The notes under the pieces: model-generated
The model's input: only the letters and a program-made list of their open reading frames with translations
What the model was told of the DNA's origin: nothing
The model's database searches: none
Position numbers and translations under genes: made by a program
Part shown: positions 1-64,000 of the stretch, piece by piece
How positions within the stretch are numbered: the first letter of the stretch is position 1
How the letters are laid out: each line of letters opens with the position of its first letter
NCBI RefSeq assembly: GCF_900109115.1
Contig: NZ_FNYV01000003.1
Span: 338,843 to 402,842, forward strand
Source of the DNA: Micromonospora phaseoli
Lineage (GTDB): Bacteria; Actinomycetota; Actinomycetes; Mycobacteriales; Micromonosporaceae
Length of the DNA: 64,000 bases
Direction: 5' to 3'

Positions 1-509
1 ACGACCGGGGCGACCGGCGGCGTCGGCGCGACCGGGGGCGTCGGCTCGACGTCCGGCTCGCGGTCAGGGCGCAGCAGGAGCACCGCCACGGTCGCCAGCG
101 TGACCACGAGAACCGCCGCCCCGACCGCGACCGGGATCCACCGCCGACGGCGCGGCCCGGCAACCGGCCGACGCACCTCAACGGCGACCCGGCCGCTGAA
201 CCGGGAACTCTCCTCGGGGGGTGAACCGGCCGAGGACACCAGCGCGCGCACCTCGTACGTGCCGGCGGGCACATTGGCTGGCACGTTCACCGTCACGAGG
301 TAGGAGACGGTGCTGTTGGTGGGAACGTTGCGCTGCGGTCGGTCGACGGCGAACCAGGCCCGTGGCACGCCGTCGTCGGTGACAAGTTGCAGCACTGCGG
401 TGTCGTCTGCGTCAGCTGGATTGGACACCGTGAAGACGATCTCGCCATGCCCGGCCTGATCGAGAACGAGGTGCGCGGCGACCGCGTCGACCGCCCAGGA
501 GGTGGTCAT
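1..509 (-). CDS. Partial membrane-anchored protein, function unknown
   Basis: The gene begins at ATG 509-507 and leaves the window at the left edge, so about 169 residues are visible. Residues 1-115 look like a soluble beta-rich domain with alternating Val/Thr and a phrase VPAGTYEVRALV, which resembles Ig-like or NEW3-type beta-sandwich modules. A basic stretch (PRRRRW, near 120) precedes one hydrophobic segment at about 124-146, followed by a Pro/Val/Thr-rich tail. Seen: one membrane segment with a positively charged flank on its N-terminal side. Inferred: the N-terminal domain is cytoplasmic and the Pro-rich tail lies outside, since there is no signal peptide. I do not recognise the family and the C-terminal domain is missing. 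Confidence 0.6.
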   Translation of the reverse strand, partial: MTTSWAVDAVAAHLVLDQAGHGEIVFTVSNPADADDTAVLQLVTDDGVPRAWFAVDRPQRNVPTNSTVSYLVTVNVPANVPAGTYEVRALVSSAGSPPEESSRFSGRVAVEVRRPVAGPRRRRWIPVAVGAAVLVVTLATVAVLLLRPDREPDVEPTPPVAPTPPVAPV

Positions 510-692
510 GAATTGACTCCGAGAGAAGACACGAAGAACGTTGACGAGTGAACCGTAGAAGGTGCAGCGCTCTGGTGAGGAGATGCGTCACAAAGGCGAC
601 TATCGATCAATGTGAGCTCAGCGGGCGCCACCTGAGAACGCCCTTCAAGTGACCAGGAACGGGATTCGCGCCAGGCTGTGGACCGGCGCGGC
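510..692. other. Intergenic region, nothing recognised
   Basis: This 183 bp stretch has lower GC than its surroundings and lies between two minus-strand genes, so it probably holds the promoter of the left-edge gene. I see no repeat or hairpin in it. Confidence 0.4.
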
Positions 693-1181
693 TCAGTCCC
701 GCTCGACTGGACCCGGCTGGCGCGGCAGCACGGTTCCCGCCCACGGCGGCGAGACCGGCGCCAGCTCACCGGCCGCGGCAAGTGGCAGCGTGAACCGGGC
801 GCCGGCTGTCGGACCGGCGTGCTCCGACTCGCGGAGCATCCAGTGGATCTCGTCGGCCGTCCAGCCCAGCGCCGCCCGGCCGGCGATCTCCCGGAGCAGC
901 CGCAGCGCGGCCCGGGTGTCGTCGTCGTAGAAGCGCATGCACCAGTGGTGCACCCACATGCCCAGCGCCCGTACGCCGTCGTGGTCCAGCGAGCGCACCA
1001 ACCGGCCGCAGGCGGTGTCGCCGAATGCGCGGCCCGGGTCGCCGGCGCGGTCCCGCTCGATGGCGCCGAGCGCCGCGGGAGCGACCGCGCGCATCCGCTC
1101 GTAGAAGCGTTGGACCACGACCTCGTCCAGTGGGGCGCCCCCCTGGCTCGACGCCGCCGCCCGACCCACCACGCTCGCCAT
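693..1181 (-). CDS. Conserved-looking hypothetical protein
   Basis: A 162-residue soluble protein with no signal peptide or membrane segment. The ATG at 1181 is preferred over an in-frame start further upstream (1226) because an AAGGGG Shine-Dalgarno-like run sits just before it. The body is predicted helical and includes a Trp/His-rich patch (MWVHHWCMRFYDDD) and a second helix rich in Trp (LGWTADEIHWML). I do not recognise a family. Codon use follows the high-GC third-position pattern of real genes here, while the overlapping plus-strand frames are rich in Arg/Pro and look spurious. It is followed by the left-edge gene in the same direction. Confidence 0.55.
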   Translation of the reverse strand: MASVVGRAAASSQGGAPLDEVVVQRFYERMRAVAPAALGAIERDRAGDPGRAFGDTACGRLVRSLDHDGVRALGMWVHHWCMRFYDDDTRAALRLLREIAGRAALGWTADEIHWMLRESEHAGPTAGARFTLPLAAAGELAPVSPPWAGTVLPRQPGPVERD

Positions 1182-1270
1182 GCCGCGCCCCTTCTTCAGT
1201 TGGTGGCCGCACGCTACCGACCACAACCGACACTTTCGCCCGGCACCGCCCCGCCGACCGTCGACCGGGT

Positions 1271-1324
1271 GTTAATAGGGGGCCCTTCCTCTACCGCAGG
1301 CGTTAACAGGGGGCCCCTCCTTAA
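1271..1324. repeat. GGGCCC dyad repeat, two units
   Basis: Two units in the same orientation: GTTAATAGGGGGCCCTTCCT at 1271-1290 and CGTTAACAGGGGGCCCCTCC from 1301, separated by a 10 bp spacer (CTACCGCAGG). Each unit centres on a GGGCCC palindrome. The same two-unit arrangement recurs at 9934-10069 and 44566-44620. It lies between the divergent hypothetical gene and the alkA-family gene, 45 bp before the latter's start. Confidence 0.85.
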
Positions 1325-1368
1325 GCTCAGGTCCGAATTCCGCCAGCCGGGTTGTCGGAGGCGGGCGC

Positions 1369-2886
1369 ATGATCGGTGGTGTGGAACTGGACTTCGAGCG
1401 GTGTTACCGGGCCGTCGACAGCCGCGACCAGCGGTTCGACGGCTGGTTCTTCACCGGGGTGACCTCAACCGGGATCTACTGCCGGCCGTCCTGCCCGGCG
1501 ATGACGCCGAAGCGGCAGAACGTGCGTTTCTTCCCGTCGTCGGCCGCGGCGCAACGCGCCGGCCTGCGGGCCTGCCGCCGTTGCCGCCCGGACGCCTCCC
1601 CCGGGTCACCGCAGTGGGACGTCCGCGCCGACGTGGTGGGCCGGGCGATGCGGATGATCGCCGACGGGGTGGTCGACCGCGACGGGGTGCCCGGGCTGGC
1701 CGCCCGGCTCGGTTACACCGAGCGGCACCTGCACCGGATGCTGCGGGCGGAGCTCGGCGCCGGGCCGCTGGCGTTGGCCCGCGCTCAGCGCGCCCAGACC
1801 GCCCGCATCCTGATCGAGACCACCGGACTGGGCCTGGCCGAGATCGCGTTCGCCGCCGGTTTCGGCAGCGTCCGGCAGTTCAACGACACCGTCCGGGAGG
1901 TCTACGGAGCGCCGCCGTCACAGCTGCGTACCGCCGGCCGGGGCCCCCTGGTCGGCGGCGCGGGCACGGTCACGCTGCGGTTGGCGTACCGGCCGCCGCT
2001 GCACGCCGCCGCGCTGCTGGACTTCCTGGCCCGACGCACCCTGCCGGGGGTGGACGAGGTACGCGACGGGTCGTACCGCCGGGGCCTGCGGTTGCCGCAC
2101 GGCACTGGCGAGGCGACGCTGACTCCTGCGGCAGGGCACGTGGCCGCGACGCTGCGCCTGACCGACCTGCGGGACCTGGCCCCCGCCGTGGCCCGCTGCC
2201 GACGCCTGTTCGACCTCGACGCGGATCCGGTGGCCGTCGACCAGACACTCGCCGCCGATCCGGCGCTGGCACCGGCCGTGGCCGCCGCGCCGGGGGTACG
2301 CGTTCCCCGGGCGGTGGACGGCTTCGAGATGGCCGTCCGCGCCATCGCCACCCAGCAGGTCTCCCTGACCTCCGCTCGCACCACCCTCACCCATCTGCTC
2401 GCCACCGTCCCCACCCCCAGCGACGTTGATCAAGAGGATTTGGTCGCGGAGAGCGGTTCCGCGCGACGCAAACCTCTTGATCAACCCGGCTCGGCGGGGG
2501 AAGGGGCGCTGCGGGGGTTCGTCACGGCGGAGGAGCTGCTGGGGGTGGCGGATGCCGGGTTTCGAATGCCGGTGGGGCGGCGGGAGACGATCCGGGCGGT
2601 GGCGCGGGCCGTTGTCGACGGCCGGCTCGACCTGGAGCCGGGCGGGGACCGGGCGGAGACGGCGCGGCAACTGACCGCGATCCCGGGCATCGGCGGTTGG
2701 ACGGCGGGCTACCTGGCGATGCGTGCGCTCGGCGACCCGGACGTGTTCCTCGCGACCGACCTCGCGGTGCGCCGGGGCGCCACCGCCCTCAACCTGCCCG
2801 ACGATCCGAAAACCCTCGACGCGTACGCCACCCGCTGGAGCCCCTGGCGCTCCTACGCGGTGATCCACCTCTGGAGAGCGGCATGA
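1369..2886 (+). CDS. alkA: Ada/AraC regulator fused to AlkA-type DNA-3-methyladenine glycosylase
   Basis: A 505-residue DNA alkylation repair protein. Residues 1-80 are an Ada-type zinc and methyl-phosphotriester domain with Cys38, Cys42, Cys69 and Cys72. Residues 85-185 form an AraC-type DNA-binding domain. Residues 195-310 are an AlkA N-terminal-like domain, and 315-505 an HhH-GPD glycosylase domain with the hairpin IPGIGGWTAGY at 438-448 and the presumed catalytic Asp464 (DVFLATD). Known of the family: it removes 3-methyladenine and related bases and can act as a methylation-sensitive activator. Oddity: residues about 353-372 are encoded by a palindromic repeat (2425-2485) that interrupts the glycosylase domain without breaking the frame. 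The Ogt gene follows 19 bp downstream, so the two are probably co-expressed. Confidence 0.93.
   Translation: MIGGVELDFERCYRAVDSRDQRFDGWFFTGVTSTGIYCRPSCPAMTPKRQNVRFFPSSAAAQRAGLRACRRCRPDASPGSPQWDVRADVVGRAMRMIADGVVDRDGVPGLAARLGYTERHLHRMLRAELGAGPLALARAQRAQTARILIETTGLGLAEIAFAAGFGSVRQFNDTVREVYGAPPSQLRTAGRGPLVGGAGTVTLRLAYRPPLHAAALLDFLARRTLPGVDEVRDGSYRRGLRLPHGTGEATLTPAAGHVAATLRLTDLRDLAPAVARCRRLFDLDADPVAVDQTLAADPALAPAVAAAPGVRVPRAVDGFEMAVRAIATQQVSLTSARTTLTHLLATVPTPSDVDQEDLVAESGSARRKPLDQPGSAGEGALRGFVTAEELLGVADAGFRMPVGRRETIRAVARAVVDGRLDLEPGGDRAETARQLTAIPGIGGWTAGYLAMRALGDPDVFLATDLAVRRGATALNLPDDPKTLDAYATRWSPWRSYAVIHLWRAA
2425..2485. repeat. Palindromic repeat inside the alkA-family gene
   Basis: An imperfect inverted repeat: the left arm starts GTTGATCAAGAGGATTTG and the right arm ends CAAACCTCTTGATCAAC (reverse complement GTTGATCAAGAGGTTTG). 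It matches the perfect intergenic element at 20847-20904, which shares TTGATCAAGAGGTTTGCGTC. Here it is translated in frame as part of the glycosylase. Confidence 0.85.
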
Positions 2887-2905
2887 GCCCGACTGGGAGA
2901 GCAGC

Positions 2906-3439
2906 ATGAGCAGCACGATCGACAGCACGGTCATCGACACCCCCGTCGGGCCGCTCGCCATCCTCGCCGGCCCGGACGGCGCGGTGCGGGCCGCCGGCTT
3001 CACCGCCGACCCGGCGAGCCTGCTACCGCTGGTGCACCCCAGCCTGCGCGGCGAAGAGGGCCGGCGACCGGCGCTCGGCGAGCCACGGCAGCGGCCGGAT
3101 CTCGGCCCGATCACCACCGCCGTGACCGCCTACCTCGGCGGCGACCTCGCGGCGATCGACGACGTCCCGGTCGAGCAGCACACCGCTGGGGCGTTCATGT
3201 CCCACGCCTGGCAGGTGCTGCGCGAGGTGAAGCCGGGCGACCCGATCACCTACACCGGGTACGCCGCTCTGGCCGGCCGCCCTGCCGCGGTACGGGCAGC
3301 CGCAGCGGCCTGCGCCCGTAACGCCGCTGCCCTCTTCGTCCCCTGCCACCGGGCGCTGCGCACCGACGGGACGCTCGGCGGCTATCGCTGGGGGCTGCCG
3401 GTGAAGCGCTGGCTCCTCGACCACGAGCGACGCGCCTAG
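2906..3439 (+). CDS. ogt: Methylated-DNA-[protein]-cysteine S-methyltransferase
   Basis: A 177-residue suicide repair protein that transfers the methyl group from O6-methylguanine (and O4-methylthymine) to its own cysteine. The active-site motif FVPCHRAL places the acceptor at Cys147, with the expected downstream GGYRWGLPVKRWLL. The helix-turn-helix region (ITYTGYAALAGRPAAVRAAAAAC, 114-136) resembles the family, although the usual Arg finger and Asn of RAVGxA(M/N)xxN are represented by AVRAAAAACARN. Length is normal. It follows the Ada/AlkA gene by 19 bp, so this is a two-gene alkylation repair unit. The start has only a modest GGGAGAGCAGC ribosome site. Confidence 0.93.
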   Translation: MSSTIDSTVIDTPVGPLAILAGPDGAVRAAGFTADPASLLPLVHPSLRGEEGRRPALGEPRQRPDLGPITTAVTAYLGGDLAAIDDVPVEQHTAGAFMSHAWQVLREVKPGDPITYTGYAALAGRPAAVRAAAAACARNAAALFVPCHRALRTDGTLGGYRWGLPVKRWLLDHERRA

Positions 3440-3567
3440 CCCGTGTTTCAGACACCGCGCTGGGCACCTCACCGGGGGCCGCTGGCCACGACCGCAGGGT
3501 ACGGTCCCCGTACTGCTGACAACAAGCCGACAGCGGCCCGACTCCCGTTTGCCGCTACCGTCGGGTA

Positions 3568-5400
3568 GTGGCTGCGGGGAGCGACGGCGGCCCGACCGAC
3601 CGGGGCGAGGTCCGTCGGCGTCCGCTGCGCAACCTCTGGCGGCTGCGCCGATACCTGCGCCCGCACACGGTCGAGTTCAGTTGGCTGATGCTGGCCGGGC
3701 TCGCCGCCACCGGGGCGGGCATCGCCGTACCCCTAGTGGCGCAGCAGGTGGTCGACGGTCCGGTCGCCCGGCGCGACCTGACCGGGCTGTACCAGCTTGG
3801 TGCGCTCGCCCTGCTGCTCGGCCTGGCCGAAGCCTCGCTCATCTTCATTCGTCGGTGGGTCCAGTCGTCGTCCTCGGTGACGATGGAGGCGGCCATCCGA
3901 GCCGACGTCTACGCCCACCTGCAACAGCTGCCGCCCAGCTTCCACGACCGGTGGCCGTCCGGCCAGCTGCTGTCCCGGATCACCAGCGACCTGTCGGTGC
4001 TGCGCCGCTTCCTCTCCTTCGGACTGTTCTTCCTGATCCTCAACGTGGTCACCTACCTCGTCGTGGTGGTGCTGCTGATCCGCCTGCACCCCGCGCTGGG
4101 CCTGCTGGTGGGAGTCAGCGCGGTGCCGCTGTTCGTGATCGCCCGCCGCTTCGGCCGGCACTACCACACCGCGTCCAGACGGATGCAGGACCAGCAGGGC
4201 GACGTGGCCACGCTGGTCGAGGAGACCGCGCAGGGCCTACGCACGATGAAGGCGTACGGGCGGGGACCGCAACTGACCGCCCGGTTCACCGCCGGCACGG
4301 AGGCGTTGCACGACACCGGGGTCGGCAAGGGGCGACTACTGGCCCGTACTGCCGCGCTGCTCGACCTGGTGCCCAACCTGACCCTGAGCATCGTGCTGGT
4401 GGCCGGTGCCGCGGCGGTCGCCGCCGGACGGCTCACCGTCGGGCAGCTCGTCGCCTTCGTCAGCCTCCAGCTGATGCTGATCTGGCCGGTACAGGCGCTC
4501 GGTTGGATCATCGCCAACGGGCAGGAGGCGGCCACCGCCGCCGACCGGATCCAGGAGGTGCTGGACACCCCACCAGCCATCGTCGACGCACCCGGCGCCG
4601 TCGCGCTGGCCCGCTCGACGGTGCACGGCCGGCTCCGCTTCGAAGCGGTCGGCTTCCGCTACCCGGGCAGCCCCGCCCCGGTGCTGCGCGGCATCGACCT
4701 GACCGTCGAACCAGGCGAGACCCTGGCGGTGGTCGGCGCCACCGGCAGCGGCAAGAGCACCCTGCTGTCCCTGGTGCCCCGGCTGCACGACGTCGGGACG
4801 GGCCGGATCACCCTGGACGGGCACGACCTTCGTGACCTGCGGCTGGCCTCGCTGCGCCGGCTGGTCGGGATGGCCTTCGAGGAGCCGACGCTCTTCTCGA
4901 TGTCGGTGTGGGAGAACCTCACCCTCGGTCGGCCCGACGCCGGGGAGGACGAGGTGCGGGCCGCCCTCGCACTGGCCCAGGCCGAGTTCGCGTACGACCT
5001 GCCCTGGGGGTTGCGTACCCGGCTCGGCGAGCAGGGCCTGTCGCTCTCCGGCGGGCAGCGGCAGCGGCTGGCGCTGGCTCGGGCGGTGCTGGTACGCCCG
5101 GCCGTGCTGGTCCTCGACGATCCGCTCTCCGCGCTCGACGTACACACCGAGGCGCTGGTGGAGTCGGCGTTGAAGCGGGTGCTGCGCAACACCACCGCGC
5201 TGCTGGTGGTGCACCGGCCCTCCACCATCGCGCTCGCCGACCGGGTGGCGCTGCTGGAGCAGGGCCGGTTCACGGCCGTCGGCCCGCACACCGAGTTGCT
5301 GGCCACCGTGCCCGCGTACCGTGCGGTGCTCTCCGCCGAGCCGGCCACGCCGCCACCTCCCCGCAGCCCACCCGGCGGGCCGCCGCTGGTGCGCTCGTGA
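3568..5400 (+). CDS. ABC exporter half-transporter with degenerate catalytic site
   Basis: A 610-residue TMD-NBD protein beginning at GTG 3568. An N-terminal domain of about six membrane segments (roughly 35-320) precedes an ATPase domain with Walker A GATGSGKST (390-398), signature LSGGQ, Walker B VLVLDD (Asp517) and an H-loop His. The residue after the Walker B Asp is Asp518 rather than the catalytic Glu. In known heterodimeric exporters such a substitution marks the degenerate ATP site. The next gene starts inside this one's stop codon and carries the canonical Glu, so the two are inferred to form a heterodimer. The substrate cannot be read from the sequence; drug, lipid or peptide export are all possible. 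Confidence 0.9.
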   Translation: MAAGSDGGPTDRGEVRRRPLRNLWRLRRYLRPHTVEFSWLMLAGLAATGAGIAVPLVAQQVVDGPVARRDLTGLYQLGALALLLGLAEASLIFIRRWVQSSSSVTMEAAIRADVYAHLQQLPPSFHDRWPSGQLLSRITSDLSVLRRFLSFGLFFLILNVVTYLVVVVLLIRLHPALGLLVGVSAVPLFVIARRFGRHYHTASRRMQDQQGDVATLVEETAQGLRTMKAYGRGPQLTARFTAGTEALHDTGVGKGRLLARTAALLDLVPNLTLSIVLVAGAAAVAAGRLTVGQLVAFVSLQLMLIWPVQALGWIIANGQEAATAADRIQEVLDTPPAIVDAPGAVALARSTVHGRLRFEAVGFRYPGSPAPVLRGIDLTVEPGETLAVVGATGSGKSTLLSLVPRLHDVGTGRITLDGHDLRDLRLASLRRLVGMAFEEPTLFSMSVWENLTLGRPDAGEDEVRAALALAQAEFAYDLPWGLRTRLGEQGLSLSGGQRQRLALARAVLVRPAVLVLDDPLSALDVHTEALVESALKRVLRNTTALLVVHRPSTIALADRVALLEQGRFTAVGPHTELLATVPAYRAVLSAEPATPPPPRSPPGGPPLVRS

Positions 5401-7301
5401 ACGCCCGAGGACGCCGGCCGGCGAGCGGAGCCGATCGGCCGCGTGGCTCGCGCCTACCGGAAACCGATCCGGCCTGGTGGCGCGGGATCGCACCGGATCC
5501 GCACGCCGATCGAAGCCACGCCGAGGACACCGATCCGGCGGCGGTGGCCCGGCTGCGTGCCCGCAGCCGGACGCTGCTGGCCGAGGTGCTGCGCCCGCAC
5601 CGGGGCCGACTGGGCGCGGCGGTCGCGCTGCTGCTGACCCAGAACGCCGCGGCCATGTCCGGGCCGTACCTGGTCATGCTCGGCATCGACCGGGCGATCG
5701 AGCCGCTGCGGGAGGGTCGGTCCGGCCCGCTGGCCGCCGTCGCCGTGTCGTTCGCCGCGGCGACCGGGATCGAGTACGCGGCCCGGCGCGGTTTCCTCAC
5801 CCTCTCCGCCCGGGTCGGCCAGGCCGTCCTGCTCGACCTGCGCCAGCGGGTGTACGCGCACTTCCTGCGCCTGCCGGTGGCCTTCCACGAGCGGTACACC
5901 TCGGGTCGGATGATCTCGCGGTTGACCAGTGACATCGACTCGATCGCCGAACTGGTCGACGGGGGTGTGGAGTCGCTGGTGATGGCCGCCCTGACGATCG
6001 TCTCGGTGGCCGCCATCCTGCTCTGGCTCGACCTGCCGCTGGCCGCGGTGACCCTGCTCGCCTTCCCGTTGCTGTTCTGGCTGTCCCGCTGGTTCGCCCG
6101 TGCGTCGGCCGCCGCGTACCGCCACACCCGGGAGGCCATGGCCCTGGTCATCGTCCACTTCGTCGAGTCGATGCGGGGCATCCGGGCCGTGCAGGCGTAC
6201 CGCCGCGAGCCACGCAACCAGCGGATCTTCGACTCCGTCAACGACGACTACCGCCGGTCCAGCCGGCAGGCGTTCCGCCTGATCGCGACGTACTCGCCGA
6301 GCATCAAGCTGATCGGCAACGTCACCGTGGCGGGGGTGCTCTGCTATGGCGGCGCCCGGGTGCTGGGCGGCGAGACCGCCGTCGGCGTGCTCGCGGCCTT
6401 CCTGCTCTACCTGCGCCGGTTCTTCGAGCCGATGCAGGAGCTGAGCCAGTTCTACAACTCGTTGCAGTCGGCGACGGCGGCGTTGGAGAAGCTCGCCGGG
6501 GTGCTCGACGAGCGGCCCGCGGTCGCCGAACCCGTTCGCCCGGTACCGCTGCCCCGCCGCCCCGGACGCGGCGCGGTCCACTTCCAGGCGGTGTCGTTCG
6601 GGTACCGCCCGGACGCGCCGATCCTGACCGGGCTCGACCTCACCATCCCCGCCGGACAGACCGTGGCGCTGATCGGGCCGACCGGCGCCGGCAAGTCCAC
6701 CGTCGCCAAGCTGCTGGCCCGGTTTCACGACCCGGCCACCGGCACGGTCACCCTCGACGGTGTGGACCTGCGTCAGGTGGCCGACGCCGAACTGCGCCGG
6801 ACGGTGGTGCTGGTGACCCAGGAGACCCACCTGTTCGGCGGCACCGTGGCGGAGAACATCCGGTTCGGTCGCCCGGACGCGGACGACGCCGCCGTCGAGG
6901 CCGCCGCCCGGGCGATCGGCGCGCACGACTTCATCGCGGCGCTGCCCGACGGGTACGCCACCGAGGTGCACCGCCGCGGCGGGCGACTCTCCGCCGGTCA
7001 GCGGCAGCTCGTCGCCTTCGCCCGGGCCTTCCTGGCCGACCCGGCGGTGCTGATCCTCGACGAGGCCACCTCGTCGTTGGACGTGCCGACCGAGCGCCTG
7101 GTGCAGCACGCGCTCAGCACCATCCTGCGGGACCGGACCGCGGTGGTGATCGCGCACCGGCTCTCCACGGTGGAGACCGTCGACCGGGTCCTCGTCCTCG
7201 ACGACGGCCGGATCGTCGAGGACGGCCCGCCGGCCGAGCTGATCGCCGACGGCGGCCGGTACGCGGCCCTGCACCGCCAGTGGCGCGACTCGCTGCTCTG
7301 A
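5397..7301 (+). CDS. ABC exporter half-transporter with canonical catalytic site
   Basis: A 634-residue partner of the preceding gene. The GTG at 5397-5399 overlaps the upstream TGA (GTGA), which decides the start over longer in-frame openings. After a 60-residue polar N-terminus come about six membrane segments and an ATPase domain with Walker A GPTGAGKST (427-435), signature LSAGQ, Walker B VLILDEATSSLD (Asp555, Glu556) and H-loop AHRLSTV. The intact catalytic Glu contrasts with Asp in the partner, as in heterodimeric ABC exporters. The four-base overlap implies translational coupling and fixed stoichiometry. Confidence 0.9.
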   Translation: MNARGRRPASGADRPRGSRLPETDPAWWRGIAPDPHADRSHAEDTDPAAVARLRARSRTLLAEVLRPHRGRLGAAVALLLTQNAAAMSGPYLVMLGIDRAIEPLREGRSGPLAAVAVSFAAATGIEYAARRGFLTLSARVGQAVLLDLRQRVYAHFLRLPVAFHERYTSGRMISRLTSDIDSIAELVDGGVESLVMAALTIVSVAAILLWLDLPLAAVTLLAFPLLFWLSRWFARASAAAYRHTREAMALVIVHFVESMRGIRAVQAYRREPRNQRIFDSVNDDYRRSSRQAFRLIATYSPSIKLIGNVTVAGVLCYGGARVLGGETAVGVLAAFLLYLRRFFEPMQELSQFYNSLQSATAALEKLAGVLDERPAVAEPVRPVPLPRRPGRGAVHFQAVSFGYRPDAPILTGLDLTIPAGQTVALIGPTGAGKSTVAKLLARFHDPATGTVTLDGVDLRQVADAELRRTVVLVTQETHLFGGTVAENIRFGRPDADDAAVEAAARAIGAHDFIAALPDGYATEVHRRGGRLSAGQRQLVAFARAFLADPAVLILDEATSSLDVPTERLVQHALSTILRDRTAVVIAHRLSTVETVDRVLVLDDGRIVEDGPPAELIADGGRYAALHRQWRDSLL

Positions 7302-7356
7302 TCCGCCCCTTGGCTAATGGCATGCCCGCACGGCAGGGGATGCCTACCATCGACGG

Positions 7357-9924
7357 ATGACTGATACGGCGAGGACGGCCCGCACCGGCGTCCCCGAGCG
7401 TCCGAGTTTGGACGGGCTCGAGGAGACCTGGTCGCGCCGCTGGCAGGAGGACGGCACGTACGCGTTCGACCGGAGCAAGGAGCGGTCGGACGTATACGCG
7501 ATCGACACCCCGCCGCCGACCGTATCGGGCGAGCTGCACATGGGGCACGTCTTCTCGTACACGCACACCGACCTGGTCGCCCGGTTCCAGCGGATGCGCG
7601 GCCGGACGGTCTTCTACCCGATCGGCTGGGACGACAACGGCCTGCCCACCGAGCGTCGGGTGCAGAACGTCTACGGGGTGCGCTGCGAGGTGTCCCTGCC
7701 GTACGACCCGGACTGGCAGGCGCCGCAGGCTCCGGTGGACGACGCCGCCCGCAAGGACCCGACGCCGATCTCCCGGCGCAACTTCATCGAGCTGTGCGAG
7801 CGACTCACCGACTCCGACGAGCAGGTCTTCGAGGCGCTGTGGCGTCGGCTGGGGCTGTCCGTGGACTGGTCGCTGATGTACACCACCATCGGCCCGGTGG
7901 CCCGGGCCACCTCCCAGCGGGCGTTCCTGCGCAACCTGGCCCGGGGTGAGGCGTACCAGGCCGAGGCGCCGACGCTGTGGGACGTCGGTTTCGCCACCGC
8001 GGTGGCCCAGGCCGAGCTGGAGGACCGGGAGCGGCCCGGCGCGTACCACCGGTTGCGGTTCCACTCCCCCGGCGGGCGGGAGGTGCTGATCGACACCACC
8101 CGGCCGGAGCTGCTGCCGGCCTGCGTCGCGCTGGTCTGCCACCCCGACGACGAGCGGTACGCCGAACTGGTCGGCACGGCTGTGCGTACGCCCGTCTTCG
8201 GCGTCGAGGTGCCGGTGCGCGCGCACCCGCTGGCGGACCCGGCCAAGGGCACCGGCATCGCGATGGTCTGTACCTTCGGCGACCTCACCGACGTGACCTG
8301 GTGGCGGGAGTTGGCCCTGGACACCCGGGTGGTGATCGGGCGGGACGGTCGACTGTTGCCGGAGCCGCCGGCCGGGGTGCCCGCGCGACCGTACGCGGCG
8401 CTGGCCGGGCAGAGTGTGAACGGCGCCCGGCGCAGCGTCGTGGAGTTGCTGGCCGACGACGGTGATCTCGTCGGCGAACCGCGCCCGATCAGCCACCCGG
8501 TGAAGTTCTACGAGCGCGGCGACCGGCCCCTGGAGATCGTCTCGACCCGGCAGTGGTACCTGCGCAACGGCGGCCGGGACGCCCAACTGCGGGCGGAGTT
8601 GCTGGCCCGGGGGCGGGAGCTGCGCTGGGTGCCGGAGCACATGCGGCACCGTTACGAGCACTGGGTGGGCGGCCTGACCGGCGACTGGCTGGTCAGCCGG
8701 CAGCGCTTCTTCGGGGTGCCGGTGCCGGTGTGGTACCGGCTCGACGACGATGGCGAGCCGGACTGGTCCAACCCTCTCACGCCGGACGAGGCATCGCTGC
8801 CGGTCGACCCGTCCGAGGACGCCCCGCCCGGGTACGACGAGTCACAGCGCGGCGCGCCGGGCGGTTTCGTCGGCGACCCGGACGTGCTCGACACCTGGGC
8901 CACCTCGTCGCTGACCCCGCAGATCGTCGGCGGCTGGGAACGCGACCCGGACCTGTTCCGGCGGGTCTTCCCGATGGACCTGCGCCCGCAGGGCCACGAC
9001 ATCATCCGGACCTGGCTGTTCGCCACCGTGGTGCGGGCGCACCTGGAGCACGGCACGCTGCCCTGGCGGACGGCCGAGCTGTCCGGGTGGATCCTCGACC
9101 CGGACCGCAAGAAGATGTCGAAGTCCAAGGGCAACGTGGTCACCCCGATGGCCCTGCTGGAGCAGCATGGCTCCGACGCGGTGCGCTACTGGGCGGCCAG
9201 TGGCCGGCCCGGCACCGACCTCGCCTTCGATCCGGCCCAGATCAAGATCGGCCGGAGGCTCGCCACCAAGCTGCTCAACGCGTCGAAGTTCGCGCTCGGG
9301 CTGGGCGCCGCCGACGCGCTGCGCGCTGCGGCGACCGAGCCGCTGGACCGGGCCATGCTCGCCGAGCTGTCCTCCGTGGTCGCGCAGGCGACCGCCGCAT
9401 TCGAGGCGTACGACCACACGGCAGCGTTGCAGGCCACCGAGTCGTTCTTCTGGAGGTTCTGCGACGACTACATCGAGCTGGTGAAAGAGCGCGCCTACGG
9501 CACCGGTACCGGGGGCGATTCGGCCCGTGCGGCGCTGGCCAACGCGCTCTCGGTGCAGCTGCGGCTGCTCGCCCCGGTGCTGCCGTACGCGACCGAACAG
9601 GTCTGGTCCTGGTGGCGGTACGGCTCGGTGCACCGGTCGCCGTGGCCCACCACGTACGAGGTCGACCGAGCCATCCAGGGTGGTGCCGGCGACCCGGAGC
9701 TGCTGCGGCTGGCCTCCGACGCGTTGGGGCAGGTCCGGCGGGCCAAGTCCGAGCGGAAACTGTCGATGAAGGCAGAGGTCCCGCTGGCCGAGGCGCTCGG
9801 CCCGGCCGCCCTGCTCGACCAGCTCACCCTGGTCGTCGACGACCTGCGGGCGGCGGGCCACATCGGCAAGCTCGACCTGCTCCCCGACCGCACTCCCACC
9901 CTCGTCATCGCCTGCGCCTTCTAG
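7357..9924 (+). CDS. valS: Valyl-tRNA synthetase, archaeal-type
   Basis: An 855-residue class I aminoacyl-tRNA synthetase that charges tRNA-Val. It has the HIGH-like motif HMGH (61-64), the KMSKS motif (586-590), an intact-looking CP1 editing insert, and an anticodon-binding C-terminus. The segment after HIGH reads GWDDNGLPTERRVQ, the form found in archaeal-type ValS, whereas the usual bacterial enzyme has GTDHAGIATQ. The C-terminal coiled coil of standard bacterial ValS is also absent. It stands alone: no folC neighbour, which usually accompanies the standard actinobacterial valS. I infer that this may be either the sole ValS or a second, horizontally acquired copy; the window cannot decide. 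A dyad repeat cluster follows the stop codon. Confidence 0.92.
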   Translation: MTDTARTARTGVPERPSLDGLEETWSRRWQEDGTYAFDRSKERSDVYAIDTPPPTVSGELHMGHVFSYTHTDLVARFQRMRGRTVFYPIGWDDNGLPTERRVQNVYGVRCEVSLPYDPDWQAPQAPVDDAARKDPTPISRRNFIELCERLTDSDEQVFEALWRRLGLSVDWSLMYTTIGPVARATSQRAFLRNLARGEAYQAEAPTLWDVGFATAVAQAELEDRERPGAYHRLRFHSPGGREVLIDTTRPELLPACVALVCHPDDERYAELVGTAVRTPVFGVEVPVRAHPLADPAKGTGIAMVCTFGDLTDVTWWRELALDTRVVIGRDGRLLPEPPAGVPARPYAALAGQSVNGARRSVVELLADDGDLVGEPRPISHPVKFYERGDRPLEIVSTRQWYLRNGGRDAQLRAELLARGRELRWVPEHMRHRYEHWVGGLTGDWLVSRQRFFGVPVPVWYRLDDDGEPDWSNPLTPDEASLPVDPSEDAPPGYDESQRGAPGGFVGDPDVLDTWATSSLTPQIVGGWERDPDLFRRVFPMDLRPQGHDIIRTWLFATVVRAHLEHGTLPWRTAELSGWILDPDRKKMSKSKGNVVTPMALLEQHGSDAVRYWAASGRPGTDLAFDPAQIKIGRRLATKLLNASKFALGLGAADALRAAATEPLDRAMLAELSSVVAQATAAFEAYDHTAALQATESFFWRFCDDYIELVKERAYGTGTGGDSARAALANALSVQLRLLAPVLPYATEQVWSWWRYGSVHRSPWPTTYEVDRAIQGGAGDPELLRLASDALGQVRRAKSERKLSMKAEVPLAEALGPAALLDQLTLVVDDLRAAGHIGKLDLLPDRTPTLVIACAF

Positions 9925-9933
9925 CCCTGCCGG

Positions 9934-10069
9934 TAAGGAAGGGCCCCCTATTAACGCCTGGTGTATAGGAAGGGCCCCCTATTAACACCCGCTGACGCCA
10001 GAGGCGTCCGCGAACTGTTAATAGGGGGCCCCTGCTCTACCGGAGGCGTTAATAAGGGGCCCTTCCTTA
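9934..10069. repeat. Cluster of four GGGCCC repeat units in inverted pairs
   Basis: Units at about 9934-9959 and 9966-9989 (AAGGAAGGGCCCCC then TATTAAC) point one way, and units at 10017-10036 and 10044-10069 point the other. Unit 1 and the reverse complement of unit 4 agree at 25 of 26 positions, so the whole cluster can fold on itself. It fills the gap between the convergent valS and ABC-2 permease genes and could end transcription from both sides. Confidence 0.85.
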
Positions 10070-10073
10070 CACC

Positions 10074-10784
10074 TCAGCTGGTTTCGCCGGCGACGGAGAA
10101 GGAGCGCAGGCGGTCGATCGCGAGGAAGGTGGCGGCGACGCTGATCAGCACGGTCATCACCACCGCCACCGACACGGAGACCGTTGTGCTGAGCAGGTCG
10201 GTGGGGGCAAGCTGATCGGCCAACGCGATCACGTAGTGCTGGATGGACAGCACCCGGGTACCGGTGATCACGTTCCCGAGCAGCCCCTCCCAGATCAACA
10301 CGTAGACCAGGCCGAGCAGCACGGGCCGACGGGTGAGCAGACTGACGGCCACGAACAGCGCCGAGTAGGCGAGCGCCCCGACCGCCGCGGCGATGGCGAG
10401 CGCCAGGCCGAGGCGTACCGAATCGGCCAGCAGACCCGCGACGAACAGCGGGATCGCGACGGTGACCGCGGTGACCCCGGCCGCCACGGCCAGCTTCGGC
10501 AGCACGATCTGCCAGCGCGGCAGCGGCGTGGTGAGCACATGCACGACCGTGCCGTCGTCGATCTCGGCGCCGAGCACGCCGGTGCCGACGATCAGGGCGA
10601 CCACCGGCAGCACCACCGCCAGCCCGAGGCCGACGAGCACCGGCGGCCCCCAGTCGGTGGGCTCCACCCCCAACCCACGGGACAGCACGGCCAGCAGCAC
10701 CAGCAGTAATGGCAGCGGCAGCAGCAACAGGAACCGGCGGCGTCCGAACAGCCCACGCACGGTGATCCATGAAACAGTGGACAT
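10074..10784 (-). CDS. ABC-2 type permease, operon gene 4
   Basis: A 236-residue integral membrane protein with about six hydrophobic segments, the last gene of a four-gene minus-strand operon. Its ATG shares one base with the stop codon of the preceding ATPase gene (TGATG). The segment GAEIDDGTVVHVLTTPLPRWQIVLPK is typical of ABC-2 permeases, where an amphipathic loop precedes the second membrane helix. It presumably pairs with the ATPase at 10784-11734. The substrate is unknown. It ends just before the repeat cluster. Confidence 0.85.
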   Translation of the reverse strand: MSTVSWITVRGLFGRRRFLLLLPLPLLLVLLAVLSRGLGVEPTDWGPPVLVGLGLAVVLPVVALIVGTGVLGAEIDDGTVVHVLTTPLPRWQIVLPKLAVAAGVTAVTVAIPLFVAGLLADSVRLGLALAIAAAVGALAYSALFVAVSLLTRRPVLLGLVYVLIWEGLLGNVITGTRVLSIQHYVIALADQLAPTDLLSTTVSVSVAVVMTVLISVAATFLAIDRLRSFSVAGETS

Positions 10785-11734
10785 CAGGCCTCCACCAGGT
10801 AGGAGAAGACGCTCTCCAGGGATTCGTCCTCGGGCACGAGCTGGTGCACCCGTACGCCGCGGGCCAGAGCGACCTTCGGCAGCGCCCGGGTGAAGGCACC
10901 GTAGTCGCCGGCCCGGACGGTCAGCCCGTCCCGGCCCAACTCCACGCCGCCCACCGACGGTTCGGCCATCAGGGCGACGGCCAACGCACGGTCGTCGGTC
11001 GAGCGGATCGCGAAGACGTGCGGCCGGTTGGTCATCAGTCGGCGGATGGTCCGGAAGTCGCCGGAGGCCGCGAGCCGGCCGGCGACCATCACCTGCACGG
11101 TGCCGGAGACCTGCTCGACCTCCTCCAGGATGTGCGAGCTGAACAGGATGGTGCGGCCGCCGTCGCCGAGCGAGTGCAGCAGCTCCATCATGTGCAGCCG
11201 CTGCCGCGGGTCCATGCCGTTGAACGGCTCGTCGAGCAGCAACACCTGCGGGTCGTGCACCAGGGCCGCCGCGACCCGGGTCCGTTGCCGCATGCCCTTG
11301 GAGTACGTGCCGATCCGGCGGTCCTGTGCGTCCTCCATCTCGACCAGGGCCACTGCCCGACGGGCCGCCGACTGCGGGTCCGGCAGCTTGTGCAGCTTCG
11401 CGGTGGCCAGCACGAACTCGTACGCGGTGAGGAAGGTGTGCACCGCCTCCCGCTCGCTGACCAGCCCGAGGCGCCGGTAGACCTCCGGGTTGCGCCAGGT
11501 GGACCGGCCGTCCAGGCTGACGGTGCCCCGGGAGGGGGCGAGGAAGCCGGCCATCATGTGCAGCAGCGTGGTCTTACCCGCGCCGTTGGGGCCGAGCAGC
11601 CCGGTCACTCCGGGCCCCAGGCTCATGCTCACGTCGTTGACCGCGACCACGTTGCCGTACCAGCGGGAGACCCCGGCGAGGTCGAGGGTGCTGGTGGCGG
11701 TGGCCGGCCGGGTGGCGGAATCGGTCGTGGTCAT
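10784..11734 (-). CDS. ABC-2 transporter ATP-binding protein, operon gene 3
   Basis: A 316-residue ATPase. The frame is open further upstream, but ATG 11734 is chosen because it overlaps the preceding permease stop (ATGA). It has Walker A GPNGAGKTT, a signature-like YSKGMRQR, Walker B VLLLDEPFNGMD and an H-loop SSHILEE, followed by a C-terminal domain of about 90 residues like those of other ABC-2 ATPases (CcmA group). It presumably energises the adjacent permeases. Overlaps of 4 and 1 bases on its two sides indicate tight translational coupling. Confidence 0.9.
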   Translation of the reverse strand: MTTTDSATRPATATSTLDLAGVSRWYGNVVAVNDVSMSLGPGVTGLLGPNGAGKTTLLHMMAGFLAPSRGTVSLDGRSTWRNPEVYRRLGLVSEREAVHTFLTAYEFVLATAKLHKLPDPQSAARRAVALVEMEDAQDRRIGTYSKGMRQRTRVAAALVHDPQVLLLDEPFNGMDPRQRLHMMELLHSLGDGGRTILFSSHILEEVEQVSGTVQVMVAGRLAASGDFRTIRRLMTNRPHVFAIRSTDDRALAVALMAEPSVGGVELGRDGLTVRAGDYGAFTRALPKVALARGVRVHQLVPEDESLESVFSYLVEA

Positions 11735-12612
11735 CGTGCGGCCACCTTCCGGTAGCGGGCCAGCAGCAGGGTGACGCAGGCGGCCACGAGCGCGACGGCG
11801 GCCAGCGCGTACACCGGGCCGAATGGTCCGAGGTCGGGTACGACACCGTCCGGGTCGGTGATCAGCAGGTCGCGCATCGTCCAGACGCCGACGCCCTGCA
11901 CCAGGGTGGGCGGCGAGGCGATGCCCGCCAACTGGTTCGCCGCCTGTGCGGGCAGGATCGACAGGACGCCGACGACCGGCGTGGTCATCAGGAACACCGC
12001 GACGATCCCGCCGGCGGCGAAGGCCCGCTTGCCGGTCAGCGAGGCGATCAGCAGGCCGATCGAGGCGAAGACCGCCGCCCACAGGCCGGCGTAGAGCAGC
12101 CCGGGCAGCAGGTCCAGCAGTTCGTCCCAGACTCCGCCCATCCCGTCCGAGGTGAACGCCGCGCCGAGGAACATCACCAGCTGCGGCGCGCCGAGCAGCA
12201 GGAAGAGCGCGGTGACCAGTGCGAGCAGCTTGGCCAGCGGGTAGTCCGCGTGCGACAGCGGCCGGGAGAAGTACAGCGGGAGCACGCCGCTGCGCAGGTC
12301 GCGGGAGACCAGTTCGGGCGCGGCCACCGCGGTGAAGAAGATGACCAGCCAGCTCATCGAGTCGGCGAACTGGGCGTACGTCATGACCGTCTCGCCGATC
12401 TGGCTGCGGATCGCGGTCACCGCCGCAGCCACCATCAGCACGATGCCGACCACCAGCCAGGGGAAGATCTTGGCCTTGGCGCTGCGGCCCAACCCGAAGG
12501 CGGTCCGCACGCCGTGCAGGTACAGCGCACCGAAGACGTACCGGCGGCCGAGCCGGGGGCCGGTGTAACGCTGGTAGCCGATGTCGTGGATGACGCCGGT
12601 CGGCTCAGGCAT
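11731..12612 (-). CDS. ABC-2 type permease, operon gene 2
   Basis: A 293-residue membrane protein with about six membrane segments. It contains the motif ELVSRDLRSGVLPLYFSRPLSHADYPLAK, characteristic of ABC-2 permeases in which the polar loop before helix 2 contacts the ATPase. The N-terminus (GVIHDIGYQRYTGPRLGR) resembles a group of actinobacterial ABC-2 permeases of unknown substrate. It overlaps its upstream ATPase gene by 8 bases and the downstream one by 4. Confidence 0.86.
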   Translation of the reverse strand: MPEPTGVIHDIGYQRYTGPRLGRRYVFGALYLHGVRTAFGLGRSAKAKIFPWLVVGIVLMVAAAVTAIRSQIGETVMTYAQFADSMSWLVIFFTAVAAPELVSRDLRSGVLPLYFSRPLSHADYPLAKLLALVTALFLLLGAPQLVMFLGAAFTSDGMGGVWDELLDLLPGLLYAGLWAAVFASIGLLIASLTGKRAFAAGGIVAVFLMTTPVVGVLSILPAQAANQLAGIASPPTLVQGVGVWTMRDLLITDPDGVVPDLGPFGPVYALAAVALVAACVTLLLARYRKVAAR

Positions 12613-13519
12613 GGCTGCTCTCCCTCCGGGCGAATAGCTCGGCCACCCGGTGCCGACGCTGGTCCAGCCGGTGCAGCGGCAGGTCCAGTTCGGCCACCGC
12701 GCCGAGGATCTGGTCGTAGGTGCCCTGGTCGGCGAGCGGAACGAGCAGCAGCCGTCCCTCCCGCCCGACCGGCAGGTCGAGCGCGGCCAGCCGGGCGGCC
12801 AGCGCCTCGGTGCCCTCGCTGACCTCGACCGCGAGCACGTCGGTGGCCGTCGTCATCGCGGCGATGTGGTCGGCTCGCAGCAGCCGCCCACCGTCGATGG
12901 CGACCAGGGTGTCGCAGATCCGCTCGACCTCGCCGAGCAGGTGCGAGCAGACCAGCACGGAGATGCCGAACTCGGTGCCGATCCGCTGCACCAGGGCGAG
13001 CATCGCGTCCCGACCGGCCGGGTCGAGGCCGTTGGTGGGCTCGTCGAGCAGCAGCAGGTCGGGGTCGTGCACCAGCGCCTGGGCGAGCTTGACCCGCTGT
13101 TTCATGCCGGTGGAGTAGCCGCCCACCGGCCGGTGGCGCTCCTCGTGCAGCCCCACGTGGCGTAGCGCCTCGGAGGCCCGTTCCCGGGCGACCGTACGCG
13201 GCAGGCCGCTGATCCGCCCGAGATGGGTGACCAGTTCGGCGGCGGACAGGTCGGGCGGCAGGCAGTCGTGCTCCGGCATGTAGCCGACCCGGGCGCGCAC
13301 CGCCGCCGTGTCGACGGTCGGGTCGAGCCCCAGCACCTGTATCCGGCCGCGGGTCGGGGTCAGCAGGCCGAGCAGCAGCTTGATGAGGGTCGACTTGCCG
13401 GCGCCGTTGGCGCCGACCAGGCCGACTATCCCAGGCTCCACCGCGACTGTCAGCTCGGACAGTGCGGTGACGCCGCCGCCGTAGACCTTCGTCAACGACT
13501 CGGTTGCGATCAGTGTCAC
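12605..13519 (-). CDS. ABC-2 transporter ATP-binding protein, operon gene 1
   Basis: A 304-residue ATPase that opens the four-gene operon. Motifs: Walker A GANGAGKST, signature-like YSTGMKQR, Walker B LLLLDEPTNGLD, H-loop CSHLLGE, then a C-terminal regulatory tail. The operon order ATPase-permease-ATPase-permease suggests either two transporters or one hetero-oligomeric complex; which ATPase serves which permease is inference. The upstream region faces the divergent DM13 gene. Confidence 0.9.
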   Translation of the reverse strand: MTLIATESLTKVYGGGVTALSELTVAVEPGIVGLVGANGAGKSTLIKLLLGLLTPTRGRIQVLGLDPTVDTAAVRARVGYMPEHDCLPPDLSAAELVTHLGRISGLPRTVARERASEALRHVGLHEERHRPVGGYSTGMKQRVKLAQALVHDPDLLLLDEPTNGLDPAGRDAMLALVQRIGTEFGISVLVCSHLLGEVERICDTLVAIDGGRLLRADHIAAMTTATDVLAVEVSEGTEALAARLAALDLPVGREGRLLLVPLADQGTYDQILGAVAELDLPLHRLDQRRHRVAELFARRESSHA

Positions 13520-13725
13520 GCCGACAGCCTAGGGCCGTCGGACAACGCGACGCGCTCCGGAAGGCACCCCGGTTTCCCCTGATCCCCGTCCGACCTCCCC
13601 CTAGGGAAGATGCCGCGCAGTCGGAACATCGCCACCGGCCGTGGCGGCTGACCGGCTGGTGGCGGTTGGGTCACGAGACGGAGTCCGGGGCAGACCATCG
13701 CGGCGGCACGAGACACACTGGGGGC
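13520..13725. other. Divergent promoter region
   Basis: About 200 bp between the ABC-2 operon and the DM13 gene, which are transcribed away from each other. It must hold both promoters. I do not see a clear operator or repeat. Confidence 0.4.
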
Positions 13726-14292
13726 ATGTTTGCCCGCCTCTTCCGCACCCCGTTGACCTGGATCGCGGTCGTCGTACTGGCCACCGGCGCAGCGTTCGGG
13801 CTGTACTGGTTCCAGCCCTGGAAACTGCTCACCGACACCGAGGTGGCCGAACAGCTGACCACGGTCGCGACGCCGGCCGGGTCCGCCGCGCCCGACTCCC
13901 CGACGCCCGACTCCCCGACGCCCGAAGGCAGCGCTGCGGCCCTGGTCAGCTCCGGCGACTTCGTCAGTCACGAGCACGACACGTCGGGCGGCGCCCGCAT
14001 CGTCCGCACCGGGGACGGGCGGCACCGACTCGAACTGGTCGGGCTGAGCACCTCCAACGGCCCGGATCTGCGGGTCTGGCTCACCGACCAGCCGGTCGTC
14101 GAGGGTCGGGCCGGTTGGCACCTGTTCGACGACGGCCGCTGGGTCGAGCTGGGGCGACTCAAGGGCAATCTCGGCGATCAGGGCTACGAGATCCCCGCCG
14201 ACATCGAGCTGGACGATCTGACCAGCGTCTCCATCTGGTGCAAGCGGTTCGCCGTCTCGTTCGGCGCGGCGGCACTGAGCCGCGCCGGCTGA
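13726..14292 (+). CDS. Membrane-anchored DM13-domain protein
   Basis: A 188-residue protein starting at ATG 13726. A single hydrophobic N-terminal segment (about 9-28) anchors it to the membrane, a Pro/Ser/Thr linker with a repeated PDSPT follows, and residues 73-186 match the DM13 fold (GDFVSHEHDTSGGARIV, LSTSNGPDLRVWLTD, SVSIWCKRFAVSFGAA). In DM13 proteins the late Cys-containing strand is thought to bind a redox centre; here Cys is in SIWCKRF. The role in electron transfer or adhesion is inferred from the family only. Confidence 0.82.
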   Translation: MFARLFRTPLTWIAVVVLATGAAFGLYWFQPWKLLTDTEVAEQLTTVATPAGSAAPDSPTPDSPTPEGSAAALVSSGDFVSHEHDTSGGARIVRTGDGRHRLELVGLSTSNGPDLRVWLTDQPVVEGRAGWHLFDDGRWVELGRLKGNLGDQGYEIPADIELDDLTSVSIWCKRFAVSFGAAALSRAG

Positions 14293-14336
14293 GCAGGTCG
14301 CTGATCTGCCGGCCGCTGCCAACTGCGGGAGATGCC

Positions 14337-14363
14337 GGCCCGGGACACGCGGGATGTCGGGCC
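14337..14363 (+). terminator. Possible intrinsic terminator after the DM13 gene
   Basis: A hairpin with GGCCC (14337-14341) against GGGCC (14359-14363), then GACA against TGTC after a two-base bulge, followed by TTCCCCC. It is 45 bp past the DM13 stop codon. Confidence 0.4.
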
Positions 14364-14525
14364 TTCCCCCGCCCGGACACCGCGTGATGCCGCATCCCGT
14401 GGCGCCGACTCTCCGGCAGCCAGGCGCAGCGAGCCAGGCGGCCCGGACGCCGGGAGGAGTGGCGCTCTCGACCGATCGACGGGCGGCTGCGAAACTGTGT
14501 GCCGGTCGCCGGAGTTGGGGGTTTG

Positions 14526-16055
14526 ATGAGCAACGGGTGGGTGCTGCCCGACGAGGTGCTGCGGGAGGCGCCGACGTACACGCCGCGTCCCGGTGAGCTA
14601 GCGGATCTGGAGCTGCTGCTGACCGGTGCGTACGCGCCGCTGACCGGGTTCATGACCAGGGCCGACCTGGTCTCCGTCAGCCGGCGCGGCCGGCTGGTGG
14701 ACGGGGCCACCTGGCCCGTCGCCGTCACCCTCCAGGTGCCCACGGCGCTGGTGCAGAAGTTCGACCTCACCGACCCTGGCCGCCGGACGCTCGTGCTCAC
14801 CGACGGCGAGGGCGCACCGACCGCGGCGCTGGAGGTGGCCGACACCTGGGTGGTCCGCGACGGGGTGGCCGGGGTCGGTGGCAGCGTCCACCGGCTCGGC
14901 GACGGTGGCCACGGCCCGTTCCAACGGCTGCGGCGTACGCCCGAGGAGATCCGACCGCTGCTGCCGCCCGGCCGGGTACTCGGGGTGGTCGCCGACCGCC
15001 CGCTGCACCGGCCGCAACTGGCCCAGATCGCACATGCCGTGCGTACCCTGAGCGCGCATCTGCTGGTCATGATCCCGGTGGGTGAGGACGGCACCGGCGG
15101 GCTGCCGCCGGAGTCGCTGGTGCGCAGCATCTTCGCCGCCCGCGACCGGATGCCACCGGCGACCCTCTTCGCCGTGCCGTTCTCCCGGCGGCGGGACGAG
15201 ATCAGTGACGCCCTGCTGCTGGCCCGGGTCTCCGCCGCGTACGGCGTCACCCACCTGCTCTCCACCGGCGACATGCTCTCCGGAGCCGGGCTGCGGGTGC
15301 TGGTGCCCCGCGAGCTGGCGTACGACAACCGGGACGGCCAGTGGCGCTGGCGCGAGGACATCCCGCCGCGTAACCGGCGGCTGGCGCTGACTCAGGAGGA
15401 GATCGACGACCTACTGGACCGGGGCTTCCCGCTGCCCGAGTGGCACACTCCGCCGGCGGTGGCGAAGGAGTTGAGCCGGGCCCGCCCGGCCCGACGGCAC
15501 CGGGGCCTGGTGGTGTTCCTGACCGGGCTCTCCGGGTCCGGGAAGTCGACCGTCGCCCGTGGCCTCGCCGACGCGCTGCGCGAGGAGGGCGAACGCACGG
15601 TCACGCTGCTCGACGGCGACGTGGTGCGCCGTGAGTTGACCGCCGGCCTGGGCTTCAGCAAGGCCGACCGGGACACCAACGTCCGCCGGATCGGTTGGGT
15701 CGCCGCCGAGATCGCCCGGCACCACGGGATCGGCATCTGCTGCCCGATCGCCCCGTACGCCAAGGCCCGGGCGACCGCCCGGGAGATGGCTGCGGCGGCG
15801 GGCGCGGGGTTCGTGCTGGTGCACGTCGCCACGCCGCTGGAGGTCTGTGAACGACGTGACCGCAAGGGCCTGTACGCGCGGGCGCGGGCCGGACTGCTCA
15901 CCGGGATGACGGGCATCGACGACCCGTACGAGGAGCCGACCGACGCGGATCTGGTGCTGGACACGACCGACCTCAGCGTGGACGAGGCGGTCCACCGGGT
16001 GCTGCACCATCTGACCGAGACCGGGTGGGTGGAGCCCCGTCTACCGTCGATCTGA
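14526..16055 (+). CDS. cysC: APS kinase with an N-terminal ATP-sulfurylase-like domain
   Basis: A 509-residue two-domain protein. ATG 14526 is preferred to an upstream in-frame opening because GTTGGGGG lies just before it. The C-terminal third is an adenylylsulfate kinase with P-loop GLSGSGKST (334-342), DGDVVRRELTAGLGFSKADRDTN and RKGLYARARAG. It phosphorylates APS to PAPS in sulfate activation. Residues 1-320 resemble ATP sulfurylase (PUA-like N-terminus and GYAPLTGF), but where active enzymes have RNPxHxxH this protein has ADRPLHRPQLA, so the sulfurylase site is probably dead. No cysD/cysN or other sulfate genes adjoin. The protein may supply PAPS for sulfation with a regulatory N-domain, by analogy with fused enzymes of eukaryotes. 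Confidence 0.85.
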   Translation: MSNGWVLPDEVLREAPTYTPRPGELADLELLLTGAYAPLTGFMTRADLVSVSRRGRLVDGATWPVAVTLQVPTALVQKFDLTDPGRRTLVLTDGEGAPTAALEVADTWVVRDGVAGVGGSVHRLGDGGHGPFQRLRRTPEEIRPLLPPGRVLGVVADRPLHRPQLAQIAHAVRTLSAHLLVMIPVGEDGTGGLPPESLVRSIFAARDRMPPATLFAVPFSRRRDEISDALLLARVSAAYGVTHLLSTGDMLSGAGLRVLVPRELAYDNRDGQWRWREDIPPRNRRLALTQEEIDDLLDRGFPLPEWHTPPAVAKELSRARPARRHRGLVVFLTGLSGSGKSTVARGLADALREEGERTVTLLDGDVVRRELTAGLGFSKADRDTNVRRIGWVAAEIARHHGIGICCPIAPYAKARATAREMAAAAGAGFVLVHVATPLEVCERRDRKGLYARARAGLLTGMTGIDDPYEEPTDADLVLDTTDLSVDEAVHRVLHHLTETGWVEPRLPSI

Positions 16056-16094
16056 GCACGGCGTCGTCCCATCCGGTGCCCGCCCGTCGGCTAG

Positions 16095-16134
16095 TGTTTA
16101 TCTCTGTTCGGAGATGTTCATTCATGTGAGCCGG
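16095..16134 (+). promoter_or_regulatory. Phased direct repeats before the deoR-galT operon
   Basis: TGTT occurs at 16095, 16105 and 16115, and TGTG at 16125, exactly 10 bp apart. An ATCTC/GAGAT dyad (16100-16115) overlaps them. Family knowledge: DeoR regulators often bind direct repeats phased to one helical turn. The site lies 11 to 50 bp before the regulator's start, so autoregulation is inferred. Confidence 0.45.
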
Positions 16135-16145
16135 GAAGGTGGCGG

Positions 16146-16934
16146 ATGCTCGCGCAACAACGCCAGGCGGCGATCCTCGACCGGGTCCGCACGACCGGTG
16201 GCGTACGCGTCGGTGAGCTGGCCGCCGAGCACGGCGTCTCCGACATGACCATCCGACGCGACCTGGACCTGCTGCACGAACGCGGCCTGCTCGCGAAGGT
16301 ACATGGTGGGGCCACCGTCGCCGGCGCCACCGACGAGCCCGGATTCCAGGCCAAGTCGGTGCGCCAGCAGGCCGAGAAGGCCGCCATCGCCGCCCGCGCC
16401 GCCCGGCTCGTCCGGCCCGGGGCCGCGATCGCGCTCTCCGCCGGCACCACCACCGCCGAGCTGGCCCGGCAACTCGTCGACGTGCCGGGCCTGACCGTGG
16501 TGACCAACTCGCTGCCGGTCGCCGACATCCTGCACGACCGGGGCCGCGACGACCAGACAGTCGTGCTGACCGGCGGGGTACGCACCCCCTCGGACGCCCT
16601 GGTCGGGCCGCTGGCCGTCGCGGCCGTCCGCGCCCTGCACCTGGACCTGCTCTTCCTCGGCGTGCACGGGATCACCGAACGGACCGGCTTCACCACACCG
16701 AACCTCATGGAGGCCGAGACGAACCGCGCTCTGGTGGCGGCGGCGGACCGCCTGGTGGTCCTCGCCGACCACACCAAGTGGGGCACGGTCGGCATCTCCG
16801 CGATCGCCCCGTTGACCGACGCGCACCTGCTGGTCACCGACGACCGGCTGCCGCCGCAGGCCCGCCGGCTGCTCACCGAGCGGGTCGGCGAGCTGGTCGT
16901 GGTGTCGATGGCCGGGCAGGGCACGCCGCGATGA
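16146..16934 (+). CDS. DeoR/GlpR-family transcriptional regulator
   Basis: A 262-residue repressor-type protein. Residues 6-60 form the DeoR helix-turn-helix (QRQAAILDRVRTTG, VSDMTIRRDLDLLHERG) and residues 75-235 the sugar-phosphate isomerase-like sensor domain with SAGTTTAELARQL and TNSLPVA. Its ATG is followed by a complete family-length protein, and the stop overlaps the galT start (ATGA), so it probably controls galactose use together with galT and responds to a phosphorylated sugar. The exact effector cannot be read from the sequence. Confidence 0.9.
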   Translation: MLAQQRQAAILDRVRTTGGVRVGELAAEHGVSDMTIRRDLDLLHERGLLAKVHGGATVAGATDEPGFQAKSVRQQAEKAAIAARAARLVRPGAAIALSAGTTTAELARQLVDVPGLTVVTNSLPVADILHDRGRDDQTVVLTGGVRTPSDALVGPLAVAAVRALHLDLLFLGVHGITERTGFTTPNLMEAETNRALVAAADRLVVLADHTKWGTVGISAIAPLTDAHLLVTDDRLPPQARRLLTERVGELVVVSMAGQGTPR

Positions 16935-18007
16935 GGCGTACCGAGATCACCCTGGCCGACGGCCGCGAGCTGGTCTACTTCGACGAGCGGGACGACGCCG
17001 TCCGGGACCAGCCGGACCGGCGTGAACTGCCTGCTCCCCCGCCCGCCTCCCAGCTGCGCCACGACCCGCTGACCGACGAGTGGGTGGCGCTCGCGGCGCA
17101 CCGGCAGGCGCGGACCTTTCTCCCACCGGCCGACCAGTGTCCGCTCTGCCCCTCCACGGCGGAGCGGCTCAGCGAGATCCCGGCGCCGGAGTACGCCGTC
17201 GCGGTCTTCGAGAACCGGTTCCCGGCGCTGAGCGACCGGGTGGTCGACGAACCGGCCGAGATCACCCCGTTCACCGCCGTCCGGCCCGGACAGGGACGCT
17301 GCGAGGTGGTCTGCTTCACCGACGACCACCACGCCTCCTTCGCCGGGCTGCCGCCGCACCGGGTGCGCACCGTGCTCGACGCGCTGGCCGACCGGACCAC
17401 GGTGCTCGGCGGACTGGCCGGCGTGGAGCAGGTGTTCTGCTTCGAGAACCGGGGCGTGGAGATCGGGGTGACCCTGCACCACCCGCACGGGCAGATCTAC
17501 GCGTACCCGTTCCTCACCCCGCGTACCCGGTCGTTGCTGGGCGCGGCCCGCCGGCACGCCGCGCGTACCGGCGGCGGCAACCTCTACGCCGACGTGCTCG
17601 CCGCCGAACGTGCCGCCGGTGAGCGGGTGGTGGCGACCAACGAGCACTGGACGGCGTACGTGCCGGCCGCCGCCCGCTGGCCGTTCGAGGTGCACCTCGC
17701 GCCGCACCGACCGGTGCCCGACATTCCGGCGCTGACCGATGTCGAACGGGACGCCTTCGGCCCGCTCTACCTGGATCTCCTGCGCCGCTTCGACGGCCTG
17801 TTCGACACGCCCATGCCGTACATCGCCGCCTGGCACCAGGCCCCGGTACGCATCGACCGCGAGCTGGCGCATCTGCACCTGCAACTGTTCAGCGTCCGAC
17901 GGGCGGCGGACAAGTTGAAGTACCTGGCCGGTTCGGAGTCGGCGATGGGAGTGTTCATCAACGACATCGCCCCGGAACGGGCGGCCGACCTACTGCGCGC
18001 GGTGTGA
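16931..18007 (+). CDS. galT: Galactose-1-phosphate uridylyltransferase
   Basis: A 358-residue Leloir-pathway enzyme that exchanges UMP between UDP-glucose and galactose-1-phosphate. The nucleophile motif HPH lies at 184-186 (HHPHGQIYAYPF), and the C-terminal HLHLQLF and WPFEVHLAPHR segments fit the HIT superfamily fold. A CPLCP pair plus downstream His could bind structural zinc. The ATG overlaps the regulator's stop by four bases, which sets the start against longer open frames. galK and galE are not adjacent; a GC-rich terminator follows directly, so the operon is just deoR-galT. Confidence 0.95.
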   Translation: MRRTEITLADGRELVYFDERDDAVRDQPDRRELPAPPPASQLRHDPLTDEWVALAAHRQARTFLPPADQCPLCPSTAERLSEIPAPEYAVAVFENRFPALSDRVVDEPAEITPFTAVRPGQGRCEVVCFTDDHHASFAGLPPHRVRTVLDALADRTTVLGGLAGVEQVFCFENRGVEIGVTLHHPHGQIYAYPFLTPRTRSLLGAARRHAARTGGGNLYADVLAAERAAGERVVATNEHWTAYVPAAARWPFEVHLAPHRPVPDIPALTDVERDAFGPLYLDLLRRFDGLFDTPMPYIAAWHQAPVRIDRELAHLHLQLFSVRRAADKLKYLAGSESAMGVFINDIAPERAADLLRAV

Positions 18008-18037
18008 CCGCGCCCCTTCGCCGGCTGGACGCAGGGC

Positions 18038-18065
18038 GCGGGGGGCCCGGGACAGGGCCCCCCGC
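18038..18065 (+). terminator. Terminator hairpin after galT
   Basis: A perfect 11 bp stem, GCGGGGGGCCC (18038-18048) with its complement at 18055-18065, loop of six bases. No T-tract, as is common in high-GC genomes. Confidence 0.7.
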
Positions 18066-18273
18066 AGGGAAGGGACGGCTGGCTGTGCACGACAGCCGGG
18101 AAGGCTGGCTGCTGGGCACGCGCGCCGCGCGGCGGCGACGGTCAACCTTCCAGGACGGGACTGGCATCTCGTCCACCCAGGTCAACGAGGCGCGCCGGGC
18201 GGGGTTACGTCATCCTGCGTGTCTCGGCGGGACACGCCGTCCCACCGCCGAAAATCCCCGCGTACCGGAGACA
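18066..18273. other. Intergenic stretch without a supported gene
   Basis: The region from galT to icd is just over 300 bp, framed by two terminator hairpins. A small plus-strand open frame crosses it, but its composition is not gene-like and it would run through both hairpins. Confidence 0.5.
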
Positions 18274-18309
18274 ACCGCACCCGCCGGAGCTTGGGCCGGC
18301 GGGTGCGGT
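18274..18309 (-). terminator. Terminator hairpin after icd
   Basis: A perfect 14 bp stem, ACCGCACCCGCCGG (18274-18287) with its complement at 18296-18309, loop of eight bases. It lies 15 bp beyond the icd stop codon on the minus strand. Confidence 0.75.
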
Positions 18310-18324
18310 GGGTGCTGACGGGGC

Positions 18325-19539
18325 TCAGGCGAGGCGGCGCGCCAGGTTCTCGTCGAGCGCGTTCATGAACTCGTCGGTGGTCAGCCACGGGGCGTCCCGC
18401 GAGATGAGCAACGCCAGGTCCTTGGTCATCTGACCGCCCTCGACGGTGTCGACGATGACCTGCTCCAGCGTGTTGGCGAACTCGGTGACCGCCGGGGTGC
18501 TGTCCAGCTTGCCCCGGTGGGCCAGGCCCCGGGTCCAGGCGTAGATCGAGGCGATCGGGTTGGTCGAGGTCTTCTCGCCCTTCTGCCACTGCCGGTAGTG
18601 CCGGGTGACCGTGCCGTGGGCGGCCTCGGCCTCGACGGTACGACCGTCGGGGCTGAGCAGGACGGAGGTCATCAGGCCGAGCGAGCCGAAGCCCTGCGCG
18701 ACGGTGTCGGACTGCACGTCACCGTCGTAGTTCTTGCACGCCCAGACGTAGCCGCCCTCCCACTTGAGCGCGGCAGCGACCATGTCGTCGATGAGCCGGT
18801 GCTCGTAGGTCAGACCGGCGGTCTCGAACTCCGCCTTGAACTCGTTCTCGAACACCTCGGCGAAGATGTCCTTGAACCGGCCGTCGTAGGCCTTGAGGAT
18901 GGTGTTCTTGGTCGACAGGTAGACCGGGTAGCCGCGGTCCAGGCCGTAACGGAACGAGGCCCGGGCGAAGTCGCGGATCGACTCGTCGTAGTTGTACATG
19001 CCCATCGCGATGCCGCCACCGGTGAAGTTGGCGACCTCCATCTCGACCGGCTGCGAGCCGTCGGTCGGGGTGTAGGTGATGGTCACCGTGCCGGGGCCGG
19101 GGACGACGAAGTCGGTGGCCTTGTACTGGTCGCCGTGGGCGTGCCGGCCGATGATGATCGGCTTGGTCCAACCCGGTACGAGCCGCGGCACGTTGGACAT
19201 GATGATCGGCTCACGGAAGACCACGCCGCCGAGGATGTTGCGGATGGTGCCGTTGGGCGACCGCCACATCTTCTTCAGGCCGAACTCCTCCACCCGGGCC
19301 TCGTCCGGGGTGATGGTGGCGCACTTGACGCCCACGCCGTGCTGCTTGATGGCGTTGGCGGCGTCGACAGTCACCTGGTCGTCGGTGGCGTCGCGGTGCT
19401 GGATCGACAGGTCGTAGTAGTGCAGGTCGACGTCGAGGTAGGGCAGGATCAACTGCTCCCGGATCTGCTTCCAGATGATCCGGGTCATCTCGTCGCCGTC
19501 GAGCTCCACGACCGGGTTGTTTACCTTGATCTTCGCCAT
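18325..19539 (-). CDS. icd: NADP-dependent isocitrate dehydrogenase, eukaryote-like type
   Basis: A 404-residue TCA-cycle enzyme that converts isocitrate to 2-oxoglutarate and CO2 while reducing NADP. It belongs to the dimeric eukaryote-like subfamily: the substrate-binding segment [12 protein letters not shown] puts Arg at 132, the same number as in human IDH1, and [24 protein letters not shown] and [12 protein letters not shown] are conserved. Length is normal. It is monocistronic, ends at its own terminator and begins after a GGAGCG ribosome site. A 16 bp dyad lies upstream (19575-19590). Confidence 0.96.
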
Positions 19540-19574
19540 CGGCCGGCGCTCCTCTCAGGGGACACATGCTCAAG

Positions 19575-19590
19575 CAGTACGAGCGTACTG
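19575..19590. promoter_or_regulatory. Dyad in the icd promoter region
   Basis: CAGTACG and CGTACTG are exact complements separated by two bases. The dyad is 36 bp before the icd start codon and just after the end of the VOC gene. It could be an operator; the regulator is unknown. Confidence 0.35.
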
Positions 19591-19597
19591 GATCGGA

Positions 19598-19996
19598 TCA
19601 GCTGACATCCTCCGGGCCGTGTACCCACTGCACCAGCTGAAGGATCACCCCGTTGGGGTCGGCGACCTGGAAGAAGCGCTCACCCCAGGGCTCGGTCTGG
19701 ATCTCGGTCGCGATGGGCGCGCCGGCGGCCGTGAGCCGGGCGTACTCGGCGTCGATGTCGTCCACCACGAAGGCGACGATCACACCCTCGGCCCGCTGGG
19801 CCCGCAGGCGCTCGGGCTGGAGGCTTGCCAACCCGGTACGCAGGAAGATCAGGTTGAAGCCGACCCCGTCCCTGGCCAGCGAGACGAACCCGTCGGCCGC
19901 CATCTCCTCCCGGAAACCGAAGTGCTGCTGGGCGAAGGCGGCAGAGGCCGAGACGTCGTCGACGTTGAGTGAGATGGCCGATGCGGTGATCTGCAC
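19598..19996 (-). CDS. VOC (glyoxalase/dioxygenase-fold) protein
   Basis: A 132-residue protein of the vicinal oxygen chelate fold with two beta-alpha-beta-beta-beta modules: ITASAISLNVDDVSASAAFAQQHFGF at the start and PWGERFFQVADPNGVILQLVQW at the end. The conserved final Glu metal ligand of many members is replaced by Gln in VILQLVQW, so metal binding may be weak, as in bleomycin-binding type proteins. It diverges from a TetR gene with a shared operator-like region, which suggests the regulator controls it. Substrate unknown. Confidence 0.85.
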   Translation of the reverse strand: MQITASAISLNVDDVSASAAFAQQHFGFREEMAADGFVSLARDGVGFNLIFLRTGLASLQPERLRAQRAEGVIVAFVVDDIDAEYARLTAAGAPIATEIQTEPWGERFFQVADPNGVILQLVQWVHGPEDVS

Positions 19997-20027
19997 GTGC
20001 GCTCCCCGGAGTAGGACCTTTTACTTC

Positions 20028-20052
20028 GTACATTGTACAGTGTACTCCGTAC
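20028..20052. promoter_or_regulatory. Candidate TetR operator between VOC and tetR genes
   Basis: GTAC occurs at 20028, 20035, 20042 and 20049, exactly 7 bp apart. The first three make an 18 bp near-palindrome, GTACATTGTACAGTGTAC, with eight of nine half-site positions matching. It sits 32 bp upstream of the VOC start and 28 bp upstream of the tetR start, so one bound repressor could cover both promoters. Confidence 0.55.
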
Positions 20053-20079
20053 GGCGATTAGACCTGCGAAGATCGGAGG

Positions 20080-20850
20080 GTGTCCCACCACCGCACCGGA
20101 GCCGGCGACCCGGCCCGCACCCTGCGACTGCTCTGGCGGCAGCCCGACGAGGGCCCCCGACGGGGCCCGCGCCAGGGCCGCTCGCTGGACGACATCGTGA
20201 CGGCCGCGGTCGAGCTGGCGGACACCGAAGGGTTGGACGCGGTCACCATGCGGGCGGTCGCCCAGGCCGTCGGCGTGGCGCCGATGACCCTCTACACGTA
20301 CGTACCGGGCAAGGCCGAGCTACTCGACCTGATGCTGGACGCAAGCTACGCACGGATGCCCAGACCGGACCGGGACGGCGATCCGTGGCGCGCGCGGGTG
20401 GCGGCGCTCGCCCGGGACAACCGGGACCTCTTCACCGCCCACCCGTGGGCCGCCGAGGTCGGCACCGGCCGGCCACCACTGGGGCCGGGACTGATGGCCA
20501 AGTACGAGTACGAGCTACGCGCCTTCGACGGCACCGGCCTGGACGACGTGACCCGCGACGCCGCGTTGACCTACGTCCTCGACTTCGTCCGGGCCGCCGC
20601 CCGCTCGGCGGCCGAGGCCCGGTCCGCTCAACAGGAGAGCGCCTGGACCGACGAACAGTGGTGGACGGCGAACGCCCCTCTGCTGGCTCAGGTTCTCGAC
20701 GAGCGGCGCTTCCCGACCGCCGTCCGGGTCGGCGCGGCGGCGGGAGCGGCACAGAACGCCGCGTATGACCCCGATCAGGCGTACGAGTTCGGCCTGGCCC
20801 GGGTCCTCGACGGCCTGGACGCCCTGATCACCGGCGCCCCTCCGAATTGA
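20080..20850 (+). CDS. TetR/AcrR-family regulator
   Basis: A 256-residue regulator starting at GTG 20080 after GGAGG. Residues 35-85 are the DNA-binding domain (LDDIVTAAVELADTEG, VTMRAVAQAVGVAPMTLYTYVPGKAELLD), and the rest matches the larger C-terminal ligand domain typical of TetR proteins that regulate transport or detoxification. It is divergent from the VOC gene with an operator-like repeat between them; repression of both is inferred. Its stop codon lies inside the left arm of a palindromic repeat. Confidence 0.88.
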   Translation: MSHHRTGAGDPARTLRLLWRQPDEGPRRGPRQGRSLDDIVTAAVELADTEGLDAVTMRAVAQAVGVAPMTLYTYVPGKAELLDLMLDASYARMPRPDRDGDPWRARVAALARDNRDLFTAHPWAAEVGTGRPPLGPGLMAKYEYELRAFDGTGLDDVTRDAALTYVLDFVRAAARSAAEARSAQQESAWTDEQWWTANAPLLAQVLDERRFPTAVRVGAAAGAAQNAAYDPDQAYEFGLARVLDGLDALITGAPPN

Positions 20851-20904
20851 TCAAGAGGTTTGCGTCTCGGATCGGCTTTCCCGAGACGCAAACCTCTTGA
20901 TCAA
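20847..20904. repeat. Perfect inverted repeat of the TTGATCAAGAGG family
   Basis: Two 24 bp arms (20847-20870 and 20881-20904) are exact complements; the left begins TTGATCAAGAGGTTTGCGTC. The 10-base loop is ATCGGCTTTC. The left arm includes the tetR stop codon and the element lies between convergent tetR and mdh, so it may also terminate both. It is related to the in-gene copy at 2425-2485. Confidence 0.9.
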
Positions 20905-20919
20905 CTCAGGTCACTCCGC

Positions 20920-21870
20920 TTACATGGCGGCGACGTCGGCCTGCTTGGCGCGGACGGCCTCGGCGGCGGCCTTCAGACTGGTCAGCTCGTCGGCGTCCAG
21001 GTCGGTCTCGACCACCCGCTTGACGCCCTCGGCACCGATCGAGGCCTCCACGCCCAGGTAGACGCCGGAGATGCCGTACTCGCCGTCGACCCAGGCGCAG
21101 ACCGGCATGACCTCGCCGGAGTCCTCCGCGACGGCCTTGGCCATCCGGGCGGCGGCGGCCGACGGGGCGTAGTACGCCGACCCGGTCTTGAGCAGCGCGA
21201 CGACCTCGGCGCCACCGTTGCGGGTCTTGACGACCAACTCCTCGATCTGCTCGGCCGGCATGGCGTCGCGCAGCGGCTTGCCGTCGACGGTGCTCTTCGA
21301 CGGCACCGGAACCATGGTGTCGCCGTGCGAACCGAGAGTCAGCGTGCGTACCGACTTCACCGGTACGTTCAGCGCCTCGGCCACGAAGTTGGTGAACCGG
21401 GCGGTGTCCAGCATGCCGGCCTGGCCGAGCACCCGGTTGCGCGGGAACTGGGTGGCGAGCTGGGCCAACGCGGTCATCTCGTCGAGCGGGTTGGAGACCA
21501 CGATGACGACGGCGTTCGGGGCGTACTTGGCGACGTTCTCCGAGACCTGACGGACGATCTTGGCGTTGGTCTCCAACAGGTCCATCCGGCTCATGCCCGG
21601 CTTACGCGGCAGACCGGCGGTGATGACGACGACGTCCGAGCCCTCGATGCCCTCGTAGCCCTCGCCGTTCGGGCCGGTCGTGATGCCGACCACCTTGGTC
21701 TCGAAACCCTCAACGGCCCGCGACTGGTTGAGGTCCAGGGCGAGACCGGCCGGCTTGCCCTCCACGATGTCGGTGATCACGACGGTGTCGAAGATGTCGT
21801 ACTCGGCCAGGCGCTGTGCGGTGGTGGAGCCGTAGAAACCGGCGCCGACGACAGTGACCTTCTTACCCAT
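20920..21870 (-). CDS. mdh: Malate dehydrogenase, LDH-like type
   Basis: A 316-residue NAD-dependent enzyme that interconverts malate and oxaloacetate in the TCA cycle. Features: the nucleotide-binding GAGFYGS at 9-15, an acidic residue at the end of strand 2 (Asp34) consistent with NAD rather than NADP, substrate-selecting Arg89 in GLPRKPGMSR, and catalytic His182 in GSHGDTMVP. This subgroup is closer to lactate dehydrogenase than to the classical actinobacterial malate dehydrogenase. A GGGAG site precedes the start. folD lies upstream in the same direction, but a 115 bp gap with a dyad suggests a separate promoter. Confidence 0.93.
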   Translation of the reverse strand: MGKKVTVVGAGFYGSTTAQRLAEYDIFDTVVITDIVEGKPAGLALDLNQSRAVEGFETKVVGITTGPNGEGYEGIEGSDVVVITAGLPRKPGMSRMDLLETNAKIVRQVSENVAKYAPNAVVIVVSNPLDEMTALAQLATQFPRNRVLGQAGMLDTARFTNFVAEALNVPVKSVRTLTLGSHGDTMVPVPSKSTVDGKPLRDAMPAEQIEELVVKTRNGGAEVVALLKTGSAYYAPSAAAARMAKAVAEDSGEVMPVCAWVDGEYGISGVYLGVEASIGAEGVKRVVETDLDADELTSLKAAAEAVRAKQADVAAM

Positions 21871-21885
21871 GGTCGTCCCACTCCC

Positions 21886-21915
21886 TGATACCAGTCGGTT
21901 TTTTGGACGGTATCA
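21886..21915 (-). promoter_or_regulatory. Dyad upstream of mdh
   Basis: TGATACC (21886-21892) pairs with GGTATCA (21909-21915), with a short inner GTC/GAC pairing around a run of six T residues. It starts 16 bp before the mdh ATG and could be an operator or a folD terminator read on the minus strand. Confidence 0.3.
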
Positions 21916-21985
21916 GCCATCCTGGCACCGATCGGGCCAGGGGCGGATGGTTATGACCAGCCGGAGTGGCCTGCCTCACCGCGCG

Positions 21986-22846
21986 TCAGCCGCGTTCGGC
22001 CCGCTCGACGACGTTGGTGAGCAGCATGGCGCGGGTCATCGGGCCGACCCCGCCGGGCATCGGCACCAGCTTGCCGGCCACCTCGGCGACCTCCGGCTCC
22101 ACATCGCCGGTGTAACGGCCCTTGCCGTCCGGCCCGATGACCCGGGTGATGCCCACGTCGACCACGACCGCACCGGGAGTGATCATGTCCGCGGTGAGCA
22201 GGCCGGGCACGCCGGCCGCGACGATGACGATGTCGGCGGCCCGGGTGTGCGAGCTGAGGTCAAGGGTGCCGGTGTGACAGAGAGTCACCGTGGCGTTCTC
22301 ACTGCGCCGGGTGAGCAGCAGACCCAACGGGCGGCCGACCGTGTTGCCGCGGCCCACCACGGCGACGTTGGCCCCGCGCAGCGGCACGTCGTGCCGGCGG
22401 AGCAGCTCGACGACGCCCCGGGGGGTGCATGGCAACGGCGCGTCGTACCCGAGCACCAGCCGGCCCAGGTTGACCGGGTGCAGACCGTCGGCGTCCTTCT
22501 CCGGGTCGATCAGCTCCAACACCCGCTGCGTGTTCAGGTGGGCCGGCAGCGGCAGCTGGACGATGTAGCCGTGGCACGCGGGGTCTGCGTTGAGTTCGGC
22601 GAGGGTCGCCTCCACCTGCTCCTGGGTGGCGTCCGCCGGTAGCTCCCGGCGGATCGAGGCGATGCCGACCTCGGCGCAGTCGCGGTGCTTGCCGTTCACG
22701 TACGCCTGGGAGCCGGGATCGGCACCGACGAGCACCGTGCCGAGCCCTGGCACGGTGCCCCGTTCCGCCAGCGCCTTCACCCGCACCCGCAGCTCGTCCT
22801 TGATCTCGGCCGCGGTCGCCTTGCCGTCCAGAAGCGTCGCCGTCAC
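21986..22846 (-). CDS. folD: Bifunctional methylenetetrahydrofolate dehydrogenase/cyclohydrolase
   Basis: A 286-residue enzyme that oxidises 5,10-methylene-THF to methenyl-THF and hydrolyses it to 10-formyl-THF, supplying one-carbon units for purines. The catalytic Tyr49 and Lys53 lie in [12 protein letters not shown]. Also present are [20 protein letters not shown], the nucleotide-binding [13 protein letters not shown], and the C-terminal [15 protein letters not shown]. The start is GTG 22846. Its product is consumed by PurN and PurH, encoded 9 kb away. Confidence 0.96.
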
Positions 22847-23278
22847 GACCAGATCGTCTCACGTCCGGTGTCGTCGGCTGTGCCGACCTGGACGGCCGGC
22901 CACCCTCGACCACTGAACTACTTTCCGTTACGTGTCGTTCTTCACTTTGAGTGACGGCCTGTGGAGCCCGACACAGCAGTTCCGGACGGCGAGGCACGAA
23001 GGCCCACAATCCGACGATCGTGAGCATCCGCCCGACGGGAGGCCAGCCTGCACCGGAACCGGCCCAACAGTCCCATATTTTCCCACGTGAGACGGCAAAT
23101 CCTCAGGAGGGCGTAGCACGGGCCCAGCAGGCCGACAAGGCGGGGGCCCACGTTCCGTTACACCTTCGCAACCGCTACGTTGCCGAGTTGCGGCATACGA
23201 CCTACCGTTGCCGATCGTTGCGCAGCGTCACCCAATGCCGGGCCTGACTGCGCAGCGTAGTGGAGATGAGGAGGCTAG
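22847..23278. other. Divergent intergenic region folD / peptide importer 1
   Basis: A 432 bp stretch with promoters for folD and for the importer operon. It is less GC-rich than coding DNA, with AT-richer patches near 22920-22950 and 23070-23100. I see no recognisable riboswitch or gene. GAGGAGG at 23268-23274 is the strong ribosome site of the downstream binding-protein gene. Confidence 0.45.
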
Positions 23279-24883
23279 ATGCGTGTTCGTAGGCTTGCCG
23301 CCTGGACCGCCCTCCCGCTCGCGGTGACCCTGGGCCTGGCGGCCTGCGGCTCGGGCGGCGACGGTGGATCCGGCGAGAGCGACCCCAACGCGGCCGTGCG
23401 GATCGAGATCGCCGAGCCGCAGCACCTGGTGCCGACCAACACCAACGAGACCAGCGGTTCCCAGGTGCTCGCCGCCCTGTTCAGCCCGCTTGTCGACTAC
23501 GACGAGGCGCACAAGCCGTACGAGGTTGCGGCCGAGTCGATCACGTCCGAGGACAACACCACCTGGACGATCAAGCTCAAGGACGGCTACACGTTCCACA
23601 ACGGCGAGGACGTCACCGCCGACAGCTACATCGACGCCTGGAACTACGGCGCGTACGCCCCGAACGGGCAGAACTCCAGCTACTTCTTCGAGAAGATCGC
23701 CGGATACGACGACCTGCAGGGTGAGAGCCCGAAGGCCGAGACGCTCAGCGGACTGAAGAAGGTCGACGACCAGACCTTCGCGGTCACGCTGTCGCAGCCG
23801 TACAGCGAGTTCAAGGCCATGCTCGGCTACACCGCCTTCTACCCGCTGCCCGAGGCCGCCTTCTCCGCTCCCGGCGAGTTGGCCGAGGGCTTCGAGCAGG
23901 CGCCGATCGGTCAGGGCCCGTTCAAGATGAAGGGCACCTGGCAGCACGACGCCAAGGTCGAGGTCGAGCGGTACGACGCCTTCCCCGGCGAACGGCCGAA
24001 GGTGGCCGGCGTCGAGTTCCGGATCTACCAGCAGCTGACCGCCGCGTACGCGGACGTGCTGTCGGACAACCTCGACGTGATCAAGACCATCCCGACCGAG
24101 AACCTCTCGACGGCCGAGACCGACCTGGGCGACCGGTTCCTGCAGAGCCCCGCGTCGTCACTGCACTTCCTGGCCTTCCCCACCTTCCAGGAGGAGTTCA
24201 GCAACCCGGACGTGCGCAAGGCCATCTCGATGGCGATCGACCGGGACGAGATCACCACGTCGATCTTCAAGGACTCGCAGCAGCCGGCCCGTTCGTTCGT
24301 CTCGCCGGCCGTCGCCGGCTACCGGGAGAACACCGTCGGCGCCCCGGGTGAGTTCGACCCGGCCAAGGCCAAGGCGCTCTACCAGGCCGCGGGCGGCCCG
24401 TCGAAGATCACCCTGTCCTACAACGGCGACGGTGGCCACAAGGACTGGATCGACGCCACCTGCAACCAGCTCAAGGCCAACCTGGGCGTGGACTGCGTCG
24501 GCAACGCCGAGCCGAAGTTCGCCGACCTGTTGACCAAGGTCAAGGCCAAGCAGCCGGTCGGGCTGTTCCGGATGGGCTGGATCATGGACTACCCGTCCAT
24601 GGAGAACTACCTGGGCCCGCTGTACAGCACCAACGGTTCGTCGAACTACTACGGCTACAGCAACCCGGACTTCGACCGTCTGCTCGCCGAGGGCGCCAGC
24701 GCCCCCAGCGAGGAGGAGGCGATCAAGAAGTACCAGGAGGCCGAGGACCTGCTGGCGGAGGACCTGCCGGTGGTGCCGCTGCGGTTCGGCCAGAACAACT
24801 TCGGCCACTCCACGAAGGTCCAGAACGTCGAGATGGACCTCTTCGACCGGATCGACCTGATCAAGATCGAGGCCGTCAAGTAA
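23279..24883 (+). CDS. Peptide ABC importer substrate-binding lipoprotein (family 5)
   Basis: A 534-residue secreted lipoprotein. A basic N-terminus and hydrophobic core end in the lipobox LAAC with lipidated Cys23. The body is an SBP family 5 domain, the dipeptide/oligopeptide-binding class (TWTIKLKDGYTFHNGEDVTADSYIDAWN, ISMAIDRDEIT, NFGHSTKVQNVEMDLFDRIDL). It would capture peptides outside the membrane and deliver them to the permeases that follow. It heads a five-gene operon. A strong hairpin separates it from the permease genes. Confidence 0.92.
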   Translation: MRVRRLAAWTALPLAVTLGLAACGSGGDGGSGESDPNAAVRIEIAEPQHLVPTNTNETSGSQVLAALFSPLVDYDEAHKPYEVAAESITSEDNTTWTIKLKDGYTFHNGEDVTADSYIDAWNYGAYAPNGQNSSYFFEKIAGYDDLQGESPKAETLSGLKKVDDQTFAVTLSQPYSEFKAMLGYTAFYPLPEAAFSAPGELAEGFEQAPIGQGPFKMKGTWQHDAKVEVERYDAFPGERPKVAGVEFRIYQQLTAAYADVLSDNLDVIKTIPTENLSTAETDLGDRFLQSPASSLHFLAFPTFQEEFSNPDVRKAISMAIDRDEITTSIFKDSQQPARSFVSPAVAGYRENTVGAPGEFDPAKAKALYQAAGGPSKITLSYNGDGGHKDWIDATCNQLKANLGVDCVGNAEPKFADLLTKVKAKQPVGLFRMGWIMDYPSMENYLGPLYSTNGSSNYYGYSNPDFDRLLAEGASAPSEEEAIKKYQEAEDLLAEDLPVVPLRFGQNNFGHSTKVQNVEMDLFDRIDLIKIEAVK

Positions 24884-24894
24884 CACCCACGCAG

Positions 24895-24928
24895 GCGGGT
24901 CGGGTCATCGCAAGGTGACCCGACCCGC
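24895..24928 (+). terminator. Hairpin between binding-protein and permease genes, operon 1
   Basis: A perfect 13 bp stem: GCGGGTCGGGTCA (24895-24907) with its complement (24916-24928), loop of eight bases. It lies inside the operon, so it more likely protects the upstream transcript or partly terminates, which would give more binding protein than permease. The second importer operon has a hairpin in the same place. Confidence 0.7.
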
Positions 24929-24964
24929 CACGCGGTTCGCCCCTTTTCAGAGAGACTGCCTAGT

Positions 24965-25903
24965 ATGTTCCGCTTCATCGTGCGGCGTCTGCTCCAGATG
25001 GTCCTGGCCTTCTTCGGGACCACGCTGATCGTCTACGCCCTGATGTTCGCCGGCCAGGGCGACCCGATCCAGGCCCTCGCGGGTGAGCGTCCGGTCACCG
25101 CCGCACAGCGGGCGTACCTCACCGAGAAGTACCACCTCGACGCCACCGGGGTCGGCGGCTTCTTCTACCGGTACTTCGACTACATCTCCAACCTGCTCCG
25201 AGGCGACCTGGGTGAGTCGCTCACCGGGCGTTCGATCGGCGACATCCTCGCCGCCGCCTGGCCCGTCACGATCAAGCTGGCGCTGATCGCCATCGCGGTC
25301 GCCGTCATCTTCGGTGTCACCGCCGGTGTGCTCGCCGGCATCCGGCGGGGCAGCATCTTCGACAACGCCACCCTGCTACTGACCCTGCTGGTGCTCGGTA
25401 TCCCGACCATCGTGCTCGCCCCCCTCGCGCAGTACTTCCTCGGCGTCAAGTGGCAGGTCTTCCCGCCCACCGCCGGCGCGGACCCCGGCTTCGGGGCGCT
25501 GCTGCTGCCGGGCATCGTGCTCGGCTCGCTCTCCCTGGCCACCGCGCTGCGGCTGACCCGCACCTCGGTGGCCGAGAACCTGCGCGCCGACTACGTGCGT
25601 ACCGCCCGGTCGAAGGGCTTGCCGAGCCGCCGGGTGGTCAGCGTGCACGTACTGCGCAACTCGCTCATCCCGGTGATCACCTTCCTCGGCGTCGAGGTGG
25701 GCAACCTGATGAGCGGGGCGATCATCACCGAGGGCGTGTTCAACATCCCCGGCGTCGGCTTCAACCTCTTCCGCGGCATCCGCACCGAGGACGGCCCACT
25801 GGTGGTGGGCATCGTCAGCGTGCTCGTCGTGGTGTACCTCGTCGCCAACCTGGTGGTCGACATCCTGTACGCCGTACTCGACCCGAGGATCCGCTATGAG
25901 TGA
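24965..25903 (+). CDS. Peptide ABC importer permease, DppB/OppB type, operon 1
   Basis: A 312-residue inner-membrane protein with about six membrane segments. The N-terminus MFRFIVRRLLQMVLAFFGTT is typical of DppB/OppB proteins, and the EAA loop that docks the ATPase lies near RTARSKGLPSRRVVSVHVLRNSLIP. The C-terminal VDILYAVLDPRIRYE is also family-typical. It forms a heterodimeric channel with the DppC-type protein. After it comes a micro-ORF spacer rather than a direct overlap. Confidence 0.93.
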   Translation: MFRFIVRRLLQMVLAFFGTTLIVYALMFAGQGDPIQALAGERPVTAAQRAYLTEKYHLDATGVGGFFYRYFDYISNLLRGDLGESLTGRSIGDILAAAWPVTIKLALIAIAVAVIFGVTAGVLAGIRRGSIFDNATLLLTLLVLGIPTIVLAPLAQYFLGVKWQVFPPTAGADPGFGALLLPGIVLGSLSLATALRLTRTSVAENLRADYVRTARSKGLPSRRVVSVHVLRNSLIPVITFLGVEVGNLMSGAIITEGVFNIPGVGFNLFRGIRTEDGPLVVGIVSVLVVVYLVANLVVDILYAVLDPRIRYE

Positions 25904-26005
25904 GCACAGCGAGGTGGCGGAATGAGCGAGCGTAGCGAGCGAATCATCCGGCTCAGTGCGAATGTGCCTCGTGACGGCAGGCAGCGAAGCGGAGCGGCGT
26001 CATGA
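25896..26005 (+). other. Micro-ORF spacer between permease genes, operon 1
   Basis: ATG 25896 (out of frame, inside the end of the permease gene) opens a 9-codon ORF whose stop overlaps ATG 25922. That ATG opens a 27-codon ORF (MSERSERIIR at its start) ending with TGA 26003-26005, which overlaps the next permease's ATG at 26002 (ATGA). The 84 bp element resembles 47420-47503 closely and 48444-48530 at its two ends. Whether it is translated is unknown; conservation looks nucleotide-level. Confidence 0.6.
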
Positions 26006-26958
26006 GCGACTTCGAGACGGTGGCGGCCAGCGAGAACCAGGCCGCCCGGCGGGGTCCCTCCGGTGAACCGGGCACGCCGAACCAGGTGGGTCAGCCCCGC
26101 AAACCACGCAGCCTGACCGGCGACGCCTGGCGCGACCTGCGCCGCAAGCCGATCTTCTGGATCAGCCTGATCCTGGTGCTGCTGGTGACCGCGATGGCCG
26201 CCGTGCCGGGCCTGTTCACCAGCAACAACCCGACCGACTGCGCGCTGTCCCGACAGCACGCCGCGCCGTCCGGCGGGGCCATCTTCGGGTACGACTTCCA
26301 GGGCTGCGACACGTACGCCCGAGCGGTCTACGGCGCTCGCGCCTCGCTGCTGGTGGGCGCCCTCTCCGCGCTGCTCACCGGCGCGATCGCGTTGCTCGTG
26401 GGGATGCTCGCCGGCTACTTCGGCGGCTGGGTCGACGCGGTGCTGTCCCGGGTCATCGACGTCGTGCTCGGCATCCCACTGCTGCTGGCCGCGATCGTCC
26501 TGCTCAAGCGGGTCGGCAGCGACAGCGCCACGGTCCGCGTCGGCGCCGTCATCTTCGTGCTCGCGGTGCTCGGCTGGACGACGGCCGCCCGGGTGGTCCG
26601 CTCCTCGGTGATCACCGCCCGCGAGCAGGACTACGTGGCCGCGGCCCGGATGCTGGGTGCCGGCGACGGGCGCATCATGTGGCGGCACATCCTGCCGAAC
26701 GCGCTGGCCCCGGCGATCGTCGTGCTGACCATCGCGCTCGGCTCGTTCATCGCCGCCGAGGCGACACTGTCGTTCCTCGGTATCGGCCTGCAGGAGCCGA
26801 CCATCTCGTGGGGCATCGACATCAACAACGGTCGGGTGCACATGCGCGAGTCGGCGACCCCGTTGGTGGTGCCGTCGGCGTTCCTGGCGCTGACCGTGCT
26901 GGCCTTCATCATGCTCGGCGACGCGATCCGCGACGCCTTCGACCCGAAGCTCCGGTGA
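26002..26958 (+). CDS. Peptide ABC importer permease, DppC/OppC type, operon 1
   Basis: A 318-residue membrane protein. A polar N-terminal stretch of about 45 residues precedes six membrane segments. The family features are GYDFQGCDTYARAVYGARASLLVG in the first periplasmic loop and the EAA loop ARMLGAGDGRIMWRHILPNALAP. The C-terminus DAIRDAFDPKLR is typical. The ATG overlaps the stop of the preceding micro-ORF. It pairs with the DppB-type permease. Confidence 0.93.
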   Translation: MSDFETVAASENQAARRGPSGEPGTPNQVGQPRKPRSLTGDAWRDLRRKPIFWISLILVLLVTAMAAVPGLFTSNNPTDCALSRQHAAPSGGAIFGYDFQGCDTYARAVYGARASLLVGALSALLTGAIALLVGMLAGYFGGWVDAVLSRVIDVVLGIPLLLAAIVLLKRVGSDSATVRVGAVIFVLAVLGWTTAARVVRSSVITAREQDYVAAARMLGAGDGRIMWRHILPNALAPAIVVLTIALGSFIAAEATLSFLGIGLQEPTISWGIDINNGRVHMRESATPLVVPSAFLALTVLAFIMLGDAIRDAFDPKLR

Positions 26959-26965
26959 GCCACCT

Positions 26966-27986
<1,021 letters not shown>

Positions 27987-28003
<17 letters not shown>

Positions 28004-29015
28004 CCCCACCAAGGTGCGCGGCGAGACGATCCTCGACGTCAACCACCTGGTCAAGCACTTCCCGATCACCCAGGGTGTGCTGTTCCAGAAGAAGGTCGGC
28101 GCGGTCAAGGCCGTCGACGGGGTCAGCTTCGAGCTGCGCCGGGGCGAGACGCTGGGCATCGTCGGCGAGTCGGGCTGCGGGAAGTCCACCCTCGCCCGAC
28201 TGCTGATGCGGCTGGAGAAGCCCACCGCCGGGCGGGCCACCCTGGCCGGGCGGGACCTGTTCGCCGCCTCCGGCGGCGAACTACGTCGGATCCGGCGCAA
28301 CATGCAGATGGTGATGCAGGATCCGTACACCTCGTTGAACCCGCGAATGACCGTCGGCGACATCATCGGCGAACCGTTCGAGATCCATCCCGAGGCGGCA
28401 CCGAAGGGCAGCCGCCAGCGCCAGGTCCAGGAGCTGCTCGACGTCGTCGGACTGAACCCGGAGCACATCAACCGCTACCCGCACCAGTTCTCCGGCGGCC
28501 AGCGGCAGCGCATCGGCATCGCCCGGGCGCTGGCACTGCGGCCCGAGGTGATCGTCTGCGACGAGCCGGTCTCCGCGCTCGACGTCTCCATCCAGGCCCA
28601 GGTGATCAACCTGCTGGAGCAGCTTCAGGAGGAGTTCGGCCTCTCGTACATCTTCATCGCCCACGACCTGTCGGTGGTCCGGCACATCGCCGACCGGGTC
28701 GCGGTCATGTACCTGGGCCGGATCGTGGAGATCGGCACCGAGGACCAGATCTACGAGCGGGCCACCCACCCGTACACCCAGGCGCTGCTCTCGGCGGCGC
28801 CGGTGCCGGACCCGGAGGCCCGGGGACATCGCAGCGTCATCCGGCTCAGCGGCGACGTGCCGAGCCCGGCGGACCCGCCGAGCGGCTGCCACTTCCGGAC
28901 CAGGTGCTGGAAGGCCCAGGAGATCTGCGCCACCCAGGACCCGCAGGCCGTACTACGCGCCGCCGACCCGCACCCGTCGGCCTGCCACTTCGCCGAGCTA
29001 CTCCCGGGACGCTGA
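27987..29015 (+). CDS. Peptide ABC importer ATPase, DppF/OppF type, operon 1
   Basis: A 342-residue second ATPase of the importer. ATG 27987 is preferred to the GTG just before it because AGGAGG ends six bases upstream. Motifs: Walker [10 protein letters not shown], signature FSGGQRQRI, Walker B VIVCDEPVSALDVS, H-loop AHDLSVV, and the C-terminal Cys-containing extension (CHFRTRCWKAQEIC). DppD- and DppF-type ATPases form a heterodimer. It ends operon 1. Confidence 0.94.
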
Positions 29016-29118
29016 GAACGGATTTCCTCCTCAGTGGACTCTGCCGCACCGATTTCTGCATAGAAGAAGCACCCGATGACGGATGTCGTGCCCCTGCCCA
29101 CTCACTAGGGTCAGTGCC

Positions 29119-31488
29119 GTGACGCAGGTGGCGCTACGGCCAACGACGGGCCCCACGGTCGGGGTCGCCGCGACGAACAGCCGGATCACCGTACGGTATG
29201 TGCAGGCCACCGTCGCGGTCGCCGCCCTCGGCACCGCCTGGTGCGTCGCGAACTTCACGGTCGGCGCCGGCACCGAGGCGCTCGCGTACACCTTCGTTCC
29301 CGTCGGTGGGGTCCTCGCCGCCGGGTCCGTCGTACACCTGCTCCGCCGCGCCGACCTCGACCCGGTCACCCGACGCTTCTGGCGTGCGCTCCTCGTCGCG
29401 GCGGTCACCATCACGATCGGGTACGGCTGGCTGGCGCTGGACATGCTGACGCACGCCGCCGAGGCCCGTACGCGAAGCATGCCGTTGCCGGCCGCGGCCT
29501 GCGTGGCGATCGGATTCGTCGTCGCCATCTGGGCGGTGGCCCGGGTGCCCGTCGTCGCGGCCGGCGGTGTCGAGCGGTGGCGCCTCCTGCTCGACCGCAT
29601 GATCGCGTTCCTCGGCTGCGCGGCCCTGCTCTGCTACGTCGGGCTGGCCCCGATGCTGACCGCCGACGAGCCGTGGAGCCCGCAGGCGATGGCGCTGGTC
29701 GGGCTCGCGTTCCTGGTCGCGGTCGGCGCCGCGACCAAGGTGTCCTTCATCGCTGGTGGCCCGGTGGATCGCGTCGCCCTACGATTCGTCGCGGCCAGCG
29801 GCGGCGTCACCGCCGGCATCGTCGCCGTGCTCGCGGTCCGGTACGGGTACGTCGCCGCCATCCCGTCCCAGGCGATCGTGATGCCGCTGACCCCGGTGTT
29901 CTGCACCCTCGGCGTCACGGCGCAGTGGCGGGCCGGACTCGGTATCCGGCGCGATCAGGCCCGCAACGGCATGCTCCTGCCGTACCTGGCCGTGGTGGCG
30001 GTCGACGTGCCGCTGCTCGCGGTCGCGTTCGGCGCCCCCCTGACCTGGCCGGTCCGGGTGGTCCTGATCGCCGCCGTGGTGGTGACCGCGCTGGTCAGCG
30101 CCCGGCAGTTCATCGCCTACCGGGAGAACGCCCGGCTGCTGCGGGAAACCCGTCTCCAGGAGGAGCGCCTCCAGTACGAGGTCAGCCACGACGGCCTCAC
30201 CGGGCTGGCCAACCGGGTGCTCTTCCGGGACCGGCTCGCGTCCGCGCTCACCGCGACGACACCCGCGTCGGTGCTCCTGGTCGACCTGGACGACTTCAAG
30301 ACCGTCAACGACCTGCTCGGGCACGGCGTCGGTGACCGGCTGCTCGTCTCGGTCGCCCAACTGCTGCGCGCCGAGGTCGGCGACGACGGCCTGCCGGTAC
30401 GGGTCGCCGGTGACGAGTTCGCCGTCCTGCTCACCGGCGCGGACGCCGACCCCGAGGAGCTGGCCGGCCGGCTGCTGGCCGCGCTCGACCACCCGATCAG
30501 CCAGCACCGCCTGCTGGTGCAGGCCAGCATCGGCATCGCCGACGCCGCGCCCGGGGCCACCGTCGACTCGGTGCTGCGGGACGCCGACGTCGCCATGTAC
30601 ACGGCCAAACAGCGCGGAAAGGCGAGCTTCGTACGCTACGTGGACGGCATGGGTGAGCCGGTGCTGGCACACATGCAGCTCGGCGGCGAGCTGCGGCGGG
30701 CCCTGGACCACAACGAACTGCGGGTCGTCTACCAGCCGATCCTGCGGCTCGACGACAACCGGTTGGTCGGGGTCGAGGCGCTGGTCCGTTGGCACCACCC
30801 GACCCGCGGCGTCGTCGGCCCGGCCGAGTTCATCCCGGCCGCCGAGCGGACCGGTCTGATCGTGCCGCTGGGCCGGTTCGTGCTGCGCGAGACGTGCCGC
30901 CAGGCGGCGGCGTGGTCACGGGAGTTCGGGCCGGACGCACTCCGGGAGGTGGGACTGAACGTCTCCGCGCGGCAACTGCACGACCCCGACTTCGTCTCCG
31001 ACGTGACGGCCGCGCTCGCCGAGAGCGGGCTTGGCTGCGAGCGGCTGGTGCTGGAGGTGACCGAGTCCGCGGTACTACGCGGCCAGCAGGTCTCGCGGAC
31101 CCTCTTCGAACTCGACCGGATGGGGATCCGCCTCTCGCTGGACGACTTCGGCACCGGCGAATCGTCGCTGAGCCTGCTGCGGGCCTTCCCCGCCGCGATC
31201 GTGAAGCTCGACAAGTCCTTCGTCGACGGAATCGAGATCGACGACGGCCAGGCTGCGGCGGCCGACGCCCGGCAGGCGGTGGCCCGCGCGGTGATCCAAC
31301 TCGCCGACGCGCTCGGCCTGGAGACCGTCGCCGAAGGCGTCGAGAGCGCCGAGCAGGTCGCCGTGCTCCGCGACCTCGGCTACACCCGTGGCCAGGGCTA
31401 TCACCTGGCCCGGCCGATGACCGCCGAAGGCATCTCCTGCCTGCTGGCCCGCCAGCGGACCGTGGCAACCGTCCCACCGGCGACCTGA
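29119..31488 (+). CDS. Membrane-bound GGDEF-EAL cyclic-di-GMP protein
   Basis: A 789-residue protein if started at GTG 29119, which has AGGG eight bases upstream; ATG 29083 would add 12 residues. The first 330 residues contain about eight or nine hydrophobic segments forming an undefined membrane sensor. A GGDEF domain follows with the signature as AGDEF (430-434) and an EAL domain with EAL at 553-555, DDFGTG and the late VAEGVES. AGDEF occurs in some active cyclases. The EAL residues look complete, so phosphodiesterase activity is likely; cyclase activity is less certain. Such proteins in actinomycetes affect development and secondary metabolism. It is monocistronic and convergent with purNH. 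Confidence 0.9.
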   Translation: MTQVALRPTTGPTVGVAATNSRITVRYVQATVAVAALGTAWCVANFTVGAGTEALAYTFVPVGGVLAAGSVVHLLRRADLDPVTRRFWRALLVAAVTITIGYGWLALDMLTHAAEARTRSMPLPAAACVAIGFVVAIWAVARVPVVAAGGVERWRLLLDRMIAFLGCAALLCYVGLAPMLTADEPWSPQAMALVGLAFLVAVGAATKVSFIAGGPVDRVALRFVAASGGVTAGIVAVLAVRYGYVAAIPSQAIVMPLTPVFCTLGVTAQWRAGLGIRRDQARNGMLLPYLAVVAVDVPLLAVAFGAPLTWPVRVVLIAAVVVTALVSARQFIAYRENARLLRETRLQEERLQYEVSHDGLTGLANRVLFRDRLASALTATTPASVLLVDLDDFKTVNDLLGHGVGDRLLVSVAQLLRAEVGDDGLPVRVAGDEFAVLLTGADADPEELAGRLLAALDHPISQHRLLVQASIGIADAAPGATVDSVLRDADVAMYTAKQRGKASFVRYVDGMGEPVLAHMQLGGELRRALDHNELRVVYQPILRLDDNRLVGVEALVRWHHPTRGVVGPAEFIPAAERTGLIVPLGRFVLRETCRQAAAWSREFGPDALREVGLNVSARQLHDPDFVSDVTAALAESGLGCERLVLEVTESAVLRGQQVSRTLFELDRMGIRLSLDDFGTGESSLSLLRAFPAAIVKLDKSFVDGIEIDDGQAAAADARQAVARAVIQLADALGLETVAEGVESAEQVAVLRDLGYTRGQGYHLARPMTAEGISCLLARQRTVATVPPAT

Positions 31489-31513
31489 ACGGGAAGCCGC
31501 CGGCGATACCGCA

Positions 31514-33700
31514 CTAGTGGAAGAAGTGGCGAGTGCCGGTGAGGTACATGGTGACCCCGGCCTGCTTGCAGGCGGCGATCACCTCCTCGTCGCGGATCGA
31601 GCCGCCGGGCTGCACGATCGCCCGGATCCCCGCGTCGAGGAGGATCTGCGGGCCGTCGGCGAACGGGAAGAACGCGTCCGAGGCGGCGACCGCGCCGCGC
31701 GCCCGGTCGGCGCCCGCGCGGCTGACCGCCAGCCGGGCCGAGTCGACCCGGTTGACCTGCCCCATCCCGACCCCGACGGTCGCACCGTCGTGGGCCAGCA
31801 GGATCGCGTTGCTCTTCACCGCGCGCACCGCCCGCCAGGCGAAGACCAGGTCGGCGAAGGTCTCGGCGTCGGCGGCCTCGCCGGTGGTCAGCCGCCAACT
31901 GGCTGGATCGTCGCCCTCGGCGTCGATCGCGTCGCGCAACTGCACCAGTACGCCGCCGGTGATCTGCCGCCACTCGGCCGGCCGCGGGCGGAACTCCGGC
32001 GCGCGCAGCAGCCGGATGTTCTTCTTGGCCTGGAGCACCTCGGCGGCCCCCGGCTCGTACCCGGGCGCCACCACGACCTCGGTGAAGATCTCGGCGATCT
32101 GCCCGGCCAGCTCGACCGAGACCGGCCGGTTCACCGCGATGACCCCACCGAAGGCGGAGACCGGATCGCAGGCGTGCGCCTTACGGTGCGCCTGCGCCAC
32201 GTCCGCGCCGACCGCGATACCGCACGGGTTGGCGTGCTTGATGATGGCCACCGCCGGCCGGTCGGCGAAGTCGTTGGCGGCCCGCCAGGCGGCGTCCGCG
32301 TCGACGTAGTTGTTGTAGGACATCTCCTTGCCGTGCAGCTGCTCCGCCTGGGCCAGCCCGGCGTGGCCGGCCGGGTCGGCGTAGAGGGCGGCGGCCTGGT
32401 GCGGGTTCTCGCCGTAGCGCAGCACCGCCTGGCGACGCAGCGCCAGCCCGGCGAAGTCGGGCCAGCCGTCGGCCGGCGGAGCGAGGCTGGCGGCGAACCA
32501 CTCGGCGACCGCCACGTCGTACTCGGCGATGTCGGCGAAGGCACGGGCGGCCAGCGCCTGACGCTGGGCCAGGGTGAAGCCGCCGGCGTCGAGCGCGGCC
32601 AGCAGCACCGGGTACGCCGCCGGGTCGGTCACCACCGCCACCGAGGCGTGGTTCTTGGCCGCGGCCCGCACCATCGCCGGCCCACCGATGTCGATCTGTT
32701 CCACGCACTCGTCCTGGCTGGCGCCGGAGGCGACGGTGGCCTGGAACGGGTACAGGTTGGACACCAGCAGGTCGACCCCGGTGATGCCGTGCTCGTTCAG
32801 CTGGGCGGCGTGCTCGTCCTTGCGCAGGTCGGCGAGGAGCCCACCGTGGATCTTGGGGTGCAGGGTCTTCACCCGGCCGTCGAGGATCTCCGGGAAGCCC
32901 GTCACCTGCTCGACGGCGGTCACCGGCACGCCCGCACCGGCGATCGTCGACGCGGTGCTGCCGGTGGAGACGATCTCCACACCGGCGGCGTGCAGCGCGC
33001 GAGCGAGTTCGGCCAGGCCGGTCTTGTCGTAGACGCTGACCAGCGCCCGCCGGATCGGGCGGCGTCCGTCCTGCATGGAACTCACTCCAACCGTGACCTT
33101 TCTACCGGTGATCGTCCAACCTTCACGGACCAGTCGACCCACCTGCTCGACGAGCTGCTGCCGCTCGGCTTCCTTGATTCGCTCGGTGAGCGTGTCGACG
33201 TCGTCGTCGGCGTGCACGGGTACCGCCACCTGCGCGACGATCGGCCCGGTGTCCATGCCGGCGTCGACGAAGAAGAGGGTCGCGCCGGTCACCTTCACCC
33301 CGTAGTCGAGGGCGTCGCGCGGGCCGTGGATGCCGGGGAAGGCCGGCAGCAGCGTGTTGTGCGTGTTGAGGTAGCGGTCGCCGAAGGCGGCGAGGAACCG
33401 CGCGCCGACCAGCTTCAGGAACCCGGCGGAGATGACCAGGTCCGGCTGGTGTTCGGCGACCCGAGCGGTGAGCGCAGCGTCCCACCGCGCCCGGTCGGGG
33501 TGATCCTGGACCCGCTCGACGAAGGTCGGCACACCCGCGGCAGCGGCCCGGTCCAGGCCGACGATCCCGTCCCGGTCCGCGCCGACCGCGACCACCCGTG
33601 CGCCGTACGCGGGGTCGGCGGTCGCGTCCAGCAGGGCCTGCAGGTTGCTCCCGGAGCCGGAGACGAGGACGACGATGCGGGCGGGCTCGGTCACCGGCAC
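31514..33700 (-). CDS. purH: Fused PurN-PurH: GAR formyltransferase and AICAR transformylase/IMP cyclohydrolase
   Basis: One uninterrupted frame of 728 residues covers two purine enzymes. Residues 1-208 are PurN, with Asn112, His114 and Asp150 in the positions of the E. coli catalytic triad ([22 protein letters not shown]). Residues 209-728 form a normal-length PurH, with an MGS-like cyclohydrolase domain and the transformylase motif IIKHANPCG. Both use 10-formyl-THF and act at steps 3, 9 and 10 of IMP synthesis. The genes are usually adjacent but separate. Met209 (33076) is preceded by GGAGTGA and a 5-base spacer, so a separate PurH could also be made by internal initiation. A one-base difference in this region would place a TGA at the junction, so the frame should be checked against related genomes. 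Start GTG 33700. Confidence 0.88.
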
Positions 33701-33854
33701 ACCCTATCCGGCCGCTGACCGGCGCCCAGCCGCTGGGCGGCACGCCGCTCGAGGCCAGCCTCACTGGCGCCGACCGGGTACGCTGCCGGTCGCTTGGGAC
33801 CGGCGCATGCCCGGCCCGCACCCGTCAGCGAACATACGTGAGGAGCACGTCATC

Positions 33855-34154
33855 ATGCAGCCCGGATACCCGTCCCAGCCGCCCCAGCCCGTCGACAACA
33901 ACATGACAATGTCGATCGTCGCGATCTTCCTGTTCTGGCCACTGGCGATCCCCGCGATCATCAATGCCTCGAAGGTCAACCCGCTGCTCCAGCAGGGTGA
34001 CCACGCCGGTGCCCAGGCCGCGGCGGCGGAGTCGAAGAAGTGGTCCAAGTGGGCCCTCATCGTCGGCATCGCCTGGATCGCGATCGTCCTGGTGTGCTGC
34101 GTGGGCGGCAGCCTGCTCGGCGCGATGACCGGCAACAACGCCAGCGGTTACTGA
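33855..34154 (+). CDS. Small CD225/dispanin-type membrane protein
   Basis: A 99-residue protein starting at ATG 33855, ten bases after AGGAG. A short Pro/Gln-rich N-terminus is followed by two hydrophobic segments (about 17-36 and 70-93) with a conserved-looking loop ([29 protein letters not shown]). This is the layout of the CD225/dispanin family, related to interferon-induced membrane proteins. Bacterial members have no settled function. The next gene starts 5 bp later and encodes another Pro-rich small membrane protein. Confidence 0.75.
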
Positions 34155-34159
34155 GCCGG

Positions 34160-34918
34160 ATGCAACCCGGTAACCCCGGTCAGGACCCGTACGGCCAGCA
34201 GCCGCCGTACGGGGACCCGACGTCGTCGCCTCCGGACAATCCGTACGCCCCGCCGGGGACGAACCCGTACGCCCCGCCGCCGGCCAACCCGTACGGTCCG
34301 CCGGCCGACCCCTATGCGCCGCCGGCCGATCCGTACGGCCAGCAACCGCCGGACGCTGCGCCGCCGGCCTCTCCGGCGCCCTACGACCCGTACGCTCCGC
34401 CGGCGGGTCAGCCGCCGACCTCCGGCCAGCCCGCATACGGCCAGCCGGGCTACGGCCAGCCGGGCTACGGCCAGCCGGGGTATGGGCAGCCGGGGTATGG
34501 GCAGCCGGGCTACGGCCAGCCGGGGTACGGGCAGCCCGCGTATGGGCAGCCCGCGGCGGGCCAGCCGTACGGCCAGTCCTACCCCGACCCGTACGGCACG
34601 CCGCAGCCGTACGGTGGGGCGCCGATGTACCCGCACGCGGGCTTCACCGGCATGCCGGGACAGCAGAACACCCTCGGCCTGGTGGCGATGATCCTCGGCA
34701 TCGCGTCGATCCCACTGAGCTGCTGCTACCTCGGTATCCCGCTGGGGTTGGCCGCGGTCGTGACCGGCTGGCTGGGCAAGCAGAAGGCCAACCAGGGTCT
34801 GGCCGGCAACTCCGGGCAGGCGCTCGCGGGCATCATCTGTGGCGCGGTCGGCCTGTTGTTCGGCCTGCTCCAGATCGTGCTGCTGGCGGTGAACTTCACC
34901 GTGCCGATGCAGCCCTGA
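34160..34918 (+). CDS. Pro/Gly/Tyr-rich membrane protein with DUF4190-like domain
   Basis: A 252-residue protein starting at ATG 34160, five bases after the CD225 gene. Residues 1-165 are low-complexity PYAPP and GQPGY repeats, and residues 170-250 hold a DUF4190-like module with two membrane segments ([35 protein letters not shown] and [21 protein letters not shown]). The cytoplasmic disordered N-terminus plus small membrane domain is common in actinobacteria, with unknown function. Co-transcription with the CD225 gene is likely. Confidence 0.75.
34424..34558 (+). repeat. Nine 15 bp tandem repeats encoding GQPGY
   Basis: Units GQPAY, six [10 protein letters not shown] and GQPAA follow each other without interruption. 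Third positions vary between units (GGCTAC, GGGTAT, GGGTAC), so the array is not brand new. Confidence 0.9.
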
Positions 34919-34930
34919 ACGGGATCAGGT

Positions 34931-34964
34931 CGAGGGGCGCTCCGGTGTACCGGGGCGCCCCTCG
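34931..34964. terminator. Bidirectional terminator hairpin
   Basis: CGAGGGGCG (34931-34939) pairs with CGCCCCTCG (34956-34964), with a further inner CCGGT/ACCGG pairing. It lies between convergent genes ending at 34918 and 34995. Confidence 0.7.
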
Positions 34965-34994
34965 GCGTAGGAACGATGCCGGTAACGGCGGGTC

Positions 34995-36287
34995 TCACCC
35001 GGCTCGCCGATTGAGCAGGCGGGTGGCGACGGCACCGAGCAGGGCACCACCACCGGTGACCAGGGTCGCGGCGAGCGCGACCTGCCAGCCGACCGGTCCC
35101 ACCTCCGCCAGCCGACCAGCGCCCAGCGGCCCGCCGGAAGCCTCCGCGGCGGCACCCAGCACCAGACCGGCCACCGGACCGGCGAGCGCGGCCGGGCCGA
35201 GCAGCCGCCCCCAGGGCAGCGGTGCCCGCTCGGCGACGGACGTCCGCAGCAACCGGCGGGCCAGCAGCCAGCCGGTTGCCATTCCCACCAGGACGGGGAG
35301 CGCGAGGACGGCGGCCGCGTCGAGCCCGTCGACCGGTCCGCCGGGCAGGCCGGCGAACAACGGCAGGGCCGGTAGCGCGCCGACGGAGACCTCGCTGGTG
35401 CGTACCGCCGTGTCGGTGCCCACGGCGAAGCCGGGGCCGAGCAGATAACTGGCCGACCACACGGTCGCGTTGGGCGCGTAGGCCAGGCTGACCAGAGTGA
35501 TCCCGGCCTGTCCGGCCACCCCGGTGCGGTAGGCGCCGATCAGGTCCGCGGCGTCACCGCCACCGGTCGCCACGGCAAGCCCTGCCACCGCCGCCCCGGC
35601 GCCGAGCAGCACCAGCCCGGCCACCAGGCCGGCGCGGACGCCCTCGCGCACCGGCACCGGCACCTGCCCGGTGAAGACCTCCGCCACCCCGGTCGTCCGG
35701 GCGGCTCCGACCCCGGCGCAGAGCGTGCCGATCAGCGCGAGCGTCAGCCCGGCACGCACCGGCGACACACCCGGACCGCCGGCACCGACCAGCACCGCGG
35801 CGAGCGCTCCCAGCAGCCCGTACGCCACGCCGACCGCCGCTGCGGCGGCGGCCGTGCGCCCCGGTGACCGGCCACCGCGGGAACCGATGGCGCGGCTGGC
35901 GTGCACCCCCGCCCGGGTGAGTCGCCACCCGGCCAGCGCGGTGACCGCGAGCGGCGCCAGGCCCAGCGGCCCGGTCTCCGTGGCCAGCGGCACCCCGTGC
36001 CCGAGCAGCCATCCGGCAGCTCCGGCCCGCACGGCGCCGAGCAGGCTGGCGGCACCGCCGCTGAGTTGCAGCAGCCAGAGCACCAACGTCACGGGCAGCC
36101 AGGAGGTGAGTGCCGCCCCGGCGGCGGCGACCAGCGCGGCGACCGCGAGCGGCGCATGGCTGCGGCCCGGAGGCGACGCTCGTGGAGCCGGCACCCGGCG
36201 CGGGGGGCCGGCACGGCCGGGCGGCCGGCCGCCGGCTCCACGGGCGTCGGTGGCCCGGCGAGGCTGGTCAGGGGTGACAAAGGACAT
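34995..36287 (-). CDS. DUF6350-type polytopic membrane protein
   Basis: A 430-residue protein with a basic, Pro/Arg-rich N-terminus of about 45 residues and ten or so hydrophobic segments. Sequence character (very Ala/Gly/Leu-rich, TSWLPVTLVLWLLQLSGGAASLLGAVRAGAAGWLLGHG) and position between purN and sucD match the DUF6350 family of actinobacteria. Some members have been named cell-division or PerM-like proteins, but I would not assign that role. It is convergent with the preceding gene. Confidence 0.75.
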   Translation of the reverse strand: MSFVTPDQPRRATDARGAGGRPPGRAGPPRRVPAPRASPPGRSHAPLAVAALVAAAGAALTSWLPVTLVLWLLQLSGGAASLLGAVRAGAAGWLLGHGVPLATETGPLGLAPLAVTALAGWRLTRAGVHASRAIGSRGGRSPGRTAAAAAAVGVAYGLLGALAAVLVGAGGPGVSPVRAGLTLALIGTLCAGVGAARTTGVAEVFTGQVPVPVREGVRAGLVAGLVLLGAGAAVAGLAVATGGGDAADLIGAYRTGVAGQAGITLVSLAYAPNATVWSASYLLGPGFAVGTDTAVRTSEVSVGALPALPLFAGLPGGPVDGLDAAAVLALPVLVGMATGWLLARRLLRTSVAERAPLPWGRLLGPAALAGPVAGLVLGAAAEASGGPLGAGRLAEVGPVGWQVALAATLVTGGGALLGAVATRLLNRRAG

Positions 36288-36447
36288 CGGCTCTACTCTG
36301 GCATGCCGGACCCGCCTCGGCTGCCCGACACCACCCCACCTCCGGCGGAGAGTTCGCCCGATCCGCCCTGTGGGGCACTGGCCTCATCTAGCCTCGGGCT
36401 CAGTGGCCGTGACCGACGTCGCGGCAGCAAGCGACCGGAGGAGAGCC

Positions 36448-36708
36448 GTGAACGCTCCGTATCCACCGCCCCCACCGCCGCCCGCCGGCCGGGACCGCAC
36501 CACCCTCTGGGGGGTGCTGGGCATCGTGACCGGCGTGCTCTGCTGCGGCATCCTCGGCATCGTCTTCGGCTGGCTGTCGGTCCGCGACGCGAAGCGGTAC
36601 CGGCAGTCGCCGGTGTTGGGCTACGTGGCCATCGCCCTGGGTGTGCTCAACATCGTCGTCAGCCTGATCCTGCAGGCGACCGGGAACTACCCGTTCTGGA
36701 ACCGCTGA
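36448..36708 (+). CDS. Small DUF4190-like membrane protein
   Basis: An 86-residue protein starting at GTG 36448, directly after CGGAGGAGAGCC. A Pro-rich N-terminus (PYPPPPPPP) precedes two hydrophobic segments, TLWGVLGIVTGVLCCGILGIVFGWLSV and VLGYVAIALGVLNIVVSLIL. It is a minimal version of the domain at the C-terminus of the protein encoded at 34160-34918. Function unknown. The stop codon is inside a terminator hairpin. Confidence 0.75.
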   Translation: MNAPYPPPPPPPAGRDRTTLWGVLGIVTGVLCCGILGIVFGWLSVRDAKRYRQSPVLGYVAIALGVLNIVVSLILQATGNYPFWNR

Positions 36709-36739
36709 GGGGCCGACCAACCGGTCGGCCCCTCAGCGG
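36702..36739. terminator. Strong bidirectional terminator
   Basis: A perfect 17 bp stem: 36702-36718 pairs with 36723-36739 around a four-base loop. It contains the stop codon of the small membrane gene and lies 14 bp beyond the sucD stop, serving both convergent genes. Confidence 0.85.
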
Positions 36740-36753
36740 TGTCAGCGCTCCGC

Positions 36754-37641
36754 TCAACCGGCGGACATGATCTCGCGCATCAGCTTGGCGGTCTCGGTCG
36801 GCGTCTTGCCGACCTTGACGCCGACCGCCTCCAGCGCCGCCTTCTTCGCGTCGGCGGTGCCCGCCGAGCCGGAGATGATCGCACCGGCGTGCCCCATGGT
36901 CTTGCCCGGGGGCGCGGTGAAGCCGGCGATGTAGCCGACGACCGGCTTGGTGACGTTGGCCTTGATGAACTCGGCCGCCCGCTCCTCCGCGTCACCGCCG
37001 ATCTCGCCGATCATGACGATGGCGTCGGTGTCCGGGTCGGCCTCGAAGGCCGCCAGCGCGTCGATGTGGGTCGTTCCGATGATCGGGTCGCCACCGATGC
37101 CGACACAGGTCGAGAAGCCGATGTCGCGCAGCTCGTACATCATCTGGTAGGTCAGCGTGCCGCTCTTGCTGACCAGGCCGATCCGGCCGGTGCCGGTGAT
37201 GTCGGCCGGGATGATGCCGGCGTTCGAGGCACCGGGCGAGGCGATGCCGGGGCAGTTCGGGCCGATGACCCGGGTCCGCTCGCCCTTCGCCACGTTGTAG
37301 GCCCAGAAGGCGGCGGTGTCGTGCACCGGCACCCCCTCGGTGATCACCACGGCCAGCGGGATCTCGGCGTCGATCGCCTCGATGACCGCGCCCTTGGTGA
37401 ACTGCGGCGGCACGAAGATGACGGTGACATCCGCGCCGGTGTCCTTCATCGCGTCCGCGACGCTGGCGAAGACCGGCAGTTCGGTGCCGTCGAAGTCGAC
37501 GGTGGTACCCGCCTTGCGCGGGTTGACGCCGCCCACCACATTCGTGCCGGCGGCGAGCATCCGCCGGGTGTGCTTGGAACCCTCGGAACCGGTCATCCCC
37601 TGCACGATGACCTTCGAGTCCTTGGTCAGCCAGATAGCCAT
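36754..37641 (-). CDS. sucD: Succinyl-CoA ligase, alpha subunit
   Basis: A 295-residue TCA enzyme subunit that binds CoA and carries the phosphohistidine. It starts at ATG 37641, two bases after the sucC stop. Recognised parts: [31 protein letters not shown] (CoA-binding Rossmann domain), [11 protein letters not shown], and the active-site GHAGAIISG with the phosphorylated His. With SucC it converts succinyl-CoA to succinate with formation of a nucleoside triphosphate. It ends at the strong terminator. Confidence 0.97.
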
Positions 37642-37643
37642 TG

Positions 37644-38822
37644 TCAGACCCCCGCAGCCGCCAGCTCGGCGGCCCGCTCGGCCGCGCCGTCCATGGTGTC
37701 GACCCGCTCGATCAGCGGGTTGTTCGCCCCGTCGAGGATCGCCCGACCGGCCTCGGCGTTGTTGCCGTCGAGGCGCACGACGAGCGGCTTGGTGACCCGC
37801 TCGCCCCGCTCCTCGAGCAGGCCCAACGCCTGCACGATGCCGTTGGCCACCGCGTCGCAGGCGGTGATGCCGCCGAAGACGTTGACGAAGACGCTCTTGA
37901 CCGACGGGTCGGAGAGCACGATCTCCAGGCCGTTGGCCATCACCGCGGCGCTCGCGCCGCCGCCGATGTCGAGGAAGTTGGCCGGCTTGACGTTGCCGTG
38001 CCGCTCGCCGGCGTAGGCGACCACGTCGAGCGTGGACATCACCAGACCCGCGCCGTTGCCGATGATGCCGACCTCGCCGTCGAGCTTGACGTAGTTGAGG
38101 TCCTTCTCCTTGGCGGCCTGCTCCAGCGGGTCCACGGTCGCCTGGTCGACCAGGGCCTCGTGGTCGGGGTGCCGGAAGCCGGCATTCTCGTCCAGCGAGA
38201 CCTTGGCGTCCAGCAGCAGCAGCTTGCCGTCCTTGGTCTTGGCCAGCGGGTTCACCTCGACCAGCGTGGCGTCCTCGGCGACGAACGCCCGCCACAGGCC
38301 CACGGCCACCTCGACGACCTGGTCGGCGACGTCGGCCGGGAAGCCGGCCGCCTCGACGATCTCCCGCGCCTTGGCCTCGTCCACGCCCTTGACGGCGTCG
38401 ATCGGAGCCTTGACGACCTTCTCCGGGGTCTCGGCGGCGACCTGCTCGATGTCCATGCCGCCGGCCACGCTGGCGATGCAGAGGAAGGTGCGGTTCGCCC
38501 GGTCGAGCAGGTACGAGAAGTAGTACTCGTCGGCCACGTCCGCGGTCACCGTGATCATGACCTTGTGGACCGTGTGGCCCTTGATGTCCAGGCCGAGGAT
38601 GTCGGTGGCGCGGGCCACCGTCTCCTCCGCGCCCTCGGCCAGCTTGACGCCGCCCGCCTTGCCTCGTCCGCCGACCTTCACCTGCGCCTTGACGACCACC
38701 CGGCCGCCGAGGCGTTCGGCTATCGCGCGGGCCTCCTCCGGGGTCGTTGCGACGCCGCCGGCGAGCACGGGAAGTCCGTGCCGCTCGAACAGGTCCCGCC
38801 CCTGGTACTCGTACAGGTCCAC
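37644..38822 (-). CDS. sucC: Succinyl-CoA ligase, beta subunit
   Basis: A 392-residue ATP-grasp subunit. The start is GTG 38822, giving the standard N-terminus [18 protein letters not shown]; an ATG further upstream would add 59 residues with no family match. Nucleotide-binding segments [21 protein letters not shown] and [20 protein letters not shown] are present, and the C-terminal domain ([30 protein letters not shown]) contacts SucD. It begins the sucCD operon. Confidence 0.96.
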
Positions 38823-39310
38823 GATTGCGCGTCCCGTCCCGTCTCTGCGGCGCACCGTCGCGCCGCCACCAGCGTATGGAAAGAAAACAGTGCGATGCCT
38901 GACATCAGTTGAAGTTGACGCAGGCCGTTCGAAGCCTTGCCAACCGGACCGCTCGGCGGTGCGTACCGCTGCCGGCCTCGCGATCTCCTCCGACCGCAAG
39001 GAGAGGTTGGAAAGGATTCACTGGGCGCAGCCTAGCGATGTCGGCACGGCCGGCAACCGAGCGGGTGCGCGGTGTGCGGTAATGCACAGCCGCAGGCGAC
39101 GCTGCGTCACCGGTGCCGCACCACGGGGCTGCGGACGGCGGGCCGTCACCCGTTCGGGCGATCTTGCCGGGCCGGCAGCGGATCTCGGCGGTCGCGCGTA
39201 ACCCCGCTGGAAGGGCGTCGTTGAGTGAGGTGTCGGAGCGCTGGAAAGCGCGAAGACGGAACGGCCGATGCCCTGTCGGTCGAGGGGTGGCGGCGGGGCA
39301 TCGTGCATAG
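38823..39310. other. Intergenic region upstream of sucCD
   Basis: About 490 bp with the sucCD promoter near its left end; the AT-rich GGAAAGAAAACAG sits about 55 bp before sucC. Open frames here are Arg/Pro/Ala-rich and do not look coding. I find no recognisable regulatory motif. Confidence 0.45.
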
Positions 39311-39345
39311 AGGGGCCGGACGTGTGAGGGGTGCGTCCGGCCCCT
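39311..39345 (-). terminator. Terminator after the B12-binding protein gene
   Basis: AGGGGCCGGACG (39311-39322) and its exact complement (39334-39345) form a 12 bp stem with an 11-base loop, ten bases beyond the stop codon. Confidence 0.75.
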
Positions 39346-39355
39346 CCCCCTGCGC

Positions 39356-39760
39356 TCAGCTCACCGGCTGGGCGACGTTGCTCCGTACCCACTCCACGAT
39401 GGACTGGGTGGTCGCGCCGGGGGTGAAGATCTTCGCCACTCCGAGTTGCTCCAGCTCGGGCAGGTCGGCGTCCGGAATGATGCCGCCGCCGAACACGACG
39501 ATGTCCCGGGCGTCCCGCTCGTCGAGCAGTTCGAGGACCCGGCGGAACAGCGTCATGTGCGCTCCGGAGAGCACCGAGAGGCCCACGGCGTCGGCGTCCT
39601 CCTGGATCGCGGTCTCCACGATCTGCTCCGGGGTCTGGTGCAGCCCGGTGTAGATGACCTCCATGCCGGCGTCCCGGAGGGCACGCGCCACCACCTTGGC
39701 GCCACGGTCGTGGCCGTCCAGGCCCGGTTTGGCGACGACGACCCGAACACGAGAGCTCAT
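39356..39760 (-). CDS. Cobalamin-binding small subunit of an acyl-CoA mutase
   Basis: A 134-residue protein that is almost only a B12-binding domain: [29 protein letters not shown] holds the DxHxxG motif whose His replaces the lower cobalt ligand, followed by [10 protein letters not shown] and GGGIIPD. The C-terminus [19 protein letters not shown] is the form seen in methylmalonyl-CoA mutase C-termini and in the separate small subunits of isobutyryl- or 2-hydroxyisobutyryl-CoA mutases. Length fits those small subunits. The start is ATG 39760, although the frame is open for longer. No large subunit lies in the window, so its partner is elsewhere. Proximity to sucCD would fit propionate or branched-chain flux into succinyl-CoA, but that is inference. 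Confidence 0.88.
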
Positions 39761-40283
39761 CTGGGCATCCCTTTCACCGGCTCCGCGGCACTTACCTGAA
39801 CGAACGGTAACCCGGCCGGCCGGCGCCGGGGAACGGGGGCCGGCATGGAGCCCATGATCACGCCGATATCCGGACGGACCAGGACGGCCCGGCGGCCCGG
39901 TATCGCCGCTCAGCACAGCGGCATGGCGAACCAGCGGGCGGGAGTCACCGACGGAACGCGCCGCCATCGCAACCTCACGCAGAGGCACGACCGACGCGGG
40001 CCACGTCAAGCGGGACGACTCCGCCGATCGGTCACGGTGTGCGACGAAAGGATGATACCGAGGACGCCCCTCCAGCACCCCAAGCCGTGACAATCTCGGA
40101 CGGAAATGGACAGAACATCGCAGGCAATTCGGCGCTCCGGCTTGTGACAGGACTGACGGTTGGCTACCGTGTCCACGGTTGTCATCAGGTCTACGGACGG
40201 GTGACGACGCGGTCAGCCGACACAGGGTCACCAGATCCGAACGACGGTTGAGTGCTTCGGAACCCCGACAACGGAGGGTGTGC
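39761..40283. other. Intergenic region before the first M23 peptidase
   Basis: About 520 bp between divergent genes. It holds a self-complementary GGCCGGCCGG run near 39813 and a lower-GC patch at 40080-40160. I looked for the conserved parts of the cyclic-di-AMP (ydaO) riboswitch that often precedes cell-wall hydrolase genes in actinobacteria and did not find them. CGGAGGG at 40272-40278 is the ribosome site of the peptidase gene. Confidence 0.45.
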
Positions 40284-40997
40284 GTGCGCCAGCGCCTGTC
40301 GTCTGAGCCCGATCGATATCGCGGTCGTCGCCGCGTACCCACCCCCCCACGTAGCCGCTACGCCGCGGTCGTCACCACCGCCTTCGTCGGTGCCGGTGTG
40401 GTGGCCCTCGGCGCCAACGCCATGCCGGACGCGAAGAGCGTCAACCCCTCGGTGCTCGACGAGCTGAAGCAGGCGTCGATCAGCAGCCAGGGCGTGGCGG
40501 AACGCGCCGACGCGGCCGAGCGCCCCTCCCGTGACAGCCGCACCGGCCCGGAGACCGCCACCGACTCCGGGGTCTGGCTGCTGCCCCTGCAGGGCTACGA
40601 CTTCAAATCCCCGTACGGGATGCGTTGGGGCAAGCTGCACACCGGCATCGACCTGGTCGCCCCGGAGGGCACTCCCTACGTCGCCATCCACGAGGGCACG
40701 GTCACCAAGGCCGGCTGGTTCGGCGGCTACGGCTACGCGGTCATCGTCACGCACGTGGACGGCAGCGAGGCCATCTACGGCCACTCCTCCGCGCTGAGCG
40801 TGCGCGAGGGCCAGCAGGTCAAGGCCGGCGATCAGCTCGGCCTGGTCGGCAACACCGGCCACTCCTACGGCTCCCACCTGCACCTGGAGATCCATGTCAA
40901 GGGGTCACCGCTCGACCCGGTGCCGTGGCTGCAGGAGCGCGGAGTGGACATCAAGCTGCAAGTCGAGGCAATCTACAGCGAGGTAGCTGCGTCCTGA
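40284..40997 (+). CDS. M23-family peptidoglycan endopeptidase-like protein 1
   Basis: A 237-residue secreted or membrane-anchored protein if started at GTG 40284, five bases after CGGAGGG. An N-terminal hydrophobic segment (about 28-46, [20 protein letters not shown]) is a signal or anchor. The C-terminal domain is peptidase M23 (LytM-like): [13 protein letters not shown] supplies His and Asp zinc ligands, and HLHLEIH the remaining His ligand. It lacks an obvious LysM or other wall-binding module. It would cleave peptide cross-links in peptidoglycan, or act as an activator if a ligand is lost. A second M23 gene follows with a terminator between. Confidence 0.9.
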
Positions 40998-41016
40998 CGC
41001 CGCGTAACGCCCGTTG

Positions 41017-41044
41017 ACCGCCCGGATCGTCGGATCCGGGCGGT
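41017..41044 (+). terminator. Intrinsic terminator after M23 peptidase 1
   Basis: ACCGCCCGGATC (41017-41028) pairs exactly with GATCCGGGCGGT (41033-41044), followed by TTTCTTT. This is the most canonical rho-independent terminator in the window. Confidence 0.92.
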
Positions 41045-41271
41045 TTTCTTTGCCGCCACGATGACGCAAGTGTCCCAGCTCACAGCAGGAACTGTACCCG
41101 GCGCCACAGGCAGCGGGATCCACCGCTCTGGGCACTCGGCCACAGGCGCGGACAGAACCGGACAGCGTGCCGGCCGCCGTCACCGGCCGACCAAGACCCC
41201 GGTACCCGTACCGACCCGGATCGACACCAGGATTTCGAGGTCATGTGCCACTCGAACCAGTGAGGTCCGCC

Positions 41272-42060
41272 GTGCAGGACGACAACCCCACCCCGAACCG
41301 CAAGACCCCCCACGCCCCGGCCCGGCACCGGCGCCGCCTCGGTTGGCGCGCCCGCTACCTGGTCGTCGGTGCGGTCACCCTGGTCGGCCTCGGCGTCGGT
41401 GGTGCCGTCGCAACCACCCGCGACGGCGGCCCGACCCCGAGCCCGGTCTCCGTTGATGCGCAGGCCCGGGCCGAGGCCGCCGCCCGCGCCGACCGCTCCG
41501 GGCGCGAACCGGTCACCCCCGCGGCCACGGACAGCCCGGCACCGACCCCGTCGGCGAGCCCGACCGCGAGCCCGACCGCGAAGCCCAGCCCGCGGGCCAC
41601 CAAAGCGACCAAGGCCACCACGGCGACCCGGAAGCCGGCCAAGAGCACGCCGCCGAAGGCGTCCTGGGTCCTCCCGATGGCGGGAGCCTCCATCACGTCC
41701 TGCTACGGACCGCGCTGGGGCACTCTGCACGCCGGCATCGACTTCGCGCTGCCCGCCGGCACCCCCGTCCGGGCCGCGTTCGGCGGCACCGTGACGAAGG
41801 CCGGTGACGTCGGTGACGGGTACGGCATCTCCGTCTTCATCGACCACGGGAACGGCTACCTCACCCACTACGCCCACCTGAGCACCGCCAGGGTGGGTGT
41901 GGGCGAGAAGGTCAGCACCGGGCAGACCATCGGCCTGGAGGGGTCCACGGGCGACTCCACCGGCCCGCACCTGCACTTCGAGGTGCATCAGGGTCAGATG
42001 TGGAACCAGATCGACCCGGTGCCGTTCCTGCGCGCCCGGGGCATCGACGTGGGCTGCTGA
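41272..42060 (+). CDS. M23-family peptidoglycan endopeptidase-like protein 2
   Basis: A 262-residue paralogue starting at GTG 41272, which follows GAGGTCCGCC. It has one hydrophobic segment (about 25-46), then a long Ala/Pro/Ser/Thr/Lys linker (50-125) that could span the cell wall, then an M23 domain with HAGIDFALPAGTP and HLHFEVHQ. A Cys in SITSCYGPRWG and a C-terminal Cys may form a disulfide. Its own transcription is likely because of the terminator upstream. It is convergent with pcrA. Confidence 0.9.
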   Translation: MQDDNPTPNRKTPHAPARHRRRLGWRARYLVVGAVTLVGLGVGGAVATTRDGGPTPSPVSVDAQARAEAAARADRSGREPVTPAATDSPAPTPSASPTASPTAKPSPRATKATKATTATRKPAKSTPPKASWVLPMAGASITSCYGPRWGTLHAGIDFALPAGTPVRAAFGGTVTKAGDVGDGYGISVFIDHGNGYLTHYAHLSTARVGVGEKVSTGQTIGLEGSTGDSTGPHLHFEVHQGQMWNQIDPVPFLRARGIDVGC

Positions 42061-42079
42061 GCCGCCGACCGACGGGGTT

Positions 42080-42107
42080 GCCGTCCCGGCGCGAACACCG
42101 GGACGGC
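42080..42107. terminator. Bidirectional hairpin between M23 peptidase 2 and pcrA
   Basis: GCCGTCCCGG (42080-42089) pairs with CCGGGACGGC (42098-42107) around an eight-base loop, between two convergent stop codons. Confidence 0.75.
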
Positions 42108-42110
42108 CCC

Positions 42111-44513
42111 TCAGATCTTCTCGATCGGAGCGTGCCGCAGGACCAGCCACAGCGTCTGGTCGCCGAAGTCGATCTGAGCCCGGGCGCCCGCGCCGTGCCC
42201 CTCCACCGCCACCACCCGGCCCAGCCCGTACCGCTGGTGGTTGATCCGGTCCCCGGCGGTGACCTTCGGCCCCTGCGGCAGCTCGCTCGCGGTGGCCAGC
42301 CGGCTGCCGTCCACGCCGAGCTTCCGCGCCAGCTGCACGGCCCTGGGGGTGCCACCGGCAAAGGAGCCACGGCCGTCGGAGACCCGCTCCGCGCGGCCAC
42401 CGACACCGCCGCCCCCGCCGCCCCACGAGGTGTACGACCCTTCGGTCCGCTCCCAGCGGACCAGCTCGGGCGGCAACTCCTCGACGAACCGCGACGGCGG
42501 GTTGTAGGACGGTTGTCCCCAGGCCGAGCGGGTCACCGCCCGGGAGAGGTAGAGCCGCTGACGGGCACGGGTGATGCCGACGTACGCCAGCCGGCGCTCC
42601 TCCTCCAGCTCCCGGGTGTCGCCCAGGGAGCGCAGGTGCGGGAAGACGCCGTCCTCCAGACCGGTCAGGAACACCACCGGGAACTCCAGGCCCTTGGCGG
42701 TGTGCAGGGTCATCAGGGTGACCACGCCCTGATGCTCGGGATCATCGGTGGGCACCTGGTCGGCGTCGGCGACGAGCGCGACCTGCTCCAGGAAGCCGGC
42801 CAGGGTGGCCCGTTCCCCCTCCGCGCCGGTCGCCTCGATCCGCTCGGTGTACTCGCGGGCGACGCTGACCAACTCCTGAAGGTTGTCGACCCGACCGGCG
42901 TCCTGCGGGTCGAGGCTCTCCTCCAGCTCGGTCAGGTAGCCCGAGCGGGTCAACACCGCCTCCAGGACGTCCTCCGGGGTGCCGCCGTCGGCCAGCTCAC
43001 GGGCGGCGTCGAGCAACGCGACGAAGTCGCCGATGCCGTTGGCCGCGCGGGTCGAGATGCCCGGCGCGTCCTTGGCCCGGCGCAGCGCGGCGCCGAAGGA
43101 GATGCGGTCCCGGCCGGCCAGCGCCTCCACACACGCCTCGGCGCGTTCGCCGATGCCCCGCCGTGGTGTGTTGAGGATCCGGCGGAGGCTCACCGTGTCG
43201 TCGTCGTTGACCACCGCCCGCAGGTAGGCCAACGCGTCCCGGACCTCCTTGCGCTCGTAGAAGCGCACCCCGCCGACGACCTTGTACGGCAGGCCGACCC
43301 GGATGAACACCTCCTCGAAGACGCGGGACTGGGCGTTGGTGCGGTAGAAGACCGCCACATCGCCCGGCCGGGTCTCTCCGGCGTCGACCAACCGGTCGAT
43401 CTCCCGGGCCACCCAGTCCGCCTCGGCGTGCTCGGTGTCGGCGACGTACGCGACGATCGGCTCACCCGTGCCGGCGTCGCTCCACAACCGCTTCGGTTTG
43501 CGGGACGTGTTGCGGTCGATCACCGCGTTCGCGGCGTTCAGAATGGTCTGGGTGGAGCGGTAGTTCTGCTCCAGCAGGATGGTGCGGGCGTCGGCGAAGT
43601 CGCGCTCGAACTCCAGGATGTTGCGGATCGTCGCGCCACGGAAGGCGTAGATCGACTGGTCCGCGTCGCCGACCACGCACAGCTCCGCCGGATCGAGACC
43701 CTCGGTGCCGGAGACCAACTCCTTGATCAGGACGTACTGGGCGTGGTTCGTGTCCTGGTACTCGTCGACCAGAACGTGCCGGAACCGACGGCGGTAGGTC
43801 TCCGCGACGTGCGGATGTGACTGGAACAGGTGCACCGTCGTCATGATGAGATCGTCGAAGTCGAGCGCGTGCGCCTCGCGCAACCGCCGCTGGTAGAGCG
43901 TGTACGCCTCGGACAGGGCGCGTTCGTTGGGCCCGCTGGCGCGGCCGGCGAAGGTCTCCGGGTCGACCAGCTCGTTCTTCAGATTGGAGACCTGAGCGGC
44001 CAGGCCACGCGCCGGGTAGCGCTTCGGATCCAGATCGAGCTCCCGGGTGACCAGCTGCATCAGCCGGCGCGAGTCGTCCGCGTCGTAGATCGAGAACGTG
44101 GACTTCAAACCGGCGTGCTCATGCTCGGCGCGCAGGATCCGCACACAGGCGGAGTGGAACGTGGAGACCCACATCAGCCGGGCGCGCGCGCCGACCAGGG
44201 CGGTCACCCGCTCCTTCATCTCGCCGGCGGCCTTGTTGGTGAAGGTGATCGCGATGATCTCACCGGGGTGCACGTCCCGCGCGGCGAGCAGGTACGCGAT
44301 CCGGTGGGTCAGCACCCGGGTCTTCCCGGACCCGGCACCGGCCACGATCAGCAACGGCGAGCCGGCGTGGGTGACCGCGTCCCGTTGCGGGCCGTTGAGT
44401 CCCTCCACCAGTTGCGCCGGGTCGAGGCGGCCGGGCACGGGCCGATGCGGCGGCCGCGCCTGGGCGGGCTCGGGCGCGGGCGGGGACGCGGGGATGTCGA
44501 AGAGAGGATGCAT
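42111..44513 (-). CDS. pcrA: ATP-dependent DNA helicase PcrA/UvrD
   Basis: An 800-residue superfamily 1A helicase. Motifs: Q-motif LNGPQRDAV, Walker A AGAGSGKT, Walker B DEYQDTN, GDADQSIYAFRGA, QNYRST, TLHTAKGLEFPVVF and YVGITRARQRLYLS. The C-terminus (KVTAGDRINHQRYGLGRVVAVEGHG) is the Tudor-like element that binds RNA polymerase in PcrA. It unwinds DNA 3'-5' in nucleotide excision repair, recombination control and transcription-coupled repair. Length is slightly above typical because of the Pro-rich N-terminus. A GGGCCC repeat lies just upstream of its start. Confidence 0.96.
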   Translation of the reverse strand: MHPLFDIPASPPAPEPAQARPPHRPVPGRLDPAQLVEGLNGPQRDAVTHAGSPLLIVAGAGSGKTRVLTHRIAYLLAARDVHPGEIIAITFTNKAAGEMKERVTALVGARARLMWVSTFHSACVRILRAEHEHAGLKSTFSIYDADDSRRLMQLVTRELDLDPKRYPARGLAAQVSNLKNELVDPETFAGRASGPNERALSEAYTLYQRRLREAHALDFDDLIMTTVHLFQSHPHVAETYRRRFRHVLVDEYQDTNHAQYVLIKELVSGTEGLDPAELCVVGDADQSIYAFRGATIRNILEFERDFADARTILLEQNYRSTQTILNAANAVIDRNTSRKPKRLWSDAGTGEPIVAYVADTEHAEADWVAREIDRLVDAGETRPGDVAVFYRTNAQSRVFEEVFIRVGLPYKVVGGVRFYERKEVRDALAYLRAVVNDDDTVSLRRILNTPRRGIGERAEACVEALAGRDRISFGAALRRAKDAPGISTRAANGIGDFVALLDAARELADGGTPEDVLEAVLTRSGYLTELEESLDPQDAGRVDNLQELVSVAREYTERIEATGAEGERATLAGFLEQVALVADADQVPTDDPEHQGVVTLMTLHTAKGLEFPVVFLTGLEDGVFPHLRSLGDTRELEEERRLAYVGITRARQRLYLSRAVTRSAWGQPSYNPPSRFVEELPPELVRWERTEGSYTSWGGGGGGVGGRAERVSDGRGSFAGGTPRAVQLARKLGVDGSRLATASELPQGPKVTAGDRINHQRYGLGRVVAVEGHGAGARAQIDFGDQTLWLVLRHAPIEKI

Positions 44514-44565
44514 CGCACGGCGAGTCTATGCCGCCGCCCCGACATCACCCGCCTCGGCTGCGGTG

Positions 44566-44620
44566 CAAGGAAGGGCCCCTTATTAACGCCTGGAGTAGAG
44601 CAGGGGCCCCTTCTTAACGG
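44566..44620. repeat. GGGCCC dyad repeat, two units
   Basis: AAGGAAGGGCCCC then TTATTAACGCC at 44566-44590, a TGGAGTAGAG spacer, and CAGGGGCCCCTTCTTAACGG to 44620. It lies between the divergent pcrA and the chorismate mutase leader, ending about 16 bp before the putative -35 box. Confidence 0.85.
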
Positions 44621-44635
44621 CTTTGACGGCTTTCC

Positions 44636-44672
44636 TTGCGCACCCCCCACAGCGGGCGGCATACTCGACGGC
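44636..44672 (+). promoter_or_regulatory. Putative promoter of the chorismate mutase leader
   Basis: TTGCGC (44636-44641) and CATACT (44660-44665) are 18 bp apart. Transcription would start about seven bases later, at or next to GTG 44673, which would make the leader peptide leaderless; there is no Shine-Dalgarno sequence before that GTG. Confidence 0.4.
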
Positions 44673-44738
44673 GTGTTCGATCAGCGCTTCTACTTTTACT
44701 ACGGCACCGGGAGTCCGGCAGCCGTAGGTCGCGCCTGA
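44673..44738 (+). CDS. Phe/Tyr-rich leader peptide before chorismate mutase
   Basis: A 21-codon ORF, GTG 44673 to TGA 44736-44738. Codons 6-10 read FYFYY and codon 2 is also Phe, so six of the first ten codons are Phe or Tyr, the end products of the pathway started by chorismate mutase. This is the classic design of an attenuation leader: ribosomes stall at these codons when charged tRNA-Phe or tRNA-Tyr is scarce. The mRNA folds described in the next entries support this reading. It has no Shine-Dalgarno and may be leaderless. It is too small and too far from the enzyme gene to be part of it. Confidence 0.8.
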   Translation: MFDQRFYFYYGTGSPAAVGRA

Positions 44739-44786
44739 TCGACTAGACCTGCGAAAAGCCCCGGGCTCCGAGGAGCCCGGGGCTTT
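44699..44786 (+). promoter_or_regulatory. Transcription attenuator controlling chorismate mutase
   Basis: Three competing pairings are visible. Protector hairpin: CTACGGC (44699-44705, over the last two Tyr codons) with GCCGTAG (44721-44727), and inner CCGG with CCGG. Antiterminator: GGAGTCCGG (44710-44718) with CCGGGCTCC (44761-44769), nine pairs including one G-U. Terminator: 44755-44769 with 44772-44786. A ribosome stalled on the Phe/Tyr codons would open the protector and free 44710-44718 to block the terminator. Without stalling the terminator forms. Confidence 0.78.
44755..44786 (+). terminator. Attenuator terminator
   Basis: AAAGCCCCGGGCTCC (44755-44769) and its exact complement (44772-44786) give a 15 bp stem with a minimal loop, ending in TTT and CGTCGTC. 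It lies between the leader peptide and the chorismate mutase start at 44839. Confidence 0.9.
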
Positions 44787-44838
44787 CGTCGTCCCGGGAT
44801 CCGGGCACTGGGCACCAGACCGTGAGAGGTACCCGAAG

Positions 44839-45222
44839 ATGACAGACGTGATGGAACAGAGCGGAGCCCCGGCTGGTTCCGGCGCGACCCCGAACGGCGC
44901 GGGCCGCGACGGCACGATCGCGGCCGGTCGTCCCGACGGCGACCCGGGCAGCCCTGTCACCGGCACCCAGCAGCCCGACGCCGCCGCCCGGATCGCCGAG
45001 ATCCGGGTACGGATCGACGAGATCGACCGGACGCTCATCGAGCTGTGGCAGGAGCGGGCCGCGCTGTCCCAGGAGGTCGGCACGGTCCGGATGGCCTCCG
45101 GCGGGACGCGGCTCGTGCTCTCCCGCGAGCAGGCGATCCTGGAGCGGTTCCGATCGGCCCTCGGCGCCGACGGCACGCAACTCGCGCTATTGCTGCTGCG
45201 GGCCGGCCGCGGCCCGCTCTGA
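44839..45222 (+). CDS. aroQ: Chorismate mutase, AroQ type
   Basis: A 127-residue enzyme that rearranges chorismate to prephenate, the branch step to Phe and Tyr. A 50-residue Gly/Ala/Pro-rich N-terminus has no family counterpart. The AroQ helical core follows: RIAEIRVRIDEIDRTLIELWQERAALSQEVGTVRMASG, then SREQAILERFRSALG. The key Arg in helix 1 (IRVRIDEID) and the downstream Arg of LWQERAALSQEVG are in place. A GAGAGG site precedes ATG 44839. It is downstream of the Phe/Tyr attenuator, which explains its control by end-product aminoacyl-tRNA. Confidence 0.9.
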   Translation: MTDVMEQSGAPAGSGATPNGAGRDGTIAAGRPDGDPGSPVTGTQQPDAAARIAEIRVRIDEIDRTLIELWQERAALSQEVGTVRMASGGTRLVLSREQAILERFRSALGADGTQLALLLLRAGRGPL

Positions 45223-45243
45223 GCGGTGACGGGTGACGACCTG

Positions 45244-45314
45244 CCGGTCCTCGTCCACCCGTCAGCCGAACGAGGACCGGGGCGCCGGCCGCTGTAACAG
45301 CCGACGCCCCGGTC
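45244..45314. terminator. Overlapping terminator hairpins
   Basis: Stem 1: CCGGTCCTCGT (45244-45254) with its complement at 45270-45280. Stem 2: GACCGGGGCG (45275-45284) with CGCCCCGGTC (45305-45314), with an inner GCTGT/ACAGC. They share 45275-45280, so only one forms at a time. They sit between convergent chorismate mutase and importer operon 2. Confidence 0.7.
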
Positions 45315-45382
45315 ACTGAGGAGGCACTACCTTCACCGTCGCTCCCGGTACGGATGGTCGGGCACGGACGGCGTCTGTGTGG

Positions 45383-46393
45383 CTACTCCGCCGCGTGCAC
45401 CACGTCGCGTACCTCGGCGAAGTGGCAGGCGCTCGGGTGGCCGGACTTGTCGCGGATCTGCAGGAGCGGCTCCTGCTCGGCGCAGATGTCCTGTGCCTTC
45501 CAGCAGCGGGTACGGAACCGGCAGCCCGACGGCGGGTTGGCCGGCGACGGGACGTCACCGGTCAGCACGATCTGGTCCCGGAGTCCCCGCAGCTTCGGGT
45601 CCGGCACCGGCACCGCGGACAGCAGCGCCTGGGTGTACGGGTGGGTCGGCTTGTCGTAGATGTCGTCCTCGGTGCCGATCTCGATGATCTTGCCGAGATA
45701 CATGACCGCGACGCGGTCGGCGATGTGCCGCACCACCGACAGGTCGTGGGCGATGAAGACGTACGACAGGCCCAGCTCCTTCTGGAGCTTCTCGAGCAGG
45801 TTGATCACCTGTGCCTGGATGGAGACGTCCAGCGCCGAGACCGGCTCGTCACACAGGATGATCTCCGGGTTGAGCGCCAGCGCCCGGGCGATGCCGATCC
45901 GCTGCCGCTGCCCGCCGGAGAACTGGTGCGGGTACCGGTTGATGTGCTCCGGGTTGAGGCCGACCAGCTCCAGCAGCTCCTGCACCTTGCCCCGCCGGCC
46001 GCTCTTCGGCACCACGTCCGGGTGCACCTCGAACGGCTCGCCGATGATGTCACCGACGGTCATCCGCGGGTTGAGCGAGGTGTAGGGATCCTGCATCACC
46101 AGCTGGATGTTGCGCCGGCCCCGCCGCCGCTCCTCCGCGCTGACCTTGGACATGTTCTTGCCCTGCACGAACAGGTCACCGGAGGTCGGCGTCTCCAGCC
46201 CGACCAACATCCGGGCCAGCGTGGACTTGCCGCAGCCGGACTCGCCCACGATGCCGAGCGTCTCGCCCCGGCGCAGCTGCAGGTTGACCCCGTCGACAGC
46301 CTGGACCGCACCGTACTGCTTCTTGAAGACGATGCCCTTGGTCAGCGGGAAGTGCTTGACCAGGTCTCGGGTCTCCAGCACCACGTCACTCAT
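45383..46393 (-). CDS. Peptide ABC importer ATPase, DppF/OppF type, operon 2
   Basis: A 336-residue ATPase, last gene of the second peptide importer operon. Motifs: Walker [10 protein letters not shown], signature FSGGQRQRI, Walker B IILCDEPVSALDVS, H-loop AHDLSVV, C-terminal CRFRTRCWKAQDIC. The segment [20 protein letters not shown] closely matches its operon-1 counterpart. It overlaps the upstream ATPase gene by eight bases. Confidence 0.94.
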   Translation of the reverse strand: MSDVVLETRDLVKHFPLTKGIVFKKQYGAVQAVDGVNLQLRRGETLGIVGESGCGKSTLARMLVGLETPTSGDLFVQGKNMSKVSAEERRRGRRNIQLVMQDPYTSLNPRMTVGDIIGEPFEVHPDVVPKSGRRGKVQELLELVGLNPEHINRYPHQFSGGQRQRIGIARALALNPEIILCDEPVSALDVSIQAQVINLLEKLQKELGLSYVFIAHDLSVVRHIADRVAVMYLGKIIEIGTEDDIYDKPTHPYTQALLSAVPVPDPKLRGLRDQIVLTGDVPSPANPPSGCRFRTRCWKAQDICAEQEPLLQIRDKSGHPSACHFAEVRDVVHAAE

Positions 46394-47423
46394 CGCCCTT
46401 GACCTCCTTCCAGAAGTGGCATGCGGCGGTACGGTTCGGCGACACCTGGTACAGCGGCGGCGCCGGGTCCTTCCGGCAGACGTCCTGCGCGTAGCGGCAC
46501 CGAGGGTTGAAGGCGCAGCCCGGCGGGATGTTCGTCAACGCCGGCGGCAGGCCCTTGATGGCGCTGAGCTCGTGGCCCTTGAGGTCCAGGCGCGGGATCG
46601 ACTCCAGCAGACCCTTGGTGTACGGGTGGGCCGGCGTGGCGTAGATGTCGTTCACGCCGGCTTCCTCGATGACCCGGCCGGCGTACATGACCGAGATCCG
46701 GTCCGCCACGTCGGCCACCACACCCATGTCGTGGGTGATCAGCACCAGGCCCATGTTCCGTTCCCGCTGCAGTTCGGCCAGCAGCGCCATGATCTGGGCC
46801 TGCACGGTCACGTCCAGCGCGGTGGTGGGCTCGTCCGCGATCAGCACCTCGGGGTCGAGCGCCAGCGCCATGGCGATCATGACGCGCTGCCGCATACCGC
46901 CCGAGAACTGGTGCGGGTAGTCGTTCACCCGCTGGCTCGCGGCCGGGATCTTGACCAGGTCGAGCAGCTCGACGGCGCGAACCTTGGCGTCCTTGCGGGA
47001 CATCCCCCGATGCTTGCGGAAGAGCTCGGCGAGCTGGAACCCGACGGTGAAGACCGGGTTCAGCGCGGAGAGCGCGTCCTGGAAGATCATCGCGATCCGG
47101 TTCGCCCGCACCTTGCGACGCTCGGACTCCGGCAGCTTGAGCAGGTCGACGCCCCGGTAGAGGATCTCCCCACCGGTGATGAAGCCGGGTGGGGAATCCA
47201 GGATGCCCATGATCGCTTGAGCGGTCACGCTCTTGCCGCAGCCGGACTCACCGAGGATCGCCCGGGTCTCGCCGGCCCGCAGGTCGAAGCTCACCCCGTT
47301 GACGGCATGCGCGATGCCGTTGCGGGTGCGGAACTCCACATGCAGATCCTTGACCTGCAGCGGCAGCGCGTTCGGGTCGACACCCGCCAGCGCCTCCAGC
47401 TTGACGTTCACATCAGTGCTCAT
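46386..47423 (-). CDS. Peptide ABC importer ATPase, DppD/OppD type, operon 2
   Basis: A 345-residue ATPase, the same length as the operon-1 copy. ATG 47423 is chosen because it overlaps the stop of the upstream micro-ORF (ATGA); the frame is open further but without homology. Motifs: Walker A GESGCGKS, signature FSGGMRQRV, Walker [16 protein letters not shown]-loop THDMGVV, and C-terminal [14 protein letters not shown]. It forms a heterodimer with the DppF-type protein. Confidence 0.94.
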
Positions 47424-47503
47424 GCCGGCACTCCGCTTCGCTCCGTGCCTTCGTGAGGCACCGTCGCCGTGTGCTGATGATTCGCTCGCTGACACTCGCT
47501 CAT
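47420..47503 (-). other. Micro-ORF spacer between permease and ATPase genes, operon 2
   Basis: An 84 bp element on the minus strand from ATG 47503 to TGA 47422-47420, overlapping the ATPase ATG. It shares ATGAGCGAG, AGCGAGCGAATCATC, GTGCCTC and AGCGAAGCGGAG with the operon-1 spacer at 25922-26005, in the same order and with the same total length, but one-base indels change the reading frame between them. Conservation is therefore at nucleotide level. Confidence 0.6.
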
Positions 47504-47508
47504 GGGAC

Positions 47509-48447
47509 TCACCGGAACTTCGGGTCGAGGGCGTCACGCAGGGCGTCACCCATGAGGATGAAGGACAGCACCGTGCCGACCAGCAGACCGCAGGGGAAGA
47601 GCAGCAGCCACGGGTCCTCCAGGAAGTAGACCTGGTGGGTGCTGATCATGATGCCCCAGGACTGCGCGGGCGGCTGGAGCCCGACGCCGAGGAAGGTCAG
47701 CGTGGCCTCCGCGGCGACGAACGACCCGAGCACGATGGTGGCGTAGACCAGCATCGGGGCGATCGCGTTCGGCAGGATGTGCCGGAACATCAACCGCGAG
47801 TTGCGGGCGCCGACCGCCTTGGCGGCCTGCACGTAGTCCAGGTCCTTCGACGAGATGACGCTGCCCCGGATGATCCGGGCGATGGTCGGCCAGGCCAGCA
47901 GGAACAGCACTCCGGTGATGGTCCAGATGTTCTGCCGCTTGATCACGGTGAGGAAGACGATCGCGCCGAGCAGGAACGGCAGCGAGAAGAAGATGTCCAT
48001 CACCCGGGAGATGATCGTGTCGACCCAGCCGCCGTAGTAGCCGGCGAGCAGGCCGAGCGTCCCACCGAACAGCACGATGCCGCTGGTCGCCATCACCGCG
48101 ATCACCATCGACGGACGCGCGCCGTAGATGGCGTGTGCGTAGTAGTCGCACCCCAGGATGTCGAACCCGAAGGGGTGCTCCCCGCTCGGGGAGATCCGGG
48201 ACCGGTCGGTGTTGCAACTCCGCGGGTCCTGGCTGGTCCACAACTTCGGGAAGGCCGCCATGGAGCCGACCACGAGGACGTAGATGAACGCGATCACGAA
48301 GATCGGATCGCGCAGCAACTGCCGCCGGGCGTCCGCCCACAGGCTGGCGCTGCGCCCCTCGCCGCCGGTCGTCGCCTCGGTCGACGGACCGTCACCGCCC
48401 ACCGGCGCACCGCCGACGGCGGTACCCGCGCTCGTCAGGTCGCTCAT
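47509..48447 (-). CDS. Peptide ABC importer permease, DppC/OppC type, operon 2
   Basis: A 312-residue membrane protein from ATG 48447, which has GAGGTG upstream and overlaps a micro-ORF stop; a GTG two codons earlier is possible. A 35-residue polar N-terminus precedes six membrane segments. Family features: GFDILGCDYYAHAIYGARPSMVI, the EAA loop AKAVGARNSRLMFRHILPNAIAP, and the C-terminus DALRDALDPKFR. Confidence 0.93.
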   Translation of the reverse strand: MSDLTSAGTAVGGAPVGGDGPSTEATTGGEGRSASLWADARRQLLRDPIFVIAFIYVLVVGSMAAFPKLWTSQDPRSCNTDRSRISPSGEHPFGFDILGCDYYAHAIYGARPSMVIAVMATSGIVLFGGTLGLLAGYYGGWVDTIISRVMDIFFSLPFLLGAIVFLTVIKRQNIWTITGVLFLLAWPTIARIIRGSVISSKDLDYVQAAKAVGARNSRLMFRHILPNAIAPMLVYATIVLGSFVAAEATLTFLGVGLQPPAQSWGIMISTHQVYFLEDPWLLLFPCGLLVGTVLSFILMGDALRDALDPKFR

Positions 48448-48530
48448 GTCCACACCTCGTTTCGCTCCACCCGGCCACCGGGGGCGGTCGGAAGACCCTG
48501 CGTCAGCCTCAACACGATCCGCTCACTCAT
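48444..48530 (-). other. Micro-ORF spacer between permease genes, operon 2
   Basis: An 87 bp element from ATG 48530 (overlapping the end of the DppB-type gene, out of frame) to TGA 48446-48444, overlapping the DppC-type ATG. It shares ATGAGTGAGCG at its start and GGAGCGAAACGAG near its end with the other two spacers; the middle differs. The encoded 28 residues start MSERIVLRL. Confidence 0.5.
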
Positions 48531-49533
48531 AGCGGATCCTCGGGTCGAGCACGGCGTACAGGAGGTCGACCAGCAGGTTGGCGACCAGCACGACCAGCAC
48601 CAGCATGGTCACCACGCCGACCACCACCGAGGACTCACCGGTCCGCGCGGACATCGTCACCAGCCGGCCGATGCCCGGCACGTTGAAGATGGTCTCGGTG
48701 ACCACCGCGCCGGCCATCGCGGCGCCGATGTCGACGCCCAGGAAGGTGATCACGGGGATCAGCGAGTTGCGCAGCGTGTGCACGCCGATGACGCGCTTGT
48801 TGGTCAGGCCCTTGGCCCGGGCCGTCCGGACGTAGTCGGCCCGGATGTTCTCCATGATGCTGGTCCGGGTGAGCCGGGCGGTGACCGCCAGCGAGGTCGC
48901 GCCGAGCACCATGCCCGGGATGATCAGACTGGCCATGGGGTAGTCGGGCTTGAAGACGGGGCTGAACATGCCCGACGAGATCACGTCTGGAATCCAGTCC
49001 TGGCCACGCAGCACGTTGCCGAACTTGACCCCGACGAACTCCCGCACCACCACACCGAGCACGAAGATCGGCACCGAGATGACGAAGACCGTGCTGATCT
49101 TCACCAGGTAGTCGGCGAAGCTGCCGCCGCGCAGGCCGGCGAGCACGCCGGCGGCGATTCCCACGACAGCCTCGAAGAGAATCGCGATCACCAACAGCTT
49201 GAGGGTGAACGGAATGGCATCGGCCACCAGGTCGGTGACCTCCCGCTGGCGCAGGTTGATGCCGAAGTCGAAGTGGAAGAAGATGTTCTGCAGCCGGTCC
49301 GCGAAGAGCCCGAAGCAGGGATTGCCCCGCTGGTCCAGGCAGGGGTCGCCGTAGCCGAGCCGCTCGGTGATCGCCTGCAGCAGGGCGGGCGGCGGCGTCC
49401 GGTCTCCGAACAGCGCCCGGACCGGGTTCCCGCTGAACTGGATCGCCAGCGCGGTCATGTAGTGGAGCAGGAACATGGTGCCCAGCACGGTGGGAATGAA
49501 CTGGAGCAACCGTCGAATGACGTAGCGCCCCAT
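48523..49533 (-). CDS. Peptide ABC importer permease, DppB/OppB type, operon 2
   Basis: A 336-residue membrane protein. ATG 49533 follows GAGAGGAGA and gives the family N-terminus MGRYVIRRLLQFIPTVLGT. About six membrane segments are visible, with the EAA loop RTARAKGLTNKRVIGVHTLRNSLIP and the C-terminus DLLYAVLDPRIRYE. The first periplasmic loop carries two Cys (GDPCLDQRGNPCFG) not present in the operon-1 protein, possibly a disulfide. Confidence 0.93.
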   Translation of the reverse strand: MGRYVIRRLLQFIPTVLGTMFLLHYMTALAIQFSGNPVRALFGDRTPPPALLQAITERLGYGDPCLDQRGNPCFGLFADRLQNIFFHFDFGINLRQREVTDLVADAIPFTLKLLVIAILFEAVVGIAAGVLAGLRGGSFADYLVKISTVFVISVPIFVLGVVVREFVGVKFGNVLRGQDWIPDVISSGMFSPVFKPDYPMASLIIPGMVLGATSLAVTARLTRTSIMENIRADYVRTARAKGLTNKRVIGVHTLRNSLIPVITFLGVDIGAAMAGAVVTETIFNVPGIGRLVTMSARTGESSVVVGVVTMLVLVVLVANLLVDLLYAVLDPRIRYE

Positions 49534-49555
49534 GTCGGGGTCTCCTCTCGGCGCT

Positions 49556-49604
49556 GACGTGGCGGCAACGATCACCCTGGTGGGGTGATCGTTGCCGCCA
49601 CGTC
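49556..49604 (-). terminator. Long hairpin between binding-protein and permease genes, operon 2
   Basis: A perfect 22 bp stem: 49556-49577 with 49583-49604, five-base loop. On the minus strand it follows the binding-protein gene and precedes the permease gene, as in operon 1. It likely stabilises the binding-protein message or attenuates permease expression. Confidence 0.8.
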
Positions 49605-49633
49605 GTGTTACGGCATGATCAGGAGGCGGAAGC

Positions 49634-51268
49634 TCAGTTCTGCTTCAGCGAGGTCGCACCGTAGTCGGCGTCCGAGACGGAGTTCCAGACGAACTGGTCC
49701 ACGTTCTCACCGTAGACCGCCGCCACCTTGCTCCACCACATCGGGATGACCGGCAGGTCCTCGCCGAGGATGTCCTCCGCCTTCTGGTAGGACGGGATCG
49801 CGGCCTGGATCGAGTCGGCCGAGTCACCCTCCTTCATCAGCGCGTCGAACTCGGCGTTGGTGTAGCCCGAGTTGTTGCTGCCGGCACCGGTGCCGTACAG
49901 CGGGTAGAGGTAGGTCTCCATGAACGGGTAGTCCGGGCCCCAGCCGAGGCGGAAACCACCGGTGAACTTCTTCTGGTCCGCGGTCTCCAGGTACTCGGCG
50001 AACTGCAGGTTGACCTTCAGCTCGTAGTCGATGCCGAGGGCCTCCTTGATCTGGTCACCGACCGCCTGCAGCCACTGGTCGTGACCGGCACCGGCGTTGG
50101 CCCACAGGATCAGCTTCTCGCCGGCCGGCCAGCCGCCAGCCTCGGCGAGCAACTGCTTGGCCTTCTCGACATCCTTGGCGCAGTACTTGCAGACGCCCTC
50201 GCGGGCACCCTCGAAGGTCGGCGCGACGTAGCCGGTGGCCGGGGTGAACCGACCGTCGAAGACGGCGTCGATGATCGACTGGCGGTCGATCGACAGCGAC
50301 AGCGCCTGGCGGATCCGCTTGTCCTCGAACGCCTTGTTGTAGATCGGCATGCCGACGTAGGTGAAGCTGTCACCCGGCTGCTCGTACATCCGGTCGCCGT
50401 AGGTGGCCTTGGCCTCCTTGTAGCGGGCCGGCGGCAGGGTGTACATCACGTCCAGCTCGCCCGCCTGGAAGGCGGCGTAGCCGGCGTCGACGTCGGCGAA
50501 GATGCGGTACTCGATGCGGTCCGGCTTGCCAGCCTCGCCCTTCCAGGTGTCGCTACGGACCACGTTGATCGCGACGTTGTGCTGCCAGCTGCCGTCGATC
50601 TTGTACGGGCCGTTGCCGATCGGCGTCTCGTTGCACTTGGCGATGTCGTCGACGCACGCCTGGGCCATCGGGAAGAAGCCCGGGTAGCCGATCGTGGTCG
50701 GGAAGCCGGAGAACGGGGCGTCCAGCTCGACGGTGAAGGTCAGGTCGTCGACCTTCTTCAGACCCGACAGCTCCTTGGTGGCCGGCTCCGGAGCCTTCTG
50801 CGGGCCCTCGCCGTCCGGGTCCGCCGGCGCCACGTCGTCCTTGCCGACGATCCGCTTCATGAAGTAGCCGTTGTTCTGGGCGTTCGGCCCGTAAGCGGCG
50901 AAGTTCCACGACCGGATGAACGCGTCGGCGTTGACCGCTTCACCGTTGTCGAAGGTGTAACCGCTCTTGAGCTTGATCGTCCAGAGCTTCTGGTCCTCGG
51001 ACTCGACCGACTCGGCCAGGTCCATCTCGACCGCCGAGCTCTCCGCGTTGTACTTGACCAGACCACGGAAGAGCTGACGGATCACATACAGCGACGGCTC
51101 GTCGTCGCCACCGGACGGCGTCAGGAACGCCGGCTCCGAGGCATAGACGCGAAGCGTGCCGCCAGTCTGGCCGCTCGACTCGTTGTCGTCGCCACCGCCG
51201 CCGCAGGCGGTGGCCAACATGGCAGTGGCGGTCGCCGCGACCGCCACCTTCAGGAATTTCCCGCGCAT
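49634..51268 (-). CDS. Peptide ABC importer substrate-binding lipoprotein, operon 2
   Basis: A 544-residue family 5 binding protein. The signal peptide ends in the lipobox ATAC with lipidated Cys22, followed by Gly/Asp-rich linker. Family segments: LWTIKLKSGYTFDNGEAVNADAFIRSWN, LSLSIDRQSIIDAVF, and a C-terminal DLPVIPMWW. A cluster of two Cys at EGVCKYCAKD resembles similar actinobacterial peptide-binding proteins. It heads the minus-strand operon after a GAGGAGG site. Confidence 0.92.
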   Translation of the reverse strand: MRGKFLKVAVAATATAMLATACGGGGDDNESSGQTGGTLRVYASEPAFLTPSGGDDEPSLYVIRQLFRGLVKYNAESSAVEMDLAESVESEDQKLWTIKLKSGYTFDNGEAVNADAFIRSWNFAAYGPNAQNNGYFMKRIVGKDDVAPADPDGEGPQKAPEPATKELSGLKKVDDLTFTVELDAPFSGFPTTIGYPGFFPMAQACVDDIAKCNETPIGNGPYKIDGSWQHNVAINVVRSDTWKGEAGKPDRIEYRIFADVDAGYAAFQAGELDVMYTLPPARYKEAKATYGDRMYEQPGDSFTYVGMPIYNKAFEDKRIRQALSLSIDRQSIIDAVFDGRFTPATGYVAPTFEGAREGVCKYCAKDVEKAKQLLAEAGGWPAGEKLILWANAGAGHDQWLQAVGDQIKEALGIDYELKVNLQFAEYLETADQKKFTGGFRLGWGPDYPFMETYLYPLYGTGAGSNNSGYTNAEFDALMKEGDSADSIQAAIPSYQKAEDILGEDLPVIPMWWSKVAAVYGENVDQFVWNSVSDADYGATSLKQN

Positions 51269-51637
51269 GGGAGTGCCTCCTCAGGGCGCTCGGCTCACGA
51301 GGGGGTGTGAGGTGGTTGCCACTGTGACACCCGATGCGCCCAGGCGGGAAGGCGTGTTATCAACCCGATACGCGGCCGGGACGACGCCGACATCGACCCG
51401 AAGCCGCCCTCACGCCGCCTCAGCGGCATGGTATGACCTGCTCGTCAACGCAATTTTCGCGCTCAGCGGGTCGTCAGCGGCACCGGGCGGACGAATCCAC
51501 GAAGTGACCGATACATCGACGTGAGTCCCGCCACTCTGGGCAGGATGCTACCCGAAAGGATGAGTCTGATTCCAGCCTCGCGGCCGATCCAGGTCAACGC
51601 GCCAAAGATCTTGAGGGGTGACCCGATACGGTCCCGG
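51269..51637. other. Intergenic region upstream of importer operon 2
   Basis: About 370 bp that holds the promoter of operon 2 and the 3' end of the response-regulator transcript. It is less GC-rich than its surroundings in parts. I see no gene, clear terminator or repeat. Confidence 0.4.
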
Positions 51638-52327
51638 TCACACCAGACGGCGGTCCGCCGCCCATCGGGACAGCTCGTACCGGTTGGACATCTGGAGCTT
51701 GCGCAGCACGTTGGAGACGTGCGTCTCGACCGTCTTGATCGAGATGTAGAGCTCCCGCGCGATCTCCTTGTACGCGTAACCCCGGGCGAGCAGCCGCAGC
51801 ACCTCGCGCTCCCGGTTGGTCAGCTGGTCCAGTTCGGGATCGGCGACCGGAGCGTCCGGGCGGGCCGCGAAGGCGTCCAGCACGAACCCGGCCAACCGCG
51901 GACTGAACACCGCGTCACCGTCGGCCACCCGCCGAATCGCCGCGGTCAACTCGTCCGGCGAGATGGTCTTGGTCACGTAGCCCCGGGCACCGGCTCGGAT
52001 CAGCCCGATCACGTCCTCCGCGGCGTCGGAGACGCTGAGCGCCAGGAAACGCACCTGGGGATGGCTGCGGCGCATCGCCTCCAGCACCGCCCGCCCGCCG
52101 CCGTCGGGCATGTGCACGTCGAGCAGGACGACATCCGGTTCGGTCGCCGCGATCCGGCTGACCGCCTCCGCGACGGTGCTCGCCTCGCCCACCACCTCGA
52201 CGTGCGCGCCGAGTTCGGCGCGTACGCCGGCACGGAACATGGCGTGGTCGTCGACCAGGAACACCCGCAGCCGCTCGGGCCCGGTGCCTGCCGGTTCGAC
52301 CGGTGACATCGACTGCTCGGCCATCAT
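51638..52327 (-). CDS. LuxR-type response regulator
   Basis: A 229-residue NarL/LuxR-type regulator. The receiver domain has the acidic pair VDDH (26-28) and the phosphorylated Asp70 in LLDVHMPDG, Ser/Thr in LALSVSD and Lys in TKTISPDE. The C-terminal domain is LuxR (LTNREREVLRLLARGYAYKEIARELYISIKTVETHVSNVLRKL). Its ATG overlaps the kinase stop by four bases, so kinase and regulator are coupled. Confidence 0.93.
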   Translation of the reverse strand: MMAEQSMSPVEPAGTGPERLRVFLVDDHAMFRAGVRAELGAHVEVVGEASTVAEAVSRIAATEPDVVLLDVHMPDGGGRAVLEAMRRSHPQVRFLALSVSDAAEDVIGLIRAGARGYVTKTISPDELTAAIRRVADGDAVFSPRLAGFVLDAFAARPDAPVADPELDQLTNREREVLRLLARGYAYKEIARELYISIKTVETHVSNVLRKLQMSNRYELSRWAADRRLV

Positions 52328-53640
52328 CTGTCCCTCTCCGCCGTGGCCGATTCCCGGGAGATCGGCAGGATCAACCGGACCTCGGTCCCCTCTCCAGGCC
52401 GGGAGCGGATCTCCGCCCGGCCGCCGTGCCGCTTCATCCGCCCGACGATGGAGCCTCGGACACCGTGCCGATGGTCCTCCACCGTATCCGGGTCGAAGCC
52501 CGTGCCCCGGTCCCGTACGAAGACACTGACCTGCTCGGGCTCCACCTCGGCGTAGAGCGACACGGTCTGCACCCCGGCGTGCCGGGCGGCGTTCACCAAC
52601 GCCTCACGGGCCGCCGCGACCAGCGCACCGACCCGCTCGTCGGTCTCCCGGTCGCCGACGACGACGGCCTCCACGGTGATCGCGAACGTGTCCTCCACCT
52701 CGGCCGCGGCCTGCTCCAGCGCGGCGGCGAAGCGTTCGGTCGGCGACGCGGTGGGCTTGTACAGCCAGTTGCGCAGCGACCGCTCCTGCCCACGGGCCAG
52801 CCGCTGCACGGTCTTGACGTCGCTGGCGTTGCGCTGGATCAGCGCGAGCGTGTGCAGCACCTGGTCGTGCACCATGGCCGCCAGCTCCGCCCGCTCCTGT
52901 TCCCGGATGCGGCCCTCGCGCTCCGAGCGGAGCTGGCTCCACGTGCGCCAGAGCACCGGCGCGGCCACCACCCCGACGCCCGCCAGCCCGACCAGCGCGA
53001 AGATCACACCGTTGATCACGGCGTCGAGGTTCTGCGCCGGGGAGTAGACCGCGGCGACGCCGATGATGCCGACCGCGACCAGCACCCCGCCACCGACGAA
53101 GCGGAGCACGAAGGCCCGCCGGTCGCTCTCCTCTATCACCGCGCCGAGCCAGGGCACTGGCATCGACTCGCCCCACTGCCGTCGCCGTTCCGGTGCCGAC
53201 TGGTGCCAGATCACCCCGGCGCCGACCGCGATGATGGCGACCAGCCACCCCGCGGTGCCGGTCGCACCCACCGAGTCGAAGACCATCACCTGGATCAGCA
53301 GTACGCCGAGCCCGATCGCCACGAACGGCAGCAGCTGGGCAACATCCCGGCGGGGCGGTACCGCGGTGTCACCGGGGCGCAGCGGGACGACGGCCCAGAA
53401 GGCCGCGTAGAGCAGCAGACCGAGCCCGCTCAGTCCGAGCAGCACCATGAAGGCGATCCGGACCCGGACCACCGGGACGTCGAGGTGCTCAGCGATACCG
53501 GCTGCCACCCCGGCGGCCATCCGGTGCTCCGGGGCGCGGTAGAGGCGGGGTGGTTGACTGACGGTGCTGATCGCGGGCTCCCTGGTCAGGACGGTCGGGC
53601 CGGACAACGGGCGGGGTTCCGGCGTCGATTCGATCGTCAC
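52324..53640 (-). CDS. Sensor histidine kinase with N-terminal PspC domain
   Basis: A 438-residue kinase from GTG 53640; the frame opens further but the extension overlaps the divergent gene. A PspC domain (about 32-95, LYRAPEHRMAAGVAAGIAEHL) with one membrane segment starts the protein, followed by three or four further membrane segments. The dimerisation region contains the likely phosphorylated His258 in AAMVHDQVLHTLALIQ, and the ATPase domain has REALVNAARHAG and DRGTGFDP. Such PspC kinases in actinobacteria are paired with LuxR regulators and divergent PspC proteins and are thought to sense envelope stress. Confidence 0.9.
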   Translation of the reverse strand: MTIESTPEPRPLSGPTVLTREPAISTVSQPPRLYRAPEHRMAAGVAAGIAEHLDVPVVRVRIAFMVLLGLSGLGLLLYAAFWAVVPLRPGDTAVPPRRDVAQLLPFVAIGLGVLLIQVMVFDSVGATGTAGWLVAIIAVGAGVIWHQSAPERRRQWGESMPVPWLGAVIEESDRRAFVLRFVGGGVLVAVGIIGVAAVYSPAQNLDAVINGVIFALVGLAGVGVVAAPVLWRTWSQLRSEREGRIREQERAELAAMVHDQVLHTLALIQRNASDVKTVQRLARGQERSLRNWLYKPTASPTERFAAALEQAAAEVEDTFAITVEAVVVGDRETDERVGALVAAAREALVNAARHAGVQTVSLYAEVEPEQVSVFVRDRGTGFDPDTVEDHRHGVRGSIVGRMKRHGGRAEIRSRPGEGTEVRLILPISRESATAERDR

Positions 53641-53759
53641 ACGCGCCGTGGTGGTCCGACCACGGGGACGCCCCCGACATTCCGGCAGGCTGGATCTCAG
53701 GGTGGGGTCAGGGTCGCTTCCGGAGGTCGCTCGGGCCCGCGGCGCAGCAGGATCGAAGC
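53641..53759. promoter_or_regulatory. Divergent promoter region of the PspC locus
   Basis: About 120 bp between the kinase and PspC starts must contain both promoters. No obvious repeat is visible, but the closeness suggests joint control, perhaps by the response regulator. Confidence 0.4.
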
Positions 53760-55340
53760 ATGACCGACGATGCTGCCCGACCGCAGCGGCCGGAGCCGAC
53801 GGAAGCGGACCCGACGAGACCGCCGTCTGCCCCGCCGGCCGACACACCGCCGGCCGGGGGGACGGCATGGGACGCGTACGCCACACCACCGCCGCCCGGA
53901 CCCGAGGGACCGGGTGGTACGCCCTTCGGTGGCACCGGTTTCACGTCACGCTACGGGCTGGTCCGGCCCCGCGAGGGCCGCTACCTGGCGGGCGTCTGTG
54001 CTGCGGTCGGCCGGGCGACCAACACCGATCCGGTGCTCTGGCGGGTGCTGCTCGCGGTGCTCGGTTTCTTCGGCGGCGTCGGCATCCTGGTCTACGTCGC
54101 CGCCTGGCTGATCATTCCCGGCGAGGGCGACAGTGCCTCCCCGGTCGAATCGATGCTGGGGCGAGGCCGTTCCAGCATGTCCCCGGTCACCGTGATCGTG
54201 CTCAGCGTCCTGGTCGCGGTGGGCTTCGGCTTCATCGTCACCGACCCGTTCCGCGCGGTGCTGCTCGGCGCGGCCATCCTGGTCGGCGGCGCGCTGCTGC
54301 TCAACCGTCAGCAGCGCGAGCAACGACCCGGCGCGGCACCGCCCTCGCCGGCGATGCCGGGCGTGCCCCGCACCGACGCGCCGGCCCCACCGCCAGGTCC
54401 GGTGCCACCGGTCGGCTACCTCGGCGCGCCTGCCTACCCACCGCCGTACCCCGGCTTCGGCCGGACCGCGACCGCTGTGCCGGCCGCCTTCCACACCCCC
54501 GGCCCCGCCTCCGGCGTCCCGCCGGCACCGCCGGTGTCCCCGGGGCCCGGCGAGACCACCCTCAATCTGGCAGCGGCACCGGCACCAGCGTGGCCTCCAG
54601 CCGCCCCGCCGGGCCTCCCGGCCACCGCACCGACCTACCGCCCGCCGTTCGCCCCGCACGGCCCGTACGCCGGGCAGGGCACGGTCGCTCCGCCTCCGCC
54701 GACGAAGGTCAAGCGACCCAAGAAGCCCCGCGAACGATCCGCCCTCGGCGCGGTGACCTTCTCGCTGATCTTCGTCGCGCTGGGTGTGGTCGGTGTGCTC
54801 GACCTCCTGGACGTGTTTTGGATCGGTGCCTCGGCCTACTTCGCCGCGGCGCTCGCCGTGATCGCTCTCGGCCTGCTGGTGGGCACCTGGTTCGGCCGGG
54901 CCCGCTGGCTGATCGCACTCGGTCTGGTGACCGCCGCCGCGTTGGCCGTGGCCACGGTCGCCGAGAGCTACGACCGGGTCCGCGGCGTGGACGGCGCGGT
55001 CACCTGGGCACCGACCGACCACGGCAGCCTCGCCGTGCGGTACGAGCAGAGCTTCGCCGACGCGGTGCTCGACCTGCGCGCGATCGATTTCAACGAGCGG
55101 GACACGGAGATCACCGTGGTCATCAACTTCGGCGAGGCCACCGTCGTGCTGCCGCCCAACGTGGACGTAACCGCCGTGGCCCAGGTGACCGCCGGTGACG
55201 CGAACATCTTCGGCCAGCGGGCGCGTGGACTGGAGAACCGGCTCGCGGAAACCGTCGATCTCGGCGCGGACGGCTCCGGCGGCGGCAAACTGCGCCTGAA
55301 CCTGCACGTCAACGCCGGACACATGGAGGTGACCCGGTGA
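53760..55340 (+). CDS. PspC-domain membrane protein with LiaF-like C-terminus
   Basis: A 526-residue protein. A Pro-rich N-terminus of about 60 residues is followed by a PspC domain (RPREGRYLAGVCAAVGRATNTDPVLWRVLLAVLGFFGG), two further membrane segments, a long Pro/Ala linker (180-325), then two or three membrane segments and a soluble beta-rich C-terminal domain (LDLRAIDFNERDTEITVVINFGEATVVLPPNVDV) like LiaF/DUF2154 proteins. In Firmicutes LiaF restrains a cell-envelope two-component system. Divergence from a PspC kinase supports a similar stress-sensing role; this is inference. Confidence 0.85.
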   Translation: MTDDAARPQRPEPTEADPTRPPSAPPADTPPAGGTAWDAYATPPPPGPEGPGGTPFGGTGFTSRYGLVRPREGRYLAGVCAAVGRATNTDPVLWRVLLAVLGFFGGVGILVYVAAWLIIPGEGDSASPVESMLGRGRSSMSPVTVIVLSVLVAVGFGFIVTDPFRAVLLGAAILVGGALLLNRQQREQRPGAAPPSPAMPGVPRTDAPAPPPGPVPPVGYLGAPAYPPPYPGFGRTATAVPAAFHTPGPASGVPPAPPVSPGPGETTLNLAAAPAPAWPPAAPPGLPATAPTYRPPFAPHGPYAGQGTVAPPPPTKVKRPKKPRERSALGAVTFSLIFVALGVVGVLDLLDVFWIGASAYFAAALAVIALGLLVGTWFGRARWLIALGLVTAAALAVATVAESYDRVRGVDGAVTWAPTDHGSLAVRYEQSFADAVLDLRAIDFNERDTEITVVINFGEATVVLPPNVDVTAVAQVTAGDANIFGQRARGLENRLAETVDLGADGSGGGKLRLNLHVNAGHMEVTR

Positions 55341-55813
55341 GGGCACACCGCACCGATCTGGTGTCATTCGCCTTCGGGCTGCTCTTCCTCGCCCTCGCCG
55401 CCTGGTGGCTGCTCGCCCAGGTGCTCGGCCTCGTCCTGCCGCCGGTCGGCTGGTTCCTGGCCGGCGGGCTGATCCTGGTCGGCGGGCTCGGTCTGATCGG
55501 CGCCCTGCGCTCCAGCCGGCACGGCGGCAGGCCGGCGACGGCCGATTCGCCTGGCGAGGCCAGCCAGGAACCGCCGGAACCGGCCGACACGCAGGAGCCG
55601 GCCAACACGCAGGAGCCGACCGACACGCAGGAACCAGCCAGCCCGCAGGAGCCGGCCGACTCGCAGGAGCCGGCCGCCACGCGGGACCGGGTTGACACCC
55701 AGGAACTAGCCGACACGCAGGAACGGGCCGGCACGCAGACCGACGACGACCGTACGCTCAATCTGCTCGCCGACGAGGAGGCGCCACCGACTGGCCGGCC
55801 GGGGCCCGCCTGA
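55337..55813 (+). CDS. Small membrane protein with hexapeptide repeats
   Basis: A 158-residue protein starting at GTG 55337, overlapping the upstream TGA by the GTGA arrangement. Two hydrophobic segments (about 8-28 and 35-55) are followed by a hydrophilic tail of nine EPADTQ-like repeats and an acidic end. It is probably co-translated with the PspC protein. I do not recognise a family beyond small actinobacterial membrane proteins of this locus. Confidence 0.75.
   Translation: MRAHRTDLVSFAFGLLFLALAAWWLLAQVLGLVLPPVGWFLAGGLILVGGLGLIGALRSSRHGGRPATADSPGEASQEPPEPADTQEPANTQEPTDTQEPASPQEPADSQEPAATRDRVDTQELADTQERAGTQTDDDRTLNLLADEEAPPTGRPGPA
55577..55738 (+). repeat. Nine 18 bp tandem repeats encoding EPADTQ variants
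   Basis: Units run EPADTQ, EPANTQ, EPTDTQ, EPASPQ, EPADSQ, EPAATR, DRVDTQ, ELADTQ, ERAGTQ. The first five are nearly identical and later ones have diverged, which suggests expansion from the 5' end. Confidence 0.88.
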
Positions 55814-55994
55814 CCATGCGGCGCCGGCCGTCCGCCGCCTATGCTGGCCGGTGTGCCCCGCCGGTGCCGGCCGGCCACGTCGCAGGGCAGCGTTCGCGGG
55901 TCACCGGCTCGCGGGTCGTCCGTGGCCGGGCCGACCTCGCCGCTGGCGGTGATCTCGCGTCAGTCGCCACTACCCCGTCAGGAGCCCGTTCGAG

Positions 55995-57242
55995 ATGACC
56001 CAGTCCCCCGCCGTGCGTACCCCCGGCCGATCCGGCCCGGTCCGCCTCGGCGAGCGCGCCGCCCGTACCCTCGTCTCCGAGCTTGCCCGGATCAACGATC
56101 CCAAGGTCGCCCTGCTGGTCGGCGCGGCCCCGGAGTCCGCGGTGCTGGCCGCGGCCATCGAAGCGATGCTGCCCGGCGACACCCTCACCGTGGTGCCCGC
56201 CGAGCGGGTCAGCGTCACGGCGCTACGGGAGCACGTCAGCGCCCAGGGCCGCTGGGTCGCCGACCGGGTCCGCGTCGTGGACAGCCTGGCCGAGGCCGAG
56301 CCCGCCGCGGTGGTCGTCGCCGGCGAGGCGCTCACCGGCACCGCGGACGAGGCCCGCCTCGCCATCGAGGCACTCACCAAGTACCTGGCCGACGGCGCGG
56401 TACTCAGCGTCGCGACCGCCGTCGCCCGGACCGCCGGCGCCGCCGCGGAGTTGGACCGGCAGGGCGCGCTGCACGGCATCGGCGAGGACCTGGTGCTGCG
56501 CAACTCCCCGCCGGTACGCGTGTACCGGCTCCGCTTCACCCCGGCGGACGCGGCTTCCGCCGAGCGGCTCGCCCCGGCGTACCGGCCGTCGAGCGTGCCG
56601 CTGACCCGCGACATGCACATCGACAGCAACGGTGTGGCCGCGGCCGGCATCGCCCTCGGGCTGGCCGCGTTGACCCGGCTGTCCCGGCCCAAGTCGAAGC
56701 TCTGGCTGCTGCCGGCGCTGGCCGCCGCACCGATCGCCGCCTTCTTCCGGGACCCGGAGCGGGACGTGCCGGAGGATCCGTCGGCCGTGGTGGCCGCCGC
56801 CGACGGTCAGGTGCTGTCGGTGCAGCGCCTGCATGACGAGCGCTTCGGCGACGGCGAGTTCCTGCGGATCGCCGTGTTCCTCTCGGTACTGGACGTGCAC
56901 GTCAACCGTTCCCCGGTGGCCGGCAAGGTGGTCGACTACTTCGTCGCCGACGGCGGGTTCGTCAACGCGATGAAGCCGGACGCGGAGCACAACGTGGCCG
57001 CCTACACGGTGCTGGACACCACGCACGGCACCGTGGTGGTGGCCCAGCGGACCGGCCTGATCGCCCGGCGGATCGTCCAGCGTGCGCCGATCGGCGCGTT
57101 GCTGGCTCGGGGCGAACGGTTCGGACTGATCCGCTTCGGCTCGCGTACCGACGTCTACCTGCCGGCGGACGCCGCGGAGCCGTTGGTCGGGCCGGGTGAC
57201 AAGGTGGTCGGCGGAGCGAGCGTCGTCGCCCGCTGGCGCTGA
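55995..57242 (+). CDS. psd: Phosphatidylserine decarboxylase with N-terminal methyltransferase-like domain
   Basis: A 415-residue protein. The C-terminal 215 residues are a phosphatidylserine decarboxylase: FFRDPERDVPEDPSAVVAAADGQV, FLSVLDVHVNRSPVAG and the self-cleavage motif FGSR with Gly382-Ser383, where Ser becomes the pyruvoyl group. It makes phosphatidylethanolamine from phosphatidylserine. The first 190 residues are extra: an alternating alpha/beta region (VALLVGAAPESAVLAAAIEAMLPGDTLTVV) that resembles class I methyltransferase-like Rossmann folds. Typical bacterial enzymes of this short class are about 215 residues. The pssA gene for the preceding step is convergent just downstream. 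Confidence 0.9.
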   Translation: MTQSPAVRTPGRSGPVRLGERAARTLVSELARINDPKVALLVGAAPESAVLAAAIEAMLPGDTLTVVPAERVSVTALREHVSAQGRWVADRVRVVDSLAEAEPAAVVVAGEALTGTADEARLAIEALTKYLADGAVLSVATAVARTAGAAAELDRQGALHGIGEDLVLRNSPPVRVYRLRFTPADAASAERLAPAYRPSSVPLTRDMHIDSNGVAAAGIALGLAALTRLSRPKSKLWLLPALAAAPIAAFFRDPERDVPEDPSAVVAAADGQVLSVQRLHDERFGDGEFLRIAVFLSVLDVHVNRSPVAGKVVDYFVADGGFVNAMKPDAEHNVAAYTVLDTTHGTVVVAQRTGLIARRIVQRAPIGALLARGERFGLIRFGSRTDVYLPADAAEPLVGPGDKVVGGASVVARWR

Positions 57243-57255
57243 CCGCAGATACGTG

Positions 57256-57285
57256 AAAGGGGCACCGCGTCCGCGGTGCCCCTTT
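57256..57285. terminator. Bidirectional terminator between psd and pssA
   Basis: AAAGGGGCACCGCG (57256-57269) and its exact complement (57272-57285) form a 14 bp stem with A-tract and T-tract on the two sides, suited to termination of both convergent genes. Confidence 0.9.
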
Positions 57286-57298
57286 TCGCTGTGCGGGG

Positions 57299-58030
57299 TC
57301 AGGCGATGGTGCGCCGCTGACGCAGCCAGAGCACCGGGCCACTGATCAGGTACCCGACCACGATCAGACCGAAGGTGAGCCGCACGTCGATCAACGCGCC
57401 GATCACCGGAGCGAACCACACCCACGGCGGCAGCTTGACCAGCCGGGCGAGCTTGGCGTACGGGAAGCTGCTGACCATGGTGAAGGCGAGCAGCGCCACC
57501 CCGGCGACCTGCACCGCCCCGGGCACCGGCATGCCGATCACCACCATCAGGGCGAGCACGGCCGCGGCCATGGTGGTGGGCACTCCGCAGAAGAACCGAC
57601 CGTCCTGGGGCGAGACGTTGAACCGCGCCAGGCGAATCGCGGCACAGGCCGCGACGAGCGCGGCGGCCACCGCGGCGGCAGCCGTCGGCACGGAGCCGAC
57701 GAGCGAGGCGTAGACCACCACGGGCGCGGCGAGGCCGAAGGAGCACATGTCGGCCAGCGAGTCCATCTGGGCGCCGAACGGGCTGGCCACCCCGAGCTTG
57801 CGGGCCAGTGCGCCGTCCAGGCCGTCGAAGGCGACGCAGGCGATGAGGAGCAGGGCGGCGAGCCGCACGTCGCCCTGCATGGCGACGAAGATCGCGTTGA
57901 TGCCGAGCACGAGGCTTGCCAGCGTGCAGGCGTTGACCAGTGCGAACTTCATCCGCCGAGCCGTTGTCCGCTCGCCGGGGAGCAGTGGGGCGGGTGTCGC
58001 CGCCGACTCGTCGGGCACCGGGGTCGGCAC
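57299..58030 (-). CDS. pssA: CDP-diacylglycerol-serine O-phosphatidyltransferase
   Basis: A CDP-alcohol phosphatidyltransferase of 243 residues from GTG 58030; starts at 58018 (GTG) or 57952 (ATG) are also possible. The catalytic signature DG-x2-AR-x8-G-x3-D-x3-D is present: DGALARKLGVASPFGAQMDSLAD, with the first Asp at 72 and the last at 94 in this numbering. About six to eight membrane segments follow. It makes phosphatidylserine, the substrate of the convergently encoded Psd. The frame is open for 88 more codons upstream, but those are Arg-rich with no family match. Confidence 0.9.
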   Translation of the reverse strand: MPTPVPDESAATPAPLLPGERTTARRMKFALVNACTLASLVLGINAIFVAMQGDVRLAALLLIACVAFDGLDGALARKLGVASPFGAQMDSLADMCSFGLAAPVVVYASLVGSVPTAAAAVAAALVAACAAIRLARFNVSPQDGRFFCGVPTTMAAAVLALMVVIGMPVPGAVQVAGVALLAFTMVSSFPYAKLARLVKLPPWVWFAPVIGALIDVRLTFGLIVVGYLISGPVLWLRQRRTIA

Positions 58031-58585
58031 GACGGCCGGGCTGACCGGCGTGATCGGCTCCAGCCGAACGCGGTGGAACCGCTGCAGGCCGTATCGACGG
58101 CGCGGGCGGTCCTGGTACCGGGGCTCGGGCAACACGTCGGCCGCGCCGTGCAGTTGCGTACCTCGGCGGCCGACGCGAACCAGCAGGACCTGGCGGGCGA
58201 GGGTGCCGCTGCGGCGCAGCGGGCCCGTCCAGCTTCGCCCTGCGGGGCGCGGGCTGTCAGTCGTACGACGCCGGCGCCATGGGGCTCTCGGCACGTTTCC
58301 TCCATCACCGGATCAACTGGCCGCCACGGGGGCGGGTGTCCGGCTGTCTCGTGCCGGACCTTCCTGGTCCGGCAGCCGTTTTGCGGAGTACACCATCGCA
58401 CAGGGGGGTGGAGATTGGCGATAGCTGCCGGCGGTACTTAATACATCCCTTAACCGCGCGAACCGCCGTGTTGTTCCCATCCCGGACTTCAGGGCCCGTT
58501 TCCTCCGCTTCCCCTGCCCTCGACTGTACCGGAGGCTGTCTGCGCGGGCTCGACGAGCGGACCCGGGCCGAGCCAGACCTCTGAG
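58031..58585. other. Intergenic region upstream of pssA
   Basis: About 555 bp between two minus-strand genes. The part nearest pssA has Arg-rich open frames that do not look coding. An AT-richer patch, TACTTAATACATCCCTTAA near 58435, could hold the pssA promoter but lies far upstream. No recognisable RNA or repeat. Confidence 0.4.
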
Positions 58586-59491
58586 TTACGCCGGCCAATC
58601 GAAGGCCGCGGCGGCGATCTCCGTCAACGGAAGTTTTCGCAGCTCAGATGGGGTGAACCAGCCGGCGCGGGCGGTGGAGCCGCCGGCCAGTTCGGTCACC
58701 GCCGGTTCGGTCGGAAAATCGACCAGCACGCGGTAGACGACGCGGATGCCGTGCCAGTCGAGTGGGTACCCCTCCGGGCCGAGGGCGGCCGGATTGTGCA
58801 GATTGTCCATGCCGATCAGCTCGGTCACCCGGCCCAGCTGCCCCGACTCCTCTACCAGTTCACGTAGCAACGCGGTGACGGGTTGTTCGCCATGGTCCGT
58901 TCCGCCGCCCGGCAGGTGCCACCGCCCAGCACCCGGATAGCCGTCGGCGATCAACGACAGCAGCACCCGCCCGGCGGGATCGGTGACCACCCCGTACGCC
59001 CCAAAGCGCTGCCGTCGATCGCCGTCAGGTGCGGCGAACGGCAACCGACGGCGCAGCGCACCGGGCGGCAGCGGGACGACCGGCAGCCCGAGCGCCTCGG
59101 CGCTGAACGCCAGCAGCGGCAGCTCGGCCGCCTCGTCCAGGGTCAGCCAGCGCGCCAGGTCGGTGGTGCCGTCACGCTCGGCAGACAACTGCCCGCCCGT
59201 CGGCACCACGTCGAAGAGCATCCGGTCGGTGTGCAGGGCCACCCCCAGATCGGGGTACGGCAGCACATCGGCGACCACCGCCCGCAGCCCAGCCACCGCG
59301 ACGGTCAGCCCGGTCTCCTCGGCGACCTCACGGACCACCGCGTGCGCGGGATGCTCGGCGTGCTCCAGCCCGCCGCCCGGCAGCGACCACACCCCCGGAA
59401 AGTCCGCCAGCGCGGATCCCCGCACCAGCAGCACCCGTCGATCGGCGTCCCGCAGCACCCCGTACGCGCCGACCCGCCGTACCTGCTCCAC
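58586..59491 (-). CDS. Tandem double-Nudix hydrolase 1
   Basis: A 301-residue protein composed of two Nudix domains. The first Nudix box (GGGLEHAEHPAHAVVREVAEETGL) and the second (GGGTDHGEQPVTALLRELVEESGQ) both fit Gx5Ex7REUxEExGU, so both metal sites look intact. Nudix enzymes hydrolyse nucleoside diphosphates linked to other groups; the substrate cannot be inferred. The second domain matches the corresponding domain of the neighbouring protein strongly (GYPGAGRWHLPGGGTDHGEQP versus GYPGAGCWHLPGGGTDYGEQP), so the pair arose by duplication. Confidence 0.88.
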   Translation of the reverse strand: MEQVRRVGAYGVLRDADRRVLLVRGSALADFPGVWSLPGGGLEHAEHPAHAVVREVAEETGLTVAVAGLRAVVADVLPYPDLGVALHTDRMLFDVVPTGGQLSAERDGTTDLARWLTLDEAAELPLLAFSAEALGLPVVPLPPGALRRRLPFAAPDGDRRQRFGAYGVVTDPAGRVLLSLIADGYPGAGRWHLPGGGTDHGEQPVTALLRELVEESGQLGRVTELIGMDNLHNPAALGPEGYPLDWHGIRVVYRVLVDFPTEPAVTELAGGSTARAGWFTPSELRKLPLTEIAAAAFDWPA

Positions 59492-59541
59492 GACGCCCCC
59501 GTCCCGCCGCCAACCGCCGCACTCCGGGCCGGAGCCGCGCC

Positions 59542-59581
59542 GATCATCAGGTTATCGCCGTACGACGATAACCTCATGATC
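59542..59581. repeat. Palindromic repeat of the GATCATGAGGTTATCG type
   Basis: Left arm 59542-59560 and right arm 59563-59581 pair at 17 of 19 positions; the right arm reads GATCATGAGGTTATCGTCG as reverse complement. It lies between the two double-Nudix genes. It differs from the TTGATCAAGAGG family, although both start with GATCA. Confidence 0.8.
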
Positions 59582-59602
59582 AACCCGCGGGCCGAAGTGG
59601 GG

Positions 59603-60550
59603 TCAGGTGAGCTGGGCGGCCTGGACCGCTTCGGCGGTGACCTCGGTCAGCCGGTCGGTGGGCAGGGCACCGAGCTCGTCGCGGCCGAACCAGCGGGCTT
59701 CGCAGGTGGAGCCGCCGATGTCGCCGACGGTGGGCGGGGCGGGCTGGTCCACCACCACCCGGTAGAAGGCGCGCACGCCGTGCCAGTCGATCGGATAGCC
59801 CTCCGGGCCGAGCGAGGCGGCATCCCGGTGGCTGGCCACCCCGAGCAGCCCGACGAGTCGCCCGGTCTGCCCGGTCTCCTCGACCAACTCCCGGATCAGC
59901 GCCGCGCCGGGCTGCTCGCCGTAGTCGGTGCCGCCGCCGGGCAGGTGCCAGCAGCCCGCACCCGGGTAGCCGTCGGAGACCCGGGTCAGCAGCACCCGCC
60001 CGTCCGGGTCGGTGACCACGGCGTACGCGGCGAAGCGCTGCGCTCGGTGCAGCCCGTCCGGGCCGGGCACCGCATAGAAGGAGGGGAACTCCGGCGCCTC
60101 GTCCGGCACGATGTCCGCCGAGGAGGCGGGCAGCGCCAGCGCACGCGCGGTGAACGACCGCAGCGGCAACCGCCGCGCCTCGTCCAGGGTGAACCAGCGG
60201 GCCAGGTCGGTCGGGCGGTCGACGCGGTCGGTCAGCGAGCCGCCCCGGACCGAGACCCGGTAGACCAGCCGGTCGGTGTGGATGGTGATGCCACGCTCGG
60301 GCAGTGCCCGCATGTCGGCCAGCACATCGTGCAGGCTGCCGACGGCCACCGACAGGCCGGTCTCGGCGGCGGTCTCGCGGACGACGGTGTGGTGCGGATC
60401 CTCGCCGTGGTCAACCGCGCCACCGGGCAGGGACCACGTACCAGGGGTGCCGGAGCGCTCCGATGCGCGGACCAGCAACACTCTGTCTACGGAATCAGTA
60501 CAGACTGCGTATGCCGCGATTCTGCGGAGCGGCTCCAGCATGGTGGTCAC
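59603..60550 (-). CDS. Tandem double-Nudix hydrolase 2
   Basis: A 315-residue paralogue of the preceding protein, from GTG 60550 (ATG 60541 also possible). The second Nudix box (GGGTDYGEQPGAALIRELVEETGQ) is intact. In the first (GGAVDHGEDPHHTVVRETAAETGL) one of the paired catalytic Glu residues is Ala, so the N-terminal domain may be inactive or bind without hydrolysis. Same strand as its paralogue, with a palindromic repeat in the 111 bp gap. Confidence 0.87.
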   Translation of the reverse strand: MTTMLEPLRRIAAYAVCTDSVDRVLLVRASERSGTPGTWSLPGGAVDHGEDPHHTVVRETAAETGLSVAVGSLHDVLADMRALPERGITIHTDRLVYRVSVRGGSLTDRVDRPTDLARWFTLDEARRLPLRSFTARALALPASSADIVPDEAPEFPSFYAVPGPDGLHRAQRFAAYAVVTDPDGRVLLTRVSDGYPGAGCWHLPGGGTDYGEQPGAALIRELVEETGQTGRLVGLLGVASHRDAASLGPEGYPIDWHGVRAFYRVVVDQPAPPTVGDIGGSTCEARWFGRDELGALPTDRLTEVTAEAVQAAQLT

Positions 60551-60694
60551 GGAGCCAAATTCTCCCCGCGACCGGTTACCAGCGCGGAAAAGAGTCAGAT
60601 TCCTGACTGATCACTCGTCCCTGAGGGGAGGCTCAGGGTATGGATCCGGGCGGTCACCGAGGTCGATGCGCCTCGCGGCGTGGACCGTGGAGGC
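60551..60694. promoter_or_regulatory. Divergent promoter region
   Basis: About 145 bp between the Nudix 2 and PspC starts. No clear operator is visible. Confidence 0.35.
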
Positions 60695-61288
60695 ATGACT
60701 TCCACACCTCAGGCGCCGTACAAGCAGCTGCGCCGCCCCACCACCGACCGGATGATCGCCGGGGTGGCCAGCGGAGTCGGCCGCTACTTCGCCGTCGACC
60801 CCAACCTGGTCCGCGTCGCCTTCGCCGTCGCCACGCTACTGACCGGCGGTATCGCCGCCCTCGCGTACCCGATCATGTGGTTCCTGATGCCCGAGGAGCC
60901 GGCCGATGCGCCCGCCTGGCCGCACCCGGCGGGCAACCCGCCGTTCGGACCCGCCGGGCCGCAGCCGACGGGCACCGCCCCGCACCCCGCCTGGCCGCAG
61001 CCGGCCACACCGACGGGCGGCACGCCGCACCCCGCCTGGCCGTTCCCCGGCTCCGCCGGCCCGACGGCGCAACCGGCCCCGCACGACGCCCCGCCGGCAT
61101 CGGCCACCTGGTCACCGCCGGCGTACCCGGGCACGCCGGCCGCCGACGCCGTGCCCGACCCGGCCACCGCACCCGAGGAGGTCGCGCCCGGATCCGCTGC
61201 CGTCCCGGTGCCGGAGCCCACATCGGGACCGGAACCCACGGCCACTCCGGAGCCAGCACCGCGGCCCACGCCGCAGCCGCCGGCGTGA
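60695..61288 (+). CDS. Small PspC-domain membrane protein
   Basis: A 197-residue protein from ATG 60695; GTG 60680 would add five residues. The PspC domain (QLRRPTTDRMIAGVASGVGRYFAVDPNLVRVAFAVATLLTGG) spans about 11-65 with one or two membrane segments, followed by a Pro/Ala/Thr-rich tail of 130 residues of low complexity. It is the third PspC module in the window after the kinase and the LiaF-like protein. A role in envelope stress is inferred from the family name only. Confidence 0.82.
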   Translation: MTSTPQAPYKQLRRPTTDRMIAGVASGVGRYFAVDPNLVRVAFAVATLLTGGIAALAYPIMWFLMPEEPADAPAWPHPAGNPPFGPAGPQPTGTAPHPAWPQPATPTGGTPHPAWPFPGSAGPTAQPAPHDAPPASATWSPPAYPGTPAADAVPDPATAPEEVAPGSAAVPVPEPTSGPEPTATPEPAPRPTPQPPA

Positions 61289-61318
61289 GCCGACGTCATG
61301 CCCAGCGGTGGGCCGATG

Positions 61319-62875
61319 TCACTCCCACTCGATGGTGCCCGGGGGCTTGCTGGTGACGTCCAGCACCACCCGGTTCACCTCGGCCACCTCGTTGGTGATC
61401 CGGGTGGAGATCCGGGCGATCACGTCGTAGGGCAGCCGGGACCAGTCGGCGGTCATCGCATCCTCGCTGGAGACCGGGCGCAGTACCACGGGATGACCGT
61501 AGCTGCGCCCGTCGCCCTGCACGCCGACGCTGCGCACATCGGCCAGCAGCACCACGGGGAACTGCCACACGTCCCGGTCCAGGCCGGCGGCGCTGAGCTC
61601 CTGGCGGGCGATGAAGTCGGCCCGGCGCAGCACGTCGAGCCGCTCCTGGTCGACCGCGCCGATGATCCGGATGGCCAGGCCGGGGCCGGGGAACGGGTGC
61701 CGCCAGACCATCGCCTCGGGCAGGCCGAGCTGGAGACCGAGCGTACGGACCTCGTCCTTGAACAGCGTCCGCAACGGCTCGACCAGGGCGAACTTGAGAT
61801 CCTCGGGCAGCCCGCCGACGTTGTGGTGACTCTTGATGTTGGCGGTACCGGTCCCGCCGCCGGACTCGACCACGTCCGGGTAGAGGGTGCCCTGCACCAG
61901 GAACTCGACGTCGCCGTGCGAGGCGATCTCCCGGGCGGCGGCCTCGAAGACCCGGATGAACTCCCGGCCGATGATCTTGCGCTTCTGCTCGGGGTCGGTC
62001 ACCCCGGCCAGCGCGCCGAGGAACCTGTCGGCCGCGTCGACCACCTTCAACCTGATGCCGGTCGCCGCGACGTAGTCCTTCTCCACCTGCTCGGCCTCGC
62101 CCGCGCGCAGCAGACCGTGATCGACGAATACGCAGGTCAGCTGGTCACCGACGGCCTTGTGCACCAGCGCGGCGGCGACCGCGGAGTCCACCCCGCCGCT
62201 CAGGCCGCAGATGACCTCCTTGTCACCGACCTGCGCGCGGATCCGCGCCACCTGCTCGTCGATGATGTTCTCGGCCGTCCAGGTCGGCTCGATCCCGGCG
62301 ATCTCGTACAGGAAGCGGGTCAGCATCTCCTGGCCGTGCGCGGTGTGCCCCACCTCGGGGTGGAACTGCACGCCGGCCCGGCGGCCGGCCACGTCCTCGA
62401 AGGCGGCGACCGGCGCGCCGGCGGACTCGGCGGTCACCGTGAACCCCTCGGGCGCCTCGGTCACGCAGTCGCCGTGGCTCATCCACACCGGTAGGTCGGC
62501 CGGCAGATCACGGAGCAGTACACCCGGGTCGAGCAGGCGCGGGCGCAGCGGAGTGCCGCCGTACTCGCGGCCGCCGGTGCGCGCCACCGTGCCACCGAGG
62601 GAACGGGCCATCGCCTGGAACCCGTAGCAGATCCCGAAGACCGGCACCCCGGCGGTGAACAGCCCGTCGTCGACCTGCGGGGCACCCGGCTCGTAGACGC
62701 TCGCGGGACCGCCGGAGAGGATGATCGCGGCGGGATCGCGGGCCAGCATCTCGGCCACCGGCATGGTGTGCGGAACGATCTCGGAATAGACCTTCGCCTC
62801 ACGGACCCGGCGGGCGATGAGCTGGGCGTACTGGGCTCCGAAGTCCACCACGAGGACGGGGCGAGGCAGGCTCAT
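61319..62875 (-). CDS. guaA: GMP synthase (glutamine-hydrolysing)
   Basis: A 518-residue enzyme that aminates XMP to GMP. ATG 62875 gives the family start [24 protein letters not shown]; the frame is open further upstream without homology. The glutaminase domain has Cys83 in FGICYGFQ and a downstream FHPEVGHT. The synthetase domain has the PP-loop [15 protein letters not shown], and the dimerisation domain ends with KPPGTIEWE. It belongs to the purine pathway with purNH and folD, though not in their operons. Confidence 0.97.
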
Positions 62876-63036
62876 GGGTGGCCATCCTACCGAGCGTGAC
62901 GTCGACACCCCCGGGCGGCCGTCCGGTCCGGGGCACCGGCGCCGAGTCTGACGTAACCGGCCTCCGGTCAACACTCGCCGCGATAGCGTGACAGCCAGTT
63001 GACCAGGGCAAATACCCGGACCACAGGAAGACGAGG
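62876..63036. promoter_or_regulatory. Divergent promoter region guaA / rhodopsin
   Basis: About 160 bp between divergent starts. AGGAAGACGAGG immediately before the rhodopsin gene is its ribosome site. I see no guanine-riboswitch features on the guaA side. Confidence 0.4.
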
Positions 63037-63741
63037 GTGGCCGTGACCGAGGCCTGGCTGTGGGTGTACGTGGCAGCGATGGCAGCCGGTGCGCTGCTCT
63101 TCATCGTCTGGAGCCGCGACCGCCAGCAGGTGCCGCGAGCGGAGTACCTGGTGGCAATGGCGATTCCGCTCTGGTCCGGCCTCTGGTACGCGGTGATGGC
63201 TCTCGGCGGTGGGCAGACCGAGATCGCCGGTGAGACCACCTACTGGGCGCGGTACGTCGACTGGGTGGTGACCACTCCCCTGCTGCTGATCGCCCTGGCC
63301 TTCACCGGCACCCAGGCGCTGGCCCGCAAACCGTGGCGCATCGTCGGGCTGCTGATCGGTGCCGACGTGGTGATGATCCTCAGCGGCCTGCTGGCGGACC
63401 TGTCGACCGCGCAGTGGCTGCGCTACGGGCTATACGCACTGGGCGTGGTCGCGCTGATCGTCGTGTACTCGCTGATCTGGGGCCCGCTGCGCGCCGCCGC
63501 GGAGCGGCAGCCGGCACCGATGGCCCGGACCTACCGGGAGGTCGCCGCGCTCCTCAGCATCCTGTGGCTCGGCTACCCACTGATCTGGATCCTCGGCCCC
63601 TCCGGGCTCGGGCTCTTCGGCGACGTCACCGACACCGCGCTCTTCGTCCTGCTGCCCATCCTGTCGAAGGTGGGCTGGAGCATCGTCGACCTCTCCCGGC
63701 TCCGGTCGCTGGGCCGCCGGGGTGAACTCACCGTTGCCTGA
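63037..63741 (+). CDS. Microbial rhodopsin, xenorhodopsin-like
   Basis: A 234-residue retinal protein with seven membrane segments, from GTG 63037 (GTG 63043 also possible). Helix C reads [19 protein letters not shown]: Arg72, Asp75, Trp76, Thr79 and Ala86 are at the bacteriorhodopsin positions 82, 85, 86, 89 and 96, giving a DTA motif. Helix F has WLGYPLIW, and helix G has LSKVGW with the retinal Lys211. The position four before that Lys is Pro207, where bacteriorhodopsin has Asp212. Pro there is the hallmark of Anabaena sensory rhodopsin and xenorhodopsins, several of which pump protons inward. No retinal-forming oxygenase gene lies in the window. Confidence 0.88.
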
Positions 63742-63744
63742 CAG

Positions 63745-64000
63745 TCAGCGCAGCGCGCCCGGGGCGTCGGCCGGCACCGCCGGGTGGTGGGGTGGCACCG
63801 GCTCCAGACGGGTGTACGCCGAACCGACCGGCGGCCTCGGGTCTGATTCGCCTTTGTTGGGCCAGAACGACATCGCCCGCTCCGCCTGCGCGGTGATCGT
63901 CAACGACGGGTTCACCCCGAGGTTGGCCGACACCGCCGCCCCGTCGACCACGTGCAGCCCAGGGTGACCGTGGATCCGGTGGTACGGGTCGATCACCCCG
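63745..64000 (-). CDS. C-terminal part of a GMC-family oxidoreductase
   Basis: The last 84 residues of a gene that continues past the right edge. It matches the C-terminal FAD-contacting segment of GMC oxidoreductases, [34 protein letters not shown], typical of large secreted or cytoplasmic alcohol and sterol oxidase-like proteins. The stop is 63747-63745, three bases from the rhodopsin stop, so the genes converge. Substrate cannot be inferred. Confidence 0.85.

Follow-up and report, generated by a model that had tools for sequence, protein, structure and literature searches.

Within the window, a stretch of 64,000 nucleotides from the soil bacterium Micromonospora phaseoli, a short leader peptide open reading frame (ORF) precedes aroQ, a gene for a chorismate mutase of type II. 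The nearest solved structures to its product are 5hub, which we take to be the chorismate mutase of C. glutamicum, and Rv0948c (2qbv). Chorismate mutase stands at the branch point that splits phenylalanine and tyrosine from tryptophan. Leader and aroQ share a strand, and 100 nt separate the leader stop from the aroQ start. The upstream neighbor (42111 to 44513, minus strand) encodes a UvrD/PcrA-type helicase, and the 3' neighbor of aroQ, which faces it, encodes an oligopeptide ABC transporter; both assignments were confirmed with Pfam. Since the helicase gene is divergent, the terminator at 44755 to 44786 belongs to the leader-aroQ unit and is not explained by any upstream gene. The features of this unit are the following.

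44636 to 44641, plus strand: candidate -35 element TTGCGC, assigned from sequence, 18 nt before the -10 element
44660 to 44665, plus strand: -10 element CATACT, 6-7 nt before the leader start codon
44673 to 44738, plus strand: leader peptide ORF of 21 codons, GTG at 44673 to TGA, probably leaderless and kept in 85 of 85 loci
44688 to 44702, plus strand: regulatory codons Phe-Tyr-Phe-Tyr-Tyr (FYFYY, codons 6-10)
44699 to 44727, plus strand: protector hairpin H1, CUACGGC (44699-44705) with GCCGUAG (44721-44727)
44710 to 44769, plus strand: outer antiterminator helix H3, GGAGUCCGG (44710-44718) with CCGGGCUCC (44761-44769), nine pairs, one of them U-G
44723 to 44753, plus strand: inner antiterminator helix H2, CGUAGGUC (44723-44730) with GACCUGCG (44746-44753), from unconstrained masked folds
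44755 to 44786, plus strand: intrinsic terminator H4, 14 pairs (44755-44768 with 44773-44786), loop CGAG, followed by a short U tract
44824 to 44829, plus strand: GAGAGG, candidate Shine-Dalgarno sequence of aroQ, from sequence only
44839 to 45222, plus strand: aroQ, chorismate mutase type II, 127 amino acids (Pfam CM_2, PF01817, E 3.8e-10)

The leader ORF is translated conceptually as VFDQRFYFYYGTGSPAAVGRA. A preliminary description of this DNA had suggested a promoter placing the transcript start at the leader GTG, and the arrangement recurs among relatives: of 85 Micromonosporaceae loci, 81 have a -10 box 6-7 nt ahead of the leader start codon according to a script, and the other four (L004, L066, L070 and L075) have a GTG at the same place by eye. 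The sequence TTGCG lies 15-27 nt ahead of the -10 box in 59 of the 83 loci with such a box. Inspection of the sequence before the window's leader ORF reveals no Shine-Dalgarno sequence, and the retained spacing of the -10 box suggests leaderless translation. The leader of C. glutamicum aroR is reported to be leaderless by Neshat et al. in 2014; E. coli pheL has an ordinary ribosome binding site and an RNA sequence that is not known to be related to that of the aroQ leader. A consensus scan of the window listed neither a promoter nor a terminator at the leader, probably because T makes up only about four of the eight bases that follow the G-C core and because the promoter does not have the strict sigma-70 form.

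The preliminary description had proposed a 21-codon ORF with FYFYY at codons 6-10, together with a protector hairpin, an antiterminator of nine pairs and a terminator of 15 bp. All are present in the sequence, with two amendments. The terminator has 14 usable pairs rather than 15, because a fifteenth would leave a two-base loop, and the antiterminator, correctly described as far as H3 goes, includes a second helix, H2, that had been overlooked and that is nested inside H3. The protector hairpin has an inner part as well, in which CCGG at 44707-44710 pairs with 44715-44718. Relative to dinucleotide shuffles, the fold of the 128-nt leader is 5.5 SD lower in energy; most of this comes from the terminator, given that the z score is -1.4 without the terminator 3' arm. 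The window has a single short ORF with an aromatic run and a strong hairpin within the next 70 nt, and 15 first-order Markov resamplings of the window have none. An outer stem from the minimum free energy (MFE) fold, H0 (44680-44687 with 44731-44741), was also considered as an evolved feature. Its mean energy is -17.0 kcal/mol vs -11.7 kcal/mol for shuffled sequences; H0 was dropped, since partners swapped between loci pair nearly equally well (-16.6 kcal/mol) and its cross-family permutation p is 0.94.

AroQ is found in 198 of 200 Micromonosporaceae genomes. The 85 upstream loci inspected comprise 15 named matches, the window and 69 of the 198, the latter being the top 29 by score, not counting the window's own, and 40 hand-picked, mostly one per genus; a sixteenth named match, from Eubacterium, was left out. 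Some of the 85 are the same genome in two collections, such that 80 leaders are distinct. A leader with a recognizable tail is present at all 85. The tail pattern YG[TS]GSPAAVGRA is exact in 59 of the 85, and in the M. phaseoli genome it is exact at one place, with eight further places at three mismatches, fewer than the reversed-pattern controls gave. Seven of 70 loci have two adjacent aromatic codons instead of three, most with a further Tyr nearby. H3 is paired in 95.3% and H2 in 92.1% of cells, and both together in 25-49% when slid.

The ribosome-mediated attenuation proposed in the preliminary description is supported by these comparisons, in that aromatic codons and stems are kept at all 85 loci and the arms co-evolve across families; had close relatives lost either of them, this would have spoken against it, and no such loss was seen among the 85. 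Compensatory changes within Micromonosporaceae were found for the protector and the terminator. One pair of H1 changes from C-G to U-A in four of 80 leaders, and the outermost pair of H4 is changed on both sides in 17 of the 80, both by RNAalifold. Within the family, the covariation score of H2 and H3 equals the shuffled mean, with one pair showing a double change, as variation there is too low.

To look beyond the family, a covariance model (R1) was built from the 80 Micromonosporaceae aroQ leaders, blind to the downstream gene. With E 0.01 as the limit, R1 matches 162 of 200 genomes in the order and 92 of 246 in the class, where many weak matches span only the terminator part. A set of 67 loci was inspected; 27 came from outside the genus in the class search, and 40 were chosen from the order list (three from the same family). 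AroQ is encoded downstream on the same strand at 60 of these, a DAHP synthase at three and neither at four. The 60 span 14 families beyond Micromonosporaceae, direct inspection adds three, and the element is seen in 18 actinobacterial families. The tails differ between families; the F/Y run, the YG and the hairpin are shared. Ten R1 matches without AroQ or DAHP synthase downstream (L140, L141, L142, L177, L219, L225, L227, L228, L230 and L231) were rejected as true leaders and look like chance matches to GC-rich terminators or coding DNA.

A direct search found AroQ in 25 of 30 chosen genomes, and 23 loci were then inspected. Nine have a leader of the F/Y-YG type, including three of seven in f8, with f3 and f32 as further families and a doubtful case in f26 (L197); these family labels are codes of the search tool. 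No leader is visible at 13 of the 23, eight of them matching this AroQ type weakly. The other four f8 aroQ loci, from two genera (L186, L187, L189 and L191), have no aromatic leader in the 450 nt upstream, which suggests loss of the leader. About 200 nt upstream of the AroQ match of L192 is an FCFF frame without the YG core, perhaps a divergent leader. In f32, the AroQ leaders of L195 and L196 end FYGDRARSPL, and their loop is able to pair with a CCCGGUC segment that precedes the predicted terminator; the arrangement may be a rewired variant. At about position 1500-1640 of L121, the leader has two aromatic stretches (AYFYGTGFFYEKSP), suggestive of a partial duplication or insertion of the leader.

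The variation between families allows for a permutation analysis of co-evolution. Of 149 leaders, 148 were used, with L197 left out for want of an anchor, in 19 groups that represent 18 families, one of them split in two (f1b). Forty-six leaders were subsampled, and partner arms were permuted between groups 20,000 times, with the terminator arms set by a hairpin finder; a few leaders anchored at the wrong YG-like place (L145 and L121 among them) and the split family add noise. Cognate arms pair better than permuted ones for H1 (z -6.1, with no permutation as low), H4 (z -9.0), H3 (z -4.0, p 0.0001) and H2 (z -2.7, p 0.0035). Among the six non-cognate controls, five give p values above 0.05: protector arm with pre-terminator, 0.58; tail with terminator arm, 0.59; protector arm with terminator arm, 0.53; leader start with terminator arm, 0.48; and leader start with pre-terminator, 0.08. 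The sixth, loop with pre-terminator, gives 0.045, and the pre-terminator segment in these controls includes four terminator-arm bases. Double changes in H3 can be read directly, as GGACUCCGG:CCGGAGUCC in 10 of 11 f15 leaders vs GGAGUCCGG:CCGGGCUCC in the window, and as CGGCCC(G):(C)GGGCCG in at least 14 of 19 f33 leaders. H3 is short or unclear in the small groups f1b, f3, f8, f9 and f10. At least three of the last four codons up to the Tyr of the YG core are F or Y in 119 of the 148 leaders. Both Phe and Tyr occur within the last eight codons of all 148, for Tyr partly by choice of anchor, and Trp occurs there in two.

R1 also matches leaders of type I DAHP synthase genes, at the three loci among the 67 and at 13 of 20 further loci that were chosen by hand and are mostly weak R1 matches; of the remaining seven, one is AroQ and six are neither. 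The 16 loci, from other actinobacterial families, are L139, L143, L165, L213-L218, L220-L224, L226 and L232. Three of these DAHP synthases were checked by Pfam (DAHP_synth_1 with a ferredoxin-like domain), and the rest were assigned by similarity to the L139 and L165 proteins. Trp is found in the seven-codon run of 14 of the 16 leaders, for instance TAWSFWY, RNFWRFY and QARWFFY. Masked folds, compared by eye, look like those of aroQ leaders in having an inner helix and, outside it, a second one that pairs with the terminator arm. To judge by the sequences, the codons follow the pathway: the trunk enzyme would be read out with Trp, Phe and Tyr, and the enzyme of the Phe/Tyr branch with Phe and Tyr. 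We lean toward a single ancestral leaderless attenuator that spread through the actinobacteria, with codons retuned to the position in the pathway and the two-helix antiterminator kept. In the M. phaseoli genome, no YG leader lies in about 500 nt upstream of either its one type II DAHP synthase gene or its prephenate dehydratase gene. An FLWSPY frame before the former was rejected as a leader, as it overlaps the start of the gene itself and leaves no room for a terminator.

The switching of the leader was modeled by MFE folds at growing 3' ends, with 5' bases masked to mimic a stalled ribosome. In the whole unmasked leader, H1 forms and neither H2 nor H3 does, and the terminator appears from 44778 on. 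With the mask ending at 44700, 44703 or 44706, H2 and then H3 (nine of nine pairs) form by 44770 and are the optimum until 44778-44780. A mask at 44712, with Tyr10 in the A site, allows for only six pairs of H3, which are lost once the terminator 3' arm appears, and a ribosome placed at the stop codon leaves the terminator alone free. Once the full-length RNA is available, the terminator wins in each of the masked folds, at about -44 to -55 kcal/mol; the antiterminator reaches -31 kcal/mol before the terminator 3' arm and at best about -39 kcal/mol, with added pairs, at 44780. Therefore, antitermination must be kinetic. Roughly 10 nt of RNA lie inside the polymerase, and the state predicted up to 44778-44780 would correspond to the RNA exposed as polymerase passes the release site.

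The leader thus combines a codon run for the end products, a terminator by structure, and a protector and antiterminator that are mutually exclusive according to predicted folds and co-evolution. Based on its sequence and the modeled folds, it is highly probable that the element acts as a ribosome-mediated attenuator of chorismate mutase transcription, with charged tRNA-Phe and tRNA-Tyr as the signals, and aroQ is very probably switched on only when Phe or Tyr is short. We infer that the leader is translated and that stalling, termination and read-through respond to Phe and Tyr as follows. Transcription would start at the GTG or within a base or two of it, such that the leader would be translated without a 5' UTR. 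When Phe and Tyr are plentiful, the ribosome would reach the stop codon, covering the protector 3' arm and the pre-terminator segment, or it would leave and the protector would refold; in either case the terminator would form and transcription would halt before aroQ. When Phe or Tyr is short, the ribosome would stall on codons 6-10 and cover the protector 5' arm. The freed segment 44710-44730 would then zip with 44746-44769, H2 before H3, and H3 would capture the terminator 5' arm so that RNA polymerase reads through into aroQ.

The conservation of the tail could instead reflect an arrest peptide. The tail YGTGSPAAVGRA itself would then halt the ribosome, perhaps with an aromatic metabolite bound, and the supply of codons would play a secondary part. 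Within Micromonosporaceae the peptide sequence of the tail is highly conserved, given the 59 exact matches among 85, but its codons are constrained as well. Over 78 distinct sets, the commonest synonymous codon has a mean share of 0.91 for the ten conserved tail codons vs 0.76 for 43 conserved aroQ codons (p 0.0016). Moreover, the only GTG at the conserved place in L066 opens a frame other than that of the tail, encoding FYF and then different residues, one extra base shifts the tail frame in L127, and the tail of L117 ends prematurely. The RNA plan is nonetheless largely preserved in all three, which serve as natural experiments separating peptide from RNA. Other families carry unrelated tails (GCHGRAA, APVIA, VPVSG) on the same RNA plan. 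The synonymous constraint and the natural frameshifts argue that selection acts on the RNA and the aromatic codons, as it appears to from these sequences, rather than on the tail peptide. By this comparative evidence the tail peptide does not appear to be required, and an arrest peptide is very improbable.

Control of aroQ translation by the leader, through coupling or by sequestering the ribosome site, rather than of termination, would fit a leader ORF ahead of aroQ on the same strand. It is rendered even less probable by the 100-nt gap, by the 14-pair terminator that lies within it and by the position of the candidate ribosome site (44824-44829) outside the described helices. That the terminator scan made no call at the locus might favor a constitutive terminator beside an unrelated small protein gene, an idea more doubtful still, as the element is paired with aroQ, and elsewhere with DAHP synthase, across families and as the antiterminator arms co-evolve. 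The least probable reading is that the conserved, structured 5' region before an amino acid pathway gene is a T-box or metabolite riboswitch, given its conserved coding frame with an aromatic run and given that no riboswitch or T-box of Rfam matches. The Rfam search gave two sub-threshold matches in 43500-46000 of the window and one in seven relatives, none to a riboswitch or T-box; the match to F6 sRNA, below the gathering score, was set aside as the terminator read on the opposite strand.

As a mechanism, ribosome-mediated attenuation of the kind favored here is classical; the actinobacterial aroQ class was found neither in Rfam nor in the parts of the literature consulted. The closest precedent is aroR of C. 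glutamicum, known by its description, in which a Phe-Tyr-Phe leader precedes the DAHP synthase gene aroF (PMC11802643, PMC4046766) and for which Phe limitation, but not Tyr limitation, is described as mattering (PMC11802643). The two are alike in phylum, in the Phe-Tyr-Phe run and in control of an aromatic pathway gene, and unlike in that the leader described here precedes chorismate mutase. Given aroR, an actinobacterial Phe/Tyr leader is not in itself new. In E. coli, pheL-pheA is controlled by leader peptide attenuation through charged tRNA-Phe (PMC11802643), and its target also has chorismate mutase activity; unlike aroQ, pheA encodes a fused chorismate mutase-prephenate dehydratase, and Phe is sensed. 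Attenuators of trp, leu, ilv and aminoacyl-tRNA synthetase genes in the same phylum, several of them leaderless, serve other amino acids or genes (PMC1262725, PMC8079986). In the excerpts available, the 2005 actinobacterial survey (PMC1262725) describes the upstream regions of phenylalanine and tyrosine operons as showing no conserved RNA structures, and none of the eight attenuators of S. lividans in PMC8079986 is for Phe or Tyr. Two predicted uORFs with F and Y before shikimate genes appear in Fig. 6b of PMC6429828, a survey of five genomes; they resemble the present leader in containing both Phe and Tyr, the genomes named in the excerpt are not actinobacteria, and an overlap with aroQ leaders is possible. 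The preliminary description knew of no attenuator for chorismate mutase that senses Phe and Tyr together, and for actinobacteria none was found in the literature as excerpted; control of chorismate mutase by such a leader may therefore be new there, and the Phe/Tyr leader as such has its precedent in aroR.

Chorismate mutase of this type is controlled in C. glutamicum at the enzyme level via a partner DAHP synthase, according to the text of PMC11802643. An attenuator seen in 18 families would add a gene-level loop to this control and would offer a handle for producers of natural products derived from aromatic amino acids. In turn, the F/Y leaders of chorismate mutase vs the mostly W/F/Y leaders of DAHP synthase provide a clean test of attenuator retuning in evolution.

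Upstream of the promoter, at 44569-44619 of the window, there is also a tandem pair of near-identical copies of the motif GGGCCCCTT(A/C)TTAACG.
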